In this document: positions 1-64,000 of the stretch, one piece after another
Numbering within the stretch: position 1 is the stretch's first letter
Layout: every line of letters begins with the position of its first letter
DNA from: Archangium primigenium
GTDB lineage: Bacteria; Myxococcota; Myxococcia; Myxococcales; Myxococcaceae
Length of the DNA stretch: 64,000 nt
Reading direction: 5' to 3'
Assembly (NCBI RefSeq): GCF_016904885.1
Contig: NZ_JADWYI010000001.1
Coordinates: 7,621,224 to 7,685,223, forward strand
Program-made: the position numbers and the translations under genes
Notes under the pieces: generated by a model
What the model saw: the letters and a program-made list of their open reading frames with translations, nothing else
Told to the model about the DNA's origin: nothing
Databases searched by the model: none

Positions 1-59
1 GTTAGAACGCCGGCCTGTCACGCCGGAGGCCACGGGTTCAAGTCCCGTACTCCTCGCCA
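1..59 (+). tRNA. tRNA-Asp (GTC), 3' part only
   Basis: The window opens inside a tRNA. The anticodon stem-loop with anticodon GTC, the variable region, the T arm (ACGGG stem around TTCAAGT) and the acceptor strand ending in an encoded GCCA are all visible. The 5' acceptor strand and most of the D arm lie before base 1. The GTC anticodon identifies tRNA-Asp. Confidence 0.93.
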
Positions 60-65
60 AAAGAG

Positions 66-105
66 AAGCCCAGCAATCCGAAAGGGTTGCTGGGCTTTTT
101 CTTTT
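66..105 (+). terminator. Rho-independent terminator after tRNA-Asp
   Basis: An 11-bp stem, AAGCCCAGCAA paired with TTGCTGGGCTT, encloses a short loop with further CC/GG pairing and is followed by a T-rich run (TTTTTCTTTT). It starts 6 nt after the tRNA 3' end, so it terminates the tRNA transcript. Confidence 0.9.
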
Positions 106-127
106 CCCGCAGGTGGCACGGCCCACG

Positions 128-949
128 TCAACGGCTCACCGGGGCAGACGCCCGCGGGGTGCGGGGCAGCCCCACCAGGGTGAGCATCGTCGCGGGGGCA
201 CCGGGCGCCCGCGGGTGGGCGATGTCCCACTGGTAGTCCGGCGCCGCCAGCCCCACCAGGAGTTCCCGCAGATCCTCCTCGGTGTACGTGCGCGCGTTCG
301 ACACCGCCCCGTCCCAGGCGATGATCAGCGGGAGCACGGGGAGCGCATAGGTGAACAGCACCTGCCGCAACCGCAGGGGGCGGACGAAAGGCGTCAGCAG
401 GAGCACCATCAGGATGCTGGCGGGGATGGCCGTCCACCACAGCCAGCGCGGATGGGCGTTGTCGCTCATCTCGAGCACGCAGAGCGCCTGCCGCTTCTCG
501 AAGGCGTCCTGGAGGATGCGACGCGCGACCGGCGGGGGCATGTGGTGGAAGCCGCAGATCACGGTCCGCACGCCCTGGAGCGTATCGGGGACCCGACCCG
601 CGTCGACGGGGCTCGGGAAGTAGCGGACCCGCGCCGAATCCCCCGCCGCGTTGATGCGCGTGGCGGCGTCCGTGTTCGGATAGAGGTCGGTGAGGGTCAC
701 GCTCGGCCGCAGACCGTGGTCGGCCGCGAGCCGTGCGGTGGTCGGCAGCAGGGGTCCGCCGCCCCCGGAGCAGAGGTCCACGATCCGGTCGGTGGCCGCT
801 GCATTCAGGGCCCGCGCCAGCAGGGGCGCCAGGATCCGTTCGGTGCCGAGCACGCGGTGCAGCGCGGCGATGTAGAGCGTCAGGCATTCCCGGAGGCCGC
901 CCGGGAACCAGCGGAAGTCCTCGAACTCGAACAGCGACATGCGCTTCAT
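128..949 (-). CDS. class I SAM-dependent methyltransferase-like protein
   Basis: 273 residues. A glycine-rich SAM-binding motif (VDLCSGGGGP) lies near residue 57, in the usual place for motif I of a Rossmann methyltransferase, followed by an acidic beta-2 end (LTDLYPN) and a CGFHHMPP segment like the post-motif region. A hydrophobic stretch (about residues 155-200) suggests membrane contact. The substrate cannot be read from the sequence. The ATG at 949 is preceded by a GGGGAGGA ribosome site at good spacing; the ATG three codons in is less well placed. It stands alone, facing the tRNA terminator. Confidence 0.75.
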   Translation of the reverse strand: MKRMSLFEFEDFRWFPGGLRECLTLYIAALHRVLGTERILAPLLARALNAAATDRIVDLCSGGGGPLLPTTARLAADHGLRPSVTLTDLYPNTDAATRINAAGDSARVRYFPSPVDAGRVPDTLQGVRTVICGFHHMPPPVARRILQDAFEKRQALCVLEMSDNAHPRWLWWTAIPASILMVLLLTPFVRPLRLRQVLFTYALPVLPLIIAWDGAVSNARTYTEEDLRELLVGLAAPDYQWDIAHPRAPGAPATMLTLVGLPRTPRASAPVSR

Positions 950-1135
950 CGTGTGTCCTCCCCTCTCGCCCGCACTCTAGGCCAGGGAACGAAGGGTCGG
1001 GGCGCGCCGGCATTGGCTGGGCCAAGAGCGCCGACGAGGGCCCGAGAACCGCCGCGCCGCGCGTGAGCTGGTCGGCGTGTGCGGGCCGCGATTCCTCGGT
1101 ATCGAAGGGTATCGCCAGACAGGGGCGCATCCTCC

Positions 1136-1708
1136 CTAGGTCAGATCGTGCAGATCCTTGCCGAGCGCGGGCGTGAGGCGGAACTCCGAGAAGCGCACGC
1201 GCAGCCCGGCCCGCTCCGGCGTACAGCACATCGGGCCCACCTGGTAGGACGGGGCCTCCGGGAACGGGGCGAGCCGGACCAACGGCCACGTCTCACCATC
1301 GGCCGACACCTGCACCCGCAGCACCCCCTGGGCCACCGTCGCGCGCATCCAGAACGAGCGGGAGTCATGTTCATAGGGCCCCGTCGCCCAATCCGACGTG
1401 CCGCTCGTCAACACGCTGCTCAGCATCGCCCGTCCATCGGACAGCTCGATGCCCGCCTTGACCCAGTTGCGCTCGTCGACGCGCACCATGATGCCGGCCT
1501 GGTCGTACAACCGCTCGTAGGCCGCCTCGACGCGCAGCTGCGCCGTGAAGCTGGAGCCGGTGCGCACCCCCAGGAAATGGCCGGAGTCGCGCGTGAAGCC
1601 ATAGTGGGTCTCGCGCCAGAAGTCGGTCGACGGGTCCGTCGTCACCTCCAGGACCCCATCGGCTCGCGTCCACACCTTCGGCTCGTTCCACCAGATTCCG
1701 TCTTCCAT
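1136..1708 (-). CDS. DUF1349 family protein (concanavalin A-like fold)
   Basis: 190 residues without a signal peptide. The pattern is that of DUF1349 proteins: an early W-x-R-x-G/D-G-x-L-E-V segment, DFW-x-T-HYGF, a DQAG-I-MVR-D-x-NW-K-G-E strand pair, and a C-terminal GPMCC-x-P motif. The family is a beta-sandwich of the concanavalin A type, often annotated as 'regulation of enolase', with no firmly established biochemical role. The ATG at 1708 follows a GGAGGAG-GGGAAAG region. It has no obvious functional partner. Confidence 0.82.
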   Translation of the reverse strand: MEDGIWWNEPKVWTRADGVLEVTTDPSTDFWRETHYGFTRDSGHFLGVRTGSSFTAQLRVEAAYERLYDQAGIMVRVDERNWVKAGIELSDGRAMLSSVLTSGTSDWATGPYEHDSRSFWMRATVAQGVLRVQVSADGETWPLVRLAPFPEAPSYQVGPMCCTPERAGLRVRFSEFRLTPALGKDLHDLT

Positions 1709-1884
1709 CGTCTTTCCCGCTCCTCCGCCCGCTGATGGCGCGGCTCCGGCCTTCCCGTTCCTGGCGCGGGAAGATGTCTCGATGGAGACGCGCGTTGCAA
1801 CCCGTCGCCGCGGGCAACGCGCTCGGGTTGAGCCGAGCCGGGCCCACGCACCACGCGGTCGAGCAGTGCGGGGCCCCGCCCGGG

Positions 1885-2991
1885 TTACTGCCGCCGCAGC
1901 GAGAAGCGCGAGTGGACCGTCATGCCCGTGCCCCCCATGGACTGCTCCATGTCCGAGGTGCCCTCCACGTGGAGGAGACGGCCGGCCGCCACGTCGAAGC
2001 CGCTGGTCACATCCACCTCCGTCTTCACACCCATGGCTGAGCCCTCGGAAGCGCCACCCGCGGAGGCGCGCCCGCCGCCCATGTTCATGCCCCCCATCAT
2101 GCCGCCCATGTCCATGCCCCCCATGGCGGACGGAGCGGCGTCCTCGCTCTCGTCCTCGGCGGGGCGCGCGTCACTGGCGCCAGCGCCCGGGTCCGTCATG
2201 CGCTGCGCCACGGTGGTGCGCAGCTGGGCCACGCCCCCGTCCAGCGTGGAGAGCGTGGTCGCCAGGGGCCCCACGGGGGTGCTCACCTCGACCCGGCTGC
2301 CCGGCTCCATCTGCCCCTCGGGCAGGACCATCATGTCGAAGATCTGCCGGGGCAGGACGTCCACGCCGGGGTCCTCCGCCTTCACCTTCACGGCCTTGAG
2401 CTCCGGGGGAACCTTCTTCTCCTGCATGGCCAGGGAGACACGGCCCGTCTTGGGGTCCACCGCCGCGACCACGTCCACGCGGGTGTCGCCCGCGCGCAGG
2501 GAGGCGCTGCTTCCCCGAGGGCCCGCCTTCAGGTCATGGACCCCCACCACGGTCCGCTCCTCCTGGACGTAGACGGTCACCATCCGGAAGAACCGCGCGT
2601 GGCCCTTGCGGTCCACCTCGGCCTTCACCTTCCTCGCGGCGGGCGGAATCTGGTCCAGCGCGGCGAGGCGCTGCCCGCCCTGGAGCAGGTCCATCTTCTC
2701 CAGGGTGAGCTCCACCTGGGCCGTGCCGTCGGGCTTCACGGCGAGCACCTTCTGGCTGAAGACAGACTGCACCTTCATCTGCGCCTTCATCCCCCCGGCG
2801 CCCATGTTCATGCCCGGCATCTGCATGCCCGGCATGCCGCCCGCCATCTTCATCTCGATCGTCGAGTCATCCTCGTACTGGAAGCGGTGCACATCCCCCT
2901 TCTTCCAGGTGTAGTTGAACTCCACGGCGGAAGCGGAGCCGGCGGTGAACAGCACGAGCGCGACGGAAAGGCCTCGAAACCCACGGTGCAT
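1885..2991 (-). CDS. secreted Met/Gly-rich protein of unknown function
   Basis: 368 residues with a clear signal peptide (MHRGFRGLSVALVLFTAG, cleavage after ASA near residue 22). The mature part starts with a beta-rich domain. Two low-complexity runs of Met, Gly and Pro interrupt it: residues about 48-72 (GGMPGMQMPGMNMG-like) and about 285-305 (MGGMDMGGMMGGMNMGG). It resembles secreted DUF6263-type proteins, but that link is weak. Met-rich runs of this kind can bind Cu(I), or may be flexible linkers. A strong GGAGGGG site precedes the ATG at 2991. No metal-transport gene is adjacent. Confidence 0.7.
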   Translation of the reverse strand: MHRGFRGLSVALVLFTAGSASAVEFNYTWKKGDVHRFQYEDDSTIEMKMAGGMPGMQMPGMNMGAGGMKAQMKVQSVFSQKVLAVKPDGTAQVELTLEKMDLLQGGQRLAALDQIPPAARKVKAEVDRKGHARFFRMVTVYVQEERTVVGVHDLKAGPRGSSASLRAGDTRVDVVAAVDPKTGRVSLAMQEKKVPPELKAVKVKAEDPGVDVLPRQIFDMMVLPEGQMEPGSRVEVSTPVGPLATTLSTLDGGVAQLRTTVAQRMTDPGAGASDARPAEDESEDAAPSAMGGMDMGGMMGGMNMGGGRASAGGASEGSAMGVKTEVDVTSGFDVAAGRLLHVEGTSDMEQSMGGTGMTVHSRFSLRRQ

Positions 2992-3065
2992 GGAAATATC
3001 CCCTCCCCGAGGGACACATCCCCCAGGGTCGGGGCTCGGGACGAGGACACGGGAAGATTATTCTG

Positions 3066-3719
3066 TCACGCCGGGAGGGCCCCCAGCACCGGCGTCAGAT
3101 CCGGCTCCGCCTTCTGCATCGCCCGTCGATACGCCGGCCGCGCGCCAATGCGTTGCAGGTACGCCAGGATGTTCGGCCAGGGCGAGAGATCACACCGGTT
3201 GAACAGCCGCATCGTGGTCAGCGAGAACACGATCATGATGTCCGCCGCCGTCAGCGCCTCGCCGGCCAGATAGGGCACCTCCCCCAGCCGCTGCTCCACC
3301 GTCGCGAACACCCGCGAGAACCGCTCCCGGGCCATCCGCAGGGGCGCGTTCTTGTCCGAGGGATCGACGCGCTCCAGGCTCCACACCTGCAGGATGACCG
3401 GCTGCAGCGTCCCGTTGGCGAAGTGGAACCAGTAGAGATAGTCGGCGAAGCCGGGCTCGCCCCGCTGCACGGCGAGTCGACCCTCGCCGTGGGTCTGGAT
3501 CACATAGTCGCAGATCGCCCCGGACTCCCCGAGGACGACGTCCCCGTCGGAGAGAATGGGCGCCGTGCCCATGGGGTGAAGCGCCTGGTACTCCGGCGGA
3601 GCCATCCGGTTGTCGGCCCGGCGCGAATAGCGCTTGAGTTCGTAGTCGAGCCCGAGCTCCTCGCAGAGCCAGACGATCCGCTCGGATTGCGAACGTCCGA
3701 GATGGTGCAGCGTCAGCAT
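3066..3719 (-). CDS. glutathione S-transferase family protein
   Basis: 217 residues, the usual GST length. The N-terminal thioredoxin-like domain (residues 1-80) contains the GSH-site pattern: HHLGRSQSERIVWLCEELGL, then the cis-Pro loop GTAPIL and the GESGAICDY motif, the ES pair of which contacts the glutathione gamma-glutamyl group. The helical C-terminal domain has the N-capping box region L-T-A-A-D-I-M. It is cytosolic, conjugating or reducing electrophiles with glutathione or a similar thiol. It is transcribed divergently from the MmyB-type regulator across 89 bp, a typical regulator-target arrangement. Confidence 0.9.
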   Translation of the reverse strand: MLTLHHLGRSQSERIVWLCEELGLDYELKRYSRRADNRMAPPEYQALHPMGTAPILSDGDVVLGESGAICDYVIQTHGEGRLAVQRGEPGFADYLYWFHFANGTLQPVILQVWSLERVDPSDKNAPLRMARERFSRVFATVEQRLGEVPYLAGEALTAADIMIVFSLTTMRLFNRCDLSPWPNILAYLQRIGARPAYRRAMQKAEPDLTPVLGALPA

Positions 3720-3800
3720 CGAGGCCCCCGGGCCCGGCGCGTTGTCGTGGTCATCCGCGGACTGTAGGCTTCGCGACCGGTCCGAAAAAGGCGTGCCCGT

Positions 3801-3810
3801 ATACCGGTAT
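3801..3810. promoter_or_regulatory. palindrome ATACCGGTAT overlapping regulator start codon
   Basis: A perfect 10-bp palindrome whose last AT supplies the first two bases of the ATG of the downstream HTH gene. A second ACCGGT core lies 25 bp upstream at 3776-3781. Both sit in the short divergent gap to the GST gene. An autorepressor operator is the simplest reading; it is inferred only from symmetry and position. Confidence 0.45.
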
Positions 3811-4612
3811 GGCGACTACCCCCCTCCCCGAGTTCCTCCGCGCCCATCGCGAGCGGCTTCACCCCGAGTCGACCGGGCGGCGTCGCACGCCCGGGCTTCG
3901 CCGCGAGGAGGTCGCGGCGCGCGCCGGCGTGAGCGTCACCTGGTACACGTGGCTCGAACAAGGTCGCGGTGGCGTGCCCTCCGATGACGTGCTCGAGCGC
4001 CTCGCGCGCGCCCTCGAGCTCGACGACACGAATCGCGAGATGCTGTTCCTGCTCGCGCACGCCCGCCCTCCCCCGCTCCGCCCCACACGGCCCGCCACGG
4101 TCACGCCCACGCTGCAGCGCGTGCTCGACCACCTGCACGCGCCCGCGCTGGTGAAGACCCCGACGTTCCAGATCGTCGCGTGGAACCGTGCCGCCGTGGC
4201 GCTGTTCGGCGACTACGCCGCGCTGCCCGAGCGCGACCGCAACATGCTGCGCCGGGTCTTCCACCCCGACACCGCCGCGCTCCTGCCGTATGGCGAGGAC
4301 ATGCACCGCACGTGTCTCGCCGCGTTTCGCGTGGACATCGCGCGTGCGGGCGCCTCGGAAGAGGCCGCCGCGCTCGTCGACGAGTTGATGGAGACGAGCG
4401 CGGAGTTCCGCCGGCTCTGGGCCGAGAACGAGCTGGCCACGCATGGGGTGAAGACCCGGCGGCTCTTCCGACCAGGGCTTGGCGAGCTCAGGCTCGAGAC
4501 GTCGATGTTCTCCGTGGACGACAGCGACGGCCTCAGCCTGTTGGTCCTGTCCCCGGCCGACGACGTGTCCGCGCGGGGAATCGAGCAGCTGGTCCGCGAA
4601 CTCGCCGGGTAA
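3809..4612 (+). CDS. XRE-type regulator with MmyB-like ligand-binding domain
   Basis: 267 residues. The N-terminal helix-turn-helix (about 1-80) carries the family hallmark TPGLRREEVAARAGVSVTWYTWLEQGR. Residues about 115-265 match the MmyB/MltR ligand-binding domain, including the W-N-R-A-A-V-A-L-F-G-D-Y opening and a central R-N-M-L-R-R-V-F. Known members bind fatty-acid-like ligands in this PAS-like domain and regulate a divergent short-chain dehydrogenase or similar enzyme; here the divergent gene is a GST. No ribosome site precedes the ATG, so the message may be leaderless. Confidence 0.88.
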   Translation: MATTPLPEFLRAHRERLHPESTGRRRTPGLRREEVAARAGVSVTWYTWLEQGRGGVPSDDVLERLARALELDDTNREMLFLLAHARPPPLRPTRPATVTPTLQRVLDHLHAPALVKTPTFQIVAWNRAAVALFGDYAALPERDRNMLRRVFHPDTAALLPYGEDMHRTCLAAFRVDIARAGASEEAAALVDELMETSAEFRRLWAENELATHGVKTRRLFRPGLGELRLETSMFSVDDSDGLSLLVLSPADDVSARGIEQLVRELAG

Positions 4613-4622
4613 CGCCGCGGGC

Positions 4623-4985
4623 TCAGCGTCCCCGGCGCGTGTACGTCCAGGCCCACCCGATGAGGGGGAATTGCAGGGGAAGCCGGGCGAGGGCCACCCA
4701 GAGCTGGGGATTCTGCTGGCGGTAAGAGTCCACCGCCATCTGGATGTTCGCGGGGTAGACGGCGATGAGCAGCGCGATGATGCCCCAGGCGGCATAGGGC
4801 CGGGTGATGGCGGGCAGCAGCAACACCCCCAGGCCGATCTCGATGGCCCCGCTGAGGTACACCATCGCCAGGGGGAAGGGGATGAAGGGGGGCATGATCT
4901 TCACGAACGGATCGGGCCGCACGAAGTGGGTGATGCCGATGAGGACGTAGAGCAGCGCCATCAGGTACAGGAAGAAGCGGGACAT
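4623..4985 (-). CDS. DoxX-like small membrane protein
   Basis: 120 residues forming four hydrophobic segments, the layout of the DoxX family. The sequence has the ITHFVRP-x-PF-KI-MPPFIP signature after helix 1, a GAIEI-G-G-LLL motif in helix 2 and the typical YPANIQMA turn. Members are inner-membrane proteins sometimes linked to thiosulfate, quinone or stress metabolism; no specific activity can be assigned. GGGAG precedes the ATG. It ends 10 bp from the convergent regulator gene. Confidence 0.85.
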   Translation of the reverse strand: MSRFFLYLMALLYVLIGITHFVRPDPFVKIMPPFIPFPLAMVYLSGAIEIGLGVLLLPAITRPYAAWGIIALLIAVYPANIQMAVDSYRQQNPQLWVALARLPLQFPLIGWAWTYTRRGR

Positions 4986-5010
4986 GGGGCTCCCGAGGTG
5001 AAGGGCTTCG

Positions 5011-5706
5011 TCAGAAGTTCACGCACAGGGCGGAGCACTCGCCATACCCCGTGGACCACGGCTGGACATCCCCCGAGCACCGAGGCCCGATGCAGATCAC
5101 GTCCAGGACGAGTCGCCGGTCCGTGTTCGTCGGGGACTCGGGCAGCACCCAGTACGTGAACCGCGCGCTCTTCGGCGCGGACGGCTGCGGATCCAGCTTC
5201 GCCACCTCGTCTTCCCGGGGAACACGCCAGGCGGGCCCCTGCTTCGCGCACAGGGCCTGGACCTCCTGGAACGGAACCCTGCGACCTCCACGAGGGACGC
5301 CCCAGTTCCTGCCCTGCTCCACGAAGCCCGTGTCCGGCGTCAGCCGGTTCGCCAGACCCAGGCCGGTGCAGCACAGGACGGCGAGGGGCGGCAGCGGCCC
5401 GAGGATCATGAACGGCCGGATGAAGCCACGGGGAATGGGTCCGATCACGCGCCAGAGGAAGCGCGCGATGGCCATTCCGATCAACCCCTCGACCGCGAAG
5501 ACGAGCAGCAGGGCGAACACGCCGAGGTCGCGCACGGAGCCCACGGAGCCCATCGTCGCGCCCCACATGGGCAACGAGAGGGCCATCCCCAACGCCATGA
5601 TGGCGCTCGCGCCACGAGGTGTCCGCCAGAACGACTCGTTGCGCCGGGGCTTCCAGTTGAGTTCCTCGTCGAGTTGCTCGGCGTCGTTCCACATCAGACG
5701 AGCCAT
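5011..5706 (-). CDS. hypothetical membrane protein
   Basis: 231 residues from the chosen ATG (MARLMWNDAEQLDEEL). The frame is open 25 codons further, but that extension is Arg/Pro-rich and looks non-coding. A hydrophilic head is followed by three or four hydrophobic helices (about residues 35-135), then a soluble C-terminal domain with six cysteines, including a final CSALCVNF. Paired Cys suggest disulfides in an extracytoplasmic tail. I do not recognise a family. It is separated from the lipoprotein gene at 5872 by about 165 bp without visible signals. Confidence 0.6.
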   Translation of the reverse strand: MARLMWNDAEQLDEELNWKPRRNESFWRTPRGASAIMALGMALSLPMWGATMGSVGSVRDLGVFALLLVFAVEGLIGMAIARFLWRVIGPIPRGFIRPFMILGPLPPLAVLCCTGLGLANRLTPDTGFVEQGRNWGVPRGGRRVPFQEVQALCAKQGPAWRVPREDEVAKLDPQPSAPKSARFTYWVLPESPTNTDRRLVLDVICIGPRCSGDVQPWSTGYGECSALCVNF

Positions 5707-5871
5707 TCCCAGCCCAATGGTCGGCGTGTCACGTGCGCACCTCGTCCCCGCGCGGACAGGTCGGGGAAGCCGAGGCGCCACGGCCCGTCAAGGGCACGGC
5801 GATCCTCGGCCGACGTCCGGAGGGCGGGCGCCACGGTAGCACGAGGACCCTCCGCGCCCGCCAACCCCGGC

Positions 5872-6366
5872 TCACTCCGTGGGTTCGGGGAGCAGCGCCC
5901 GGCAGGTGTCGAGCACGCCGCGCACGTCCTCCTGCCGCACGAACACCCGGGCGTCGCCGCAGCTGTTGTACTCGGGGTCCGTATAGAAGGCGCGCGACTG
6001 GCCCGAGGCATCCACGTACTCGAGCGTGAGCGAGGGCATGTCCGCGCCGCAGTTGCCACTGGGCTTCGTGGGGTCGAGCCGGATGCCATTCAAGCGCGCC
6101 TCGAGGTCCTGGGCGGCGTCCGGAGGGAGCTGCCGCTCCGCGTCGTTCGTGCGGCGGCCTCCCGGTCCATGGCGGCTCCAGTTGCCGTGGAGCCGGTGGG
6201 TCGCGGGGTAATAGGTGTAGCGCGAGGCATAGGTCCAGCCATCCGAGTCGGCGATGGAGACCTCCTGGCTGCGCTCCACCGAGGGGACTCCCGCCTCCGG
6301 CTCCCCCGACGTTCCACACCCCGCCAGCCACACGAGCATCGACACCACCACCCCTGTCGTCTTCAT
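5872..6366 (-). CDS. putative lipoprotein
   Basis: 164 residues from the ATG at 6366, which is preceded by AGGGAGG at 8 nt; an ATG 24 bp upstream is not. The N-terminus is a lipoprotein signal peptide ending in LAGC. The mature part is about 145 residues with four Cys (NCGAD, NSCGD and DTCRALLP), likely disulfide-bonded in the periplasm. A Y-rich segment (YASRYTYYPATHRLHGNW) is notable. No family recognised. Confidence 0.68.
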   Translation of the reverse strand: MKTTGVVVSMLVWLAGCGTSGEPEAGVPSVERSQEVSIADSDGWTYASRYTYYPATHRLHGNWSRHGPGGRRTNDAERQLPPDAAQDLEARLNGIRLDPTKPSGNCGADMPSLTLEYVDASGQSRAFYTDPEYNSCGDARVFVRQEDVRGVLDTCRALLPEPTE

Positions 6367-6605
6367 CCGCGCGAACCTCCCTGGGAACAACGACCCGGTG
6401 GCGTTGCAACAGATGCGCCGGGGCGGGCGCCGCCCGGAAAACGCGCGTTGGGTGCAGAGCGCCCAGGAGAACCGTGCGCCTCCGGTCTCAGACTTTCACG
6501 GCCCCCGGGCATCATCATGACCCCCCTGCCCTCCTCATCTCGGGCGCGCCCTGAGACGACACGCCAGGAGCCTCCCCCGGACGGGAGGGAGGCCCCCGAG
6601 GTGCG

Positions 6606-8600
6606 TCAGGGCGAGGCGCGTCCGAACCACTCCGCCGAAGCCTGATCGCGGTTGCTGACCCCGCCCGCGGCCAACACGCGCCCGTCGGACAGCGCCGTCG
6701 CCGTGTGGCCATAGCGGTCCACGTTCAGGGGCGCCGTGTCACTCCAGCGCTGGGTGGCGGGCGTGTACACCTCGGAAGCGGTGAGGATGCCGCTCGCATC
6801 ATTGTACCCACCCGCCACCAGCACCTGGCCCGAGGGCAGCAGGGTGGCCGAGTGCGCGCGGCGCGGGGTCTTCATCGCGTCCGTGGCGAACCAGGTGCCC
6901 GAGGTCGGGTCATACAGCTCCGCCGAGGCGCTGGCGGCCAGGTCCTGGCCCCCGCCGATGACGAGCACCCGACCCGTGGGCAGCAGCGTCGCCGTGTGGA
7001 GGCGGCGCGGCGCGCCCAGGGCCGCCGTGGCGGACCAGGTGCCCGTGGCCGGGTCATACAGCTCCGCCGAGCGCAGGAAGCCGCCCGCGCCGATCCCACC
7101 CACGACGAGCACGCGGCCCGAGGGCAGCAGCGTCGCCGTGGCGTCCTCGCGCGCCGTGCCCAGGGAGCCCGTGGCGGACCACGTGCCCGTGGCCGGGTCA
7201 TACAGCTCCGCCGAGGCGAGCAGGGCCCCCGTGGCGCTGTGCTCGCCGCCCACGACGAGCACCCGACCCGAGGCCAGGCGCACCGCGGCGTGGTGGGTGC
7301 GGTTGGTCAGCAGGCTGCCCGTGGGCTTCCAGCGGCCCGAGGCCGGGACGTACAGCTCCGCGGTGGCGCCGGTGATGGGGCACGTGCCGCCGCCCGCGAT
7401 GAGCACCTGGCCATCCGCGAGCTTCGTCATGCTGTGGTCGCGGTGGGACGCCAGGGCATCCCCCGTGCGCGACCAGGTGCCCGCGGCCGGGTCATACAGC
7501 TCCGTCATCGGGCTGAAGCCGCCCGCCACCAGCACCTTGCCCGAGTCGAGCAGCACCGCCTGGTGCAGGATGCGGCCCTGCGCCATGCGGCCCGTGGGCA
7601 CCCAGCCCTCGCGCGGCGGCGTGCAGGTGCCCCGGGGCGTCACGCGCACCGTGGCCGTGCAGCTCGAGGAGGCCCCGCGCGCATCCGTGCACGTGAGCGT
7701 CACGCTGTTGGCGCCCTCCTTCAGGGGGCAGGACGGCGTCTGCTCACAGGTGATGCGGTCGAAGTCCGGATCGTACGAACCCGCGTTGACGGAGCCACAG
7801 CCCTGGCACGTCGCGTCCGAGTCCACCGTGACGTCCTGGCACCGGGTGACGGGCGCGCGGTTGACGTTGTCGCGGCAGCACAGCACGCCACCCCGGCCCG
7901 GGCTGGGCTTCTTGACGGCCTGCGTCTCGCAGTACTCGGCGGGCGCGCCGCCGCAGTCCCAGGGCGAGCCCAGATCGATGCAGGTGTTGTTGGAGAAGCG
8001 GTTGAGCACGCCGCACGTCGTGGCGGGCGCCGCGCCGAGGTTGCCGCAGCCAAAGAGGTCGTTGCCGGTGCGCGTCGTCTGGAGGCACCCGTAGGCGCCC
8101 GTGCTGCTGTTGCACTCGGGGCCCGTGCCCGTGCCCGAGGCACAGACGCCGTAGCCCGTGCCGGACTGGCGGGTGGCGAAGAAGAGGGCCGGGTCTCCCG
8201 CGCGCGTCGCGCCCGAGCAGCCCGTGGGGGAGTTGGTCGCGACCTCGGGCTCGTTGGCGCAGACGTGCCAGCCGGGGGCGCACAGGTCCGCCACGTTGCA
8301 GCCCGCGCCCGAGGGGTTCGACCCATCGTCGCCGGCGCCGCGCGCGCACGCGGGCGTCAGCGTGTCGTTCATGGGCTGCTGGGAACAGTACGGCTCGAAG
8401 CCCGGCGTCGACACCAGCACGCCCGGAATGCTCCAGCCGCCGCTACAGCCAGCGATGTTCGGGTAGCGCGACGAATCGACGAAGCCCTCGCGCTGCCCGT
8501 CCGCGCAGCCCGACTCCTGCGCCCAGGCGGTCGGCGCGCCCACCACGACCAGCAGCGCCAGCATCCGCGCCCACCACGACTCGCTCCATCTCATGTTCAT
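6606..8600 (-). CDS. secreted kelch-repeat protein with HYR-like domain
   Basis: 664 residues with a signal peptide ending in AWAQ. Residues about 30-230 form a Cys-rich domain (more than 20 Cys). Next comes a short HYR-like segment (EGANSVTLTCTDARGASSSCTATV). From about 335 on there are six to seven kelch repeats with the GRVLVVGG and AELYDPATGTW cores; about 48 residues per repeat give a bladed beta-propeller. No enzyme motif is visible, so adhesion or matrix binding is inferred. GGGAGGA precedes the ATG. A close paralog of the propeller part lies at 53067-55670. Confidence 0.85.
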   Translation of the reverse strand: MNMRWSESWWARMLALLVVVGAPTAWAQESGCADGQREGFVDSSRYPNIAGCSGGWSIPGVLVSTPGFEPYCSQQPMNDTLTPACARGAGDDGSNPSGAGCNVADLCAPGWHVCANEPEVATNSPTGCSGATRAGDPALFFATRQSGTGYGVCASGTGTGPECNSSTGAYGCLQTTRTGNDLFGCGNLGAAPATTCGVLNRFSNNTCIDLGSPWDCGGAPAEYCETQAVKKPSPGRGGVLCCRDNVNRAPVTRCQDVTVDSDATCQGCGSVNAGSYDPDFDRITCEQTPSCPLKEGANSVTLTCTDARGASSSCTATVRVTPRGTCTPPREGWVPTGRMAQGRILHQAVLLDSGKVLVAGGFSPMTELYDPAAGTWSRTGDALASHRDHSMTKLADGQVLIAGGGTCPITGATAELYVPASGRWKPTGSLLTNRTHHAAVRLASGRVLVVGGEHSATGALLASAELYDPATGTWSATGSLGTAREDATATLLPSGRVLVVGGIGAGGFLRSAELYDPATGTWSATAALGAPRRLHTATLLPTGRVLVIGGGQDLAASASAELYDPTSGTWFATDAMKTPRRAHSATLLPSGQVLVAGGYNDASGILTASEVYTPATQRWSDTAPLNVDRYGHTATALSDGRVLAAGGVSNRDQASAEWFGRASP
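6895..7215 (-). repeat. 144-bp kelch-coding direct repeats
   Basis: The segment encoding the VELYDPATGTW region recurs nearly identically at 6895, 7039 and 7183, exactly 144 bp (48 codons) apart. Copies are close enough at DNA level to permit recombination or gene conversion between repeats. Related but more diverged units continue on both sides inside the kelch gene. Confidence 0.8.
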
Positions 8601-8755
8601 GTCCGCTTCCTCCCGAGGAACCGCTCACCCGCGGGCGCCAGCATGCGCTCCCAGGCCGACACGCCGATATGAGTCTCTTCACACGTCGATGGAGCCAGGA
8701 GGGCACGGGGGACGGAAACGTGTCAGGTCAGGACGCGGGGCCCCGTCTCGGCCGC

Positions 8756-9691
8756 ATGCGAATCGAACGTCAATTCCATCCCACACCCCAGCCCCCCCGC
8801 GCCCTGTGCTGGAGCGGCGAGGCCCCCGTGGACCCGCTGGCGCGCCACGCGGGCCCCTACGACGCGGCGGTGATGTCCCCCGACGGACGCCACGTCGTCC
8901 TCTCCGAGCGGCTGGGCACCCGGGGGCTCCTGCTGCGCGAGGGCGAGCCGGTGCGCGAGCTCCACCGCGACGACTATTGCGCGCACGTCTACGAGTACCC
9001 CGTGGCCCTCACCTCGCTCCCGGACGGCCGCACGCTCCTGGCCCACTGTCCGGAGGAATACTGCCGCCTCGAGTTGGAGGATGTGGTGACCGGCGAGCGG
9101 TTGACGCGGCGCGACGGCGCGTCCACGGACGTCTTCCACTCCCGGCTCCAGTTCAGTCCCGGGGGCCGCTTCCTGCTGAGCGCCGGGTGGGTCTGGCACC
9201 CCGTGGACACCGCCCAGGTCTTCGACGTGGCGCGCGCCCTGGAGCAGCCGGCGCTCCTGGATGGGCCCATGAGCCTCTTCTCCGACGAGGACTTCGAGGA
9301 GATCCACGCGGCGACCCACGGCCCCGGGGACACCCTCCTGCTCGAGCGCGAGGGCTGGGACGAGGAGAGCCAGGCCTCCCGGAACCAGCTCGTGGTGTAC
9401 TCCGCCAGCGAGCGCCGGGAGCTGTCGCGCGCGCTGCTCGACGCGCCCCTGGGCACCTGCATGCCGGTGGGCGCGCACCACGTGCTCTCCCTCTTCGAGC
9501 ACCCCCGACTCATCGAGCTCGCGACCGGGCGCGTGGTGGAGCGCTGGCCGGACCTGGACACCGGACGGCAGCACAGCAGCATCGTGCACCACATTCCCCC
9601 GCCCCCACCGCTCGCGCTGGACGCGCTGGGCGGCCGCCTCGCGGTGGGCACGCCCCGGGGGATTGAAATCCTGCGCTTCGGGCCCGAGTAG
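8756..9691 (+). CDS. hypothetical protein, beta-propeller-like (WD40/PQQ type)
   Basis: 311 residues from the ATG at 8756 (MRIERQFHP); an earlier ATG at 8669 would add a Gly/Arg-rich extension that looks non-coding. The chain has repeating S-P-D/G-G-R-x-V/L-L-S strands (SPDGRHVVLS, LPDGRTLLAH, SPGGRFLLSAG, ALGGRLAVGT) spaced about 50 residues apart, as in WD40-like propellers. It has no signal peptide or membrane helix, so it is probably cytoplasmic. It is divergent from the kelch gene. No function can be given. Confidence 0.7.
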   Translation: MRIERQFHPTPQPPRALCWSGEAPVDPLARHAGPYDAAVMSPDGRHVVLSERLGTRGLLLREGEPVRELHRDDYCAHVYEYPVALTSLPDGRTLLAHCPEEYCRLELEDVVTGERLTRRDGASTDVFHSRLQFSPGGRFLLSAGWVWHPVDTAQVFDVARALEQPALLDGPMSLFSDEDFEEIHAATHGPGDTLLLEREGWDEESQASRNQLVVYSASERRELSRALLDAPLGTCMPVGAHHVLSLFEHPRLIELATGRVVERWPDLDTGRQHSSIVHHIPPPPPLALDALGGRLAVGTPRGIEILRFGPE

Positions 9692-9887
9692 AAGCGTCGG
9701 CCCGCGCCCCCCTTACCCGCTTCCTCGACACCGAGGCCGACACGAAGGCCCGTCACGTGCCTCGAGGCGTCCCGCGCCCCACAGTGAATGGCCTCACAGC
9801 GGCCCTGTGATTCGAAACACAGAGGTCGCCTTCGCACCTGGATAGCGTGGTTTCACCCGACGCCTTCGCGCTCGTGAGGAAGAAATC

Positions 9888-11582
9888 ATGCCCATCCCGA
9901 TGCGGTTCGATCACCCCGAGATCATGGAAACCCGAGTGGCCGTCGTTGGCGGAGGCGTCAGCGGTATCTACTCCGCGTGGCGGCTCAAGCTGGATGGCAA
10001 GGGGGGCGACTTCAACGATGTGAAGGTGTTCGAGTTCGGCAACCGCGTGGGCGGACGACTCGAGACCCTCCACCTCGACAACATCTCCGAGCGCCGCGCG
10101 GAGGTGGGTGGGATGCGCTTCATCCCGGACTGGCAGCTCCACATCTCGAGCCTCATCCAGCGCCTGCGGTCGCCGCGACACCCCTTGGATGTCATTGACT
10201 TCCCCATGGGAGACGACCGCAACCTGTACTACCTGCGGGCCCGGCGGTTCGAGAAGAAGGACTTCAACGTGGTGGCCACCCGCTACGACATGAAGGCTTC
10301 CGAGATCGGCGTTTCGCCTGACGACTACTTCGTCTCCATCCTCAACACGCTCCTCGCGGACTGCGGCAAGCAGATCAAGAAGGAGACGAAGGATGGCCAG
10401 GTGACCTACATCGGCCTGACGCGTCAGGAATGGGACGAGGTCAAGCAGGACCCGCGATTCCAGTTCGGACACAAGCCGGTGGTCGAGCAAGGCTTCTGGA
10501 ACATCCTGGCCGAGTTGCTCTCGCCGGAGGCCTATCAGCTCGTGACGGACGCGGGCGGCTATCACACGCTCACGGCCAACTGGAACGCCGCCGAGGCCGC
10601 CAGCTTCATCGGTCTGGACTTCATCGGCGCCCAATACAAGACGCTCCAGCAAGGCTACGATGCCCACGTCGCGGCGATGGCCCAGGAGTTCACCGACCAG
10701 GGCGGCGAGATCTGGGGCCACAGCGAACTCATCCGCTTCGAGCGGGTCCAGCAGGGGCAGGCGGAGACCGACCGCTACGCGGGAAAGCTCAAGCTGACGT
10801 TCCAGGACCGGGGGCGGAGTGAAGGCACGCGGACCTTCATCGTCTATGCCGACAAGCTCATCCTGGCGATGCCGCGCCATGGACTGGAGCGACTGGAACT
10901 CTTCGGAACCGACTTCGACTTCGAGCATCCCAAGAACCGGCGGCAGCGGATGCTCCTGAACTCGGTGATGACGATGCCCGCCTTCAAGCTCTTCATGGGC
11001 TTCGAGCGCGCGTGGTGGGAAAAGCTGGACCTGAGCAGTGGCCGCTCCATCAGCGACCTGCCCCTGCGGCAGACGTATTACTTCGGCTCCGATCCGAGCG
11101 ACGGACACGCGCTGCTGATGACCTCCTACAACGATGCCGGAACCGTGAGCTTCTGGAAGGGCCTCAAGGATCCCACGCAGTCGGCGCGCTACATCTCGCA
11201 CAACACGGTCGCCGAGAAGAACGAGACCCCGGATACCCACGAGGCGACGCCGGCGATGCTCGCGCACGCCAAGGCCCAGCTCGCGGCCGTGCATGACCTC
11301 GCGCCGCACGAGGTGCCCGAGCCGATCGCGAGCGCCTACAAGGACTGGAGCGACGAGCCCTTTGGCGCCGGCTGGTATCTCTGGAAGCCCGGCGTGCGCA
11401 CCTGGGAGGTGATGAAGGAAATCCGCAATCCCTGGCCGGATGTCCATGTCTGCGGCGATTGCTATTCGAGTCTCCAGGGGTGGGTAGAGGGAGCCCTCAA
11501 CACCGCCGAGCGGATGCTGGAGGAGCACTTCGGCATGGAGCGGCCGAAGTGGCTCGATCCCCGGGCCTACCTGGGATTCTAA
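9888..11582 (+). CDS. FAD-dependent amine oxidase family protein
   Basis: 564 residues. The N-terminus carries the dinucleotide-binding fold (VAVVGGGVSGIYSAWRL) and the amine-oxidase GG motif (FGNRVGGRLET), followed by AEVGGMRF. The C-terminal FAD-contact motif is VHVCGDCYSSLQGWVEGALNTAERML. This is the flavin monoamine/L-amino-acid oxidase superfamily, which oxidises amines to imines and makes H2O2; the exact substrate is unknown. No signal peptide is seen. GAGGAAG precedes the ATG. The next gene, 46 bp downstream on the same strand, encodes a heme-binding-type beta-barrel, suggesting a functional pair. Confidence 0.87.
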   Translation: MPIPMRFDHPEIMETRVAVVGGGVSGIYSAWRLKLDGKGGDFNDVKVFEFGNRVGGRLETLHLDNISERRAEVGGMRFIPDWQLHISSLIQRLRSPRHPLDVIDFPMGDDRNLYYLRARRFEKKDFNVVATRYDMKASEIGVSPDDYFVSILNTLLADCGKQIKKETKDGQVTYIGLTRQEWDEVKQDPRFQFGHKPVVEQGFWNILAELLSPEAYQLVTDAGGYHTLTANWNAAEAASFIGLDFIGAQYKTLQQGYDAHVAAMAQEFTDQGGEIWGHSELIRFERVQQGQAETDRYAGKLKLTFQDRGRSEGTRTFIVYADKLILAMPRHGLERLELFGTDFDFEHPKNRRQRMLLNSVMTMPAFKLFMGFERAWWEKLDLSSGRSISDLPLRQTYYFGSDPSDGHALLMTSYNDAGTVSFWKGLKDPTQSARYISHNTVAEKNETPDTHEATPAMLAHAKAQLAAVHDLAPHEVPEPIASAYKDWSDEPFGAGWYLWKPGVRTWEVMKEIRNPWPDVHVCGDCYSSLQGWVEGALNTAERMLEEHFGMERPKWLDPRAYLGF

Positions 11583-11628
11583 CCCTCACACGTCACAGAC
11601 ACGAACCCGCAGGAAAGGACCATCCACC

Positions 11629-12540
11629 ATGACCGCGAAGAACCACGCCCTCCGCGCCGGTGCACCACAAGACAAACAGGCCCACCACTTCGGGTTGCTC
11701 AGCGAACTCGCTGGCACCTGGGTCGGCCGCGGATTCAACCTCATCTCCAAGCCAGGACTCGCCGTCGACAAACCCTTCGTGCTCCAGGTCAATTCGACGG
11801 TCGAGACGCTGACGTTCGACCCCATCAACGCGCCGATCCCCAACCGCGGCTCGGTGGAGCCCGACCTCACCATCTTCGGCCTCGGCTACGAGCAGCGCGT
11901 CACCGACGCGAACACGAGCGGGCTCCTCCACACCGAGCGCGGCATGTGGATCAACGTGACGCCGGACGGCTCGGACGCCCAGCGGATCACCCGGCTCTCC
12001 ACGATTCCGCATGGAGACTCCTTGCTCGCGCAGGGCTCGGCGCTGCGGGCCCCGGGAGGACCCCTCATCGCACCGATCAGCGCCGTACCGCTCGACGCGC
12101 ACAGTGGACAGCCCCTGAAGCGCCAGGGCTACTTCCCGCCGGATCCGCTGGCATTCCCGCAGGTCAATCCCTTCCCCCTGCCGAGCGACTTCGATCTCTC
12201 CAATCCGAATGCCGCGCTGGACAAGGCCCTCCAGGGACAGGACATCACGCACACCGTCGTGTTGGAGGTCTCGACCGACGCGGAGCCGAAGACGTTCCCA
12301 CCGGACCTGCCGGGACCGTACGGCGGCGGCATCCTGAACATCCCCTTCGTGACGCGCAACGCGAACGCCACCTCGCTGCAGGCGAAGTTCTGGATCGAGA
12401 CCGTCACGCCCAAGGACGGCCCCGCGTTCCTGCAGTTGCAGTACTCGCAGCGCGTGATGCTCGTCTTCCCGGACAAGGCCAAGGGCGGCACGCTGATCAT
12501 CTGGCCCCACATCTCGGTGGCCACGCTGGTCAAGGTCTGA
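11629..12540 (+). CDS. nitrobindin/THAP4-like heme-binding beta-barrel protein
   Basis: 303 residues. The LSELAGTWVGRGFN opening is the lipocalin-like signature shared by nitrobindins and the THAP4 C-terminal domain, and the C-terminal strand contains WPHIS, where a proximal heme His would be expected. It is longer than the roughly 160-residue nitrobindin barrel, with Pro-rich insertions (LPSDFDLSNPN, FPPDLPGPYGG). Family members bind heme and react with NO or peroxide. Its tight linkage to an H2O2-producing type of oxidase suggests peroxide handling, which is inference. AGGAAAGGA precedes the ATG. Confidence 0.72.
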   Translation: MTAKNHALRAGAPQDKQAHHFGLLSELAGTWVGRGFNLISKPGLAVDKPFVLQVNSTVETLTFDPINAPIPNRGSVEPDLTIFGLGYEQRVTDANTSGLLHTERGMWINVTPDGSDAQRITRLSTIPHGDSLLAQGSALRAPGGPLIAPISAVPLDAHSGQPLKRQGYFPPDPLAFPQVNPFPLPSDFDLSNPNAALDKALQGQDITHTVVLEVSTDAEPKTFPPDLPGPYGGGILNIPFVTRNANATSLQAKFWIETVTPKDGPAFLQLQYSQRVMLVFPDKAKGGTLIIWPHISVATLVKV

Positions 12541-12632
12541 CGCCCCCGACACCGGGGCCCACATGACAGCCCGGCACGCTTCCCGAGCGGACAATCACGC
12601 ACCGCGTCGACCCCGCGGCGTAGGCTGCGGCC

Positions 12633-13529
12633 ATGCCACGCCCGTCCCGAAAGCCGCGACACCGGATCCTCACGCTCGCGGCGCTCGGGGCGAGGGAACT
12701 CCCGCTCCACGTCAGCCACATCGCCAGCCGCACCCTGCTGTCCTCGTACGAGCCGGTGGTGGCCACCTTCGCCCTCTTCTTCCTCGTCACCGGGGGCACG
12801 GGGCAGGGGCGCCACCTGGAGCAGGTGGACGCGCGGCCGGGCGAGCTGCACTTCATCCCCGCGGGGGTGGAGATCCACGCCCTGGACGTGGCCGAGCTGG
12901 AGGGCTGGCTCGTGGCCTTCGATCCCACGCTGCTCGGCTCGCTGGAGCCGGAGGCGCCCGGGAGCGGGGCGGGCTCGGCGGCGGGTCTGGCGCGCAGCCT
13001 CGGCGCCCGATGGTCCTTCCGGCTCCTGCTCGGGGAGGCGAGGCGACAGCGGCTCGAGCTGCTCATCGCCGCGCTAGACACGGAGCTGCGCGACCAGCAG
13101 TTTGGCTTCGAGCGCGCCGCCCGGGCCCTGTTCACCCTGCTGATGACGGAGCTGCAGCGCGAGGCGCGCGTGCACCCGGCCGGGCCCCTGCCGAGTCCAG
13201 GCCGGCTGGTGCGGGACGTGCTCGCCTTCGTCGCGACGCACAGCCTCAAACCCATCTCGCTGGCGGACGTGGCGGCGGCGGTGGGCCGCACCGCCTCCTA
13301 TGTCGCCACGGCGGTGCGCGACGAGACCGGATTGACCGTGGGGGACTGGCTGCGCGAGCACCGCATGGCCGAGGCGCGGCGCCGCCTGCTGGAGACGACC
13401 CTCAGCGTGGAGTCCATCGCCAGTCAGGTCGGATACTCGGACGTCACCGCGTTCGTGCGCGGCTTCCGGCGCGCGCACGGGCTGACGCCCCGGGTCTGGC
13501 GGGAGCGGCACCGCCAGGCGGGCGACTGA
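12633..13529 (+). CDS. AraC family transcriptional regulator
   Basis: 298 residues. The N-terminal part (about 25-130) is a cupin-like AraC sensor domain with the ARPGELHFIPAGVEIHAL strand pair. The C-terminal 100 residues carry two helix-turn-helix motifs: ISLADVAAAVGRTASYVATAVRDETG and SVESIASQVGYSDVTAFVRGFRRAHGLTPRVWR, the canonical AraC signature. It follows the heme-protein gene and precedes the P450 gene on the same strand, so either could be its target. No inverted repeats were found in the flanking gaps. Confidence 0.92.
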   Translation: MPRPSRKPRHRILTLAALGARELPLHVSHIASRTLLSSYEPVVATFALFFLVTGGTGQGRHLEQVDARPGELHFIPAGVEIHALDVAELEGWLVAFDPTLLGSLEPEAPGSGAGSAAGLARSLGARWSFRLLLGEARRQRLELLIAALDTELRDQQFGFERAARALFTLLMTELQREARVHPAGPLPSPGRLVRDVLAFVATHSLKPISLADVAAAVGRTASYVATAVRDETGLTVGDWLREHRMAEARRRLLETTLSVESIASQVGYSDVTAFVRGFRRAHGLTPRVWRERHRQAGD

Positions 13530-13638
13530 ACCCGGTCAATTTCCACCACAATGGGGGCCCTGGTGCCGCTCGGGTCCCCCGCGCATAACTACCCCCTTCA
13601 ATCGCCCCACCCCGGGGCCACGAACAGGCGGGTTCCCC

Positions 13639-14895
13639 ATGGTGGAGGCAGTGCGCGTCGACATTCAGCGTGAGTTCGAGTCCCCGGAGGCGCGGGCCAA
13701 TCCCATCCCCGTGTACGCGAAGCTGCGCGCGCTGGGCCCCGTCCTGCGCTCGTCCGCCGTCTACGGCGAGGGCTTCGTCCTCACCCGGTACGAGGAGATC
13801 ATGAGCGTGATCAAGGACCCACGCTTCGCCAATGACCCCCGGAGCGCCGGCGGCAAGTCCCTGGACCGCTGGTGGATGCCGGCCATCATGCGGATGCTCG
13901 TGTCCAGCATGGTGCTCCGGGATCCGCCGGATCACCGCCGCCTGCGCAACCTCGTGCAGAAGGCCTTCACCCCCACCATGGTCGAGAACCTGAACGGACG
14001 GGTGGAGCAGATCACCGAGGACTTGCTGGACGCCGCTGAACGCAAGCCGGTCGTGGACCTCATGGCGGAGTTCGCGCTGCCCCTGCCGCTCACCGTCATC
14101 TCGGAGATGCTCGGCGTCCCCGAGGCCGACCGGAGCGGCTTTCGCGACCTGATCGCCAAGGTGCTGGACTCCTCGGCGGCGAGCCCGCTCGCGTTCGTCC
14201 GCAACTACCCCAACATGCTCCGGCTCAACCGCTTCCTGCGCAAGCTGGTGCGGCTGCGCCGCGATCAGCCGGGGGCGGATCTGGTGACGGCGCTGGTGCA
14301 GGCCGAGGAAGGCGGGGACCGGCTGAGCGAGGACGAGCTCATCTCCATGGTCTTCCTGTTGCTGTTCGCCGGGCACGAGACGACGGTGAACCTCATCGGC
14401 AACGGCGTGCTGGAGCTGGTGCGCCACCCCGAGCAGATGCGCAAGCTGCGCGAGCAGCCCGAGCTCATCGACAGCGCCATCGAGGAGATGCTGCGCTACA
14501 CCAACCCGGTGGGGCAGGTGGCGCCGCGCTTCGCCAAGGAGGATCTGGAGATCGCGGGCGTGCGCATTCCCCAGGGCAGCGCGGTCACCCTGCTCATCGC
14601 CTCGGCGAACCTGGACGAGGCGGCGTTCCCGAACGCGGGCACGCTGGACATCACCCGCGGCCCGAACCGGCACGTGTCCTTCGGCTACGGCCTCCACTAC
14701 TGCCTGGGCGCTCCGCTGGCCCGACTGGAGGCCCGGGTCGCCATCCCCGCGCTGCTCAAGCGCTTCTCGCGCCTGGAGCTGGCGGTGCCCGAGAAGCAGC
14801 TGCGCTGGCGGCCCAACGTGGGCCTGCGCGGCGTGGAGGCCCTGCCCCTCGCCGTGACCCGGGCGGACGCGGTGGCGGGTCGGACCGCCGCGTAG
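13639..14895 (+). CDS. cytochrome P450
   Basis: 418 residues, standard for a soluble bacterial P450. The I-helix oxygen-activation motif AGHETT is at residues 244-249, the K-helix E-x-x-R at E283/R286, and the heme-ligand loop FGYGLHYCLGAPLAR puts the axial thiolate at Cys355. It inserts one O atom from O2 using electrons from a ferredoxin or flavodoxin partner; no redox partner gene is nearby. The substrate is unknown and no biosynthetic cluster surrounds it. It converges with the gene at 14911, leaving 15 bp between stop codons. Confidence 0.95.
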   Translation: MVEAVRVDIQREFESPEARANPIPVYAKLRALGPVLRSSAVYGEGFVLTRYEEIMSVIKDPRFANDPRSAGGKSLDRWWMPAIMRMLVSSMVLRDPPDHRRLRNLVQKAFTPTMVENLNGRVEQITEDLLDAAERKPVVDLMAEFALPLPLTVISEMLGVPEADRSGFRDLIAKVLDSSAASPLAFVRNYPNMLRLNRFLRKLVRLRRDQPGADLVTALVQAEEGGDRLSEDELISMVFLLLFAGHETTVNLIGNGVLELVRHPEQMRKLREQPELIDSAIEEMLRYTNPVGQVAPRFAKEDLEIAGVRIPQGSAVTLLIASANLDEAAFPNAGTLDITRGPNRHVSFGYGLHYCLGAPLARLEARVAIPALLKRFSRLELAVPEKQLRWRPNVGLRGVEALPLAVTRADAVAGRTAA

Positions 14896-14910
14896 CACCC
14901 GCGCCCCGCC

Positions 14911-15882
14911 TCAGGGAATGCCCTTGAACTGGAAGGCGATCGCCACCCATGGCATCGCCTGGCTCACCTCCACCCCCGTGCGGTAGCGGTGGCTGAGGAA
15001 CCACTGGGAGATGAGCACCAGGGTGGGCGCGTTGAAGAGCCGGTCGGGCTCGTCATGGAAGGTGTAGGAGATCATCGGGCCCACCCGGTGGATGGTGGGG
15101 TTGAGGCCGGTGTCCGACTCTCCGGCCGGGTAGTCCTGGGGCCGGTAGAGGCCGCCCGTGGCCGTGTAGCGCAGGCCCAGCGTCAAGCGCCCCGCCAGGT
15201 ACAGCACGTCCGCGTCGTTGGTCGCCACCCAGCCACCATTGGGGGCCACCACGTCCACCACCGGCTCGTAGAAGACGCGGTCTCCTTCCCGCAGCCGCAT
15301 GTTGAAGTGGAAGAGCCGCGGATTGGTGCGCACCGCCACGGGGCCCAGCTTGAACTGCAGCAGCGCGGCCAGGGTCAGCAGCGAGCCGCTGGTGGCGTAG
15401 TTCGTCCCCTCCGCGCCGAGCTCCGCCAGCCGCCGGTCGCTCGCGTCCGCGTTGGGGCTGGGAAAGGACTGCAGGTAGTTGAAGTTGCCGAGCCACCGCA
15501 TGCCCTCGTAGGAGGCGGACAGCTGCAGCATGGAGAACGGCTGGAACTCCACGCCGAGGCCGCCGCGCAGGATGGCCGGGCTCAGGAACGCCACCGGCCC
15601 CACGCCGATGAAGTTGTCCTTCAGCACGGGTGACGCGCTGTCGTACAGGCGGTAGCGCAGCTGGAAGGACAGGTTCGTGAAGAGGCCCGTGGGATTCACC
15701 CGCGCCGCGATGCCCACCCGGTAGACGGTGTGCAGGCGCGGAATCACCCGCGTGGGCGCATCCTCCCGCCGGGGCACCGTGACCGCCGGCACCTGCGAGC
15801 CCTGCGCCCGGGCCTCCGGTGACACGAGCCCCCCCAGCAGCAGTCCCAGACCTCCCAACAGCCCTGCGCTCCGTTGTCTCAT
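14911..15882 (-). CDS. putative outer-membrane beta-barrel protein
   Basis: 323 residues with a signal peptide (LLGGLGLLLGGLVSPEARA, cleavage before QGS). The mature chain alternates short amphipathic strands rich in Tyr, Phe and Gly with turns, and ends WVAIAFQFKGIP, close to an outer-membrane insertion signature. It resembles uncharacterised myxobacterial barrels. It is divergent from the ArsR gene, and the palindromic operator lies 69 bp upstream of its ATG, so the regulator might control it as well as itself. Confidence 0.68.
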   Translation of the reverse strand: MRQRSAGLLGGLGLLLGGLVSPEARAQGSQVPAVTVPRREDAPTRVIPRLHTVYRVGIAARVNPTGLFTNLSFQLRYRLYDSASPVLKDNFIGVGPVAFLSPAILRGGLGVEFQPFSMLQLSASYEGMRWLGNFNYLQSFPSPNADASDRRLAELGAEGTNYATSGSLLTLAALLQFKLGPVAVRTNPRLFHFNMRLREGDRVFYEPVVDVVAPNGGWVATNDADVLYLAGRLTLGLRYTATGGLYRPQDYPAGESDTGLNPTIHRVGPMISYTFHDEPDRLFNAPTLVLISQWFLSHRYRTGVEVSQAMPWVAIAFQFKGIP

Positions 15883-15950
15883 CCGGCGAGCTTGCCCCAG
15901 GTGCCCGAGGCGGCGTCACCCCCAAAAGACATTCCATGGTGAGCCCTTGC

Positions 15951-15977
15951 GCTAAGTATCCGCGCTTGATACTTAGC
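15951..15977. promoter_or_regulatory. perfect 10+10 bp inverted repeat, likely ArsR operator
   Basis: GCTAAGTATC, a 7-bp spacer, then GATACTTAGC: a perfect inverted repeat ending 3 bp before the ATG of the ArsR-type gene. The half-sites are A/T-rich against very G/C-rich surroundings. Position and symmetry fit an autoregulatory operator for the winged-helix dimer encoded next door. It could also affect the divergent barrel gene. Confidence 0.75.
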
Positions 15978-15980
15978 CAC

Positions 15981-16340
15981 ATGGAACAGTATCCGGAGCA
16001 GCTGAGCGGCATCTTCCTGAGCGGCATCTTCCAGGCCCTCGCGGACCCCACGCGCCGGGCGGTGTTGCGGCGTCTGGGTCAGGGGCCCGCGAGCATCGGT
16101 GAATTGGCGAAGCCCTTCGACATGGCCTTGCCCTCCTTCATGAAACACATCCACCTGCTCGAGAAGAGCGGGTGGATCCACACGCGCAAGGAAGGGCGCG
16201 TGCGCACGTGTGTCCTGGAGAAGAAGCCGCTGGCCGCCGCCGAGTCCTGGCTGTCCGAGCAACGCGCCCTCTGGGAGGGCCGCACCGACCGGTTGGAGCT
16301 GTTCGTCACCGCCTCACGCCCCAAGGAGAAACCCGAATGA
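15981..16340 (+). CDS. ArsR/SmtB-type winged-helix regulator
   Basis: 119 residues starting at MEQYPEQLSG; the frame is open upstream but that part crosses the operator and is unlikely to be translated. ALADPTRRAVLRRLGQGPASIGELAKPF followed by SFMKHIHLLEKSGWI is the winged-helix core. The metal-binding CxC of classical ArsR is absent, so this belongs to the non-metal subgroup commonly paired with SRPBCC (AHSA1) proteins. Its stop codon overlaps the next start as ATGA, implying translational coupling. Confidence 0.92.
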   Translation: MEQYPEQLSGIFLSGIFQALADPTRRAVLRRLGQGPASIGELAKPFDMALPSFMKHIHLLEKSGWIHTRKEGRVRTCVLEKKPLAAAESWLSEQRALWEGRTDRLELFVTASRPKEKPE

Positions 16341-16807
16341 GCCCCTCGCCCCACCCTGAACTGGATCTGACGATCTCCCGCGTCATCAAGGCGCCGCGCG
16401 CCGCCCTCTGGAAGGCCTGGACGGAGCGCGCCAGCTTCGAGCAGTGGTGGGTCCCCGCGCCCGCGCGCTGCAAGGTCGTGGAGATGGACCTGCGCCCCGG
16501 GGGCGCCCTCGTCACCCACTTGAGCGAGGACGGAGGCGACTTCGTGCCGCACCTGAGCGGCTGCTACCTCGCGCTCGACGAGGGCGAGCGCATCGTCTTC
16601 ACCAACGCCCTGGTCGCGGGATGGCGGCCCGCCGCGCAGCCCTTCATGACCGCCATCATCACGCTGCGCGAGCATCCCCAGGGCACGCTCTACACCGCCC
16701 AGGTGATGCACAAGGACGGCGCGGACCGGGCCCAGCACGAGAAGCTGGGCTTTCACGACGGGTGGGGCGGCGTCACCGCGCAGCTCGCCCGGCTCGTGGA
16801 GCGCTGA
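16337..16807 (+). CDS. SRPBCC (AHSA1-type) domain protein
   Basis: 156 residues. The pattern LTISRVIKAPRAALWKAWTE, then FEQWWVPAP, the DLRPGGAL strand, GCYLALDEGERIVFTNA and the final helix GWGGVTAQLARLVE define the helix-grip AHSA1 fold, which holds hydrophobic ligands in a central pocket. It overlaps the ArsR gene by 4 bp. Such ArsR-SRPBCC pairs are very common in soil bacteria; the ligand and role are generally unknown. Confidence 0.92.
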   Translation: MSPSPHPELDLTISRVIKAPRAALWKAWTERASFEQWWVPAPARCKVVEMDLRPGGALVTHLSEDGGDFVPHLSGCYLALDEGERIVFTNALVAGWRPAAQPFMTAIITLREHPQGTLYTAQVMHKDGADRAQHEKLGFHDGWGGVTAQLARLVER

Positions 16808-16821
16808 GCGGGCGCGCCGGA

Positions 16822-17250
16822 CTACATCAGCTTGGCCATGATCTCCTGCTCGCGCTGCTCGAGCTTGATGGACTGGAGCGTCCAGTCGATGAGCTCATCG
16901 GCGACCGCCACGGCGTAGCCGAACGTGGTGGCGGCCTCCTCCACCGACGCGCGCTCCTCGGCGGCGATCCGCCCGTCGGCGCACGCCACCTCCACGAGCA
17001 TGCGCAAGAGGGCGGCGCGCATCTCGCGGATTTCAATCTTGGCGACGATGTCGGCCAGGCGGCCGGGCTGGTCGAACTCCCGCTGGATGAGCGCGGCGAC
17101 CTGCTCGTCCCGGGGCGACAGCCCGATGCCCACCACCAGGTCATCGAGCTGCTGACGCTCGTCCTCGGTGACCCGGCCGTCACTCGCCGCCACGTTGGCC
17201 ATGGCCTGAACGAACGCCAACAGCTGCTCCTGGGGGTACTCGCGCGTCAT
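16822..17250 (-). CDS. TerB-like protein
   Basis: 142 residues, all-helical, with two acidic pseudo-repeats typical of the TerB fold: MANVAASDGRVTEDERQQLDDLV and LVEVACADGRIAAEERASVEEAA. The A-x-D-G-R/x-x-x-x-E motifs can coordinate a divalent metal. TerB-fold proteins occur in tellurite resistance and in wider stress or phage-defence contexts, but no other ter gene is nearby here, so resistance cannot be claimed. It converges with the SRPBCC gene, 14 bp apart. Confidence 0.87.
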   Translation of the reverse strand: MTREYPQEQLLAFVQAMANVAASDGRVTEDERQQLDDLVVGIGLSPRDEQVAALIQREFDQPGRLADIVAKIEIREMRAALLRMLVEVACADGRIAAEERASVEEAATTFGYAVAVADELIDWTLQSIKLEQREQEIMAKLM

Positions 17251-17341
17251 GTCGTCTCCTGGGCGTGAGGGGTCGGACCGCCCGGCGCGGGAGCATAGTG
17301 GGCCCCCACCCCGACCGGAACCGGTTTTCCGGGACGCCCGC

Positions 17342-18295
17342 TCAGACGCCCGCCATGCCCGCCGCCACGGCCGCCGGCACCGCCTCGCGCATCCACGCCA
17401 CGAAGGCGCGCAGCTTCGCCGGGTAGAAGCGCGCCTGCGGGTAGAGGACGGACATGGGAAGGGGCGCGGCGCGCCAGCCCGGCACCAGGTGCACGAGCTG
17501 GCCGCGCCCGAGCGCCTCCTGGAGCGCCCACGCCGAGGCCACGCACGCGCCCAGGCCGGCCATCGCCGCGCTCCGGATGGCGTAGAGGCTGTCCGTGCTC
17601 ATGCGGGGCCGGAAGTGGATGGACCGCACGTCTCCCGTGGCCGCGTGCGTCAGCGCCACCTCGTCCCGGTAGAACGTGCGCAGGGACAACCAGGGCAGCC
17701 GCTCGAGCGCCTCGGGCTGCTCCGGCGGGGGCGCCCCGGCCAGCAGCGCGGGCGCGGCCACGACGATGCGCGGCACCTCCGCCACGCGCAGGGCCACCAC
17801 GTCCGGGTCATGCACCTCGCCCACGCGGATGGCGCAGTCGATGCCCTCCGCGATGAAGTCCGGGGGCCGATCGTGCAGCAGCCACTCCACGGACACGCGC
17901 GGGTGGCGCTTGAGGAACGCCGTGAGCGGCCCCACCAGTTGCTCCTGTCCGAAGGCATGCGGCACCACGACCCGCAGCAGGCCCTCGGGCTCGTCACTCG
18001 CGCCGCGCAGGTCCGCCTCGAAGGTCTCCCAGCTCGCCAGCAGTTCCTTGGCGCGCGCGTAGCAGCGCACCCCGTCCTCGGAGAGCTTCATCGCGTGCGT
18101 CGAGCGCTGGAGCAGCCGCAGGCCCAGCGAGCGCTCCAGCGTCTGCAGCCGGCGGCTCACCGTGGGCTGCGTGGTGGCCATGCGCTCGGCGGCGGCGGAC
18201 AGGCTGCCCGCGTCGACGATGCACACGAAGGTCCGCATCAACTCGAGGCGGTCGGCGGTGGCGGGCGGTGAGGACGACCTGGGTGGGCGGGGCAT
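17342..18295 (-). CDS. LysR family transcriptional regulator
   Basis: 317 residues. The N-terminal winged helix-turn-helix (LMRTFVCIVDAGSLSAAAERMATTQPTVSRRLQTLERSLGLRLLQRS) is unmistakable LysR. Residues about 105-305 form the periplasmic-binding-like effector domain (LRVVVPHAFGQEQLVGPL, then ECAIRVGEV-type core). It belongs to the CrgA/DsdC-like 'transcriptional regulator' subgroup. It is divergent from the MFS transporter gene, and a T-N11-A site lies between them, so it most likely controls that transporter. Confidence 0.94.
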   Translation of the reverse strand: MPRPPRSSSPPATADRLELMRTFVCIVDAGSLSAAAERMATTQPTVSRRLQTLERSLGLRLLQRSTHAMKLSEDGVRCYARAKELLASWETFEADLRGASDEPEGLLRVVVPHAFGQEQLVGPLTAFLKRHPRVSVEWLLHDRPPDFIAEGIDCAIRVGEVHDPDVVALRVAEVPRIVVAAPALLAGAPPPEQPEALERLPWLSLRTFYRDEVALTHAATGDVRSIHFRPRMSTDSLYAIRSAAMAGLGACVASAWALQEALGRGQLVHLVPGWRAAPLPMSVLYPQARFYPAKLRAFVAWMREAVPAAVAAGMAGV

Positions 18296-18315
18296 GACGG
18301 CCTCCTCGGGCGGCT

Positions 18316-18334
18316 TTATGCGTGGAACGTATAA
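18316..18334. promoter_or_regulatory. LysR-type T-N11-A binding site
   Basis: TTATGCGT-GGA-ACGTATAA: a 19-bp near-perfect inverted repeat (7 of 8 positions) containing TTAT-N11-ATAA, the classical LysR box geometry. It sits 21 bp upstream of the LysR start and 85 bp upstream of the MFS start, in the divergent promoter region. Confidence 0.72.
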
Positions 18335-18418
18335 CCCTTGTGCGGTGCCTCCGCCTACCGTGCCGCCCTTCCCTCGCGCACAGTTGTCTCGACTCGTCGC
18401 GACAAGGGAGACCGCCTC

Positions 18419-19666
18419 ATGTCATCCATTCCCACCGTGCATGCAAGCCTCGACCGGAGCCTCGAGGCCCTCGGGACGGACACGCCTCCGCGCTTGTCGG
18501 GAGGCCTGCGGCTGCTGCTGGCCACGAGCGCCGGCCTGTCCGTGGCGTCGCTCTACTACAGCCAGCCCATCCTCGGGGTCATCGGGGCCGACCTCCGGGC
18601 CTCGGGGGGCGCGATGGGTCTGGTGCCCACGCTCAGCCAGTTGGGCTACGCGCTGGGCATCCTGCTGCTGGCCCCCCTGGGAGACCGGTTCGACCGGCGC
18701 CGCCTCATCCTCGTCAAGCTCGCGGTGCTCAGTGGCGCCCTGTTGCTGGGCAGCCTCGCGCCGGGCATCGGGCCGCTGCTGGCGGTGAGCCTCGCCCTCG
18801 GGCTGGCGGCGACCGTGGCGCAAGACATCATCCCCGCCGCGGCGATGCTCGCCCCCGAGCGGCACCGCGGCAAGATGGTGGGCACGGTGATGACGGGCCT
18901 GTTGCTCGGCATCCTGCTGTCCCGCGTCGTCAGTGGCGTGGTCGCCGCGCGCCTGGGCTGGCGCGCCGTGTACCTGTTCGCCGCTGGCAGCGTGGCGGTG
19001 ATGGGCCTCGTGGCCTGGCAGCGCCTGCCCCGCTTCCGGCCGACCAGCACCCTGCCCTATCGCGCGCTGCTGGGCTCCCTCACCCGGCTGTGGCGGGAAC
19101 ATGGCGCCTTGCGCCGGGCGGCGCTCGCCCAGGGCCTGCTCGCCATCGGGTTCAGCGCGTTCTGGTCCACCCTCGCCGTGATGCTGCGGGACGCGCCCTT
19201 CCAGCTGGGCAGCGAGGCCGCGGGCGCCTTCGGCCTCGTGGGCGCCGCCGGAGCCCTGGGCGCCCCGGTGGCGGGCCGCCTCGCGGATCGCCTCGGCGCC
19301 GAGAAGATCACCCGCCTGGGCGCGGGCCTGACGGCCCTGTCCTTCGCCTTGATGTTCGCCCTGCCCTGGCTCTCGTCGGGCGCCGGGCTCTGGCTGCTGG
19401 CCCTCAGTGCCCTGGGCTTCGACCTGGGCGTCCAGGTCACGCTCGTGGCGCACCAGAGCATCGTCTTCGGCCTCGACGCCTCGGCGCGCAGCCGGCTCAA
19501 CGCCGTGCTCATCGTCGGCATGTTCATCGGCATGTCCCTGGGCGCGGCGAGCGGCGGCTTCCTTCTGGCCGCGTGGGGTTGGGGGGCCCTGACGCTGCTG
19601 GCCACCGGCTCCGCGCTCGCGGCCCTGGCGGTGCGCCTGGCGCCGGGCGCACGTCCCCGACCCTGA
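18419..19666 (+). CDS. MFS transporter
   Basis: 415 residues with 12 hydrophobic helices. The start at MSSIPTVHAS is set by GGGAG 9 nt upstream; an in-frame extension upstream lacks a ribosome site. The loop 2-3 motif GDRFDRRRLI is the MFS motif A, repeated in the second half as GRLADRLGAEKI. SLYYSQPILG in helix 1 is typical of the drug/sugar-efflux-like MFS subgroup often found beside LysR regulators. It is probably a proton-coupled exporter in the inner membrane; the substrate is unknown. Confidence 0.92.
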   Translation: MSSIPTVHASLDRSLEALGTDTPPRLSGGLRLLLATSAGLSVASLYYSQPILGVIGADLRASGGAMGLVPTLSQLGYALGILLLAPLGDRFDRRRLILVKLAVLSGALLLGSLAPGIGPLLAVSLALGLAATVAQDIIPAAAMLAPERHRGKMVGTVMTGLLLGILLSRVVSGVVAARLGWRAVYLFAAGSVAVMGLVAWQRLPRFRPTSTLPYRALLGSLTRLWREHGALRRAALAQGLLAIGFSAFWSTLAVMLRDAPFQLGSEAAGAFGLVGAAGALGAPVAGRLADRLGAEKITRLGAGLTALSFALMFALPWLSSGAGLWLLALSALGFDLGVQVTLVAHQSIVFGLDASARSRLNAVLIVGMFIGMSLGAASGGFLLAAWGWGALTLLATGSALAALAVRLAPGARPRP

Positions 19667-19767
19667 GCGCGAAGGCTTTACCCATGAAAACTGACTATCC
19701 TTGACTTACGGAGAATCACCGGACACGCTGGGACACGGTCCCCTTTCCGCTCCGAGGAACGAAGCAC

Positions 19768-20571
19768 ATGACCCTGCGTCCCACGTCCCTGATGAAACGG
19801 CTCGTCACCCTCTCGGGCGCGGCCCTCGCGGTGCTGGCGGCCTCCGGCGCGGCGGTCGCGAGCGTCCGCTCCGCGGCGACCCCGTCCGTCACGCCGCTGG
19901 CCGCCGAGCGGCTGCGGGTGGTGACGGCCAACCTCGCCTTCCGGGGACCGGATGCGGTGCGCCAGGACTGGAGCACCATCGGGCCCGACGCGGACATCGT
20001 GTTCGTGCAGGAGGCCAAGAACGTCCGGCTGCGCGACATCCTCGGGGATGGCTGGGCGGTGCGTCAGGACACCTCGTCCGAGGACCGGCAGGGCAGCGCC
20101 GTGGTCATCCGCAAGTCGGCGGTGCGCGACATCGGCGACTTGCAGCTGGTGAAGGGCACGGAGGCCAGCGGCTGCCCCGATGGCGGCATCCTGACGCGGT
20201 GGATCGCCCAGGTGGACGTCCAGTTGAACAACAACCGCTGGGTGCGCACCGCGTCGCTGCACATGCCCCCGCCGCGCTGCCAGACCGGACCCGGCAGCCC
20301 CTATGCCGTCATGGCGGACAACGTCGTGGCCTTCGCCAAGCGCAGCGGGCGGCTCCTGGTGCTGGGCGCGGACTGGAACAAGGTGGTCGACGAGGACCCC
20401 AATGACATCGGCGCCCGCACGGGCCTGCTGCCGAGGGGGCCCGACTCGGGCCACCGCATCGACGGCTTCTACGTCTCGCCCGCGATCACCACCAGCGGCC
20501 TGCAGCAGCTGCCCCAGACGGGAAGCGATCACCGTCCGGTGCAGATGACCGTCGTGGTGCCCGAGCCGTAA
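19768..20571 (+). CDS. secreted endonuclease/exonuclease/phosphatase family protein
   Basis: 267 residues with a signal peptide ending near ASGAAVASVRSAA. The EEP fold markers follow: VVTANLAF (metal-binding Asn), VFVQEAKNV (metal-binding Glu), RTASLHMPPP, VLGADWN (Asp/Asn pair) and the terminal GSDHRPVQ with catalytic Asp-His. Enzymes of this superfamily hydrolyse phosphodiester bonds in nucleic acids or phospholipids using Mg2+. Export suggests attack on extracellular DNA or prey material. GAGGAACGAAG precedes the ATG at 19768; the second ATG at 19792 has no site. Confidence 0.88.
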   Translation: MTLRPTSLMKRLVTLSGAALAVLAASGAAVASVRSAATPSVTPLAAERLRVVTANLAFRGPDAVRQDWSTIGPDADIVFVQEAKNVRLRDILGDGWAVRQDTSSEDRQGSAVVIRKSAVRDIGDLQLVKGTEASGCPDGGILTRWIAQVDVQLNNNRWVRTASLHMPPPRCQTGPGSPYAVMADNVVAFAKRSGRLLVLGADWNKVVDEDPNDIGARTGLLPRGPDSGHRIDGFYVSPAITTSGLQQLPQTGSDHRPVQMTVVVPEP

Positions 20572-20579
20572 GGCGGGGC

Positions 20580-21038
20580 CTACTTCGCCGCGCGCTCCAG
20601 GAACTCCTTCGTCAGCCCCTCGAAGTCGCTGTAGGCCGGCAGCTTCTCGAAGCTGTGGACCGCCGGAGTGGTCGCCCAGGGGAGCTTCTCGCTCGTCCAC
20701 GTCTCGATGAACGGCGTGAAGCCCCTGGGGTCGTCGAGCATCGTCGCGCGCACGTTGACGAAGGTGTCGATGCCCTCGGGCCGGGTGAACATCCAGCTCA
20801 TGCAGTAGCCGCAGAAGTAGTGCCGCGAGGCACCGTGCAGGCCGCCGATGACGGGCTCGCCCTGGATGACCTCGAAGCCCTCGCTGGGAATCGCGGTGCT
20901 CAGGGAGTAGGCGCTGGCGGTCATCCGCTGACAGCCCGTGCAATGGCAGGCCATGGTGAGCAGGGACGGCGCGCTGATGCGCAGCCGCACCCGCCCACAC
21001 CGACAGCCACCTTCCTGGGACGACTTCGTGTCACTCAT
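20580..21038 (-). CDS. GFA family protein (Mss4-like zinc fold)
   Basis: 152 residues from MSDTKSSQEG. The zinc-binding pattern C-x-C-G near the N-terminus (GGCRCGRVRLRI), then CHCTGCQ and FCGYC with preceding Arg-His, is the GFA/CENP-V hallmark: two Cys pairs holding a structural zinc and a second metal site. Founding members activate formaldehyde with glutathione, but most family proteins, including this one, have no proven activity. It converges with the EEP gene, 8 bp apart. Confidence 0.9.
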   Translation of the reverse strand: MSDTKSSQEGGCRCGRVRLRISAPSLLTMACHCTGCQRMTASAYSLSTAIPSEGFEVIQGEPVIGGLHGASRHYFCGYCMSWMFTRPEGIDTFVNVRATMLDDPRGFTPFIETWTSEKLPWATTPAVHSFEKLPAYSDFEGLTKEFLERAAK

Positions 21039-21208
21039 ATGGGGCTCGCTTTCATTCTCCGATAGGTACGACCCAGTACACCCAACGACGGCCAGCGCAG
21101 GAGCGCAAGAAGCCACGCCGCCGATGCGAAAGAACCCCCCGGGGGGCATGCGGGATTGGCGAGGATGAGCGCGGCCAGCACGAGTCTGCGGCTGCGGTGC
21201 ATGGCGCC

Positions 21209-22048
21209 TCACTTCCGGGTCTTGCCGGCGGGCACCGCCGGACGGGTCTCCTCGGGCGCGCAGCGGCCCCGGAGCGCCAGGCCCTGGGCGCGCCCCACGA
21301 CCTCGGGGTTGTGCGACGCCTGGGGGTTGACGCGCTGGTGCTCCAGGAACACCCGCCAGGCCTCACACGGCTGGTTGCGCTGCTCGTAGGTGGTGGCGAG
21401 CTGGTTGGCCACCTGGAACTGCTCGGGCTGGAGCTTGAAGGCCTCCTGGAAGTCCGCGAGGGACTCCTCGGCCGCGCCCCGCGACTGGTACGCCAGGGCC
21501 CGCCAGACGCGGTAGCCGGCGTTGCCGGGTGCGCTGTCGATGAGCTCCGTGGCATCCCGGATGGCGGGCTCGAACTCGCTCAGGCGGATGTGCGCCGAGT
21601 AGCTGATGGAGCGCAGCGCGGGGAACTGGCCACACCGGGCGATGAAGTCGTCCGTGAACCGGACGCTGCCCCGCCAGTCCTGGAGGCTGAACAGCGTCTG
21701 GGCGAACTCCACCCCCCGCGTCCGATCACACGGCTCCTTCTCCAGCTGGCTCCGGAGCGCGAGGACGCGCCCGCGGTGGGCGCCATAGTCGAACCCGGGC
21801 TCCGGGGAGGCGGGGGCGTTCTCCCGCCACCGCACGTAGCCCACGCCCGCGCCCACCAGGCAGAGGCCGAGCGCGGCGACCCCGAGCATCCGCCGGGACT
21901 GGCCCTTGCGGTGGGCGGCGGCGCACTCGGGACAGCGGCACGTCTCTCCATCGAGGACGGAGCAGCCGGCGCAGATGGGTTGGAAGCACTCGCCACACCC
22001 CCGGGTCGCGGAGATGAGCGGATGACGATGACAGGGGGTCGCGGACAT
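21209..22048 (-). CDS. membrane protein with N-terminal zinc-box and TPR domain
   Basis: 279 residues. The first 45 residues carry a B-box-like zinc motif (CHRHPLISATRGCGECFQPICAGCSVLDGETCRCPEC, eight Cys and two His). A single transmembrane helix follows (about residues 54-71, MLGVAALGLCLVGAGVGYV). The remainder holds tetratricopeptide-like helices (RVWRALAYQSRGAAEESLADFQEAFKLQPEQFQVANQLATTYEQRNQ). The zinc-box is thus cytoplasmic and the TPR domain external, or the reverse. It lies 13 bp downstream of the sensor kinase gene on the same strand and is probably co-transcribed. It likely acts as a scaffold. Confidence 0.75.
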   Translation of the reverse strand: MSATPCHRHPLISATRGCGECFQPICAGCSVLDGETCRCPECAAAHRKGQSRRMLGVAALGLCLVGAGVGYVRWRENAPASPEPGFDYGAHRGRVLALRSQLEKEPCDRTRGVEFAQTLFSLQDWRGSVRFTDDFIARCGQFPALRSISYSAHIRLSEFEPAIRDATELIDSAPGNAGYRVWRALAYQSRGAAEESLADFQEAFKLQPEQFQVANQLATTYEQRNQPCEAWRVFLEHQRVNPQASHNPEVVGRAQGLALRGRCAPEETRPAVPAGKTRK

Positions 22049-22061
22049 TCGGAGCGAGAAC

Positions 22062-23642
22062 CTACCCGGCCACCGGCGCCGCGTGCCACTCGGGCAGCTC
22101 CACCCGGAAGGTGGTGCCCTCCCCCGGCCGCGAGACGAAGTCCAGCGAGCCGCCCATGCGCTGCATCAGGGACCAGGCGATGGAGAGCCCCAGGCCGGTG
22201 CCGCCCTTGCTCCGGCTGTCCGAGCCGTCCGCCTGGGCGAACTTCTCGAAGACCCGCGCACGGAAGGACTCGGGAATGCCCGGCCCCCGGTCCTCCACGC
22301 TCACGCACACGCCCGTGTCCGAGCGCGCGAGCCGCAGCGTGACCCGCTCGCCCCGGGGCGAGAACTTGAGCGCGTTGGACAGCAGGTTGGCGAGCACCTG
22401 GAGGAAGCGGTCCCCATCGAGCACCGCCCGGACGTCGCGTACCTCCAGGACCAGCTCCAGCCGGGCGCCACACTGCTCCGCATACCCCTGGTGCGCTTCC
22501 ACGGCGTGCGTGAGCAGGGTGTCCAGCGCCAGGGGCTCCAGGTGGAAGTCCAGCTTGCCCGACTCCATCTTCTCCAGGTCGAGGATGTCGTTGATGAGGC
22601 GGATGAGGCGCTCGGTGTTGTTGCGCGCGATGCGCACCATGTCCCGCGCCTGCTCGGGCAGGTCGCCGAGCACGCCCCCGTCCAGCAGGCCCAGCGAGCC
22701 CCGGATGGAGGTGAGGGGCGTGCGCAATTCGTGGCTCACCGTGGAGACGAACTCGCTCTTCATCCGCGCCACCTGCTCGCGCTCGGCCTCCAGGCGCTTC
22801 TGCTCGGTGACGTCGCGCGCCACGCCGTAGAAGATGCCCTCCTCCCGATTGACGGCGGCGTTCCACTGCAACCACGGCCAGGAGCCGTCCGCCGCCCGGC
22901 AGCGGTGCTCGAAGGACGGCAAGGGCTCGCCCCGGGCGCCCCGCGCCAGCCACGCGGCGGTGGCGGCCCGGTCCTCCGCGTGCACCAGGTCCAGCAGCGG
23001 CGTGGTCAGCAGGGTCTCCTCGGGGTAGCCGAGCGTCCGCGTCCATGCCCGGCCCAGCCGCCGGAACGTCCCATCCAGCCCGGCGATGCAGAGCATGTCC
23101 ACGGACAGCTCGAAGAAGCGCTCCTGCTGCTCCAGCACGGTGCGCGCCTCACGCAGGGTGAGCGCGTTGAGCTCCAGCTCCACCCACGAGGCCAGGTCGC
23201 GCAGCAGCTGCTCCTCCTCGTCCGTGAACTCGCGTGCCTGGCGATCGAGCAGGCAGAGCGTCCCCACGGGGCTGCCATCCGCGGCGCGCAGGGGGTGGCC
23301 CGCGTAGAAGCGCACGTGCGGCTCGCCGGTGACGAGCGGGTTGTCCGCGAAGCGCACGTCCTCCCGGGCGTCGCGCACCACGAAGGTGAGGGGCGCGAGG
23401 ATGGCGTGGCCGCAGAACGACACGTCTCGCGGCGTGGAGGCGGACGCCAGGCCCACCCGCGCCTTGAACCACTGGCGTGACTCGTCCAGCAGGGAGACCA
23501 GGGTGATGGGCACGCGGAACATCCGCGAGGCCATGCGGACGATGCGGTCGAAGCGCTCCTCGGCCGGGGTGTCCAACAGGTTCAGACGCCGCAGGGCCAA
23601 CAGGCGCCGCGCTTCATCGGGAGGCAGGGACGGGGGAATCAT
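22062..23642 (-). CDS. sensor histidine kinase, GAF-PAS-HisKA-HATPase
   Basis: 526 residues with no membrane helix, so cytoplasmic. GAF domain about 25-160 (with SFCGHAI and FYAGHPLRAADG-VGTLCLLD motifs typical of bacterial GAF), PAS about 170-290 (FFELSVDMLCIAGLDGTFRRL), HisKA with phosphoacceptor His304 in SHELRTPL, then HATPase_c with N box (LLSNALKFSP), G1 (DRGPGIP), F box and G2 (GGTGLGLSI). No receiver domain or adjacent response regulator, so it is an orphan kinase. The PAS carries no obvious heme or flavin residue; the signal is unknown. Confidence 0.94.
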   Translation of the reverse strand: MIPPSLPPDEARRLLALRRLNLLDTPAEERFDRIVRMASRMFRVPITLVSLLDESRQWFKARVGLASASTPRDVSFCGHAILAPLTFVVRDAREDVRFADNPLVTGEPHVRFYAGHPLRAADGSPVGTLCLLDRQAREFTDEEEQLLRDLASWVELELNALTLREARTVLEQQERFFELSVDMLCIAGLDGTFRRLGRAWTRTLGYPEETLLTTPLLDLVHAEDRAATAAWLARGARGEPLPSFEHRCRAADGSWPWLQWNAAVNREEGIFYGVARDVTEQKRLEAEREQVARMKSEFVSTVSHELRTPLTSIRGSLGLLDGGVLGDLPEQARDMVRIARNNTERLIRLINDILDLEKMESGKLDFHLEPLALDTLLTHAVEAHQGYAEQCGARLELVLEVRDVRAVLDGDRFLQVLANLLSNALKFSPRGERVTLRLARSDTGVCVSVEDRGPGIPESFRARVFEKFAQADGSDSRSKGGTGLGLSIAWSLMQRMGGSLDFVSRPGEGTTFRVELPEWHAAPVAG

Positions 23643-23682
23643 GAGGTCGCCGGGTGCACTCTACCCGGCGGCCCCCGGTCCG

Positions 23683-24852
23683 TCACGGCAGGGACATGGA
23701 GAGGCCCGTGCGCGCCAGCCACTCGTTGACCGTGGTGTTGGACACCGTATCCCCGAAGTTGAAGCCGTTGGCCGGCAGGCGCAGCATCTGCACCTTGTTG
23801 CCGGTCGCATCGAAGATGACGATGAAGGTCGCGCTCTCCTTCACCGGGCGGATGAAGTAGTTCTGCCCGCTGCCCGTGGCGCCCTTGAACGAGTAGATTG
23901 TGCTCGTCGCGTGCGTGAGATCCTGGCCGTGGATGACCTCGGCCACGTCCAGCTCACCGCAGCCTCCGGGCGAGCCCATGCCCCGGCAGTTGCAGCCATA
24001 CTGCGCCGTGCGCACCACCCGCGCGTTGAGCATCCAGATGGCGGGCACGTCGTCGTAGTACTGGCTGAGGGGGCCGCTGAAGCGGGGCATGCGCGCGCGG
24101 ATGGCGAAGATCTTCGCCCCGGCCCAGCCACGCCGGGACACGCCCCGGTAGAAGCCACAATCCCCCGAGTCCCCCGTGCCCTTGCAGGCCACGCCGGACA
24201 GGATGTTCATCTCCACCCGATTCTCCAGCTTGCCCGTGAAGGCCGTGGGCGCCGCCACCGCCGTCTTGCCATCCGCCGAGGCGTAGCTCTGGCTGTTGCC
24301 GCCGCACAGCGTCCACTCCCCGCTCCCCGTGCCGCCCAGGTTGTTGAGGAAGGTGATGTTCGACGAGCCGCACCGGTTCCACGAGGACACGCGCGACCAG
24401 GCACTCGAGCCCGGCGTGTAGACCGCGATGTCGTACAACTCCATGGGGCCGCGGAAGTTGACCGTCACGTCCTCGTTGAAGGGCGCCAGGGCCCCGCTCA
24501 CGGCGGTGTTCGCCTTCACGCAGGCATCCCCGGGACAGGTCTGTCCCCAGACGCCCGGGTTCATGGAGATCACACGCTGATAGGAGCCCGTGCCGCCCAC
24601 GTTCTTGATGGTCATCGTCGACACCGCGGACCCCGTGCCCTGCGGCAGGTCATCCCCCAGGTCCTGCAGGGCCGCGGAGTTGCCCGCCGCGCAGTCCGCG
24701 GCGACCTGGGCCCCCTCCGCCTGACCCGGCGCCCCGTCCGCGTCCACCGGGGGCGTCGCGCCACACGCCACGCCCAGCCACGCACTCAGGACCAGGACCG
24801 TGGTCCGCCGGACAGACTTCTCCACTCCAGACGTCTCGCCACCAGGCTTCAT
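23683..24852 (-). CDS. TOS1-like secreted protein (fungal cell-wall family)
   Basis: 389 residues with an export signal (VLVLSAWLGVACG; possibly a lipoprotein). Two segments match fungal TOS1 as I recall it. The N-terminal domain has the GTGSYQRVISM and VSGALAPFNEDVTVNFRGPMELYDIAVYTP patterns. The C-terminal domain has PAIWMLNARVVRTAQYGCNCRG, then GGCGELDVAEVI, the putative glycosyl hydrolase motif with an acidic E-x-D-x-x-E. TOS1 is a fungal wall protein linked to beta-1,3-glucan. Here the role is probably binding or cutting fungal glucan outside the cell. It lies 82 bp downstream of the DHCR24-like gene and 3 kb from a GH81 gene. Confidence 0.83.
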   Translation of the reverse strand: MKPGGETSGVEKSVRRTTVLVLSAWLGVACGATPPVDADGAPGQAEGAQVAADCAAGNSAALQDLGDDLPQGTGSAVSTMTIKNVGGTGSYQRVISMNPGVWGQTCPGDACVKANTAVSGALAPFNEDVTVNFRGPMELYDIAVYTPGSSAWSRVSSWNRCGSSNITFLNNLGGTGSGEWTLCGGNSQSYASADGKTAVAAPTAFTGKLENRVEMNILSGVACKGTGDSGDCGFYRGVSRRGWAGAKIFAIRARMPRFSGPLSQYYDDVPAIWMLNARVVRTAQYGCNCRGMGSPGGCGELDVAEVIHGQDLTHATSTIYSFKGATGSGQNYFIRPVKESATFIVIFDATGNKVQMLRLPANGFNFGDTVSNTTVNEWLARTGLSMSLP

Positions 24853-24934
24853 GGGCGCTTCTCCCGCACGGAACTCCCCACTCGTGGCTCATCCACGAGC
24901 GGGGGCGCACCCTACAGGATTTCTTGTTTTACTG

Positions 24935-26314
24935 TTAATTCTTCGAATCCCCTTCCAGTCCCAACGCCGCCCGGCAGGTCTTGGTGTAGAGGTCGCGGAA
25001 GACGTTGTCCGGGTCCGTGAGCCGCTTCACCGCCTGGTAGGTGTCGCGGTTCCAGAGGCTCCAGAAGGTCTGCTCGTCGTAGTAGTTGTACGAGATGAGC
25101 GTCTTGGTGCCGTTGACCCGGAGCAGCTCGTCCTCGAACTCCTTGTAGAAGTTGCGGCCCGGCGGCTGCTGGAGCCCGTAGACCGCGAGGTCGAGGAAGA
25201 GTGGATCCTGCACCCCGCTCCACCACTGGGGCGTGAGCCACTCGTAGTCGTGCACCCGCTTGTACGGCACGCACCACACCGGGTAGTGCCGCACCTCCTG
25301 GTGGTACCAGTCCATGAACTCGGCGGTGCGCGAGAACGGGATGAACACGTCCACGATGACCGACGGGTTCTGCTTCGGCAGGAAGCGGTGGAAGCGGTGC
25401 GCGGCGCGCAACATGCTGTCCGAGTGCACCAGCTTGCCGAACAGGGCCCGGCCCACGAGGCTGCTGGGGGACACGTGCGTGACGCCCCGGTCGTAGCGGA
25501 AGAGGTAGTCGTACGTGGAGAGGTAGTCCTCCTGGCGCACGGGGATGCTCTCGCAGTAGGCCTTGAGCCAGTCGTAGCGGCTCGTGTACGGCGCCTCCTC
25601 GGTGAAGCGGCCCAGGCACAGCACGTGCTTCGTCGCCGAGAAGATCTGCCCGTCCATGTAGTCCACGTCCTGGGCGGTGGAGTGGCGGAAGATGGCCTGC
25701 TGGAAGGCCTCGAGCGTGTCGTACGTCTCGTAGGTCATGTGGACATAGGGCGCGGCGCGCACGAGCCGGAAGCGCAGCTTGGACAGCACGCCCAGCGTGC
25801 CGAACGAGCCGTGGATCATCTGGAACACGAGCGGGTTCTCGCCCGGGGAGCAGCGCAGCACGTCGCCCTTGGCGGTGATGATCTCGTACTCCAGGCACGT
25901 GTCGTGGAAGCCCCCGGACTTGAAGGACATGGACTCGATGGAGCAGCCCGCCACCGAGCCGCCCAGGCTGATGGTCTTGTGCTCGGGGACGATGATGGGC
26001 ACCAGCCCATGGCGCAGGGTCGCCTGGACCACCTCGTCGAAGGTCACCGCGGGCTCGACCGTGCACGTCAGGGTCACCGGATCGATCTCGAGGATCTCAT
26101 CGAGATCACTCAGGTCGATCTTGTCGTCGCCGCGCCGCAGGTCGCCGTGCTTGGGGACCTGGTGGGGCGGAGTCTTCTTCTTGAAGGACGCCGGCCGGGT
26201 GCTGGTGCGCTGGCGCAATTGCCGCGCGATCCGATCGACCTTGGCCTTGTGGCGCTCCTCGTGCCGTGGGGTGGGGCTGTACCGCGAAGGACTGAGCTCC
26301 GTTGCGATGCGCAT
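24935..26314 (-). CDS. DHCR24/DWF1-like FAD-binding oxidoreductase
   Basis: 459 residues from the ATG at 26314, which has GGAGGG 5 nt upstream. The first 60 residues are basic. The FAD-binding (PCMH) domain follows: EIDPVTLTCTVEPAVTFDEV, then ISLGGSVAGCSIES and HGSFGTLGVLSKLRFRL. The C-terminal half matches the delta24-sterol reductase layout: VDVFIPFSRTAEFMDWYHQEVRHYPVWCVPY, LFLDLAVYG and FRDLYTKTCRAALG. Eukaryotic DHCR24/DWF1 reduces the sterol side-chain double bond with NADPH. Some myxobacteria make sterols, but no squalene epoxidase or oxidosqualene cyclase lies in this window, so the substrate is open. Confidence 0.8.
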   Translation of the reverse strand: MRIATELSPSRYSPTPRHEERHKAKVDRIARQLRQRTSTRPASFKKKTPPHQVPKHGDLRRGDDKIDLSDLDEILEIDPVTLTCTVEPAVTFDEVVQATLRHGLVPIIVPEHKTISLGGSVAGCSIESMSFKSGGFHDTCLEYEIITAKGDVLRCSPGENPLVFQMIHGSFGTLGVLSKLRFRLVRAAPYVHMTYETYDTLEAFQQAIFRHSTAQDVDYMDGQIFSATKHVLCLGRFTEEAPYTSRYDWLKAYCESIPVRQEDYLSTYDYLFRYDRGVTHVSPSSLVGRALFGKLVHSDSMLRAAHRFHRFLPKQNPSVIVDVFIPFSRTAEFMDWYHQEVRHYPVWCVPYKRVHDYEWLTPQWWSGVQDPLFLDLAVYGLQQPPGRNFYKEFEDELLRVNGTKTLISYNYYDEQTFWSLWNRDTYQAVKRLTDPDNVFRDLYTKTCRAALGLEGDSKN

Positions 26315-26438
26315 CGATTCCCTCCGGTTCGAACATGGGGGAAGCCCAGGACATCGAGGAGTCTCGGACCAACGGCGCGGCCCTCGCTCGCCTGGCCGTG
26401 GGGCATGGGAAGCGGCACGGCGGCACTGTCCTCTCGGA

Positions 26439-26473
26439 CATTGTCTCCTGGTACACGTGCTCACCCGACAATG
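26439..26473. promoter_or_regulatory. inverted repeat in divergent promoter region
   Basis: CATTGTC and GACAATG, separated by 21 bp, in the 216-bp gap between the DHCR24-like gene and the divergent DUF2254 gene. The rest of the gap shows nothing else recognisable. Centre-to-centre spacing of about 28 bp does not match a whole number of helical turns well, so the functional meaning is weak. Confidence 0.25.
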
Positions 26474-26530
26474 GACACGAGGGCCCCGTGGCGCATCCCC
26501 GGAGGGCGCGGAGACCCCTAGGGTAGGCGG

Positions 26531-27889
26531 GTGAATCGGCTCCGCGACTTCTGGCTCTGGCTCAGCTCCACCCTGTGGTTCATCCCCGGCACGATGGTGG
26601 TCGTGTCCGTCCTGCTGGCCGTGGCGCTGACGGCGCTCGACGTCGTGATCGGCCACGACTGGACCGAGGACCATCCCCTGTTCTTCGGCGTGGGCGCGGA
26701 GGGCGCGCGCGGCATGCTCTCGGCCATCGCGGGCTCGATGATGACCGTGGCCAGCCTCACCTTCTCGCTCACCATCTCCACGCTCGCCACGGCGTCGTCG
26801 CAGTACACCTCGCGCCTCATCCGCAACTTCATGCGCGACCGGTACAACCAGTTCGTCCTGGGCTACTTCGTCGGGCTGTTCGCCTACTGCCTCGTCGTGC
26901 TGCGCACCATCCGCGGCGGCGACGAGGGCCGGGAGTTCATCCCCGCCATCGCGGTGATGGCGGGGCTGGTGCTCGCCCTGGTCAGCATCGGCGTGCTCAT
27001 CTTCTTCATCCACCACATCGCCTCCTCCATCCAGGCGGCGACCATCCTCGAGCGGGTGACCCACGAGACGCTCGCGGCCCTGGCCACGTGGTTTCCCCAG
27101 GAGATGGGTCAGCCCGCGCGCCCCGGCACGGAGATTCCCCAGAAGGCCGAGGCGCCGGGCACCGTCTGGCACGCCATCACCGCCGACCGCACGGGCTACG
27201 TGCGCAGCGTGGATGAACAGGCCTTGCTGGACCTCGCCACCCGGAACGACACGGTGGTGCGCATGGAGGTGGACGTCGGCGGGTTCGTCACCCGACACGG
27301 CGTGCTCTGCACCATCGCCCGGGTGAAGCCCCTGGACGAGGCCTTGCTGCGCGGCCTGCGCGGCGCCTTCGGCGTGGGCGGCTCGCGCACGGTGCAGCAG
27401 GACCCCGCGTTCGGGGTGCGGCAACTCGTGGACATCGGACTCAAGGCGTTGTCGGCCGGGGTGAACGACACCACCACGGGGGTCATGTGCGTGGACTACC
27501 TCGGGGCGGTCCTCGAGTGCATCACCCGACGGAACATTCCGGAGCAGCTGCGCGCCCAGGATGGCACCCTGCGGGTCATCGCGAAGGGCCGCTCGTTCGA
27601 GGGGCTCGTGGGCCTGTGCTTCGATCAGATCCGCCTGTGCGCCGGGGAGAACGTGGCCGTGCAGGTGTCCCTGCTGCGCGCCTTCACCCACGCCGCGCGG
27701 CAGACCGGTGACCCCGCGCGGCGCCGGGTGCTGCTCGGACAGGCCCAGCGCGTGGCGGAGGTGGCCGACCGCACGCTCCCGTTCGACCACGACCGGGCCC
27801 AGGTCCGAGCGGCCCTCGAGCCGTGTCTGGCCCAGCTCGATCTGCCGGGCGCGCCCAGGGCCGAGGCGCTGCTGCCGCCCCGGCCCTGA
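26531..27889 (+). CDS. DUF2254 membrane protein
   Basis: 452 residues from a GTG start. Four hydrophobic helices occupy about 1-175 (WFIPGTMVVVSVLLAVALTAL; AIAGSMMTVASLTFSLTIS; FVLGYFVGLFAYCLVVL; AIAVMAGLVLALVSIGVLIFFI). The family motif is VASLTFSLTISTLATASSQYTSRLIRNFMRD, followed by IHHIASSIQ. The soluble C-terminal part has FGVRQLVDIGLKALSAGVNDTTT, the second DUF2254 block. Function is unknown for the family. It converges with the GH81 gene, 13 bp apart. Confidence 0.92.
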   Translation: MNRLRDFWLWLSSTLWFIPGTMVVVSVLLAVALTALDVVIGHDWTEDHPLFFGVGAEGARGMLSAIAGSMMTVASLTFSLTISTLATASSQYTSRLIRNFMRDRYNQFVLGYFVGLFAYCLVVLRTIRGGDEGREFIPAIAVMAGLVLALVSIGVLIFFIHHIASSIQAATILERVTHETLAALATWFPQEMGQPARPGTEIPQKAEAPGTVWHAITADRTGYVRSVDEQALLDLATRNDTVVRMEVDVGGFVTRHGVLCTIARVKPLDEALLRGLRGAFGVGGSRTVQQDPAFGVRQLVDIGLKALSAGVNDTTTGVMCVDYLGAVLECITRRNIPEQLRAQDGTLRVIAKGRSFEGLVGLCFDQIRLCAGENVAVQVSLLRAFTHAARQTGDPARRRVLLGQAQRVAEVADRTLPFDHDRAQVRAALEPCLAQLDLPGAPRAEALLPPRP

Positions 27890-27902
27890 GTCCCCGGGAG
27901 GC

Positions 27903-30900
27903 TCAGTTGTTGCGCAGGGGGTCCACGCGCACCAGGGCGCGGGCCGGCACGGACGCGCTGCCCGTGGTGCCCGAGGCGTTCTTGAAGGTCACCGTCACGG
28001 CGCTCGCGGTGGGGTTCCACACCAGGGCGGAGTACGTGCCGCCCTTCTTGTACACCGAGGCGCTCGCCCCGCCCGTGGCCCAGACATCCGCGGAGCGCTG
28101 GCCCAGGCTCGCCAGGTTGTGGACGAACCAGTAGGTGTTGAACAGCTCGTTCTTCTGCACCGGGGTGGCGTTCCACTTGGCCAGCACCGCCTGGGGATCG
28201 CTCAGGGACTGGAGGGGCCACACCACGTGCTGCCACGAGGTCTCCGGCCCGCCGTTGTCGGTGACGAAGCCGTTGTAGAGGCTCGCCGCCCGGGCGGGGT
28301 TGAAGCCGTAGCTGGTGAGGTACTCGGAGGTCGGCAGCCAGTGGATGCCGTAGATGTGCACCGGCGCGCCGCTGAAGAAGGTGCCGTAGAAGTTCGACGA
28401 GCCGTACACCTGGCCCACCGTCTTGTGCGTCCACTGGGGCACCCAGTTGTCCCCGTCGTAGTTGAACCAGTACTGCTCCACCGCCTTGAGCTCCGTGGTG
28501 AAGCCGTAGATGCCCGCGTCCCGGTAGGCCGTGTTCCCGGTGAGCACGCCCCACAGGTACTGGCCCACCCAGCCGAAGAGCGCCTCGCCCGCGGCCTCCT
28601 GGTTGTTGCCGTTGGCGTTGTCCGCGTAGCCGCCGGCCCAGGAGTGGCCCTCGTAGGGGTCGAAGTTGCGGAAGAACGGGTAGAGCGCATCCGTGCGGGA
28701 CGGGTTGGCGTAGTCCCGGATGAGGTGCTCCACCATGGCGCCGTACTGCGAGCGGAAGTTCGCGTCGTACGTGGCGAGCACCGCCGAGGCGAAGACGAAG
28801 TAGCCGTAGGTGAAGTGGTGGTCCGTGATGCCGGTGTTCGCCCCGAACTCGCTCACGCGGTAGTACAGGGTTCCCCAGTCCGGGTTGTAATAGAAGAAGT
28901 AATCCGGCTCGCCCGACGTGTGGGTGTACCAGTTCGTCAGGATGGTGCGCATGCGCGACAGGAACAGCTCGCGGTAGGTCGTGTCGCCAATCTTGTCCGC
29001 CGTCAGCGCGCCCATGGCCAGGGGATGCAAGGACTTGCCCTGCCAGTAGGCATCCGCCCCCATCAGGTTGGCCGACGTCTCGCGCTCCAGCGTCACCAGG
29101 TACTGGCTGAGCAGGGCCCGGGAGTACTCGGGGTTGGTCGGCTCGGGGAACTGGGGGACGATGCCCTGGAAGCGCTGGGTGGTCACGAAGGTGTTGCCCT
29201 CGCGCACCTTGAGCGTGCCGCGCACCGAGGGGTACGTCAGCGCGGTGAGCGGCGACAGCGTGCTCTTCCACTGGTGGGGAAAGAGCGCCGCCAGCGTCTG
29301 GTCCGAGAAGCCCGTGCGCTTGAGCTGGGTGGTGAGGGTGAAGGTGGTGGTGACCAGGGCGGTGGCCGGGTCGAAGACGTACCCCACGCGCGAGCCCGTC
29401 ACGAAGGCATACGCGTGCTGGTGGAAGAAGCCCAGGTCGCCCGCCGCGGGCAGGGCCGCCACGGACAGATAGCCCTGGCCCCCGCCGAGCTGGATCTTCA
29501 ACTTCGGGCCCACCTTCTTGAACACCGTGCCCGCGGGCGCGAAGAGCCCGTAGAAGCGCGTCTGGAGCGTCCCGCCGCCATCCGGCGTCACCACCTTCAC
29601 GCCCACCCGATCGGTCGTCACCGTGGCGCCGTCCGTCGTGAGCAGGGCCGTGCCCCGGTCATCGAAGAGCTGGGTGATGCGCGCGGAGTAGAGCTCCACG
29701 GAGGTCGGGTCGCTGAACTGGGTGAAGAGGTAGGGCGAGCCCTTGACGAACGTCACCTTGAACTTGTCGGTGGCGTCGTCGCTGAGCACCGAGTCCACCG
29801 ACCAGTCCCCGTAGCCCGTCACCCGGTTGGCCATCTTCGAGGTGTCGATGGCGTTGGACATGAGGAACAGGTCCGGCTCGCCGTCCGCGTTCACCGCGGA
29901 CCGGTCCCCGTTGATCCACCCCGTGCCCGGGCTCTGGATGGCCAGGCCCTGGCTGGTGAAGCGGGACTTGAGCGGCAGGGTGATGAGGGCATCGCCCAGG
30001 GGCTTGATGAACAACGACTGCCACCAGTCATTGGAGGGCAGCGGCGCCTTCACCGAATCGGCCCGGTACGTCGGGTAGCGCGGCTGCGGCATCTTGTAGT
30101 CGTTGGTCAGGTAGCCGCCCTGCCCCACCTGCACCGTGGAGGGCGTGGGCAGGGCGGGAATCGTGTAGGTGGGTTTCGGGTGGCCCGTGACGTAGTCGTA
30201 GACCTCGAACTCGAACAGCGAATACCCGAAGCCCGAGGCCCGGCCATACCCCTGCATCCGCACGTACCGGCCCGAGGTGTACAGGGGGATGTCCTGCTTG
30301 CCCCCCGCGCCCCGGAGCTCCCGGTAGACCGGCGTCCATTGCGTGCCATTGGTGGACACCTGGAGGTCGAAGACCCGCCCCGCCGCCGCCTCCCAATTCA
30401 AGACCACCCGGCCGAGGGTCCGCGTGCTGCCCAGATCCACGCTCAGCCATTCATTGTCCGTGGGCGCCGAGGACCAGCGAGTCGCGCCATTGCCATCCAC
30501 CGCGTTGCCCGCGCCCAGGGCCCCCTCCAGGGACGAGGCGCTGGCGGGCCGGTTCAGCGCCACGTTGGGGCCGTACTGCAACGGCGGTGTGTTCACGCCT
30601 CCCGTGCCGTACACCTCCAGCTCCAGGATGGAATAGCCATAGGCACTCAGGGCGCGCTGGGTGCCGTACACCCGCACGTAGCGGCCCGTGCCCGCCACCG
30701 TGAGGTCGTCCACCCCGCCATCCCCCGCCGTCGTGGAAGAGAGGTCCGTCCAATCCAGCTCGTTCTGGGAGACCTGGACCTTGTAGGCCTTGGCGTAGGC
30801 GCCCTCCCACTGAATCTTGACGCGATCGATCTGCGCCGAGGCGCCCAGGTCCACGTAGAGCCACTGCGGATCGACGCCCCAGGCGCTCGCCCACCGCGCC

Positions 30901-31097
30901 CCCGTGGTGCCATCCACCGCCAGTTCCGCCGCGTTGTTGCCCTCCGACGAGGAGGCATACGCGGGCCGCTTCAAAGACAACAACGAGGAGGCCGCCTGGG
31001 CGCTCCAGCCGATGAAGGCAGACAGGAGGGGCAGCACATACGCCGCCCTCCTGAATGCCCGCGACGTCTGGCGCGAGCGGGGGTGGATCGAGGACAT
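27903..31097 (-). CDS. GH81 endo-beta-1,3-glucanase with two F5/8-type modules
   Basis: 1064 residues from the ATG at 31097, with GGAG at 7 nt. A signal peptide (AAYVLPLLSAFIGWSAQA) leads into two discoidin/CBM32-like domains (about 38-165 and 175-310), each with the LNRPA-x-ASS-x-E-GN-A-AVDG-x-x-x-RW start. The GH81 catalytic region follows: NDWWQSLF near 335, the DHHFTYGYFVFASA motif with its acidic residue, and EAAGEALFGWVGQYLW carrying the catalytic Glu. GH81 enzymes are inverting endo-beta-1,3-glucanases. A secreted enzyme with sugar-binding modules fits lysis of fungal walls or use of laminarin-type glucan. Confidence 0.93.
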   Translation of the reverse strand: MSSIHPRSRQTSRAFRRAAYVLPLLSAFIGWSAQAASSLLSLKRPAYASSSEGNNAAELAVDGTTGARWASAWGVDPQWLYVDLGASAQIDRVKIQWEGAYAKAYKVQVSQNELDWTDLSSTTAGDGGVDDLTVAGTGRYVRVYGTQRALSAYGYSILELEVYGTGGVNTPPLQYGPNVALNRPASASSLEGALGAGNAVDGNGATRWSSAPTDNEWLSVDLGSTRTLGRVVLNWEAAAGRVFDLQVSTNGTQWTPVYRELRGAGGKQDIPLYTSGRYVRMQGYGRASGFGYSLFEFEVYDYVTGHPKPTYTIPALPTPSTVQVGQGGYLTNDYKMPQPRYPTYRADSVKAPLPSNDWWQSLFIKPLGDALITLPLKSRFTSQGLAIQSPGTGWINGDRSAVNADGEPDLFLMSNAIDTSKMANRVTGYGDWSVDSVLSDDATDKFKVTFVKGSPYLFTQFSDPTSVELYSARITQLFDDRGTALLTTDGATVTTDRVGVKVVTPDGGGTLQTRFYGLFAPAGTVFKKVGPKLKIQLGGGQGYLSVAALPAAGDLGFFHQHAYAFVTGSRVGYVFDPATALVTTTFTLTTQLKRTGFSDQTLAALFPHQWKSTLSPLTALTYPSVRGTLKVREGNTFVTTQRFQGIVPQFPEPTNPEYSRALLSQYLVTLERETSANLMGADAYWQGKSLHPLAMGALTADKIGDTTYRELFLSRMRTILTNWYTHTSGEPDYFFYYNPDWGTLYYRVSEFGANTGITDHHFTYGYFVFASAVLATYDANFRSQYGAMVEHLIRDYANPSRTDALYPFFRNFDPYEGHSWAGGYADNANGNNQEAAGEALFGWVGQYLWGVLTGNTAYRDAGIYGFTTELKAVEQYWFNYDGDNWVPQWTHKTVGQVYGSSNFYGTFFSGAPVHIYGIHWLPTSEYLTSYGFNPARAASLYNGFVTDNGGPETSWQHVVWPLQSLSDPQAVLAKWNATPVQKNELFNTYWFVHNLASLGQRSADVWATGGASASVYKKGGTYSALVWNPTASAVTVTFKNASGTTGSASVPARALVRVDPLRNN

Positions 31098-31147
31098 GCT
31101 CAATCTCCGGGCACGGGGTATGGGTTTCGCCCGACCCTAGGAGCTGA

Positions 31148-31161
31148 TTGATTTTAATCAA
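31148..31161. promoter_or_regulatory. A/T-rich palindrome upstream of GH81 gene
   Basis: TTGATT-TT-AATCAA, a perfect 6+6 bp inverted repeat 51 bp upstream of the GH81 ATG, in a local A/T-rich island. The stretch is otherwise without genes. It is a reasonable operator or activator site for the glucanase gene, or for the divergent AlkC-like gene that begins 122 bp away. No cognate regulator is adjacent. Confidence 0.4.
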
Positions 31162-31282
31162 GGATATTCAGTCATCCCGTCAATTCATTGAAGGACTGAA
31201 AATAGGGGCCCCTTGGGTTTCACCGCCGCCGCGACATGGCCGTGGGAGGATGAGAGATGCAGGCCCACCTGCCCGCCCGTCC

Positions 31283-32389
31283 ATGACCGCTCCCGCCCCT
31301 CCGCCCGCCCCCGCCCTCAAGGACATCTTCGACCTCGCGCGGCTCCGGCACATCGCCGCGCAGACGGCCGCCGTCCATCCGTCCTTCGACGCCCGACGGT
31401 TCCTGAAGGAGGCCTCACGCGAGTTGGAGGCGCTGTCGCTCATGCAGCGGCTGCGGCGGGTGACGGAGACGCTCCACGCCACCCTGCCCGAGGACTTCCC
31501 CACGGCGGTGGACATCCTGCGGCGGCTCGCGCCCCGGCTGGAGCACCGGTTCGTGACCCTGGTGCTGCCCGACTACGTGGCCCTGTATGGCGAGCGGCAC
31601 TTCGAGCTGTCCCTGGAGGCCCTGCGGTTCTTCACCCCGTTCGGCTCGTCGGAGTTCGGGGTGCGGCCCTTCCTCCAGAAGGATCTCGCGCGCACCCTGC
31701 GGGTGATGGAGCAGTGGTCGAGGGATCCGGATGACCACGTGCGGCGCCTGGCCAGCGAGGGCTGCCGACCCCTGCTGCCCTGGGCCACCCGCATCGACGC
31801 CCTGCGCGCCGACCCCTCCCGGGCCCTCCCCATCCTGGAGAACCTGCGGGCCGACCCCAGCCCGTATGTCCGCAAGTCCGTGGCCAACCACCTCAACGAC
31901 ATCACCAAGGTGGACCCTGGCTGGGTGCTCGACCGGCTCGGGCAATGGCCGCTCGAGCAGCCCGCCACCGCCTGGATCGCCCGCCATGCCCTGCGCAACC
32001 TCGTCAAGAAGGGGGATGCGCGCGCCCTGGCGCTCCTGGGCGCGGGCGCCCGGGCTCAGGTGCGCCTCCAGGGGCTGACGGTCTCGCCCCGCACGCTCCG
32101 GCGGGGCGATCAGCTCACGCTGTCCGTCCGGCTGGAGTCGACCTCGGACACGCCCCAGCGCCTGGTGGTGGACTACGCGGTGCACTACGTGAAGAAGTCC
32201 GGCACCACCTCGGCCAAGGTCTTCAAGTGGAAGACGCTGACGCTCGCCCCCGGGGCCGTGGAGTCCTTGAGCCGCCGGCAGCGCATCCGCGACTTCAGCA
32301 CCCGCACCCACTACGCGGGCCGACACGAGGTCGATCTGCTGGTCAATGGCGAGCGGCTCGCCCGGAGCTTCTTCGACCTGGAGGACTGA
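31283..32389 (+). CDS. AlkC-like DNA alkylation repair protein
   Basis: 368 residues from MTAPAPPPAP; the upstream open frame lacks coding character. HEAT-like helical repeats cover about 15-260, with the family core RRLASEGCRPLLPWA and VRKSVANHLNDITKVDP. The C-terminal 100 residues (LTVSPRTLRRGDQLTLSVRLES to LLVNGERLARSFFDL) look like an Ig-like beta-sandwich. An Ig-like extension distinguishes AlkC from AlkD. AlkC is a DNA glycosylase removing 3-methyladenine and similar positively charged lesions without base flipping. It is cytosolic and stands alone. Confidence 0.8.
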   Translation: MTAPAPPPAPALKDIFDLARLRHIAAQTAAVHPSFDARRFLKEASRELEALSLMQRLRRVTETLHATLPEDFPTAVDILRRLAPRLEHRFVTLVLPDYVALYGERHFELSLEALRFFTPFGSSEFGVRPFLQKDLARTLRVMEQWSRDPDDHVRRLASEGCRPLLPWATRIDALRADPSRALPILENLRADPSPYVRKSVANHLNDITKVDPGWVLDRLGQWPLEQPATAWIARHALRNLVKKGDARALALLGAGARAQVRLQGLTVSPRTLRRGDQLTLSVRLESTSDTPQRLVVDYAVHYVKKSGTTSAKVFKWKTLTLAPGAVESLSRRQRIRDFSTRTHYAGRHEVDLLVNGERLARSFFDLED

Positions 32390-32414
32390 CGCCGGACCCG
32401 CGGGGGCGCCCCGC

Positions 32415-33710
32415 TCAGTCGCGCGGGGGCGTGACACACGCGTTCACCAGCTCGCGCACCCTCGGGTCGTAGTGCACGCCCAGGTTCCCCGAGCTGATCA
32501 GGCTCTCGACCAGGAGCGCGCCCCGCAGGTCCACGTCCGGGCTCTGGCTCAAACGGGCCCGTGGCGCGAAGAACTGGCCCGCCAGGGCGTTGTCCGGCGG
32601 CAGCTCGCTGAAGTCCCCGCCCACGTAGACCCGCAGGCGCCAGGGCTCCGCGGGGTCCCCGAGGGCGAGCCGCTGGCGCGCGAGCAGCCCGCCCGTGATG
32701 AAGAGGTCCAGCTCCGCGCCCGCGTCCAGGGAGATCTCCAGACGGCCGACGTCCACGTCTCCCCCCACGAACAGCGCCGCCCGCCCGCGCACCTGGATGC
32801 GGGCCAGGCCCGTGCCCCGGATGGCCGCCAGGTAGAAGCGCCCACACGGCAGCTCCACCGTGGGCGCGTCCCCCGAGAAGTCCACGAGCGCCTCCGGAGA
32901 CAGGGGCGGCAGGGGATCCCGCAGGGCGTTGTGGTTGAGGCTCGCGTGGTTCGCCACGAGGTTTTCCACGTCGTCCACCTCGGCCAGGGCGGCACAGGCC
33001 CAGGACGGAGCGATCTGCGGCACCGGCCCCCGGTTCACCTGGAACGAGCCCCCATCCACGGCGAGCACCTTTCCAGAGGGCAGGTTCAGCGCTCCGCCCG
33101 CCGGGATGGACAGCGAGCGGAGGCGGACGTCCCCTCCGATATAGGCGGAGGCGCCCACCGTGACGTCGGAGGGCATCGAGGCCGAGGTCACCGAGCGCAA
33201 GAGGGAGCCCGCCGTCCGCAGCTCGCCATTCACGTCCAGGGAGCCCCCGAGCTCGATGCCATCGGTGCTCGCCACGGTCAGCGGTCCGGCGACGCTCATC
33301 CGGGCATTGATGAGGAGCTGGCGCGTCACGCGCACCGGGGCGCTCGTGCCACCCGTCTGGCCCAGGGTGTCGACGGTGAGGCGGGCGTTGGCCTCCAGGT
33401 CCAGGCAGGTGGACACGCCATGCTCGAAGGCGGCGAACGCCAGGCGCGCGCCGCAGATCTCCGAGGACCCCGCCGGGTCATTCAGCAGCCACAGCGGTCC
33501 AGGCCGCGCGCAGAAGTCGAGCCGGGCATTGCTCCCGCCCGCGTCCGGCACGCCACCCGCGTCCGGTGCCTCGCCCGCGTCCGGTGCCTCGCCCGCGTCC
33601 ACGAGGGAGCCCGCGTCCTTCTCCATCGGTCGCCAGGCGCCCACCGGATCCATCACGGAGCAGCCCCCCAGCACGAAGACAAGCAGCGGCACTCCAGGAA
33701 TCCAGCGCAT
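32415..33710 (-). CDS. lipoprotein with Asp-Ala-Gly linker and beta-solenoid-like domain
   Basis: 431 residues from MRWIPGVPLL; the ATG is preceded by GGAG 9 nt away. Lipoprotein signal with LGGC. The linker after it repeats APDAGE/VPDAGG. The body has the regular short-strand spacing of a beta-solenoid: SVAGPLTVASTDGIELGGSLDVNGELRTAGSLL, then SAYIGGDVRLRSLSIPAGGALNL. These match the DUF7305/choice-of-anchor style of myxobacterial surface proteins, but no exact family is claimed. It faces the envelope gene of the sigma cassette across a 154-bp divergent gap. Confidence 0.72.
   Translation of the reverse strand: MRWIPGVPLLVFVLGGCSVMDPVGAWRPMEKDAGSLVDAGEAPDAGEAPDAGGVPDAGGSNARLDFCARPGPLWLLNDPAGSSEICGARLAFAAFEHGVSTCLDLEANARLTVDTLGQTGGTSAPVRVTRQLLINARMSVAGPLTVASTDGIELGGSLDVNGELRTAGSLLRSVTSASMPSDVTVGASAYIGGDVRLRSLSIPAGGALNLPSGKVLAVDGGSFQVNRGPVPQIAPSWACAALAEVDDVENLVANHASLNHNALRDPLPPLSPEALVDFSGDAPTVELPCGRFYLAAIRGTGLARIQVRGRAALFVGGDVDVGRLEISLDAGAELDLFITGGLLARQRLALGDPAEPWRLRVYVGGDFSELPPDNALAGQFFAPRARLSQSPDVDLRGALLVESLISSGNLGVHYDPRVRELVNACVTPPRD
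33541..33594 (-). repeat. three 18-bp tandem repeats in lipoprotein linker
   Basis: Three 18-bp units (33541, 33559, 33577), the last two identical, encode the PDAG-type linker. The copy number can change by slippage, altering linker length between strains without breaking the frame. Confidence 0.75.
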
Positions 33711-33864
33711 GGGCAGAAGCTCCAATGAGGTCATTTGGGGCGACAGAGCCGCCAGGGGCCCGTTTCGGGTCATGGCACGAAAACCGCCCGGGCACGTGGC
33801 GGGGACTCCCGTCAGACCCGGATAGCCCGTGCTAGGGTCCGCCGCCAGCGTGAGCGCCCCCTGG

Positions 33865-34965
33865 ATGAGCATGTCCCGATTCCTCCTCGTCCTGTGTCTG
33901 TGGGGGGCCCCGCTCTCGGCCGTGGCGTCCGAGGGCGCCTGGACGGCCGTGCTGCGGGTCACCTCCCCGGAGGACGAGTCCCTGGCCAGCCGCGTGCGCG
34001 GCCAGCTCAGCGACCTGCCCGTGACCCTGCGCACCGAGTCGGCGCCGCCTCCGGGGGAGTCCGCGCCAGAGCAGTGGCGCGCGGCCCTGGAGTTGGCCCG
34101 GGCCCATTCCGCCCGGGTGGCCATCTGGTTCCAGATCACCGAGGGGGAGATCTCCGTGCATCTGGCGGATCCGACCTCCCAGCGCCTGCTCGTGCGGAGC
34201 ATTCCCGTGGAGACGCGGCGGGGACGCGCGGCCCGATCCGCCTCGGCCGAGGCCGCCGCCCTGGTCGTCCGCTCCGCGCTGAGCGCCCTGCTGGAGGGCA
34301 TCCCCGTGGGGGAGGCCGTCGTGGGCGGGTTCACCTGGCCCCTCCGGCGGCCGGAGGCGCTGGCCTCCCGCGTGCGCGCCGACACCGACGTCTTCGTCGA
34401 GCCCCCCGCGCCCCCCGTCTCCCCTCCCCCCCCGAGCGAGGGAACCTGGCGCCTGGGCCTGGGTTGGCTGGCCGCGGTGGACGGACACAGCCCGCCGGGC
34501 CAGCAGGGGTTGCAGGTGGGCGGCGCGTGGGAAGGCACCCGCTGGCGGGCCCGGGCCTGGGGCGTGGCGAGCCTCCCGGCCCGGCTCACCGACGCCTATA
34601 CCCAGGTGTCCCTGGCCCGCCACGCGGTGGGGGTGGGGCTGGACCTGACCGTGCACGCCACGGAGCGCTGGCGGCTGGGCGCGGGCCTGGGGGCGGGGGT
34701 GGCTGGCTTCCATCGCCGCACCGAGGTCCTGAACCCCGAGTTCGAGCCGACGCCGTCCCGGCTGACCCTGGCGCCCTTCGCGGGTCCGGAAGTGTCCGCG
34801 CGCTGGCGGGTGGGACGCGTGGGGCTGGAGGGCACCCTGGGGGCCGACGTGCTGGCGGGCGTGCCCACCCTTGTCTACCAGCAGCAGGGGGCATCGTTGG
34901 TGCGCAACCAACTGTGGGTGGTGCAGCCCCGCCTGGGGCTGGCGATCATTCTGGACGTGCGATGA
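33865..34965 (+). CDS. putative envelope protein of ECF sigma cassette
   Basis: 366 residues if started at MSMSRFLLV (a second ATG lies two codons in; neither has a clear ribosome site). A signal peptide (FLLVLCLWGAPLSAVA) precedes a region about 20-160 with helix-strand alternation, a Pro-rich hinge (PPAPPVSPPPPSEG, about 190-205), then a C-terminal 160 residues with alternating Gly/Trp/Leu strands like a small outer-membrane barrel. It overlaps the sigma gene as ATGA. It is probably the sensor or target of the cassette. Confidence 0.72.
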   Translation: MSMSRFLLVLCLWGAPLSAVASEGAWTAVLRVTSPEDESLASRVRGQLSDLPVTLRTESAPPPGESAPEQWRAALELARAHSARVAIWFQITEGEISVHLADPTSQRLLVRSIPVETRRGRAARSASAEAAALVVRSALSALLEGIPVGEAVVGGFTWPLRRPEALASRVRADTDVFVEPPAPPVSPPPPSEGTWRLGLGWLAAVDGHSPPGQQGLQVGGAWEGTRWRARAWGVASLPARLTDAYTQVSLARHAVGVGLDLTVHATERWRLGAGLGAGVAGFHRRTEVLNPEFEPTPSRLTLAPFAGPEVSARWRVGRVGLEGTLGADVLAGVPTLVYQQQGASLVRNQLWVVQPRLGLAIILDVR

Positions 34966-35603
34966 ATGTCACTGACCCGAAATCGCCCCGGCCTGCATCC
35001 CTGCCCAGGAATGAGGGAAGTCCACCGGGAGAACGCCTGTCACTCCCCACCGAAGATGGACGGATCGCGGCCATCCTCGCGGGGGATCGGCGCGCGGCCG
35101 AGTCGTTGTTGGCGGAGCTCTTGCCGCGTGTTCGCAATCTCGTGCGCTACCTGCGCCGGGGAGATCAGGACGTGGACGACATCGCCCAGGACGCCTTGAT
35201 GGCCATCTTGAGGGGCCTGCCCGGTTGGCGGGGCGAGGGCACCTTCAAGTCCTGGGTGGACCGGGTGGTGGCACACACGACCTTCGCCCACCTGCGCAAG
35301 GCCCGCGCGGCCCCGAGCCCGGTCGAGGAAGAAGACGACGACCTCGGGGAGTCGGTGCCCTCCACCGACGCCACCCCCGAGGCCTATGTCTTCCGCCGGG
35401 ACATGGTGCGACTGTTGGACGCCTTGTCGGACGAGCACCGGCAGGTGCTGGTGCTGCATCACGTGTTGGGCTTGAGCGTGCCGGAGATCACCGAGGAGCT
35501 CGGCATTCCGCTCGAAACGGTTCGCAGCCGGCTGCGCATCGGCCGGGCGAACCTCCGGGCCCTCTATGAAGGAACACCGGGCCGAGGAAAGGGCAGTCCA
35601 TGA
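34962..35603 (+). CDS. ECF-type RNA polymerase sigma factor
   Basis: 213 residues. Sigma region 2 lies at about 50-115 (RVRNLVRYLRRGDQDVDDIAQDALMAILRGLPGWRGEGTFKSWVDRVVAHTTFAHLRKAR), with the -10 recognition and core-binding helices. An acidic linker (VEEEDDDLGES) follows, then region 4 (LDALSDEHRQVLVLHHVLGLSVPEITEELGIPLETVRSRLRIGRANL) with the -35 helix-turn-helix. Both neighbours overlap it as ATGA, so the three proteins are made together. The cassette is likely autoregulated. Confidence 0.93.
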   Translation: MNVTDPKSPRPASLPRNEGSPPGERLSLPTEDGRIAAILAGDRRAAESLLAELLPRVRNLVRYLRRGDQDVDDIAQDALMAILRGLPGWRGEGTFKSWVDRVVAHTTFAHLRKARAAPSPVEEEDDDLGESVPSTDATPEAYVFRRDMVRLLDALSDEHRQVLVLHHVLGLSVPEITEELGIPLETVRSRLRIGRANLRALYEGTPGRGKGSP

Positions 35604-36424
35604 CGCCACCCCCCGACGAGCACGAGGAGCCGTTCGATCTGCTCGCGCCCCTGGATGACCTGCCCGGGCCCGCCCCGAGCCTGTCGCCCGAGAAGGCCGC
35701 GGCGCTGATTCAGGGTGCCCTCGCGGGTGCGTTTCCCGTGGCGCCGGCACCGGCCCCCGCGCTGGCTCCAGCGCCCCCGCCCGTTCGCGCGCGGGTGCCG
35801 CGGAGCGTCTGGGTGATGGGCGCGGGCGTGGCGGTGGTGGGGGCCGTGGTGGCCGTGGGCGTGTGGCGAGGTCGGCAGGAGCCGCCCCGCGTCGCGCCTC
35901 CGCCCCCCGTGGCCGAGGCCCTCCCCGTCCCCCCGCCGCCCGAACCCGCCCCGCCCGTGGCCGTGACCCCCGAGCCCGTGCCGCCCGTGGCCGTGACGCC
36001 CGAGCCCGAGCCCGTCCCGGCGCCCCGCGCCGCCGCCGAGCCCGAGGATCTGCTGCGCCGGGCCAACGAGCGCCGGGCCCAGGGCCAGTGGCGGGCCGCC
36101 GAGACGCTCTACCTGCGGGTCATCCAGGCCTCGCCCGGCTCGGAGTCCGCCTATGTGGCGCTGGTGGCCTCCGGAGGCCTGCGCGTGGAGCACCTGGACG
36201 ATGCCCGCGGCGGCCTGCGCCAGTACCAGCAGGCCCTGCGCCTGCGGGCCCGGGGCGCGTTGAGCGAGGAGGCCCGCCACGGCGTGGCCCGGGCCTGGCG
36301 GGCGCTCGGAGACCCGACCCAGGAGGCGCGGGCCCTGGAGGACTTCCTCGCCGCGCACCCGGACTCCCTGCGCGCCGAGGGGGCCCGACGCCGGTTGAGC
36401 GCGCTGGCCACCGAGAACAAATGA
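35600..36424 (+). CDS. single-pass membrane TPR protein, putative anti-sigma partner
   Basis: 274 residues. A short acidic cytosolic part (about 1-68) precedes one transmembrane helix (VWVMGAGVAVVGAVVAVGVW). A long Pro/Val-rich spacer follows, with a 30-bp tandem repeat at 35951-36010 coding VAVTPEPVPP. TPR-like helices end the protein (LLRRANERRAQGQWRAAETLYLRVIQ, then RHGVARAWRALGDPTQEARALEDFLAAHP). This is the layout of sigma-regulating membrane proteins, though no HHCC zinc anti-sigma motif is present. The anti-sigma role is inferred from operon position. Confidence 0.78.
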   Translation: MTPPPDEHEEPFDLLAPLDDLPGPAPSLSPEKAAALIQGALAGAFPVAPAPAPALAPAPPPVRARVPRSVWVMGAGVAVVGAVVAVGVWRGRQEPPRVAPPPPVAEALPVPPPPEPAPPVAVTPEPVPPVAVTPEPEPVPAPRAAAEPEDLLRRANERRAQGQWRAAETLYLRVIQASPGSESAYVALVASGGLRVEHLDDARGGLRQYQQALRLRARGALSEEARHGVARAWRALGDPTQEARALEDFLAAHPDSLRAEGARRRLSALATENK

Positions 36425-36439
36425 AGTAGCGTGGGGCCC

Positions 36440-37225
36440 ATGCCGCCGGGCCTCCTCCACCGGATTCGACGCGGAGCCGAGCCCTGGCTGGGGCTCGTGC
36501 TGTGCGTGGTCCTCTGGGACGTGGCGCTGGTGCTCACCCAGGTGCGCTGGCTGCCGCGTCCCGCCCAGGTACTGCTCGGGGTGGGGGAACTCCTGCACCG
36601 GGGCGTGCTGTTCAAGCACATCATCGCCTCGCTGTTCCGGGTGACCTGGGGCTTCCTGCTCGCGGTGGGCGTGGCCCTGCCGGTGGGCTTCCTCCTGGGC
36701 TGGAGCGGACGCGCGAGCCGCGCCCTCGCGCCCTATGTCCACCTGCTGCGGCCCATCAGCCCCCTGGCGTGGCTGCCCCTGTCCATCCTCTGGTGGGGCG
36801 TGGGGGACCTGTCCTCCGTCTTCATCATCTTCATCGCCTCCGCGCCGCCGCTCACCCTGGCCGCGATGAACGCCGTGCGCCACGTGCCCGCGGTCTACGT
36901 GAACGCCGGGCGCAACTTCGGCTTGAGCACCCCCCGGCTCTTCCTGCGCATCCTCCTGCCCGCGGCCCTGCCCGAGTTGCTCTCCGGCATGCGCCTGACG
37001 CTGGGGATTTCCTGGCTCGTCGTGGTGGCCGCGGAGATGCTCGCCGTGAACTCTGGACTGGGCTACCTCATCGTGGACTCCCGCAACGCGGGCAACCGGT
37101 ACGACCTCGTGGTCGCGGGCATGCTCTTCATCGGCCTCACCGGCCTGGCGCTCGATCAGGTGATGGCGCGCGGGGCCCGCCAGGTGCTGTCCCGGCGCGA
37201 GCTGCTCGGCGCGGAGGAGCCATGA
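36440..37225 (+). CDS. ABC transporter permease 1 (nitrate/sulfonate/taurine type)
   Basis: 261 residues with six hydrophobic helices. The EAA-loop contact is AGRNFGLSTPRLFLRILLPAALPELLSGMRLTLG, the SsuC/TauC/NrtB signature, followed by ISWLVVVAAEMLAVNSGLGYLIVDSRNAGNRYDLVVAGMLFIG, the typical C-terminal half. A GTG at 36431 is an alternative start. It overlaps the ATPase gene by 4 bp. Two permease genes in this operon differ from each other, suggesting a heterodimeric pore. Confidence 0.92.
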   Translation: MPPGLLHRIRRGAEPWLGLVLCVVLWDVALVLTQVRWLPRPAQVLLGVGELLHRGVLFKHIIASLFRVTWGFLLAVGVALPVGFLLGWSGRASRALAPYVHLLRPISPLAWLPLSILWWGVGDLSSVFIIFIASAPPLTLAAMNAVRHVPAVYVNAGRNFGLSTPRLFLRILLPAALPELLSGMRLTLGISWLVVVAAEMLAVNSGLGYLIVDSRNAGNRYDLVVAGMLFIGLTGLALDQVMARGARQVLSRRELLGAEEP

Positions 37226-37980
37226 GTCGCCCCCTCAAGCTGCGCGTGCGGGGGGTCTCGGTGTCCTATGCCGTGGAGGGCCAGGCGCGGCGGGTGCTCG
37301 CCCCGGTGGACTTCGACTGCCACGAGGGCGAGGTGCTCTGCCTGCTGGGCCCCACGGGGTGTGGCAAGTCCACGCTGCTGCACGTCATCGGCGGCTTCTT
37401 GAAGCCCACCGAGGGCGAGGTGCTCATCGACGGACAACCCGTCACCCGGCCCGACCCCCGGCGCATCCTCGTGACCCAGGAGCGCGGCGTGTTTCCGTGG
37501 CTCACGGTGGAGGAGAACATCGGCTTCGGACTGGCCGACCGGCCCGAGGCCTGGCGGCGGGAGCGGGTCGCGCACTACCTGAAGCTGGTGGGGCTCGAGG
37601 GCTCCGCCCGGGCCTACCCCGCGGAGCTTTCCGGCGGCATGAAGCAGCGGCTCGAGGTGGCGCGGGCCCTGGCGGTCAATCCGGACATGCTCCTGCTCGA
37701 CGAGGCCTTCAGCGCGCTGGACGCCATCACCCGCTACACCCTGCGCCAGGAGCTGCTGCGGCTGTGGACCGCCGAGAAGAAGACCGTCGTCCTGGTGACC
37801 CACGACCTCGACGAGGCGCTCCAGTTGGCGGACCGCGTGCTGGTGCTGTCGGCGCCGCCGGGCCGGCTCCAACGGAGCCTGGACATCGCCATGCCCCACC
37901 CGAGGGATCTCACGTCCCCGGAGTACCTCCAGCACCACCGCCAGCTGCTCGACGAGCTCGGCCTGGCGCACCGGATTTGA
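37222..37980 (+). CDS. ABC transporter ATP-binding protein (SsuB/TauB type)
   Basis: 252 residues. Walker A GPTGCGKST, Q-loop VTQERGVFPWLTVEENIGFGL, signature LSGGMKQR, Walker B MLLLDEAFSALD and H-loop VTHDLDEA are all canonical. The QERGVFPW Q-loop and the DEAF Walker B are typical of nitrate/sulfonate/taurine importers. It is peripheral on the inner membrane, driving import through the two permeases. It lies between them in a tightly packed operon. Confidence 0.95.
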   Translation: MSRPLKLRVRGVSVSYAVEGQARRVLAPVDFDCHEGEVLCLLGPTGCGKSTLLHVIGGFLKPTEGEVLIDGQPVTRPDPRRILVTQERGVFPWLTVEENIGFGLADRPEAWRRERVAHYLKLVGLEGSARAYPAELSGGMKQRLEVARALAVNPDMLLLDEAFSALDAITRYTLRQELLRLWTAEKKTVVLVTHDLDEALQLADRVLVLSAPPGRLQRSLDIAMPHPRDLTSPEYLQHHRQLLDELGLAHRI

Positions 37981-37993
37981 GGAGAGGCTGGCC

Positions 37994-38767
37994 GTGACGC
38001 TCCCGCGAGGACTCCGCGCGCTCCTTCCGCCCGCCGCCGTGGGCGTGCTGCTGCTGCTCGTCTGGCACGCGAGCGTGAAGCTCACCCGGACGACCGTCAT
38101 CCCCACGCCCGCGCAGGTGCTGCTCGGCCTGGAGGAGCTGGCCGTGCGGGGGCGGCTGCTGACCCATGCGCGGGACTCGCTCGGGCGGGTGCTGGCGGGC
38201 TACACGCTCGCGGTGGTGCTCGGCGTGCCCACGGGCCTAGTGATGGGCCTGCACGCGCCCAGCGCGCGCATGGCCGGTCCGGTCACCCAGTTGCTGCGCC
38301 CCATCAGCCCGCTGGCCTGGAGCCCCGTGGCCATCCTCCTGTTCGGCGTGGAGCAGGCGGCCACCGTGTTCCTCATCTTCCTGGCGTCGCTCTTTCCCAT
38401 CGTGGCGTACACCCGCGAGGCCGTGCAGCGCGTGCCGGTGCTCTACCTCCGGGCGGGCCGCAACCTGGGCCTGGGGCCGGGGGCCCTGCTCCGCCGCGTC
38501 ATCTTCCCGGCGAGCCTGCCCTCGGTGCTCACCGGGCTGCGCATCACGCTGGGCGTCGCCTGGCTGGTGGTGGTCGCCGCGGAGATGATTGGCGTGAACT
38601 CGGGCCTGGGCTACCTGCTCATCGACGCGCGCAACGCGGGCAAACGCTACGACCTGGTCGTCGGGAGCATGCTACTCATGGGCGGTATCGGTCTGGTGCT
38701 GGACCTGGCCATGCGCCGGTTGGAACGGGTCCCCGCGGTGCGGTGGGCCTTCACTCGGGAGTCTTGA
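37994..38767 (+). CDS. ABC transporter permease 2 (nitrate/sulfonate/taurine type)
   Basis: 257 residues from a GTG with GGAG upstream. Six hydrophobic segments. The EAA loop AGRNLGLGPGALLRRVIFPASLPSVLTGLRITLG and the C-terminal VAWLVVVAAEMIGVNSGLGYLLIDARNAGKRYDLVVGSMLLMG are the same family as permease 1, but the sequences differ throughout, so this is not a recent duplication. Its stop codon shares one base with the ATG of the substrate-binding gene (TGATG), implying coupled translation. Confidence 0.92.
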   Translation: MTLPRGLRALLPPAAVGVLLLLVWHASVKLTRTTVIPTPAQVLLGLEELAVRGRLLTHARDSLGRVLAGYTLAVVLGVPTGLVMGLHAPSARMAGPVTQLLRPISPLAWSPVAILLFGVEQAATVFLIFLASLFPIVAYTREAVQRVPVLYLRAGRNLGLGPGALLRRVIFPASLPSVLTGLRITLGVAWLVVVAAEMIGVNSGLGYLLIDARNAGKRYDLVVGSMLLMGGIGLVLDLAMRRLERVPAVRWAFTRES

Positions 38768-39867
38768 TGTCGTCCTCGAACCCTCGGACCCGCTCGTCCC
38801 CCCGCGCCCTCCTGGGCGGCGTGCTCCTGTGGACCCTCATCGTGAGCGTGCTCCATCTGGCCTTCAACGTGCGCTGGGACAGCGTGCGCAACGGCCTGCT
38901 GCCGGAGAGCGAGCGTCGGCTCGACGTGGCCTACATCCCCGTCACCTGACACCTCGCGTGTCCGGTGACCGACTACATCGCCCGTCGCTCACTCGATGAG
39001 TACCTGTTCATCCCCCATCTGTTCCAGGGGTTCCCGGAGATCAAGGAGGCGTTGATCTCCAATCGAGTGCAGGCGGGCTTCCTGGTCGCTCCCCTGGCCG
39101 TGGCCCTGCGGTCGCAGGGCGTCCCCATCAAGATCGTGTACCTCGGTCACCGCTACGGCAGCGCGGCGGTGGTCAAGAAGGACGGCCCCGTGCGCGCGGT
39201 GGCCGACCTGAAGGGCAGGACCATGGCCGTGCCCAGCCGCTTCTCGGACGAGCGGCTGCTGTTGTCGCGCGCGTTGGATCAGAACGGGCTCGCGCCGGAG
39301 GACGTGCGGGTCGTGGAGATGACGCCCGCGGACGTGGCGGGCGCGCTCGCGTCCAACGCCATCGACGGGTTCGTCATGGGCGAGCCCTTCCCGTCGCAGG
39401 CGGAGCTGGGGGGCTATGGCCGGGTGCTCTTCCAGGCCGGCGAGTACTGGCCGGACTACATGTCCTGCGTGCTGGTGGTGCGCGACGAGGTCATCGCGCG
39501 GCGGCCCGAGGCGGTGCAGGTGCTGGTGGATGGCATCGCCCGCTCGGGGCTGTGGCTGGACGCGGGCAAGTCCGAGCGAGAGTACGCGGCGGAGTTCGTG
39601 GGGCGCTACTACTACAACCAGCCGCCCTCGCTGTTGAAGTGGGCGCTCACCCAGCCGCTGGACCGCGTGCGCTTCAACCCGCTGAGCCCCCGCCGGGACG
39701 ACTTCGAGCTGGTGCTGCGGCTCATGCGCGAGCACCACCTCATCGACAAGCCCCTGGCCTTCGAGGACTACGTGGACATGCGCTTCGCCGAGGGAGCCGC
39801 CCACGAGACGGCCTGGGACTACCCGGTGGGGCCGGGCCGGTGGGATCCGGACGCGGCGGACGACTGA
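38767..39867 (+). CDS. ABC substrate-binding protein with in-frame TGA at codon 61 (possible selenoprotein)
   Basis: Read through the TGA at 38947-38949, the gene encodes 366 residues. A short basic N-terminus and membrane segment (ALLGGVLLWTLIVSVLHLAF) anchor it. Then comes LDVAYIPVT, the TGA, and H-L-A-C-P-V-T-D-Y, leading into the binding fold (SNRVQAGFLVAPLAVALRSQGVPIKIVYLGH; VVEMTPADVAGALASNAIDGFVMGEPF). This is the NrtA/CmpA/TauA-type binding protein family. The frame is unbroken on both sides and neither frameshift nor insertion is seen. A GTG at 38965 could start the downstream part but has no ribosome site and would remove the membrane anchor and the first binding strand. Recoding (selenocysteine), read-through or a recent nonsense mutation are the options. 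Confidence 0.72.
38941..38973 (+). other. hairpins around the in-frame TGA (possible SECIS region)
   Basis: Two alternative stems. First, GTCACC (38941) pairs with GGTGAC (38964), and inside it GACAC pairs with GTGTC around the 5-nt loop CTCGC; the TGA is within its 5' arm, unlike a known SECIS. Second, GTC-C-GG / CC-GAC at 38960-38973 forms 5 bp with a bulged C and a UGA loop whose start is 16 nt after the TGA, within the range I recall for bacterial SECIS elements and with a G in the loop. Both are predictions by eye. Confidence 0.35.
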
Positions 39868-39874
39868 GCCCGCG

Positions 39875-41011
39875 TCAGCGCGCGCGCAGTTGCTTGACCT
39901 CGCCCCCGTTGGTGACCGTAACCGACACGGGCTGGCCCTTCTTCCAGGCGAGGAACTCCTGCTCCGTCTGGAGCTCGTGGCTCACCGGCGGCTCGCCCTT
40001 CTTCCAGGTGATGCGCAGCGTGTAGTGCTCCTCGCGCTGGAGCCGGTCCTCAGGCCGCGGAGCGAGGTCCGGCCAGCGCGGCGCCTCGCCGTCCTTGCCC
40101 GCGGTCTCCTGGCGCGCCACGTCCTTCCACTGGTACGTGTCGTAGCTGCAGCGCGTGGCGTAGATGGGCTCGTCGCGGTAGCGCGTCTCCTCGTTGCAGT
40201 CCTCATAGGACTCGTCGCAGTAGCGGGTGATGTCCTCGCACACCTCCTCGCGAAAGCCATTGCCCTTGTCCCGGGTGCGGCACTTCTCCTCGGTGCCGCA
40301 CGCCTTCTTGCGCGTCTTCGTCCGGCAGACACGGTGGGTGCCATCGGCCACCTGTCGGCTGCCCCGGCGGCTCTGCACGCAGCCGCGGAGGTTCTGCACG
40401 CCCGCGATCTCCCCGGTGCCGTTGACGGGCATGCGCGCGGGCTGGAGCCGCAGCTCGTCCCGCCACCCCTCCTTCGTCACCGGCGAGAAGCGCTCCTGGG
40501 TGACGGCGCGCTTCCACTCGGTGCCCACGATCTCCCCGGCGTAGTCCTGGGTGCGGGTCATCCACACGCCGTAGACAATCGAGCCGAAGCAGCACAGGAA
40601 CAGGCCGCCCAAGAGCACCCACACGACCTTGGAGACGGGCCCTTTCTTGGCGGGGACGGGGCGGGCCGGGCCCGGAAGCTCCCGCTCCCGCAGGGCCTGG
40701 GCGTCCTGGGAGCGCTCGGCCTTGCACTGCTTGCACCGGGGGTGGTCCCCGCGATTGGAGGCGCCGCAGTAGGCGCAGAACCAGTCCGCCCCCGCGCGCG
40801 CCATGTCCAGGGCCTTCTCGTCGGTCACGCCCTCCCGCCGGGACTTGCCCGTCGCCGCGTCCGTCTCCCCGAAGTCGAACTCGGACTCCGCATCCGTGAG
40901 CTCGCGGGGGTTGTTGCAGGTGGGGCAGCGCTTGTGCCGCGCGGCAATGCCCTTCGTGTCACACGACGAGCAGTTCCACGTGCCCTCGATGATCCGGATG
41001 CGCTTCGTCAT
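39875..41011 (-). CDS. membrane protein with two RanBP2-type zinc fingers
   Basis: 378 residues. Two fingers of the W-x-C-x2-C-x10-C-x2-C type: WNCSSCDTKGIAARHKRCPTC (about 12-32) and WFCAYCGASNRGDHPRCKQC (about 76-95). One transmembrane helix follows (KVVWVLLGGLFLCCFGSIVYGVW, about 127-150). The outer domain is Cys-rich and charged (about 12 Cys between 208 and 290) and ends in a beta-hairpin-like segment (KKGQPVSVTVTNGGEVKQLRAR). Fingers of this kind bind RNA or ubiquitin in eukaryotes and are uncommon in bacteria. The function is unknown. Confidence 0.8.
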   Translation of the reverse strand: MTKRIRIIEGTWNCSSCDTKGIAARHKRCPTCNNPRELTDAESEFDFGETDAATGKSRREGVTDEKALDMARAGADWFCAYCGASNRGDHPRCKQCKAERSQDAQALRERELPGPARPVPAKKGPVSKVVWVLLGGLFLCCFGSIVYGVWMTRTQDYAGEIVGTEWKRAVTQERFSPVTKEGWRDELRLQPARMPVNGTGEIAGVQNLRGCVQSRRGSRQVADGTHRVCRTKTRKKACGTEEKCRTRDKGNGFREEVCEDITRYCDESYEDCNEETRYRDEPIYATRCSYDTYQWKDVARQETAGKDGEAPRWPDLAPRPEDRLQREEHYTLRITWKKGEPPVSHELQTEQEFLAWKKGQPVSVTVTNGGEVKQLRAR

Positions 41012-41020
41012 GGGCGCATC

Positions 41021-42148
41021 CTAATCGGACGCGAGACGTCGGACGGCCTCCGCGAGCCGCTGCTTGAGCTCGGGGTGGGACTCCCGGGCGGCCATGTCCG
41101 CGAGCAGGCCCGAGAGGCCCCGACGCAGCGCGAGGTGGGCCACGAGCTGCCGCACGAGCCCCTCGGGGTGCTCGGAGAACGGCCGCAGGCGCGCCTCGGC
41201 CGAGGCGTTGTCCGCCGCGAGGCCCTCCAGGCACAGCAGCGCGAAGGACAGGCTCGCGGGGGACAGGCCCGGGGTGAGGGCCCGGCTCACGGTGTCCTCC
41301 GTGTCGAAGGGCAGGCCCGTGAGCGCGCCCGCCAGGTCGATGGGAAGGTCTTCCGGATACGTGGAGCCCAGGCGCTGGTTGAGCGCGCGGATCAGCGCGG
41401 ACTGCTGGGCGGGGCGGTAGCGCAGCCGGACGATGAAGAGGCGGACGCCCTCCACGGCGCCCTCGTGGGCCTCGGCGGTGAGGAGCGAGCGCGAGTGCAG
41501 CGACCGGAAGCTGAACGTGGCCCGGTGCGTGGGCGACTGCTCGAGGAAGCGACGGGCCTGGACCCGTCCCGCGGCGCCCCGGGGCAGCGAGTCCATCGCC
41601 GGCTCGTGGGGATAGGCGCTGCCCCAGGCCACGCCATCCAGGAAGGCCGAGTCCTGGTAGCGCGCGTGGAGCTGGAGCAGATCCAACCCCTCCCGCGCAC
41701 CCGTGCCCACGAGGCCCCGCTCGGTGCGCACCAGCGTCTCCTCCGCGGGGGCCGAGGCGAGGAAGTAGGGCGCGAGGGCCTCCTGGAGCGAGGCGACGGA
41801 CTGCCCCGCGGGCAGCCAGAAGAAGGGGGCGTGCAGCGGCGACAGCGCGACCTTCAGCTCGGGGGCGGACTCCGGGTCCAGCAGCAGCCAGGCGCGGGTC
41901 TTCTGGCCCAGGCGCGCGGTGGCCGTCGGCCCCAGGCCCACCGGCAGGTAGCGCTTCGCCAGGGCCCGAGCGGCCGAGAACGCCTCCTCCGACAGATTCT
42001 GGCGCGCGCCCCCCCTGAGGGGGTCGTACTCCTGGAGCAGCTCCCGGCGCCGCGCCTCGGATTCGGCGGGCGAGAACCACTGAACTCCTACCTCCGCGGC
42101 CTTGGGATCCTTCTTCAGGGCGTCGAACCACCGGGGGGTCACAGTCAC
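41021..42148 (-). CDS. hypothetical protein
   Basis: About 375 residues if started at the GTG at 42148 (VTVTPRWFDALKKDPK); a second GTG two codons in and an ATG at 42211 are also possible. No signal peptide or membrane helix. The C-terminal 110 residues show short repeating helices (HPEGLVRQLVAHLALRRGLSGLLADMAARESHPELKQRLAEAVRRLAS) reminiscent of HEAT repeats. The central part contains a long region with many Leu/Ala and no known motif. It is co-directional with the zinc-finger gene, 9 bp upstream of its start, and probably in the same transcript. I do not recognise it. Confidence 0.6.
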   Translation of the reverse strand: MTVTPRWFDALKKDPKAAEVGVQWFSPAESEARRRELLQEYDPLRGGARQNLSEEAFSAARALAKRYLPVGLGPTATARLGQKTRAWLLLDPESAPELKVALSPLHAPFFWLPAGQSVASLQEALAPYFLASAPAEETLVRTERGLVGTGAREGLDLLQLHARYQDSAFLDGVAWGSAYPHEPAMDSLPRGAAGRVQARRFLEQSPTHRATFSFRSLHSRSLLTAEAHEGAVEGVRLFIVRLRYRPAQQSALIRALNQRLGSTYPEDLPIDLAGALTGLPFDTEDTVSRALTPGLSPASLSFALLCLEGLAADNASAEARLRPFSEHPEGLVRQLVAHLALRRGLSGLLADMAARESHPELKQRLAEAVRRLASD

Positions 42149-42296
42149 CCCGGGGTTGTAGCACGGACGCGCCCGGTATCCCCTGAACCCATGAAATCCG
42201 CTAATCGGCAAATTCCCGGACTAATAAGTTCTTGCCGCTAAACAGGAAAACGGACTAAGGCGCTCGACCGTTCCCCTTACCCCACGAGGAAGCCCC

Positions 42297-44573
42297 ATGC
42301 GCCGAGTCAGACCGGACCACCGCCCTCCCCCGCCCTCGAACCGCCCCGCACGGATGCTGGGTTGGGCCACGCTGACGCTGCTGGCCACCGGCTCGGGCTG
42401 CGGCACGCCCGCGGAGACGGCGGCGCCGGCGACGCGGGACGTGGGCACCGAGCAGCGGGCGCTCGCGGCGGCGACCCTGCGGGTCACGCTGCAGACCTGG
42501 TCCAACCACTACCTGGTGGCGGACAAGGGGGGCGGCGCGGACCTCATGGCCTACAGCACCGTGCCCCAGGACTGGGAGACGTTCACCCTCACGGACACGA
42601 ACGGAGGCTCGCTCGTCAGCGGTGACGTGGTGACGCTGCAGAGCATCAGCGGCCAGTACGGCTCGGCGATCAACGGCGGCGGCGGGGCCATCCGCTTCAC
42701 CGCGACCTCGCCGCAGTCCTGGGAGCAGTTCACCATCACCAAGCTCAACGGCACGGGCGCCATCGGTGCCGGGGACAAGTTCTCGCTGCGCACGGTGGTC
42801 ACCGGCCAGTACGTCTCGGCGACCAACGCGGGCGGAAGCACCGTGAACGCCTCGGGCGCCTCGGCGCGCGAGTGGGAGACCTTCACGCTGGGCGTGCTGG
42901 GCAGCGGCGGCGGCAACGGGACGGATCCCGACTTCGGCCCCAACGTCTTCGTCTTCGACCCCTCCATGTCGATGGCGACCATCCAAGGCCAGCTCAACAC
43001 CGTCTTCAACCGGATGGAGAAGAACCACTTCGGCAACGAGCGCTACGCGTACTTCTTCAAGCCGGGCGCCTACAACCTGGACGTGCAGATCGGCTTCTAC
43101 ATGAGCGCGATCGGGCTCGGGCAGTCGCCCGACAACGTGACCATCACCGGCTCGGTGCGCACCAACGCCAACTGGTTCCAGGGCAACGCCACGCAGAACT
43201 TCTGGCGCGGCATGGAGAACCTCTCGGTCGTCCCGACGCTGGACGGCAACAAGATGGTGTGGGCCGTGTCCCAGGCCACCACCATGCGCCGCGTGCACGT
43301 GAAGGGCTCCATCAACCTGTGGGACAGCGCCTGGAACAACGCCTGGTCGAGCGGCGGGTTCATCGCGGACTCGCAGATCGACAACGTCATCAACTCGGGC
43401 ACCCAGCAGCAGTTCCTCACCCGCAACACCCGCCTGAACAACTGGCAGGGGCAGAACTGGAACATGGTGTTCGTGGGCGATGAGCAGGCCCCGTCGGGCA
43501 CCTGGCCCAACCAGGTCTACACCGTCGTGGACACCACGCCGGTCATCCGCGAGAAGCCCTACCTCTTCGTCGACGACGCCGGGAAGTTCGCCGTCAAGGT
43601 TCCCTCCCTGCGCACCAACAGCAAGGGCACCACGTGGAGCACCGGCACCACGCCCGGCGCCGTGCTGTCCATCGACCAGTTCCACATCGCCCGCGCGGAC
43701 CGGGACACCACCACCACGCTCAACGCGGCCCTGAGCGCCGGCAAGCACCTGCTCATCACCCCGGGCATCTACCACCTGTCCGGCGCGCTCCAGGTGAACA
43801 ACCCCAACACCGTCATCCTGGGCATGGGTCTGGCCACGCTCATTCCGGACTACGGCACCGCGGCGATGAACATCGCGGACGTGGATGGCGTGTCCGTGGC
43901 GGGCGTGCTCTTCGACGCGGGCGTCACCAACTCGCCCGTGCTCATCACCATGGGCAGCGCGAAGAACTCGGTCAGCCACGCGGCCAACCCCTCGGCGCTC
44001 TTCGACGTGTCGTGCCGGGTGGGTGGCGCGGCGGTGGGCAAGGCGACGAGCTGCCTCACCGTCAACAGCAACCACGTGCTGCTCGACAACATCTGGCTGT
44101 GGCGCGCCGACCACGGCAGCGGGGTGGGCTGGGACACGAACAAGAGCATCAACGGCATCACCGTCAACGGTGACAACGTGTCCGCCTACGGCCTGTTCGT
44201 GGAGCACTTCGAGGGCTACCAGACGCTCTGGAACGGCAACGGCGGCCGCGTCTACTTCTACCAGTCCGAGATCCCCTACGACGTGCCCAACCAGGCCAGC
44301 TGGACGCACGACGGCGTGAAGGGCTACGCCTCGTACAAGGTCGCCAACTCGGTGACGAGCCACGACGCGCGCGGCCTCGGCATCTACTCGGTGTTCTGGA
44401 ACCCCGTCATCCTGGAGAACGCCATCGAGACGCCCTCGAACGCGAACGTGAAGTTCCAGCACATGATCACGGTGTTCCTCGGCAGCACCGGCGGCGCGGC
44501 GATCAACCACATCATCAACGGCACGGGCAACGCGGTCACCAACCAGAACATGGTGTCCAAGTCGTCCTACTGA
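42297..44573 (+). CDS. secreted fascin-like plus beta-helix protein, probable polysaccharide-active
   Basis: 758 residues with a signal peptide or lipoprotein-like leader (LGWATLTLLATGSGCG, Cys35). Residues about 60-200 repeat a beta-trefoil pattern (SNHYLVADKGGGADLMAYST; GQYGSAINGGGGAIRFTA; GQYVSATNAGGSTVNAS) like fascin-type or ricin-type carbohydrate modules. Residues about 215-755 have a right-handed beta-helix pattern (FFKPGAYNLDVQIGFYMSAIGLG; ADHGSGVGWDTNKSINGITVNGDN; YGLFVEHFEGYQTLWNGNGGRVYFYQSE). It resembles actinobacterial secreted proteins labelled coagulation-factor 5/8-type. GH55 or GH87-type activity on glucan is possible but not proved. GAGGAAG precedes the ATG. Confidence 0.72.
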   Translation: MRRVRPDHRPPPPSNRPARMLGWATLTLLATGSGCGTPAETAAPATRDVGTEQRALAAATLRVTLQTWSNHYLVADKGGGADLMAYSTVPQDWETFTLTDTNGGSLVSGDVVTLQSISGQYGSAINGGGGAIRFTATSPQSWEQFTITKLNGTGAIGAGDKFSLRTVVTGQYVSATNAGGSTVNASGASAREWETFTLGVLGSGGGNGTDPDFGPNVFVFDPSMSMATIQGQLNTVFNRMEKNHFGNERYAYFFKPGAYNLDVQIGFYMSAIGLGQSPDNVTITGSVRTNANWFQGNATQNFWRGMENLSVVPTLDGNKMVWAVSQATTMRRVHVKGSINLWDSAWNNAWSSGGFIADSQIDNVINSGTQQQFLTRNTRLNNWQGQNWNMVFVGDEQAPSGTWPNQVYTVVDTTPVIREKPYLFVDDAGKFAVKVPSLRTNSKGTTWSTGTTPGAVLSIDQFHIARADRDTTTTLNAALSAGKHLLITPGIYHLSGALQVNNPNTVILGMGLATLIPDYGTAAMNIADVDGVSVAGVLFDAGVTNSPVLITMGSAKNSVSHAANPSALFDVSCRVGGAAVGKATSCLTVNSNHVLLDNIWLWRADHGSGVGWDTNKSINGITVNGDNVSAYGLFVEHFEGYQTLWNGNGGRVYFYQSEIPYDVPNQASWTHDGVKGYASYKVANSVTSHDARGLGIYSVFWNPVILENAIETPSNANVKFQHMITVFLGSTGGAAINHIINGTGNAVTNQNMVSKSSY

Positions 44574-44601
44574 GCGCCGCCCCACCGCGGGTGCCGCACG
44601 C

Positions 44602-44636
44602 CGCCGCCGGAGCCCCTCGGGGTTCCGGCGGCGTTT
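44602..44636. terminator. terminator between convergent genes
   Basis: A 10-bp G/C stem, CGCCGCCGGA paired with TCCGGCGGCG, encloses a 12-nt loop with internal CCC/GGG pairing and is followed by TTT. It lies 28 bp after the beta-helix gene stop and 17 bp before the end of the convergent cytochrome gene, so it may serve both directions. Confidence 0.75.
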
Positions 44637-44652
44637 CACTGTCCGGGGCCGC

Positions 44653-47445
44653 TCAGGGGATGCTGAGCGGGTTGGCGGGATCGCTGCCCGCGGCCCGCTC
44701 GTCCCCGTCGAGGTGCCCGTCCAGGTCCCGATCGACGCCGATGCGCCAGCCCGAGCCCGGCGGCACACAGGTGAAGGTCAGCGCCGAGTCACCCGTGCAC
44801 GACTGCCGCAGGGCCGCGTCGCTGATGGTGGCCTGCGAGGACCGGTCCCATTGGAACTGCCCGCCTCGCAGGTAGACGAGGCCGACCTCGGTCTGCGCCA
44901 GGCGCCCCTTGACCACCAGATCGCACTCGCCCACGTGGGCGCGCGTGAGCAGCAGGGCGATCCGGGGCACCACCGTCGAGACGTTCTGCGCCGTGAGCGT
45001 CACCTGCTGTCCGACGATGGGCGCCAGGTTGCTGTCGAACGCCAGCATGAACTCGCCCATGTCCCGCTTGGCCTGACGGCCCTCGGGCGTGTCGGGGATG
45101 CCCACCGTGTTGAACACCGGGTGGAAGTCGAAGCCGCTGTTGAAGCGGAACATCGTGTCGAGCGAGCCATCGCTGTTGAAGCCGAAGCCGCGCACCTGGT
45201 CACCCAGGAAGGGATCCGGCGGGAGGAAGCCGAAGGGGTAGTCCACGCCGAACATGCCAATCTTCTGGTACATGTTCCGCAGGTGCGGCGTCTTCGGGAA
45301 GATCGCCGTGCCCACGAACGCCGACTTGCCATCCGTGCCGAAGAGGCCCTTGAAGGCGCCCTCGCCCGGATTGTCGTTGGGATCCAACTTGTGACAGGAC
45401 TGGCACGGCCCGTGGAAGAAGGTCGGGGTGTGGGTGAAGAAGTCCTTGCCCGCCTGCTGCGCCGGGGTGAGCGAGTTGTCCAGGTTGCGCACCGGGTTGG
45501 GCGGGTAGACGACCTGGAGCATGAAGTCCGTGAACTTCTGCAGCTCCGCGGGCGTGAGCTGCGCCTGACGGCCGAGCAGATCCATGAACGCCGGGTTGAA
45601 CTTCTTGAACGCGGCGGCCTCGTCGAAGGCCCCGCTGTTGGGCTGCGCGTTCGGGGCGTCGTCGGCGCCGGAGCGGTCGCCACGCCAGTGCATGGGCCCG
45701 TGGTTGGCCATGCCGCGCAGGCTCTGCGTCGACAGGGGACCCTTGAGCGGGTGGAAGTTGGGATCCTGCCCGAAGGTGGGATCGTCCCCGAACTCGGGCG
45801 GCACCTGGGCGATGGGGTTCTTGTTGAGCGTGTAGGCGCCATCCGGGTTGCCCAGGTTCCACACCAGGCTGTCGAAGTCCCCGAAGATGTGACAGCTCGC
45901 GCAGGACGAGTCGCCGTGGCTGGAGGTGTAGCGCGCGTTGTAGAGGAAGGGACGACCCGCCACCACGCTCGCGGGCTCGGGGTTGTACATGCGCTGGTGG
46001 GCGATCTCCTTGCGCGTGGAGGTGTTCACCACGGACAGGCCATTGTCGAAGCGCGTCAGCACGTACAGACGCCCGCGCGCCTCGTCCAACACCATGCCCG
46101 TGGGCCCCCCGCCGCTCAGCTCGATATGATTGGCCGCGTTCGGCACGAAGGAATCGGCCTCGAGCGCGGCGGTGGCGAAGACGCCCAGCTTCGAGGAGCC
46201 GAACGCCGCCACGTACAGCGTGTCCCCTTTGGCGTTCACCGCCATGCCGAGCGGCTGCGCGAGGCTCTTCTCGCTCTCCGCGTTGGGCGTGGCGGCACAG
46301 CACGCGGCGTAGTTGATGTGTTTGTTGAGGTGCCGGGGCGCGACCTGCGAGCCGCTCAGCACGCTGATGCGGCTCTCGTGCAGGTGCCCGCGCAGGGTCG
46401 TCTTGGCGAAGGTGCCGGGGCCCTCGAACCGCAAGTCATTGCGGGCCTCGGTGTTGCTCACGTACACCTTTCCGTTCACCGGATTGACGGCCATGTTGAA
46501 CAGGATGGTGCCCACCCCCGCGTAGAAGCCCGCCGAGCCCGCGAGCTGCACGGGCGGATTGGCGGTGGCGTTGATGACGAACACGTCCTTGTCCGGCAGG
46601 GAGAACTTCACGTGTTGCGTCCAGGAGCGGCCCAGGGAGTCGAGCCAGTCCTTGCCGTTGTACTTCACGAGCAGGCCCGTCTCCGGGGCCGGCACGCCCG
46701 CGGCGTTGGTGTTGGGGCCCGGCACGCCCCCGGCCTGCTCCCCGCCATTGGGCACCAGCGACTCGTGGATGATGGTGCTGCGGTTGCCCGAGTGGAACGC
46801 GGCGGCGTAGACACGCGAGCCGTCCGGCGTGACCGCCAGGGCCCGGGGGGTGTCGCTGAACAGGGTGAGGATCGTGAGGGGCGAGCCCGCGAGCGAGGTG
46901 CCCAGGTTGTTCGCATCGAACACCCAGACATCCGCGCGGCCAATCCCCGGCGTGGTGAACTGAGGGTTGAAGGGCACGTTCTGTCCCCGGTGCGCGGCGG
47001 TGATGAACGCCCGGCTCTTGTCGGAACCGGCGAACACGATGTCCCGTGGCTCGTCACCCACCAGCAGTGTGCGCACCACCAGCCCCGAGGCCCCGCCCGG
47101 CGCGACCTTCACGACGCTCACGCTGTCGGACAGGTGGTTGACGACCCAGACCTCCTCGTCGCTGCGCGCCGCGACCGCCACGGGCTCCAGTCCCACGGGG
47201 ACGGAGAGCCGGTGCGTGAGCCCGCTGGCGGAGACCTGGTAGACCTCGAGGCGGTTGTCCGGCGTGTTGACGGCGAAGAGCAACGCGCCGTTGGGCGAGA
47301 GCGCCAGCGGACGGACCTGACCACTCTCGAAAAGGGTGAAGGGGGACGCGGACACCTCGGAGCCCAACCACAGACCCACGAACAGCGCCACGCGGACAAG
47401 GCAATTCCATACATCACGGCAAAACGCCGTGTTCCCGGCTCGCAT
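44653..47445 (-). CDS. propeller-diheme cytochrome c (peroxidase/MauG-like)
   Basis: 930 residues with a signal peptide (LVRVALFVGLWLGSEVSA). The N-terminal 480 residues are a YVTN/lactonase-like beta-propeller (RPLALSPNGALLFAVNTPDNRLEVYQV; PRALAVTPDGSRVYAA). The C-terminal part carries two heme c motifs: CASCH, encoded at 45889-45903, and CQSCH, encoded at 45391-45405, separated by MHWRGDRSG as in diheme cytochrome c peroxidases. Near the end VDRDLDGHLDGDE resembles a calcium-binding loop. It is periplasmic or secreted; the redox substrate is unknown. GGAG precedes the ATG at 6 nt. Confidence 0.88.
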   Translation of the reverse strand: MRAGNTAFCRDVWNCLVRVALFVGLWLGSEVSASPFTLFESGQVRPLALSPNGALLFAVNTPDNRLEVYQVSASGLTHRLSVPVGLEPVAVAARSDEEVWVVNHLSDSVSVVKVAPGGASGLVVRTLLVGDEPRDIVFAGSDKSRAFITAAHRGQNVPFNPQFTTPGIGRADVWVFDANNLGTSLAGSPLTILTLFSDTPRALAVTPDGSRVYAAAFHSGNRSTIIHESLVPNGGEQAGGVPGPNTNAAGVPAPETGLLVKYNGKDWLDSLGRSWTQHVKFSLPDKDVFVINATANPPVQLAGSAGFYAGVGTILFNMAVNPVNGKVYVSNTEARNDLRFEGPGTFAKTTLRGHLHESRISVLSGSQVAPRHLNKHINYAACCAATPNAESEKSLAQPLGMAVNAKGDTLYVAAFGSSKLGVFATAALEADSFVPNAANHIELSGGGPTGMVLDEARGRLYVLTRFDNGLSVVNTSTRKEIAHQRMYNPEPASVVAGRPFLYNARYTSSHGDSSCASCHIFGDFDSLVWNLGNPDGAYTLNKNPIAQVPPEFGDDPTFGQDPNFHPLKGPLSTQSLRGMANHGPMHWRGDRSGADDAPNAQPNSGAFDEAAAFKKFNPAFMDLLGRQAQLTPAELQKFTDFMLQVVYPPNPVRNLDNSLTPAQQAGKDFFTHTPTFFHGPCQSCHKLDPNDNPGEGAFKGLFGTDGKSAFVGTAIFPKTPHLRNMYQKIGMFGVDYPFGFLPPDPFLGDQVRGFGFNSDGSLDTMFRFNSGFDFHPVFNTVGIPDTPEGRQAKRDMGEFMLAFDSNLAPIVGQQVTLTAQNVSTVVPRIALLLTRAHVGECDLVVKGRLAQTEVGLVYLRGGQFQWDRSSQATISDAALRQSCTGDSALTFTCVPPGSGWRIGVDRDLDGHLDGDERAAGSDPANPLSIP

Positions 47446-47579
47446 GTGAACTCCACGCCGGGCGCGACCCCCCGGTCGGCACCCCAACGGAGAAAGGAGA
47501 GTCCTCCGGATCGTGCGCCTTCCGCGGGGGCATTGTAAAGGCCGGGCCCGAATTCTCGGCCTCCGGCGCGATGCGTCTT

Positions 47580-50500
47580 TCAGTCGAGCAGTTGCAGCAG
47601 ATCCGCCCGGGTGATGGACGCGGCGCCCGAGGCGCCTCCCAGGGCGGCCTCGAACAGCGCGCGCTTCTTGTCCTGCAAGTGGAGGATCTTCTCCTCCACG
47701 GTCCCCTGGGACACCAGCCGGTACACCATCACCGGCCGCTGCTGCCCGATGCGGTGCGCACGGTCGGCCGCCTGCGCCTCCACCGAGGGGTTCCACCATG
47801 GGTCCACGAGGAAGACATGGTCCGCCGCCGTGAGGTTGAGCCCTGTCGCTCCCGCCTTGAGTGAAATCAGCATCACCGGAGGGCCGTCCGGTGACTGGAA
47901 TGACGCGGCCACCTCGCCCCGGTTGCTCGTCGCGCCATCCAACCGGACAAAGCCAATGCCCGCCTCGCGCAGCGCGGGCTCGATGAGATCCAGCAGCGAC
48001 GTCCACTGGGAGAACACGAGCGCCTTGTGGCCGTCCGCCACGGCCGTCCCGAGCGCCTCCACCAGCGCCTCCACCTTGGAGGACGTCTTGGCCTGCTGGC
48101 CAGGCACCAGCGCCGGGTGACACGCCGCCTGACGCAGGCGCAAGAGCGCCTCCAGCGCCTTGAGCACGCTGCCCCCCGCCTCCAGTTGGGACACCACCTC
48201 CTCGCGCGTGGCGGCGTAGACCGCGTCGTAGACGGCGCGCTCGCGCTCACTGAGCGTGACATGCCGCACGGACTCCGTGCGGGGGGGAAGCTCGGGCGCC
48301 ACGTCGCGCTTGAGCCGGCGCAGCACGAAGGGGCGGATGCGCGCGCGCAGCAGCTCGGCCGCGCCCTTCTGGTTGTCCGTCACCGGCCGCGCCCACCGGG
48401 ACTCGAACTCCTTGCGGCCCCCGAGCAGCCCCCGGTTGGTGAAGTGCATCAGGCTCCAGAGCTCCTCGAGCCGGTTCTCGATGGGCGTGCCGCTCAGGGC
48501 CACCCGGAAGGAGGCCTGGAGCCCATAGGCCGCGCGCGCCACCTGGCTCTCCGGATTCTTGATGGCCTGGGCCTCGTCGAGCACCACCGTGTCCCACATG
48601 CGCGCCCCGAGCACCTCCGCGTCCAGACGCATCAGCGCGTAGGTGGTGAGCGTCACGTCGGCCGTCTCGTCCAGGACGCGGCCGGGGCCGTGGTAGACGG
48701 AGACCTTGAGCGAGGGCCGGAAGCGCTTCACCTCCGCCTCCCAGTTGGGCAGCACGCTCGTGGGGGCCACCACCAGGGTGCCCGGGCCCAGGACGCACAG
48801 CGTCTGCAGCGTCTTGCCCAGACCCATGTCGTCCGCCAGCACCCCGCCGAGCCCCGCCTGACGCAGGAAGGTGAGCCAGCTCACGCCCTGGAGCTGATAG
48901 GCGCGCGGCGTCACCGTGAGGTCCGCGGGCAGCCGAGCGTCCGGCAGCTTCTCGAAGCCCTGGACGAGGGGCGCCAGCCGCTCGAGCACGGGAGGCGCGG
49001 GGTGCTCCAGCGTCTCACACAGGTCCGTGAGCTGCGGCAGGGCATGGTTGGCCAGGTGGCCATTGGACTCCCGCGCGGCGAGGAGATCCGCCACCCGCTG
49101 GCCGTGGGACTTCAGCCACGCGGTGGGCAGCGGCGCCCACCCTCCCCCTTCCAGGGGCACCAGGCCCAGGCCCTCCTCCCACGCCTTCAGCACGGCCCCC
49201 GCGTCCACCGTGCGGGGCGCGCCGCCCTCCTCCCCCTCCACCTGGAAGTCGAACGTGAAGCCCACCCGGGGCACGCCCGCCTCCGAGGTCCCGGCGTCCA
49301 CCGACAGCACCGGACGCAGCTGGACATGGGGGCTCACCACCCGCGCGGCGTCTCCGGTGAGGCCGCCCCGCCAGCGCCGCAGCTTGTCGGCGAGTTGCAC
49401 GGCCTCCTTGCCCTGCACCGTCACGCGACGGCCGGGCACCATGTTCAGCTCGTCGCGCAGCTCGTGGATGAGCTTCTGCTCGGCGCCCTCGTCCCGCACG
49501 GGCACCGCGCCCTGGAGGAACACCATGCGGCCGTTGTCGATGCGCACCGTGGGCGGCGCGCCGTACACCAGCGTGGGCAGTACCGACAGGCCCGACTCCA
49601 GCTGGTTGAGCTCCACCGAGATGCGCGGCTTGAGCGTGCGGTCGATGCGCGGCAAGCGCTGGCTGCGCACGTCCACCGGCATGCGCCGCGCCAGGTCCGG
49701 CAACACCTTGCCCGTCAGGTCCCCCATCTGCGCGGGCGAGAAGACCTTCTCCTGCGGCAGGCTCTCCAGCCGCGCGCCCGTGAGGCCCTGCTCGCCCAAC
49801 TGACAGAGCATGCCGCCACACACCACGACGCCCGGGCACACCACCTCGGTGATGCGCGGGTCCTTCTCGAACCGCAGCACCGTCTGCTCGCCCCGGTCCT
49901 CCACGATGACGCGCGGCAGCAGCGGCTCGGGCGACACGGACACCAGCACCCCGTCGAAGAGCACGGTGCGGGCGGGCTCCAGCACCTTCAGGAGCGCGGA
50001 GAGCCGCTCGGGGGGCAGCGCGCCCCGGGTGGGCCGCGCCAGCAGCTTGTCCGCGAGCAGGTCACACGGCTCCACCTGGATGCGGGCCGCCTCCACCGGC
50101 TGGGCCAGCACCGACGCCAGACTGCGCGCCAGGAGCCGCGCGGTGTTGTCCGGACGCACCAGCAGCCGCTCGAGTTGCAGCCCGCCCTCCACGCGCTTGA
50201 AGCGGTACACCATGCGCTCGGACTTGGGCACGGCGGTGCCCGGACGCGCGCTGGCCGGAGCCCGCGCCGGAGGGGCCGCGGTGGGCCGGGATGGCGGCGG
50301 CGGCTTCGCGGCGGGGCGCGCGTGGTGCAGCACCAGGGCGGCGGCCACCACGTGCTCGCACGGGTCCACGCGGCCCCGGCAGTCGCACTCCCAGATGGCG
50401 TCCTCCGGGTAGAGCACCGTGGTGATGGGCGCGGGGCGGCCGGCGACGCGCACGCGCAACACCGCCTCCTCGCGACCCACGGAGTGGACCGAGACCACGC

Positions 50501-50588
50501 CCGAGCGGGCGAGGTTCGTGCCAGTGGACCAGGTCTCCGGGCGCGCTTCCTCCCGGACGGCTTCGAGCAACTCCTCGGTCACGGACAT
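47580..50588 (-). CDS. SNF2-family helicase with SWIM zinc finger
   Basis: 1002 residues from [10 protein letters not shown], with GGAG 8 nt upstream; an ATG four codons earlier is an alternative. A SWIM zinc finger sits near the N-terminus ([20 protein letters not shown]). The SNF2 ATPase motor occupies the last 450 residues: motif I DDMGLGKT, motif II DEAQ, motif [19 protein letters not shown], and helicase C with [44 protein letters not shown] Cys-poor central domain links them. It translocates on double-stranded DNA using ATP; the target is unknown. It lies downstream of the gapN-like gene on the same strand. Confidence 0.95.
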
Positions 50589-50645
50589 ACAGGGCTCCAT
50601 CCCTATCCCCGGGAGGGAGCCCACGCAACAAAGCGGCCCCGGGCG

Positions 50646-52262
50646 CTAGAAGAGGAAGTCGGTGGTGAGGAAGTCCGACTCGCGGCGGGTGAGGATGGAC
50701 TGCACGAGCGTGGTGTTCTCGCTCGTCGTCTTGGCCGCCACGAGCGTGCGGATGGAGAACACCCGCAGCGCGTCCGCCACCGACAGCGTCCCCTCCGCCG
50801 AGTCCTTGCGGCCGTTGAAGGGGAAGGTGTCCGGACCGCGCTGGCACTGGCAGTTGAGGTTGATGCGCCCCACCTGGTTGGCGAACGCGTCGATGAGGCG
50901 TCCGATGCGCGTCGAGTCCCGGCCGAAGAGGCTCAACTGCTGGCCGAAATGCGAGTCCACGACGAAGCGCACCACCTGCTCGTCGTCGTCGAACACCATC
51001 ACCGGAATCACCGGGCCGAACTGCTCCTCGCTCGCCAGCCGCATGTCCGCCGTCACCGGGTACACCACCGCGGGCGAGAAGAACGAGTGCCCCGACTCCC
51101 CTCCCCCGCGGTTGAGCACGCGCGCGCCCTTGGCCACGGCCTCGTCGACCAGCCCGCGCAGGTACTCGGCCTTGCCCGGCTCGGGCAGCGGCGTGAGCGC
51201 GACGCCGGGCTCCCACGGCATGCCGGGCTTGAGCCGCTCCACCGCGGCGGTGAAGCGCTCGAGGAAGGGCCCCACGATGTCCCGGTGCACCATGAGCAGC
51301 TTGAGCGCCGTGCAGCGCTGGCCGTTGAAGGACAGCGTCCCGGTGATGCACTCCTTCACGGTGTTGTCCAGGTCCGCGTCCGGCAGGATGATGGCCGGGT
51401 TCTTCGCGTCCAGCCCGAGCACGGACTTGAGCCGGTGGGGCCGCGGGTGCATGCGCTTGAGCTCGCTGGCGCCCCGGTTGGTGCCGATGAAGGCGAACAG
51501 GTCCACGAGGCCGCTCTCCATGAGCGCGCCCACCGTCTCGCGGCCCCGGCCGTAGATGATGTTGATGACGCCCGGCGGGAAGCAGTCCCGGAACGCCTCC
51601 AACAGCGGGCGCACGAGCAACACGCCGAACTTGGCCGGCTTGAACACCACCGCGTTGCCCATGAGCAGCGCGGGGAACAGGGTGCTGAACGTCTCGTTGA
51701 GCGGGTAGTTGTAGGGGCCCATGCACAGGGCCACGCCGATGGGCGCGCGGCGGATCTGCGCCATGACGCCCTGCTCCTGCACGAACCGGGACGAGGTGCG
51801 ATCCATCTCCTTGAGCGCGCGGATCGTCTCGACGATGAGGTCCACCGTCCGGTCGAACTCCTTCTCCGAGTCCGGCTGGGTCTTGCCAATCTCCCACATG
51901 AGCAGGTTCACCACCGCGGTGCGCTGGGCCCGCATGGCGACGAGGAAGCGCTCCACGTGCTCGATGCGCTCGGCGACCCGCATGGACGGCCAGGCGCCCC
52001 GGCCATGGTCATACGCCTTCACCGCGGCCTGGAGCGCCTCCAGCGACTCGTGGGACGTGAGCAGCGGCGTGGCGCCGATCACCCGGGGCTGCACGCCCTG
52101 GGGCGTCTTCGTATAGACGGGGCTGCGCACCGGGTTGAGTTCTCCCGCCCAGGTCCGCAGCTCGCCCCCCACGAGGTACTCGCGCTGCTCCAGGTAGCCG
52201 GGGAGCCGCACGGAGGCGGGAATCTGTTCATCGGAGGGAAAGAGGTCATCGAGCGACGTCAT
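50646..52262 (-). CDS. aldehyde dehydrogenase, GapN-type
   Basis: 538 residues from MTSLDDLFPS with AAAGGA upstream; an in-frame extension reaches 52337 but has no ribosome site. The catalytic region is KNPAIILPDADLDNTVKECITGTLSFNGQRCTALK, where the Cys is the nucleophile, and NGQRCTA is typical of non-phosphorylating glyceraldehyde-3-phosphate dehydrogenase (GapN). MGPYNYPLNE and the GASELKRM segment follow the aldehyde-dehydrogenase NAD(P) fold. GapN oxidises glyceraldehyde-3-phosphate directly to 3-phosphoglycerate, giving NADPH and no ATP. Other aldehydes cannot be excluded. It is divergent from the TenA-like gene, 73 bp apart. Confidence 0.85.
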   Translation of the reverse strand: MTSLDDLFPSDEQIPASVRLPGYLEQREYLVGGELRTWAGELNPVRSPVYTKTPQGVQPRVIGATPLLTSHESLEALQAAVKAYDHGRGAWPSMRVAERIEHVERFLVAMRAQRTAVVNLLMWEIGKTQPDSEKEFDRTVDLIVETIRALKEMDRTSSRFVQEQGVMAQIRRAPIGVALCMGPYNYPLNETFSTLFPALLMGNAVVFKPAKFGVLLVRPLLEAFRDCFPPGVINIIYGRGRETVGALMESGLVDLFAFIGTNRGASELKRMHPRPHRLKSVLGLDAKNPAIILPDADLDNTVKECITGTLSFNGQRCTALKLLMVHRDIVGPFLERFTAAVERLKPGMPWEPGVALTPLPEPGKAEYLRGLVDEAVAKGARVLNRGGGESGHSFFSPAVVYPVTADMRLASEEQFGPVIPVMVFDDDEQVVRFVVDSHFGQQLSLFGRDSTRIGRLIDAFANQVGRINLNCQCQRGPDTFPFNGRKDSAEGTLSVADALRVFSIRTLVAAKTTSENTTLVQSILTRRESDFLTTDFLF

Positions 52263-52335
52263 GGAAATCCTTTCTCGGCCAGAATCTACGGCCCGGCGCC
52301 CTCGCGCGCAGGAGAACTTGGAGGGAGACACCGAC

Positions 52336-53001
52336 ATGCCGTCCGCTCAGCAAGTGCTCACCGAGATCACCCAGGCCCTGGCCGCCACGAACGAGGCCCT
52401 GCGCACGCACCCCTATCCGCGGGCCCTCGCGCGGGGCGAGCTGCCCCTCTCCGCGCTGCGTGACTTCGTCGGCCACCAGTACCACGTCGTCCGCAGCGAC
52501 CTGCGCTCCATGTCCCTCATGGTGCACCGCTTCGCGGACGGACCGGCGTACGACTTCGTGTACGGCTTGTTCCAGGGGGAGGTGTCCGCCCAGCGCTCCT
52601 TGCTGAAGCTGGCGGCGCGGCTCGGCCTGAACGAGCAGGAATTGGAGCGCTACGAGCCGCAGGCCGGGGGCTTCGCCTACGCGGCCAACCTCGCCCTGGC
52701 CGCGGCGCACGGCTCGGCCGCGGAGCTCGCCTGCGCCCTGTACGTCAACTTCCAAGCCTGGGGGGAGAACTGCCAGCGGCTCTCGGCGGCCCTGCGCCAG
52801 AAGGGCTTCACCGCCGAGGACACGGCCTTCCTGGATGCCTTCGTGGCCCATCCCCCCTCCGAGCAGCAGGTGCTCGTGCTCCTGCAGGACGGGCTCGACC
52901 GGGGCGTGACGCCGCGGGCGATCCACCGCGCCACCCGGCTGTTCCAGGCCTACGAGCAGCTGTTCTGGGACACGCTGCTCGCGCTCGGACGCGCGCCATG
53001 A
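52336..53001 (+). CDS. TenA/thiaminase II-like (heme-oxygenase fold) protein
   Basis: 221 residues from MPSAQQVL with GGAGGGAG upstream. All-helical, with the TenA-type core ALRDFVGHQYHVVRSDLRSM, then FQGEVSAQRSLLKLAARLGL and ALYVNFQAWGENCQRLSAAL. TenA enzymes deaminate or cleave thiamin-like pyrimidines in salvage; the broader fold includes PqqC and heme oxygenase. The catalytic Cys and Glu of TenA cannot be mapped with certainty by eye, and no thiamin gene or TPP riboswitch is nearby, so salvage is uncertain. Its stop lies at the base of a strong hairpin. Confidence 0.75.
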   Translation: MPSAQQVLTEITQALAATNEALRTHPYPRALARGELPLSALRDFVGHQYHVVRSDLRSMSLMVHRFADGPAYDFVYGLFQGEVSAQRSLLKLAARLGLNEQELERYEPQAGGFAYAANLALAAAHGSAAELACALYVNFQAWGENCQRLSAALRQKGFTAEDTAFLDAFVAHPPSEQQVLVLLQDGLDRGVTPRAIHRATRLFQAYEQLFWDTLLALGRAP

Positions 53002-53033
53002 AAAAGGGGTCCCGGACACGCGCCCGGGACCCC
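53001..53033 (-). terminator. Rho-independent terminator for the kelch lipoprotein gene
   Basis: Read on the minus strand, GGGGTCCCGG and CCGGGACCCC form a perfect 10-bp stem with an 8-nt loop, followed by TTTTT. It lies 34 bp beyond the stop of the 53067 gene. On the plus strand it begins at the last base of the TenA-like gene, without a T run. Confidence 0.9.
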
Positions 53034-53066
53034 TGAGTCCGACTCACCGCCCGGGGGCGGCGCGGG

Positions 53067-55670
<2,604 letters not shown>

Positions 55671-56028
55671 GGATGCCCTTGTCTTGCCGCGGTGCGTTTC
55701 CCTCCCGGAGATCCGAGCAAAGGCAGACATATCCCTCTCCAAGACAGGGCATGTCGGCGCTCAGGATCCGGGAAACGGTGGTAGAGCACATGATGCCTGC
55801 TTGTATTAAAAAAACCATTCAAAAATGTTGCGCGAACAACGCCTCTCTCCGTCTCCAGGACAGGGGGAGACAGACCACCCACGGTTACCTCTGCCCCGAT
55901 GTATGGCTTGAGGTGCCTGATTGTTCGTTCCACGTGGGAAACTTCGTCGGCAATGAAACGAAAACGGGGGAGACGGGGTTCGCACCGGCGCGAGCCCTGT
56001 CCCCCCCTCGCATGCATGGCGCAACAGG
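55671..56028. other. 358-bp gap without a gene
   Basis: The promoter region of the kelch lipoprotein gene and the 3' flank of the Gly-rich lipoprotein gene. An A/T-rich island at about 55800-55835, in otherwise G/C-rich sequence, is the only feature; no convincing -35/-10 pair, operator or terminator was found. A weak GTCTCC/GGGAGAC inverted repeat lies near 55850-55870. Confidence 0.5.
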
Positions 56029-57651
56029 CTACGGCGCCACGGGACCCCGGAGTGGACCGAACCCGACGTCATAGGTGCCATCCGGCAAAGGCCCCTTCAT
56101 CAGGCGCACCGCGTGAGGACCGCGCCGGATGGAGGCCCCCGCCGCGCCACCCGGAGACACATACACACACGCGCTCGAGCTCTGGCCAGGCTGGCCATAG
56201 CCACCGCCATCGCCCGCGAGCAGCGTATAGGAGCCATCCTTTCGGAGATCCCCCGCCTTTCCGCCCTTGCCCCCCTCGAGACCGCCGGGCTCGCCCACGA
56301 GCCCGGTCCGCACGCCCTCGTCCTGGCCGCAGAACGCGAGCTCGTCGCGCAGGCCGAACGCCGACGCGGCCGCTCCGCCCAGGCCGCCCACGAAGCCCGC
56401 GCCTCCGCCTCCGCCCGCGTTCAGGCCACACCCCGAGGCCCCGCCGCCTCCACCGCCTCCGCCCCAAATGCTGCCCTGGTTGTCGAGGACGGCCGGCACC
56501 GTCAGGTGAATGGCCGTGCCTCCCGGCGCGCCCGCCCGGCTGCACGTGCGCTCGAAGAAGCCCTTGCCGCCATTGCCCCCCGAGCCGCCCGCGCCCCCCG
56601 CGCCGAAGATGGAGGCGTAGTTGTGGATGTGGACCGAGGAGCCCTCGGCCAGAAGGCCCGTGGTGAACGCGGGAACGCGCGCGTCGAGGGAGCCCACCGT
56701 GGCGTTGATCTCCACGCGCACCTGGACGGGCACCTCGGGAGCGCCCACGGCGGCCGCCACGTTGAACGCGGTGGTGTCCCGGACGATGACCGGGCGGAGC
56801 CGGACATGGGACAGCGCGAGGTGTCCCGAGAACGCCCCCTCCTGGCTCAGGTGGGACACGACGGGGACCTCACCGAACTTCGACAGGAAGTACTCCTCCA
56901 CCTGGGTCGTGGTGTTGCACCCCGTTCCCGGCCACGTCAGGGTACGCGCCCCGGTGGCGCACACGAGCGTGGAGGGCGCATACGGATGGCCCAGCTTCAC
57001 GGGCTCCAGCGCGGCCTTCTGGACCTTGGAGGCGGACACGCCCGTCACGGAGGAGTCGCTCACGGACTCGCCCACCAGCCGCACCCCCTCGACATTGCCC
57101 ACGTAGGCGCCCTTGAGCGTCACCTGCGAGGGCTTCGCCGACAGGATGCCAATCTGGATGTTCGGCAGGTCCTGATCCACCTCCAGCGTGTAGCTGCCCC
57201 CGTCATGGTTGCTGAACAGGAAGACGTGGGACGGAGGCACCACCACCGTGAACCCGGTGATGACGGTGTGCTTCGCCTCGCCCTCCGCGCCGGACACGTA
57301 GCGCAGCTCATAGGCGCCCGCCTTCGCGGGTCCCGAGAACAGCAATGTCCCCGTCGCACCCGGGGGCACCGTCTGGCGCTCCTGGTGCGGGGCTCCCTCC
57401 TCGCCCGCCCGGAAGACCCCCACCCAATCGCTCTCGGGATGATCCTTGGGGGCCGACCAGCGCACCCGCAGGTCGACGCCCGCCCGGACAGCCCCCGGCG
57501 CCTCCAGGCTCAGCGAGTACGCCTTCTCCTCCGGCTTCGCGCAGTGCTCCTGCTCCGGCGCCTCCTCGCAGGTCTTCTTCGATTCCGCCGAGCCACATCC
57601 CGCCAGGCAGAGCGAGAGCGTCAGCGCCATCCAGCCGTGTTCATTCTTCAC
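56029..57651 (-). CDS. Gly-rich lipoprotein
   Basis: 540 residues from the GTG at 57651, preceded by GAGGAG 7 nt away; the upstream open frame has no site. Lipoprotein signal with LAGC. Residues about 45-150 look like an Ig-like beta-sandwich (SLEAPGAVRAGVDLRVRWSAPKDHPESDWVGVFRAGEEG). A beta-rich middle follows. The last third is extremely Gly-rich (FGAGGAGGSGGNGGKG; WGGGGGGGGASGCGLNAGGGGGAGFVGGLGG), with a few Cys. Such regions form polyglycine sheets or flexible, prey- or matrix-binding surfaces. No homolog recognised. Confidence 0.75.
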   Translation of the reverse strand: MKNEHGWMALTLSLCLAGCGSAESKKTCEEAPEQEHCAKPEEKAYSLSLEAPGAVRAGVDLRVRWSAPKDHPESDWVGVFRAGEEGAPHQERQTVPPGATGTLLFSGPAKAGAYELRYVSGAEGEAKHTVITGFTVVVPPSHVFLFSNHDGGSYTLEVDQDLPNIQIGILSAKPSQVTLKGAYVGNVEGVRLVGESVSDSSVTGVSASKVQKAALEPVKLGHPYAPSTLVCATGARTLTWPGTGCNTTTQVEEYFLSKFGEVPVVSHLSQEGAFSGHLALSHVRLRPVIVRDTTAFNVAAAVGAPEVPVQVRVEINATVGSLDARVPAFTTGLLAEGSSVHIHNYASIFGAGGAGGSGGNGGKGFFERTCSRAGAPGGTAIHLTVPAVLDNQGSIWGGGGGGGGASGCGLNAGGGGGAGFVGGLGGAAASAFGLRDELAFCGQDEGVRTGLVGEPGGLEGGKGGKAGDLRKDGSYTLLAGDGGGYGQPGQSSSACVYVSPGGAAGASIRRGPHAVRLMKGPLPDGTYDVGFGPLRGPVAP

Positions 57652-57944
57652 GTGGGTTCTCCTCGACCGCGGTCGCGCGTTGAACTCCAAAACCAACCCA
57701 CCCTGATGAGTTGCGCGACGGATGGGTTATGCGGCGCCTTTTTCCTTTTCCGGAGGAGCAGTCACCGAGGAAGAGCGAAAAGCCATACAAGTGGGAAAAT
57801 CATCCGCTCGTCGGGCATAAACAGACCACACAGCCCTGGATTCCGGGCGTGAGGGGGCGCGGTGGAACGGGGTGCTACAGCCCGCCTCCCCCGGAGCGTC
57901 GGAGGGACCTCCGGAGGGGGCATCCGTACTAGGGTGGGGAGACG

Positions 57945-58751
57945 ATGAACGACACGAATGGCGCGCCAGCGGCCCCCCTGGCCATCGAGGTCCGCGACCT
58001 GCACAAGTCCTTCGGCGACCAACGGGCGCTGCGCGGGGTGGACCTGGTGGTCGCCGAGGGCACCACGTGCGTGCTGGTGGGCATCTCCGGCTCGGGCAAG
58101 TCCGTGCTGATGAAGCACATCATGGGGCTGCTCAAGCCGGACCGGGGCAGCGTACGCGTGCAGGGCAAGGACCTGGCCCAGATGGACGAGGCCGGGCTCA
58201 ACACCATGCGCCGCGACCAGGGCATCCTCTTCCAGGCCAATGCCTTGTTCGACTCGCTCACCGTCTTCGACAACGTGGCCTTTCCCCTGCGCGAGCGCAC
58301 GAAGATGAGCGAGGCGGAGATCCAGGAGACGGTGAACGCCACCCTGGGCAAGGTGGGTCTGTCCCACGCGGCCACGCGCTTTCCGGGCGAGCTGTCCGGC
58401 GGCATGCAGAAGCGCGTGGGCTTCGCGCGCGCCACCATCCTCCAGCCGCGCATCCTCCTCTATGACGATCCCACCGCCGGTCTGGATCCGCTCACCACCG
58501 CGGCCGTCAACGAGATCATCCTCACGAGCAAGCAGCAGCTGGGCGCCACCTCGCTCGTCATCACCCCGGACGTGGCCACCGCCTTCGGCATGGCGGACCA
58601 CCTGGCCCTGATGGACGAGGGGCGCGTCGTCGAGTACGGCCCGCCCGAGACGTTCCGCGAGTCCCAGCACCCGGCGGTGAAGGCCTTCCTGCGCAACTGG
58701 CTCGCGCGCCGTTCGAAGAAGGACTCGGCGAAGGGCTCGGCCCCAGGTTGA
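57945..58751 (+). CDS. MlaF-like ABC transporter ATP-binding protein with altered motifs
   Basis: 268 residues, similar to MlaF/Ttg2A-type lipid transport ATPases. Walker A GISGSGKS (G46-S53), Q-loop LFQANALFDSLTV and signature LSGGMQKR (150-157) are intact. Two catalytic positions are unusual: Walker B is LLYDDP, with Asp175 where Glu is usual, and the H-loop reads VITPDV, with Pro208 where the switch His should be. The ATPase may be slow or regulatory, or these changes may be lineage-specific. No MlaE permease is adjacent. It precedes the MazG-like gene by 32 bp. Confidence 0.85.
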   Translation: MNDTNGAPAAPLAIEVRDLHKSFGDQRALRGVDLVVAEGTTCVLVGISGSGKSVLMKHIMGLLKPDRGSVRVQGKDLAQMDEAGLNTMRRDQGILFQANALFDSLTVFDNVAFPLRERTKMSEAEIQETVNATLGKVGLSHAATRFPGELSGGMQKRVGFARATILQPRILLYDDPTAGLDPLTTAAVNEIILTSKQQLGATSLVITPDVATAFGMADHLALMDEGRVVEYGPPETFRESQHPAVKAFLRNWLARRSKKDSAKGSAPG

Positions 58752-58783
58752 CAGGGCCCGGCGCGCCAGCGAGGAAGGAAGGC

Positions 58784-59116
58784 ATGATCACCCTGCCCGA
58801 CGGCGCGACGATGAAGGACTACCAACGCTACATCCACGAGCTGGAGACCCTGCACGGCTGGCTCAAGGTGGACCTGGTCCACAACTGCTTCCTCATGGGC
58901 GAGGAAGTGGGCGAGCTGTTCAAGGCGGTGCGCCGCTACAACAAGCTCTTCGACGAGGGGCAGGCCACGCCCAGCGAGCAGGCCCGCGCGAACCTGGCCG
59001 AGGAGCTGGTGGATGTCTTCAACTACCTGGTGGCCATCTCCAACCGGGTGGGCGTGGACCTGGAGCAGGCGTTCCGCGACAAGAACGCCCGCAACCAGCA
59101 GCGCACCTGGAGCTAG
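58784..59116 (+). CDS. MazG-like nucleotide pyrophosphohydrolase
   Basis: 110 residues from MITLPDGATM, with GGAAGGAAGG upstream. The helical core has the metal-binding pairs EEVGELFKAVRR and AEELVDVFNYLVAISNRVGVDLEQAFRDK, the E-x-x-E and E-x-x-D motifs of all-alpha NTP pyrophosphatases, which cut NTPs to NMP and PPi and may clean up damaged nucleotides. The N-terminal pairing region is short. Its stop abuts the stop of the convergent PBP gene directly. Confidence 0.85.
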   Translation: MITLPDGATMKDYQRYIHELETLHGWLKVDLVHNCFLMGEEVGELFKAVRRYNKLFDEGQATPSEQARANLAEELVDVFNYLVAISNRVGVDLEQAFRDKNARNQQRTWS

Positions 59117-60997
59117 TCACAACGCCGAGGCGAAGCGCGCGGCGATGGGCACGGCGACCCGGCCGCCCACACCCCCGCCCTCCACCAGCACGGCGAAGCC
59201 GATGCCGTCGCGAAAGCCGATGAACCAGGCATGCGTGGGCAGGGGCGTGCCCCGGCCGAACTCGGCGGTGCCCGTCTTGCCCGCCAGCCCCGTCACCCCC
59301 GAGGCGGCGCGCGCCGAGCCCTCGGTGACGACCGCGCGCATGAGCGTGTGCAGCTTGGCCCGCGTCCCCGCCGCCAGGGCGGTGCTCGGTCCGTCCTTCA
59401 AGTCCGCCAGCAGGTAGGGCGCGTGCCACCGGCCCGAACCGGCCGCCGCCGCCACCGAGGCCATGTGCAGCGGCGTGGCCAGCACGCGGCCCTGGCCGAT
59501 GGCGGCCGCCGCCCGCTCGGCCTCGTCCCGGGGTCCGGGAAACGACGCCCCGGGCGAGGGCAGGCCCACGCCATAGTCCACCCCGAAGCCGAAGCGGCGC
59601 GCCGAGGACTCCAGCGCGTCGGCCGCCAGTCCCGCCGCGCCCATGATGAAGGCCGTGTTGCACGAGTGGGCGAAGACCATGCGCAGCCGCGCGTTGTCGA
59701 ACGCCTCGCCCTCGAAGTTGCGGAACTGCTTGCCGCCCACGGTGGCGCCCGCCGGACAGGACAGCGCCGAGTCCACGCCCATGCCCCCGGCGAGCAGGGC
59801 CTCGGCGGTGATGACCTTGAACGTCGAGCCGGGCGGGTAGCGGCCCGTGAGCGCCCGGTTCAATGCCTCTCCGAGCGGCCGACTCGCCACGGCCAGGATG
59901 GCGCCCGTGCGCGTGTCCACCGCCACGAGCGCCGCCGGCTGCGTCACGCCGTCGAGCGCGGCGTCCGCCGCGGACTGCACCTCCGGCAGCAGCGTGGTGC
60001 GCAGGGGCGTGCCCGGTGTGCCCTCGATGCGCCCGAGCACGCGCACCTCGCCCGACGCCCGGGTGAGGCGGACCTCCCCCGAGGGACGTCCCGCGAGCTG
60101 GCGCTCGTAGGCGCGCTCCAGGCCGGACAGGCCCACGATGTCGCCGCGCTGGTAGAGCGGGCCCCACTGGGCGAGCAGCTCCGCCGTCACCTCGCCCACC
60201 CGCCCCAGGGTGTGCGCCGCGAAGCCGTCCGCCGGGATGAGCCGGGCGCTCTTCTTGCGAAAGAAGATGCCGGGCACGGGCGCGAGCGCGGCGCGCACCT
60301 GCTGGTAGCGCTCGGGCCGCACGTCGATGACGGACAGGAAGTTGGAGGGCGACACCCCGGGCGCGTCGAGCAGCTTGTCCAGGCGCGCGGGCTCCACCCC
60401 CAACCGGGCCTGGAGCGCCGCGGCGACCGCCGCCCGCTTCTGGATGCGCCGGGGCTCGACGCCAATGGAGATGAGCTCACCGTCCTCGGTGAGGGGTCGG
60501 CCATGCCCGTCCAGGAGCGCGGCGCGCGCCGGACGCGTGCGGGTGAGCGAGAAGTGGTCGCCCTCGCGCAGCGCGGGGTGCAGCACCTCCGGGGACCAGC
60601 GCACCCACCACCGGCCCTCGTGGAACACGAGCCGCATCGCGCCGTCCGTGCGCCACTCGCCCAGGCCCCGCAGCACGTGCCAGGCATGGAAGAAGGCCAC
60701 GGCGCCCTCCCCTTCGCGCTCGATCCGATCGAGCTCGAAGCGGGACGAGACGACACGCAGCTCCTCGCGGAAGCGCTGGTGCCGGGCCTCGAAATCCACC
60801 GGGGGTGAGCGCACCGCCCGCCGCAGGGCGGCGAGATCCTCGGAGGCCCAGGCCTGGAGATAGGCCCGCGCCTCCGCATGGGGCTCCACCGCCACCGGGG
60901 GGGGCTCCGCCACGGGCCGCGGCTTCACCGTCGTACACGACGCCAGCAGCGAAGCCGCCGCAGCACAAATGACAACCCTCCACGCTCGCCAGGACAC
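59117..60997 (-). CDS. class B penicillin-binding lipoprotein with MecA-like N domain
   Basis: 626 residues from a GTG. A lipoprotein signal ends in LLAS-Cys21. The next region (about 40-150) resembles the NTF2-like MecA_N domain: GAMRLVFHEGRWWVRWSPEVLHPALREGD. The dimerisation and transpeptidase domains follow, with active-site Ser391 in STFK, S445-C-N447 and K574-T-G. It cross-links peptidoglycan in the periplasm. A low-affinity MecA-like N domain in a lipoprotein is notable, but no resistance is implied. It is convergent with the MazG-like gene with no intervening base. Confidence 0.9.
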   Translation of the reverse strand: MSWRAWRVVICAAAASLLASCTTVKPRPVAEPPPVAVEPHAEARAYLQAWASEDLAALRRAVRSPPVDFEARHQRFREELRVVSSRFELDRIEREGEGAVAFFHAWHVLRGLGEWRTDGAMRLVFHEGRWWVRWSPEVLHPALREGDHFSLTRTRPARAALLDGHGRPLTEDGELISIGVEPRRIQKRAAVAAALQARLGVEPARLDKLLDAPGVSPSNFLSVIDVRPERYQQVRAALAPVPGIFFRKKSARLIPADGFAAHTLGRVGEVTAELLAQWGPLYQRGDIVGLSGLERAYERQLAGRPSGEVRLTRASGEVRVLGRIEGTPGTPLRTTLLPEVQSAADAALDGVTQPAALVAVDTRTGAILAVASRPLGEALNRALTGRYPPGSTFKVITAEALLAGGMGVDSALSCPAGATVGGKQFRNFEGEAFDNARLRMVFAHSCNTAFIMGAAGLAADALESSARRFGFGVDYGVGLPSPGASFPGPRDEAERAAAAIGQGRVLATPLHMASVAAAAGSGRWHAPYLLADLKDGPSTALAAGTRAKLHTLMRAVVTEGSARAASGVTGLAGKTGTAEFGRGTPLPTHAWFIGFRDGIGFAVLVEGGGVGGRVAVPIAARFASAL

Positions 60998-61071
60998 GCG
61001 CCTACTGTGCGCGCGGACGCCGAACCGTCAAGAAACCCGGCCGTGCGCCCGCGCCTGGCGGTGGGGGGGAT

Positions 61072-62073
61072 TTAGTTGCCCGCCGTCTTGCCCGGATCGA
61101 TGCCCAGCGTGCCCGGCGTCTCGTTGCGCAGCAGCACGCCCAGCGAGCTGGAGCCCAGGTTCAAGCCACACAGCAGATCCTGCCGGCTGCTGAAGCAGGG
61201 CAGCTCGGAGTGGGTGCGGTTGAGGGCGTAGAAGCAGCGGGCGCCGTTCACGTCCCACGCCGCCTCGAAGTTCCACGCCTCGGTGTCCTGCTGGATGCCG
61301 AGCGTGTCGTAGAAGTTGATGCGGTTGCCCGCGACGGTGAACGCCTTGCCGGTGCCGCAATAGTCGGCGCGCACCAGGCGCGTGCAGGCCTGGTGGTACG
61401 ACTCGAGGGGCGTGCCGTTGTAGCTCGCCCACGGCCGGTAGCCCCAGAGCGTGCACTTGGCGATGGCGCCGCCCAGACACGCGAAGGTGAAGCGCTCCGG
61501 GTCGCTGTACTTGGAGCCGCCGCCCGGCACGTCCTGCTGGTAGTTCCACACGCCCGGCACCGGAATCGCCTGGACCACGGTGCCCTTGGCGTCACGGCAG
61601 GCCGGCTTCCACAGGTTGGTCGCGTCGCGGTACTCGAGGCTGTAGAGCTTGAGGTCCGTGTTGGGCGCCGGCGCCGCGTTCATCCCGGTGATGCGCATGC
61701 GCACGGTGCCACCCGTGCCCAGGTTGCCCTGGAACTCCACGCCGATGAAGTCCCGGTCCCGGATGATCTCGTAGTCGTCGTGGTCGTACTTCAGGTAGCC
61801 GTAGAAGGTGGTGCCCTGGAGCGACACGAGCTCCACGGGGGCACTGCCCTTGCGCGCCGGGTTGTAGCTCACGCTGGTGATGAAGTTGGACAGGTCCCCG
61901 CTGTTGAGGTCGCCGCCGTTGAGGTCGCCGCCGTTGAGATCCCCGCCGTTCTCCGCCGCCAGGGGGTTGGCGAGCACGGCCAGTTCGGCCTCCTCCTCGG
62001 GGAGGGTGGATCCGGCGCACGCGGACAGCATGAGGGCGCCAACAAGCAAGGACGGGGTCGGGTCAAAACGCAT
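61072..62073 (-). CDS. ADYC-domain lipoprotein
   Basis: 333 residues; the ATG follows GAGGAAC. The lipoprotein signal ends in LSAC. A short acidic stretch leads to four NGGDL-type units (about 41-60). The rest is the ADYC domain, named for the ADYC motif, here YHQACTRLVRADYCGTG, with about ten Cys likely in disulfides and an FEAAWDVNGARCFYALNRTHSELPCF C-terminal block. This family is mostly seen in myxobacteria; the function is unknown. It sits alone between the PBP and FGE-like genes. Confidence 0.9.
   Translation of the reverse strand: MRFDPTPSLLVGALMLSACAGSTLPEEEAELAVLANPLAAENGGDLNGGDLNGGDLNSGDLSNFITSVSYNPARKGSAPVELVSLQGTTFYGYLKYDHDDYEIIRDRDFIGVEFQGNLGTGGTVRMRITGMNAAPAPNTDLKLYSLEYRDATNLWKPACRDAKGTVVQAIPVPGVWNYQQDVPGGGSKYSDPERFTFACLGGAIAKCTLWGYRPWASYNGTPLESYHQACTRLVRADYCGTGKAFTVAGNRINFYDTLGIQQDTEAWNFEAAWDVNGARCFYALNRTHSELPCFSSRQDLLCGLNLGSSSLGVLLRNETPGTLGIDPGKTAGN
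61894..61953 (-). repeat. four tandem 15-bp units encoding NGGDL
   Basis: Units start at 61894, 61909, 61924 and 61939; the middle two are identical and the outer ones differ by a few bases. They encode NGGDL-NGGDL-NGGDL-NSGDL next to the lipoprotein signal. The in-frame 15-bp period allows strain-to-strain length change. Confidence 0.85.
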
Positions 62074-62189
62074 GAAAGTTCCTCGGGGGGAGGCCCAAGT
62101 GTCGTGGGCCCGGCGGCAAGGAAGGCATTCGTGAACTCATCGACAAGTGGGGCGTCGCGAATCCGACGCAACCCTCTGTTCACCGCCCA

Positions 62190-64000
62190 TCACTTCACGG
62201 GCAGCGGAGCCGACGCGCACACGCGCAGGCCCACGCTGAGGTCGCGGAAGTTGGGCTCGGGGGTCTCCCGGTTGGGGATGCGGGCGGTGCTGGAGGCGTA
62301 GTAGTAGCTGCCGCTGCGCGCCACCGGACGGCCCGACTCCAGGGCGGAGTCCACCCACTCGAAGACGTTGCCGGCCATGTCCTCCAGCCCGAAGGGGCTC
62401 CGGGACTCGGGGTGGCGGCCCACCTCGTCCGGACCGAAGTTGGCGCCCACCTTGCCGTAGGTCTCGTCGAAGTTGGCCTGGGTGGGCAGCAGCACGTCGC
62501 CTTGGGGGAACTCGCGCGCGTCGGCGCCCCGGGCGGCGCGCTCCCACTCCAGCTCCGAGCACAACCGGGCGCCGGGGACCTGGCCCGTGCTCGCCAGCCA
62601 CGCCGTGTAGGCCTTGGCGTCCTCGAAGTTGATGGCGCCCACGGGCATGCGCCGCCAGTCCTGCGCCACCTCGCGGGGACGCTGGGTGTAGCGGATGGGC
62701 TGCCCCTCGTCGGCCTCGTAGGCGACCACGTTGGGCATGATGCGCAGGCGCCAGCGCCCCTGGGGCGAGCGCGTGAGCGCCACCTCCGCGTTCACCGACG
62801 TGGCCGAGGCCCCATGCGGCGAGCGCAGGGCCCGCTCCGCGGCGGGCAGGGCCTCCAGCCAGCGCAGGTACTCGCCATACGTCACCTCGGTGCGCGCGAT
62901 GAGGAAGGGGCCGGTGTGCAGCGTGTGCAGGGGCGTGGTGTTGAAGAACTGGCGGACGTTCTCGTCCGCCGCCGTCCCGAAGAGGAAGGCGCCGGCCGGC
63001 ACGTAGACGAAGCCCTCGGGGACACGCTCCACCTCGGGCAGGAAGAGGTCCAGGGTGAGCTCGGTGCCGGGCTCGGCCCGCAGGGGGTAGCGCACGGGGA
63101 CACGGCCCGGCGCGCGCGCCTCCAGCATCCACGTGCCCCGCTCCAGCGGCGGTGCCTCCACGGGGGCCGGCCCCAGCTCGCGGACCGGGGACAGGACACG
63201 CTGGTCGTCCACGGTGTCGTAGCGGGCCAGGGACACGGTGGCCCCCTCGGGCTCGGTGTGCACCCGCAGGCGCATGGGCGTGGTCCAGCGCGCCAGCCAG
63301 GTTCCCCGGGTGTCATGCAGGCGCAGGCGCTGCAACAACTCGTCCCGGTCCTCGGTGCGGAAGGCCCGCTCGGCCAGCTCCGCGCGCTCGGCCAGCACCT
63401 GGGCGAAGGCCTCGCGCACCTCCGCGCGGGTGGGATCCAACATGAGCGCCCGCTCCAGGGTGTCCCCCACCTGCCCCAGGGCCAGATCCGCTTCGCGCTG
63501 CAGCCGCAGCGTCTGGCTCCAGCGCGGATTGGCCTCCGCGAACCGGCCGGCGTCGAAGAGCGCGAGCGTCTCCGTGCGCGAGCGCTCCAACGCCTCGCGC
63601 CGCTGCCGCGCCTGCTCCCCCTGGGCCCGGGCCTCCTCCAGGCGCGCCGTCACCTGGCGCTCCAGCGTGTGCCAGGCATTCACCCGCACGCCCGCGTACA
63701 CCAGCGCCAGCGACGCGATGAACCCCACGCCGAGCGTCCGCGCGATCAACCGACCCCGGCGCAGGGCCAGACGCGAGGCCTCCAGGAAGCGCTGCTCCCG
63801 CTCGGAGAGCACCTCGTCCGGGTGGGCCTGGAGCTCCGCCAGTTGCCGGGCGCCCCACAGCGCCTCGCGCGCGCGGCCCAGACGCTCCCATTCGGCCGAC
63901 GCCTGCTCGAGCCGGGCGAGGAACAGGCGCGCCTCCTGGGCCTCCGCCAGCCACTGGGCGAGCGTGGGCCAACCGGTGAGCAGCGCCTCGTGGGCGATGT
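62190..64000 (-). CDS. nSTAND-type protein with C-terminal FGE-like (SUMF1) domain, 5' end beyond window
   Basis: The frame is open to base 64000, so the N-terminus is missing. The first visible residues, IAHEALLTGWPTLAQWLAEAQEARLFLARLEQASAEWERLGR, then LSEREQRFLEASR, are the end of a novel STAND NTPase region, often fused to a Ser/Thr kinase in myxobacteria. One transmembrane helix follows (LGVGFIASLALVYAGVRV), then a coiled-coil region and PEGA-like strands. The FGE-like domain starts near VPEGFVYVPAGAFLFGT. Its usual catalytic Cys pair is replaced (SGSYYYASSTAR), so formylglycine formation is unlikely; only the late RVCAS Cys remains. Confidence 0.85.
   Translation of the reverse strand, partial: IAHEALLTGWPTLAQWLAEAQEARLFLARLEQASAEWERLGRAREALWGARQLAELQAHPDEVLSEREQRFLEASRLALRRGRLIARTLGVGFIASLALVYAGVRVNAWHTLERQVTARLEEARAQGEQARQRREALERSRTETLALFDAGRFAEANPRWSQTLRLQREADLALGQVGDTLERALMLDPTRAEVREAFAQVLAERAELAERAFRTEDRDELLQRLRLHDTRGTWLARWTTPMRLRVHTEPEGATVSLARYDTVDDQRVLSPVRELGPAPVEAPPLERGTWMLEARAPGRVPVRYPLRAEPGTELTLDLFLPEVERVPEGFVYVPAGAFLFGTAADENVRQFFNTTPLHTLHTGPFLIARTEVTYGEYLRWLEALPAAERALRSPHGASATSVNAEVALTRSPQGRWRLRIMPNVVAYEADEGQPIRYTQRPREVAQDWRRMPVGAINFEDAKAYTAWLASTGQVPGARLCSELEWERAARGADAREFPQGDVLLPTQANFDETYGKVGANFGPDEVGRHPESRSPFGLEDMAGNVFEWVDSALESGRPVARSGSYYYASSTARIPNRETPEPNFRDLSVGLRVCASAPLPVK

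Follow-up and report, generated by a model that had tools for sequence, protein, structure and literature searches.

A predicted selenocysteine in the binding protein of a NitT/TauT-type ABC transporter points to an apparently undescribed Cys/Sec-exchanging protein family in Myxococcota and Acidobacteriota

Within the 64,000 nt of Archangium primigenium DNA analysed here (the window), four tightly packed genes on the forward strand encode the components of an ABC transporter, in the order permease (36431–37225), ATPase (37222–37980), second permease (37994–38767) and substrate-binding protein (38767–39867), and this order is kept in most of the related loci. The two permeases and the ATPase were assigned by profile matches, with conserved gene order as additional evidence for the first permease, and all three partner genes are intact. 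The first permease gene overlaps the ATPase gene in an ATGA sequence (37222–37225), while the second permease gene and the binding-protein gene overlap by one base, the final A of the TGA stop serving as the first base of the ATG at 38767 (TGATG). A gene for a TPR-like protein (35600–36424) ends 6 nt 5′ of the first permease gene, and is possibly part of the same transcript. The four genes form a transporter of the NitT/TauT type, for which the direction of transport and the identity of the ligand are predictions. The binding protein was grouped by Pfam and NCBIfam as NMT1-like and similar to SsuA, TauA and NrtA, with scores of 86.4 bits for PF13379 (gathering score 24.7) and 60.7 bits for PF09084 (gathering score 20.5), the Pfam NMT1_2/NMT1 models.

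The binding-protein gene encodes 366 aa if an in-frame TGA at codon 61 (38947–38949) is read as selenocysteine (Sec), which, judged from the sequence comparisons below, it very probably is. The codons GTC ACC TGA CAC CTC GCG TGT CCG GTG ACC GAC TAC lie in the single frame of 38767–39867 and specify the motif PVT-U-HLACPVTD, in which Cys65 (38959–38961) provides the second thiol of U-H-L-A-C. Both Cys65 and a third cysteine, Cys234 (39466–39468), are invariant in an alignment of 28 sequences. Residues 12–34 (38800–38868) are predicted from secondary structure and sequence to form an N-terminal helix resembling a signal anchor, which may hold the protein at the membrane. Since relatives align end to end across the TGA, a single domain spans both of its sides. 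An earlier note, made from the window alone, had placed the in-frame TGA at residue 61, four residues ahead of Cys65, had taken the protein before and after it for one binding protein and had described the three partner genes as intact, and these descriptions agree with the codon reading, the alignment of relatives and the open, overlapping partner genes, respectively.

A search of 59 related genomes showed that the TGA is kept in three of them (G002, G003 and G016) and that G019 and G034 carry TGC or TGT instead, with Cys also found at this codon in G008. We subsequently widened the search to 80 loci of named genomes and 195 genomes of the phylum, which resulted in 95 loci, some of them duplicates. 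Codon 61 was TGA in 27 of these loci, TGC in 55, TGT in 12 and GAT in one, giving Cys in 67/95 and Asp in 1/95, and neither of the other stop codons (TAA, TAG) nor any other residue was found at this position among the 95 loci. The single Asp belongs to a distant member (L152), which also lacks Cys65. The TGA-bearing genes come from several genera of Myxococcota and from Acidobacteriota, and their 24 distinct sequences comprise 10 close myxobacterial, 12 mostly acidobacterial and two distant ones. The family motif reads PVT-U/C-H/Q-L-A/T-C-P-V, with T-D next in most cases. A distant TGA-bearing homolog with 36.7% identity (L153, genome G144) reads PVT-U-HLTCPVT, and has a different set of genes alongside. 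The recurrence of TGA at this one codon across many independent genomes rules out both chance and a base-calling error.

When a maximum-likelihood tree was built from 88 distinct proteins with residue 61 masked, at least nine changes between Sec and Cys were required, of which at least five are forced by strongly supported branches. One example is Citreicoccus (L065, genomes G019 and G034), which has Cys and shares its clade with TGA-bearing myxobacterial relatives. Such repeated changes are what would be expected of Sec/Cys exchange and not of gene decay, and the family would have switched between the two residues repeatedly, with many relatives using Cys at residue 61. One sequence labelled as Comamonas sp. 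KCTC 72670 (L060, BNCN01000001.1) clusters with Myxococcus in this tree, and its label looks wrong.

The genome containing the window (9.49 Mb in three contigs) encodes a complete set of the Sec genes searched for, with a tRNA-Sec with TCA anticodon (66.9 bits), SelB (325.7 bits), SelA (557.7 bits) and SelD (379.6 bits), and tRNA-Sec and SelB were found in all 15 genomes tested. Among 50 named genomes, SelA was present in 16/16 genomes with the TGA form and in 23/34 with the Cys form (one-sided p = 0.0077, a value which ignores kinship and genome completeness). The same genome also encodes a second selenoprotein, a Sec-type formate dehydrogenase (FdhA, G000:C1:865661-868660; L171, L174), with an in-frame TGA followed by a His codon, which likewise would be decoded by this machinery. 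In the model that we propose, SelB and tRNA-Sec would act at codon 61 of the binding-protein gene to insert Sec.

The two genes differ in the sequences following the TGA, and it is here that the case for Sec in the binding protein is weakest. The fdhA genes of this genome and of three others (G002, G142 and G058) have strong hairpins after the TGA with GGUCU or AGUCU at the tip, and in the window's genome this hairpin is a textbook SECIS with a GGUCU loop, whereas the binding-protein gene shows no such structure. Neither an RNAalifold analysis of the 24 distinct TGA genes nor an Rfam search at the binding-protein site gave a convincing SECIS, and a covariance model made from the FdhA SECIS elements of the same lineages scored >70 bits on FdhA without a match at the binding-protein site. 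A hairpin scan using bSECIS rules was positive in 25% of the TGA genes, 20% of the Cys genes and 8–29% of synonymous shuffles, so that the TGA genes do not stand out from either reference. In the myxobacterial genes, a hairpin of 4 bp that includes one covarying pair was rejected, as it is too near the UGA for a usual SECIS, and by inspection the covarying pair is not kept in most acidobacterial TGA genes.

Synonymous codon choice just downstream of the TGA is biased, with CCG used for Pro66 in 23/24 TGA genes versus 51% gene-wide (p = 6.5e-6), and ACC or ACT used for Thr68 in 22/24 versus 46% (p = 1.5e-5), while the Cys genes display a weaker bias (73% and 66%, respectively). As these positions were picked after seeing the data, we consider the bias a lead only. 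The corresponding stretch, CCGGTNACYGA (38962–38972), lacks a stable hairpin and is possibly part of an atypical SECIS; the bias would put a GGU-type loop about 15 nt past the UGA. Synonymous conservation past the TGA rises only modestly and is higher elsewhere in the gene. At codons +45 to +59 past the TGA, synonymous identity was 1.55 times expectation in the TGA genes, but not in the Cys genes.

A single in-frame stop beside three intact partner genes could also have arisen by a recent nonsense mutation, or reflect an error of sequencing, in a gene encoding Cys or Trp at this position, which would make it a pseudogene, and the earlier note considered a recent nonsense mutation the main rival to a Sec-containing homolog. 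This is refuted by the conservation of the same TGA across several genera and a second phylum, in genomes independent of one another and without TAA or TAG, which also answers the earlier concern about the base itself, and by a gene that is open and conserved on both sides. The segment preceding the TGA has a dN/dS of approximately 0.3–0.5 when the window gene is compared with congeners and near relatives, rising against a more distant relative, and we regard a mutation or error as practically negligible. A frame of 300 aa runs from the GTG at 38965 to the end of the gene, so that translation might start there with the TGA merely closing a short upstream frame. Such a start would forfeit the invariant motif together with strand 1 and the signal anchor, and the part upstream of it shows conservation at the protein level. 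Moreover, 16/24 distinct TGA genes have GTC or GTT in place of this GTG, which makes an internal start highly improbable.

Readthrough of the TGA by another route, either by a near-cognate tRNA (Trp, Cys or Arg) or as programmed readthrough, would fit the lack of a canonical SECIS hairpin, and is unlikely, albeit less so than a mutation or an internal start. In relatives, the TGA gives way to no residue but Cys and, in one case, Asp, and all 16 TGA-bearing genomes tested for SelA had it; both observations fit Sec better than generic readthrough. The Sec-containing homolog proposed in the earlier note has the TGA/Cys column, the TGA across phyla and the Sec machinery in its favour: selA, selB, selD and tRNA-Sec were all found in the genome, scoring the column in the alignment of homologs gave 27 TGA, 67 Cys and one Asp in 95 loci, and the Cys-His-Leu-x-Cys given there for related proteins corresponds to an almost invariant Cys in the form C-H/Q-L-A/T-C.

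Comparison with known selenoproteins showed that the motif UHLxCPVTD is not among the 119 prokaryotic selenoprotein families and subfamilies of a review from May 2026, which include the ABC binding proteins SaoX, SaoB and BtuF (PMC13188914). In NCBIfam release 20 no family was above cut-off for the window protein, which stayed below every cut-off shown, and an alignment of 28 members matched only the same few families, with scores shown for its first member alone. SaoX (NF040735) is likewise the substrate-binding subunit of an ABC importer with a predicted Sec, and is distantly homologous to the window protein over residues 91–254, but the score was only 43.2 bits where the curated cut-off is 300, and the Sec motif of SaoX is listed as UxP (PMC13188914). 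For SaoB (NF040727), another Sec-containing ABC binding protein in which Sec may bind metal, the window protein gave no match at an E-value of 0.01, and its TUHLA differs from the listed motif CUxxT (PMC13188914). Membership of SaoX or SaoB was ruled out based on score and motif. The SsuA, TauA and NrtA proteins of the NitT/TauT group share the fold, the NMT1_2/NMT1 domains and the ABC partners with the window family; the window protein falls under their NCBIfam cut-offs and, unlike them, the family has a conserved U/C-x3-C in the first loop. Our literature searches found no paper describing a UHLxC family, with the primary SaoX and SaoB papers outside their scope, so that an earlier mention is possible. 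The UHLxC binding proteins therefore appear to be an undescribed selenoprotein family of the Cys/Sec-exchanging kind.

The binding-protein fold, including the N-terminal helix, was predicted with confidence by AlphaFold (mean pLDDT 83). In this model, residue 61 falls within the loop that follows strand 1 of the periplasmic-binding-protein fold, four residues ahead of the invariant Cys65, in a region of low local confidence (block means of 55–56 for residues 61–80). The best match in the PDB, by fold and sequence, was 3UN6, an ABC ligand-binding component of S. aureus (Z-score 33.4, 24% identity), which is titled as zinc-bound. Its YLPITHS lies opposite YIPVTU/CH of the family, which aligns a His of 3UN6 with residue 61 in a loop that, unlike that of the window family, has neither Cys nor Sec. 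The 3UN6 protein has been called a metal-binding protein, and metal import was proposed for related transporters (PMC6344411).

Among the Cys-type loci, 34/63 have just downstream a small gene encoding an apparently exported HMA-like protein with a CxxC motif (GFTCxTC), which matches the HMA profile over its full length at slightly under the Pfam gathering score. In Acidobacteriota this gene lies some 930 nt past codon 61 (L063, L072, L073, L082, L091, L117 and others), and is often followed by a DUF169 gene. It was found in 0/14 TGA-type loci tested; as the neighbour occurs mainly in one acidobacterial group, its absence from the TGA loci may reflect kinship. A second recurring neighbour, in several lineages, is a flavoprotein gene of the FAD-dependent/tryptophan-halogenase-like or Pyr_redox_3 type (L158:2849-4726, L159:3204-4775, L164:8141-9742, L104, L131 and L132), so that an organic substrate is also conceivable.

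The zinc-bound 3UN6, with His at the column, and the HMA-like CxxC neighbours are the two observations which suggest a metal at residue 61. Based on these, Sec61 or Cys61 together with Cys65 may form a soft ligand, with a thiophilic metal, metalloid or metal complex as the cargo of the transporter, and such a role, although we put it at a little under even, is the single likeliest for residue 61. An alternative that competes only with this ligand part accepts Sec but assumes an ordinary substrate, such as a sulfonate-like compound, a secondary metabolite or a cofactor precursor, with Sec61 serving in redox sensing or covalent capture. The Pfam and NCBIfam relatives, which bind sulfonate, taurine and nitrate, and the recurring flavoprotein genes are consistent with such a substrate, while the zinc of the closest solved relative, its His at the position of residue 61 and the HMA-like CxxC genes adjoining many of the Cys forms argue against it, and overall we give it not far from an even chance. 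The fullest version of our proposal, a Sec-dependent ABC importer of soft metals or metalloids in Myxococcota and Acidobacteriota, with Sec as a ligand in the pocket and an atypical minimal SECIS operating beside the textbook SECIS of FdhA, is tentative, with rather less than an even prospect of being correct as a whole.

The UHLxC proteins would represent an apparently undescribed selenoprotein family beyond the usual redox enzymes with a thioredoxin fold, in lineages for which we found little selenoprotein literature. Annotation that reads the TGA as a stop codon will call these genes truncated. Given that no canonical SECIS was found, one may ask what SelB requires in these bacteria. Finally, the many alternations between Cys and Sec in one family provide natural pairs, which may allow for assessing the benefit of selenium over sulfur in a binding protein.
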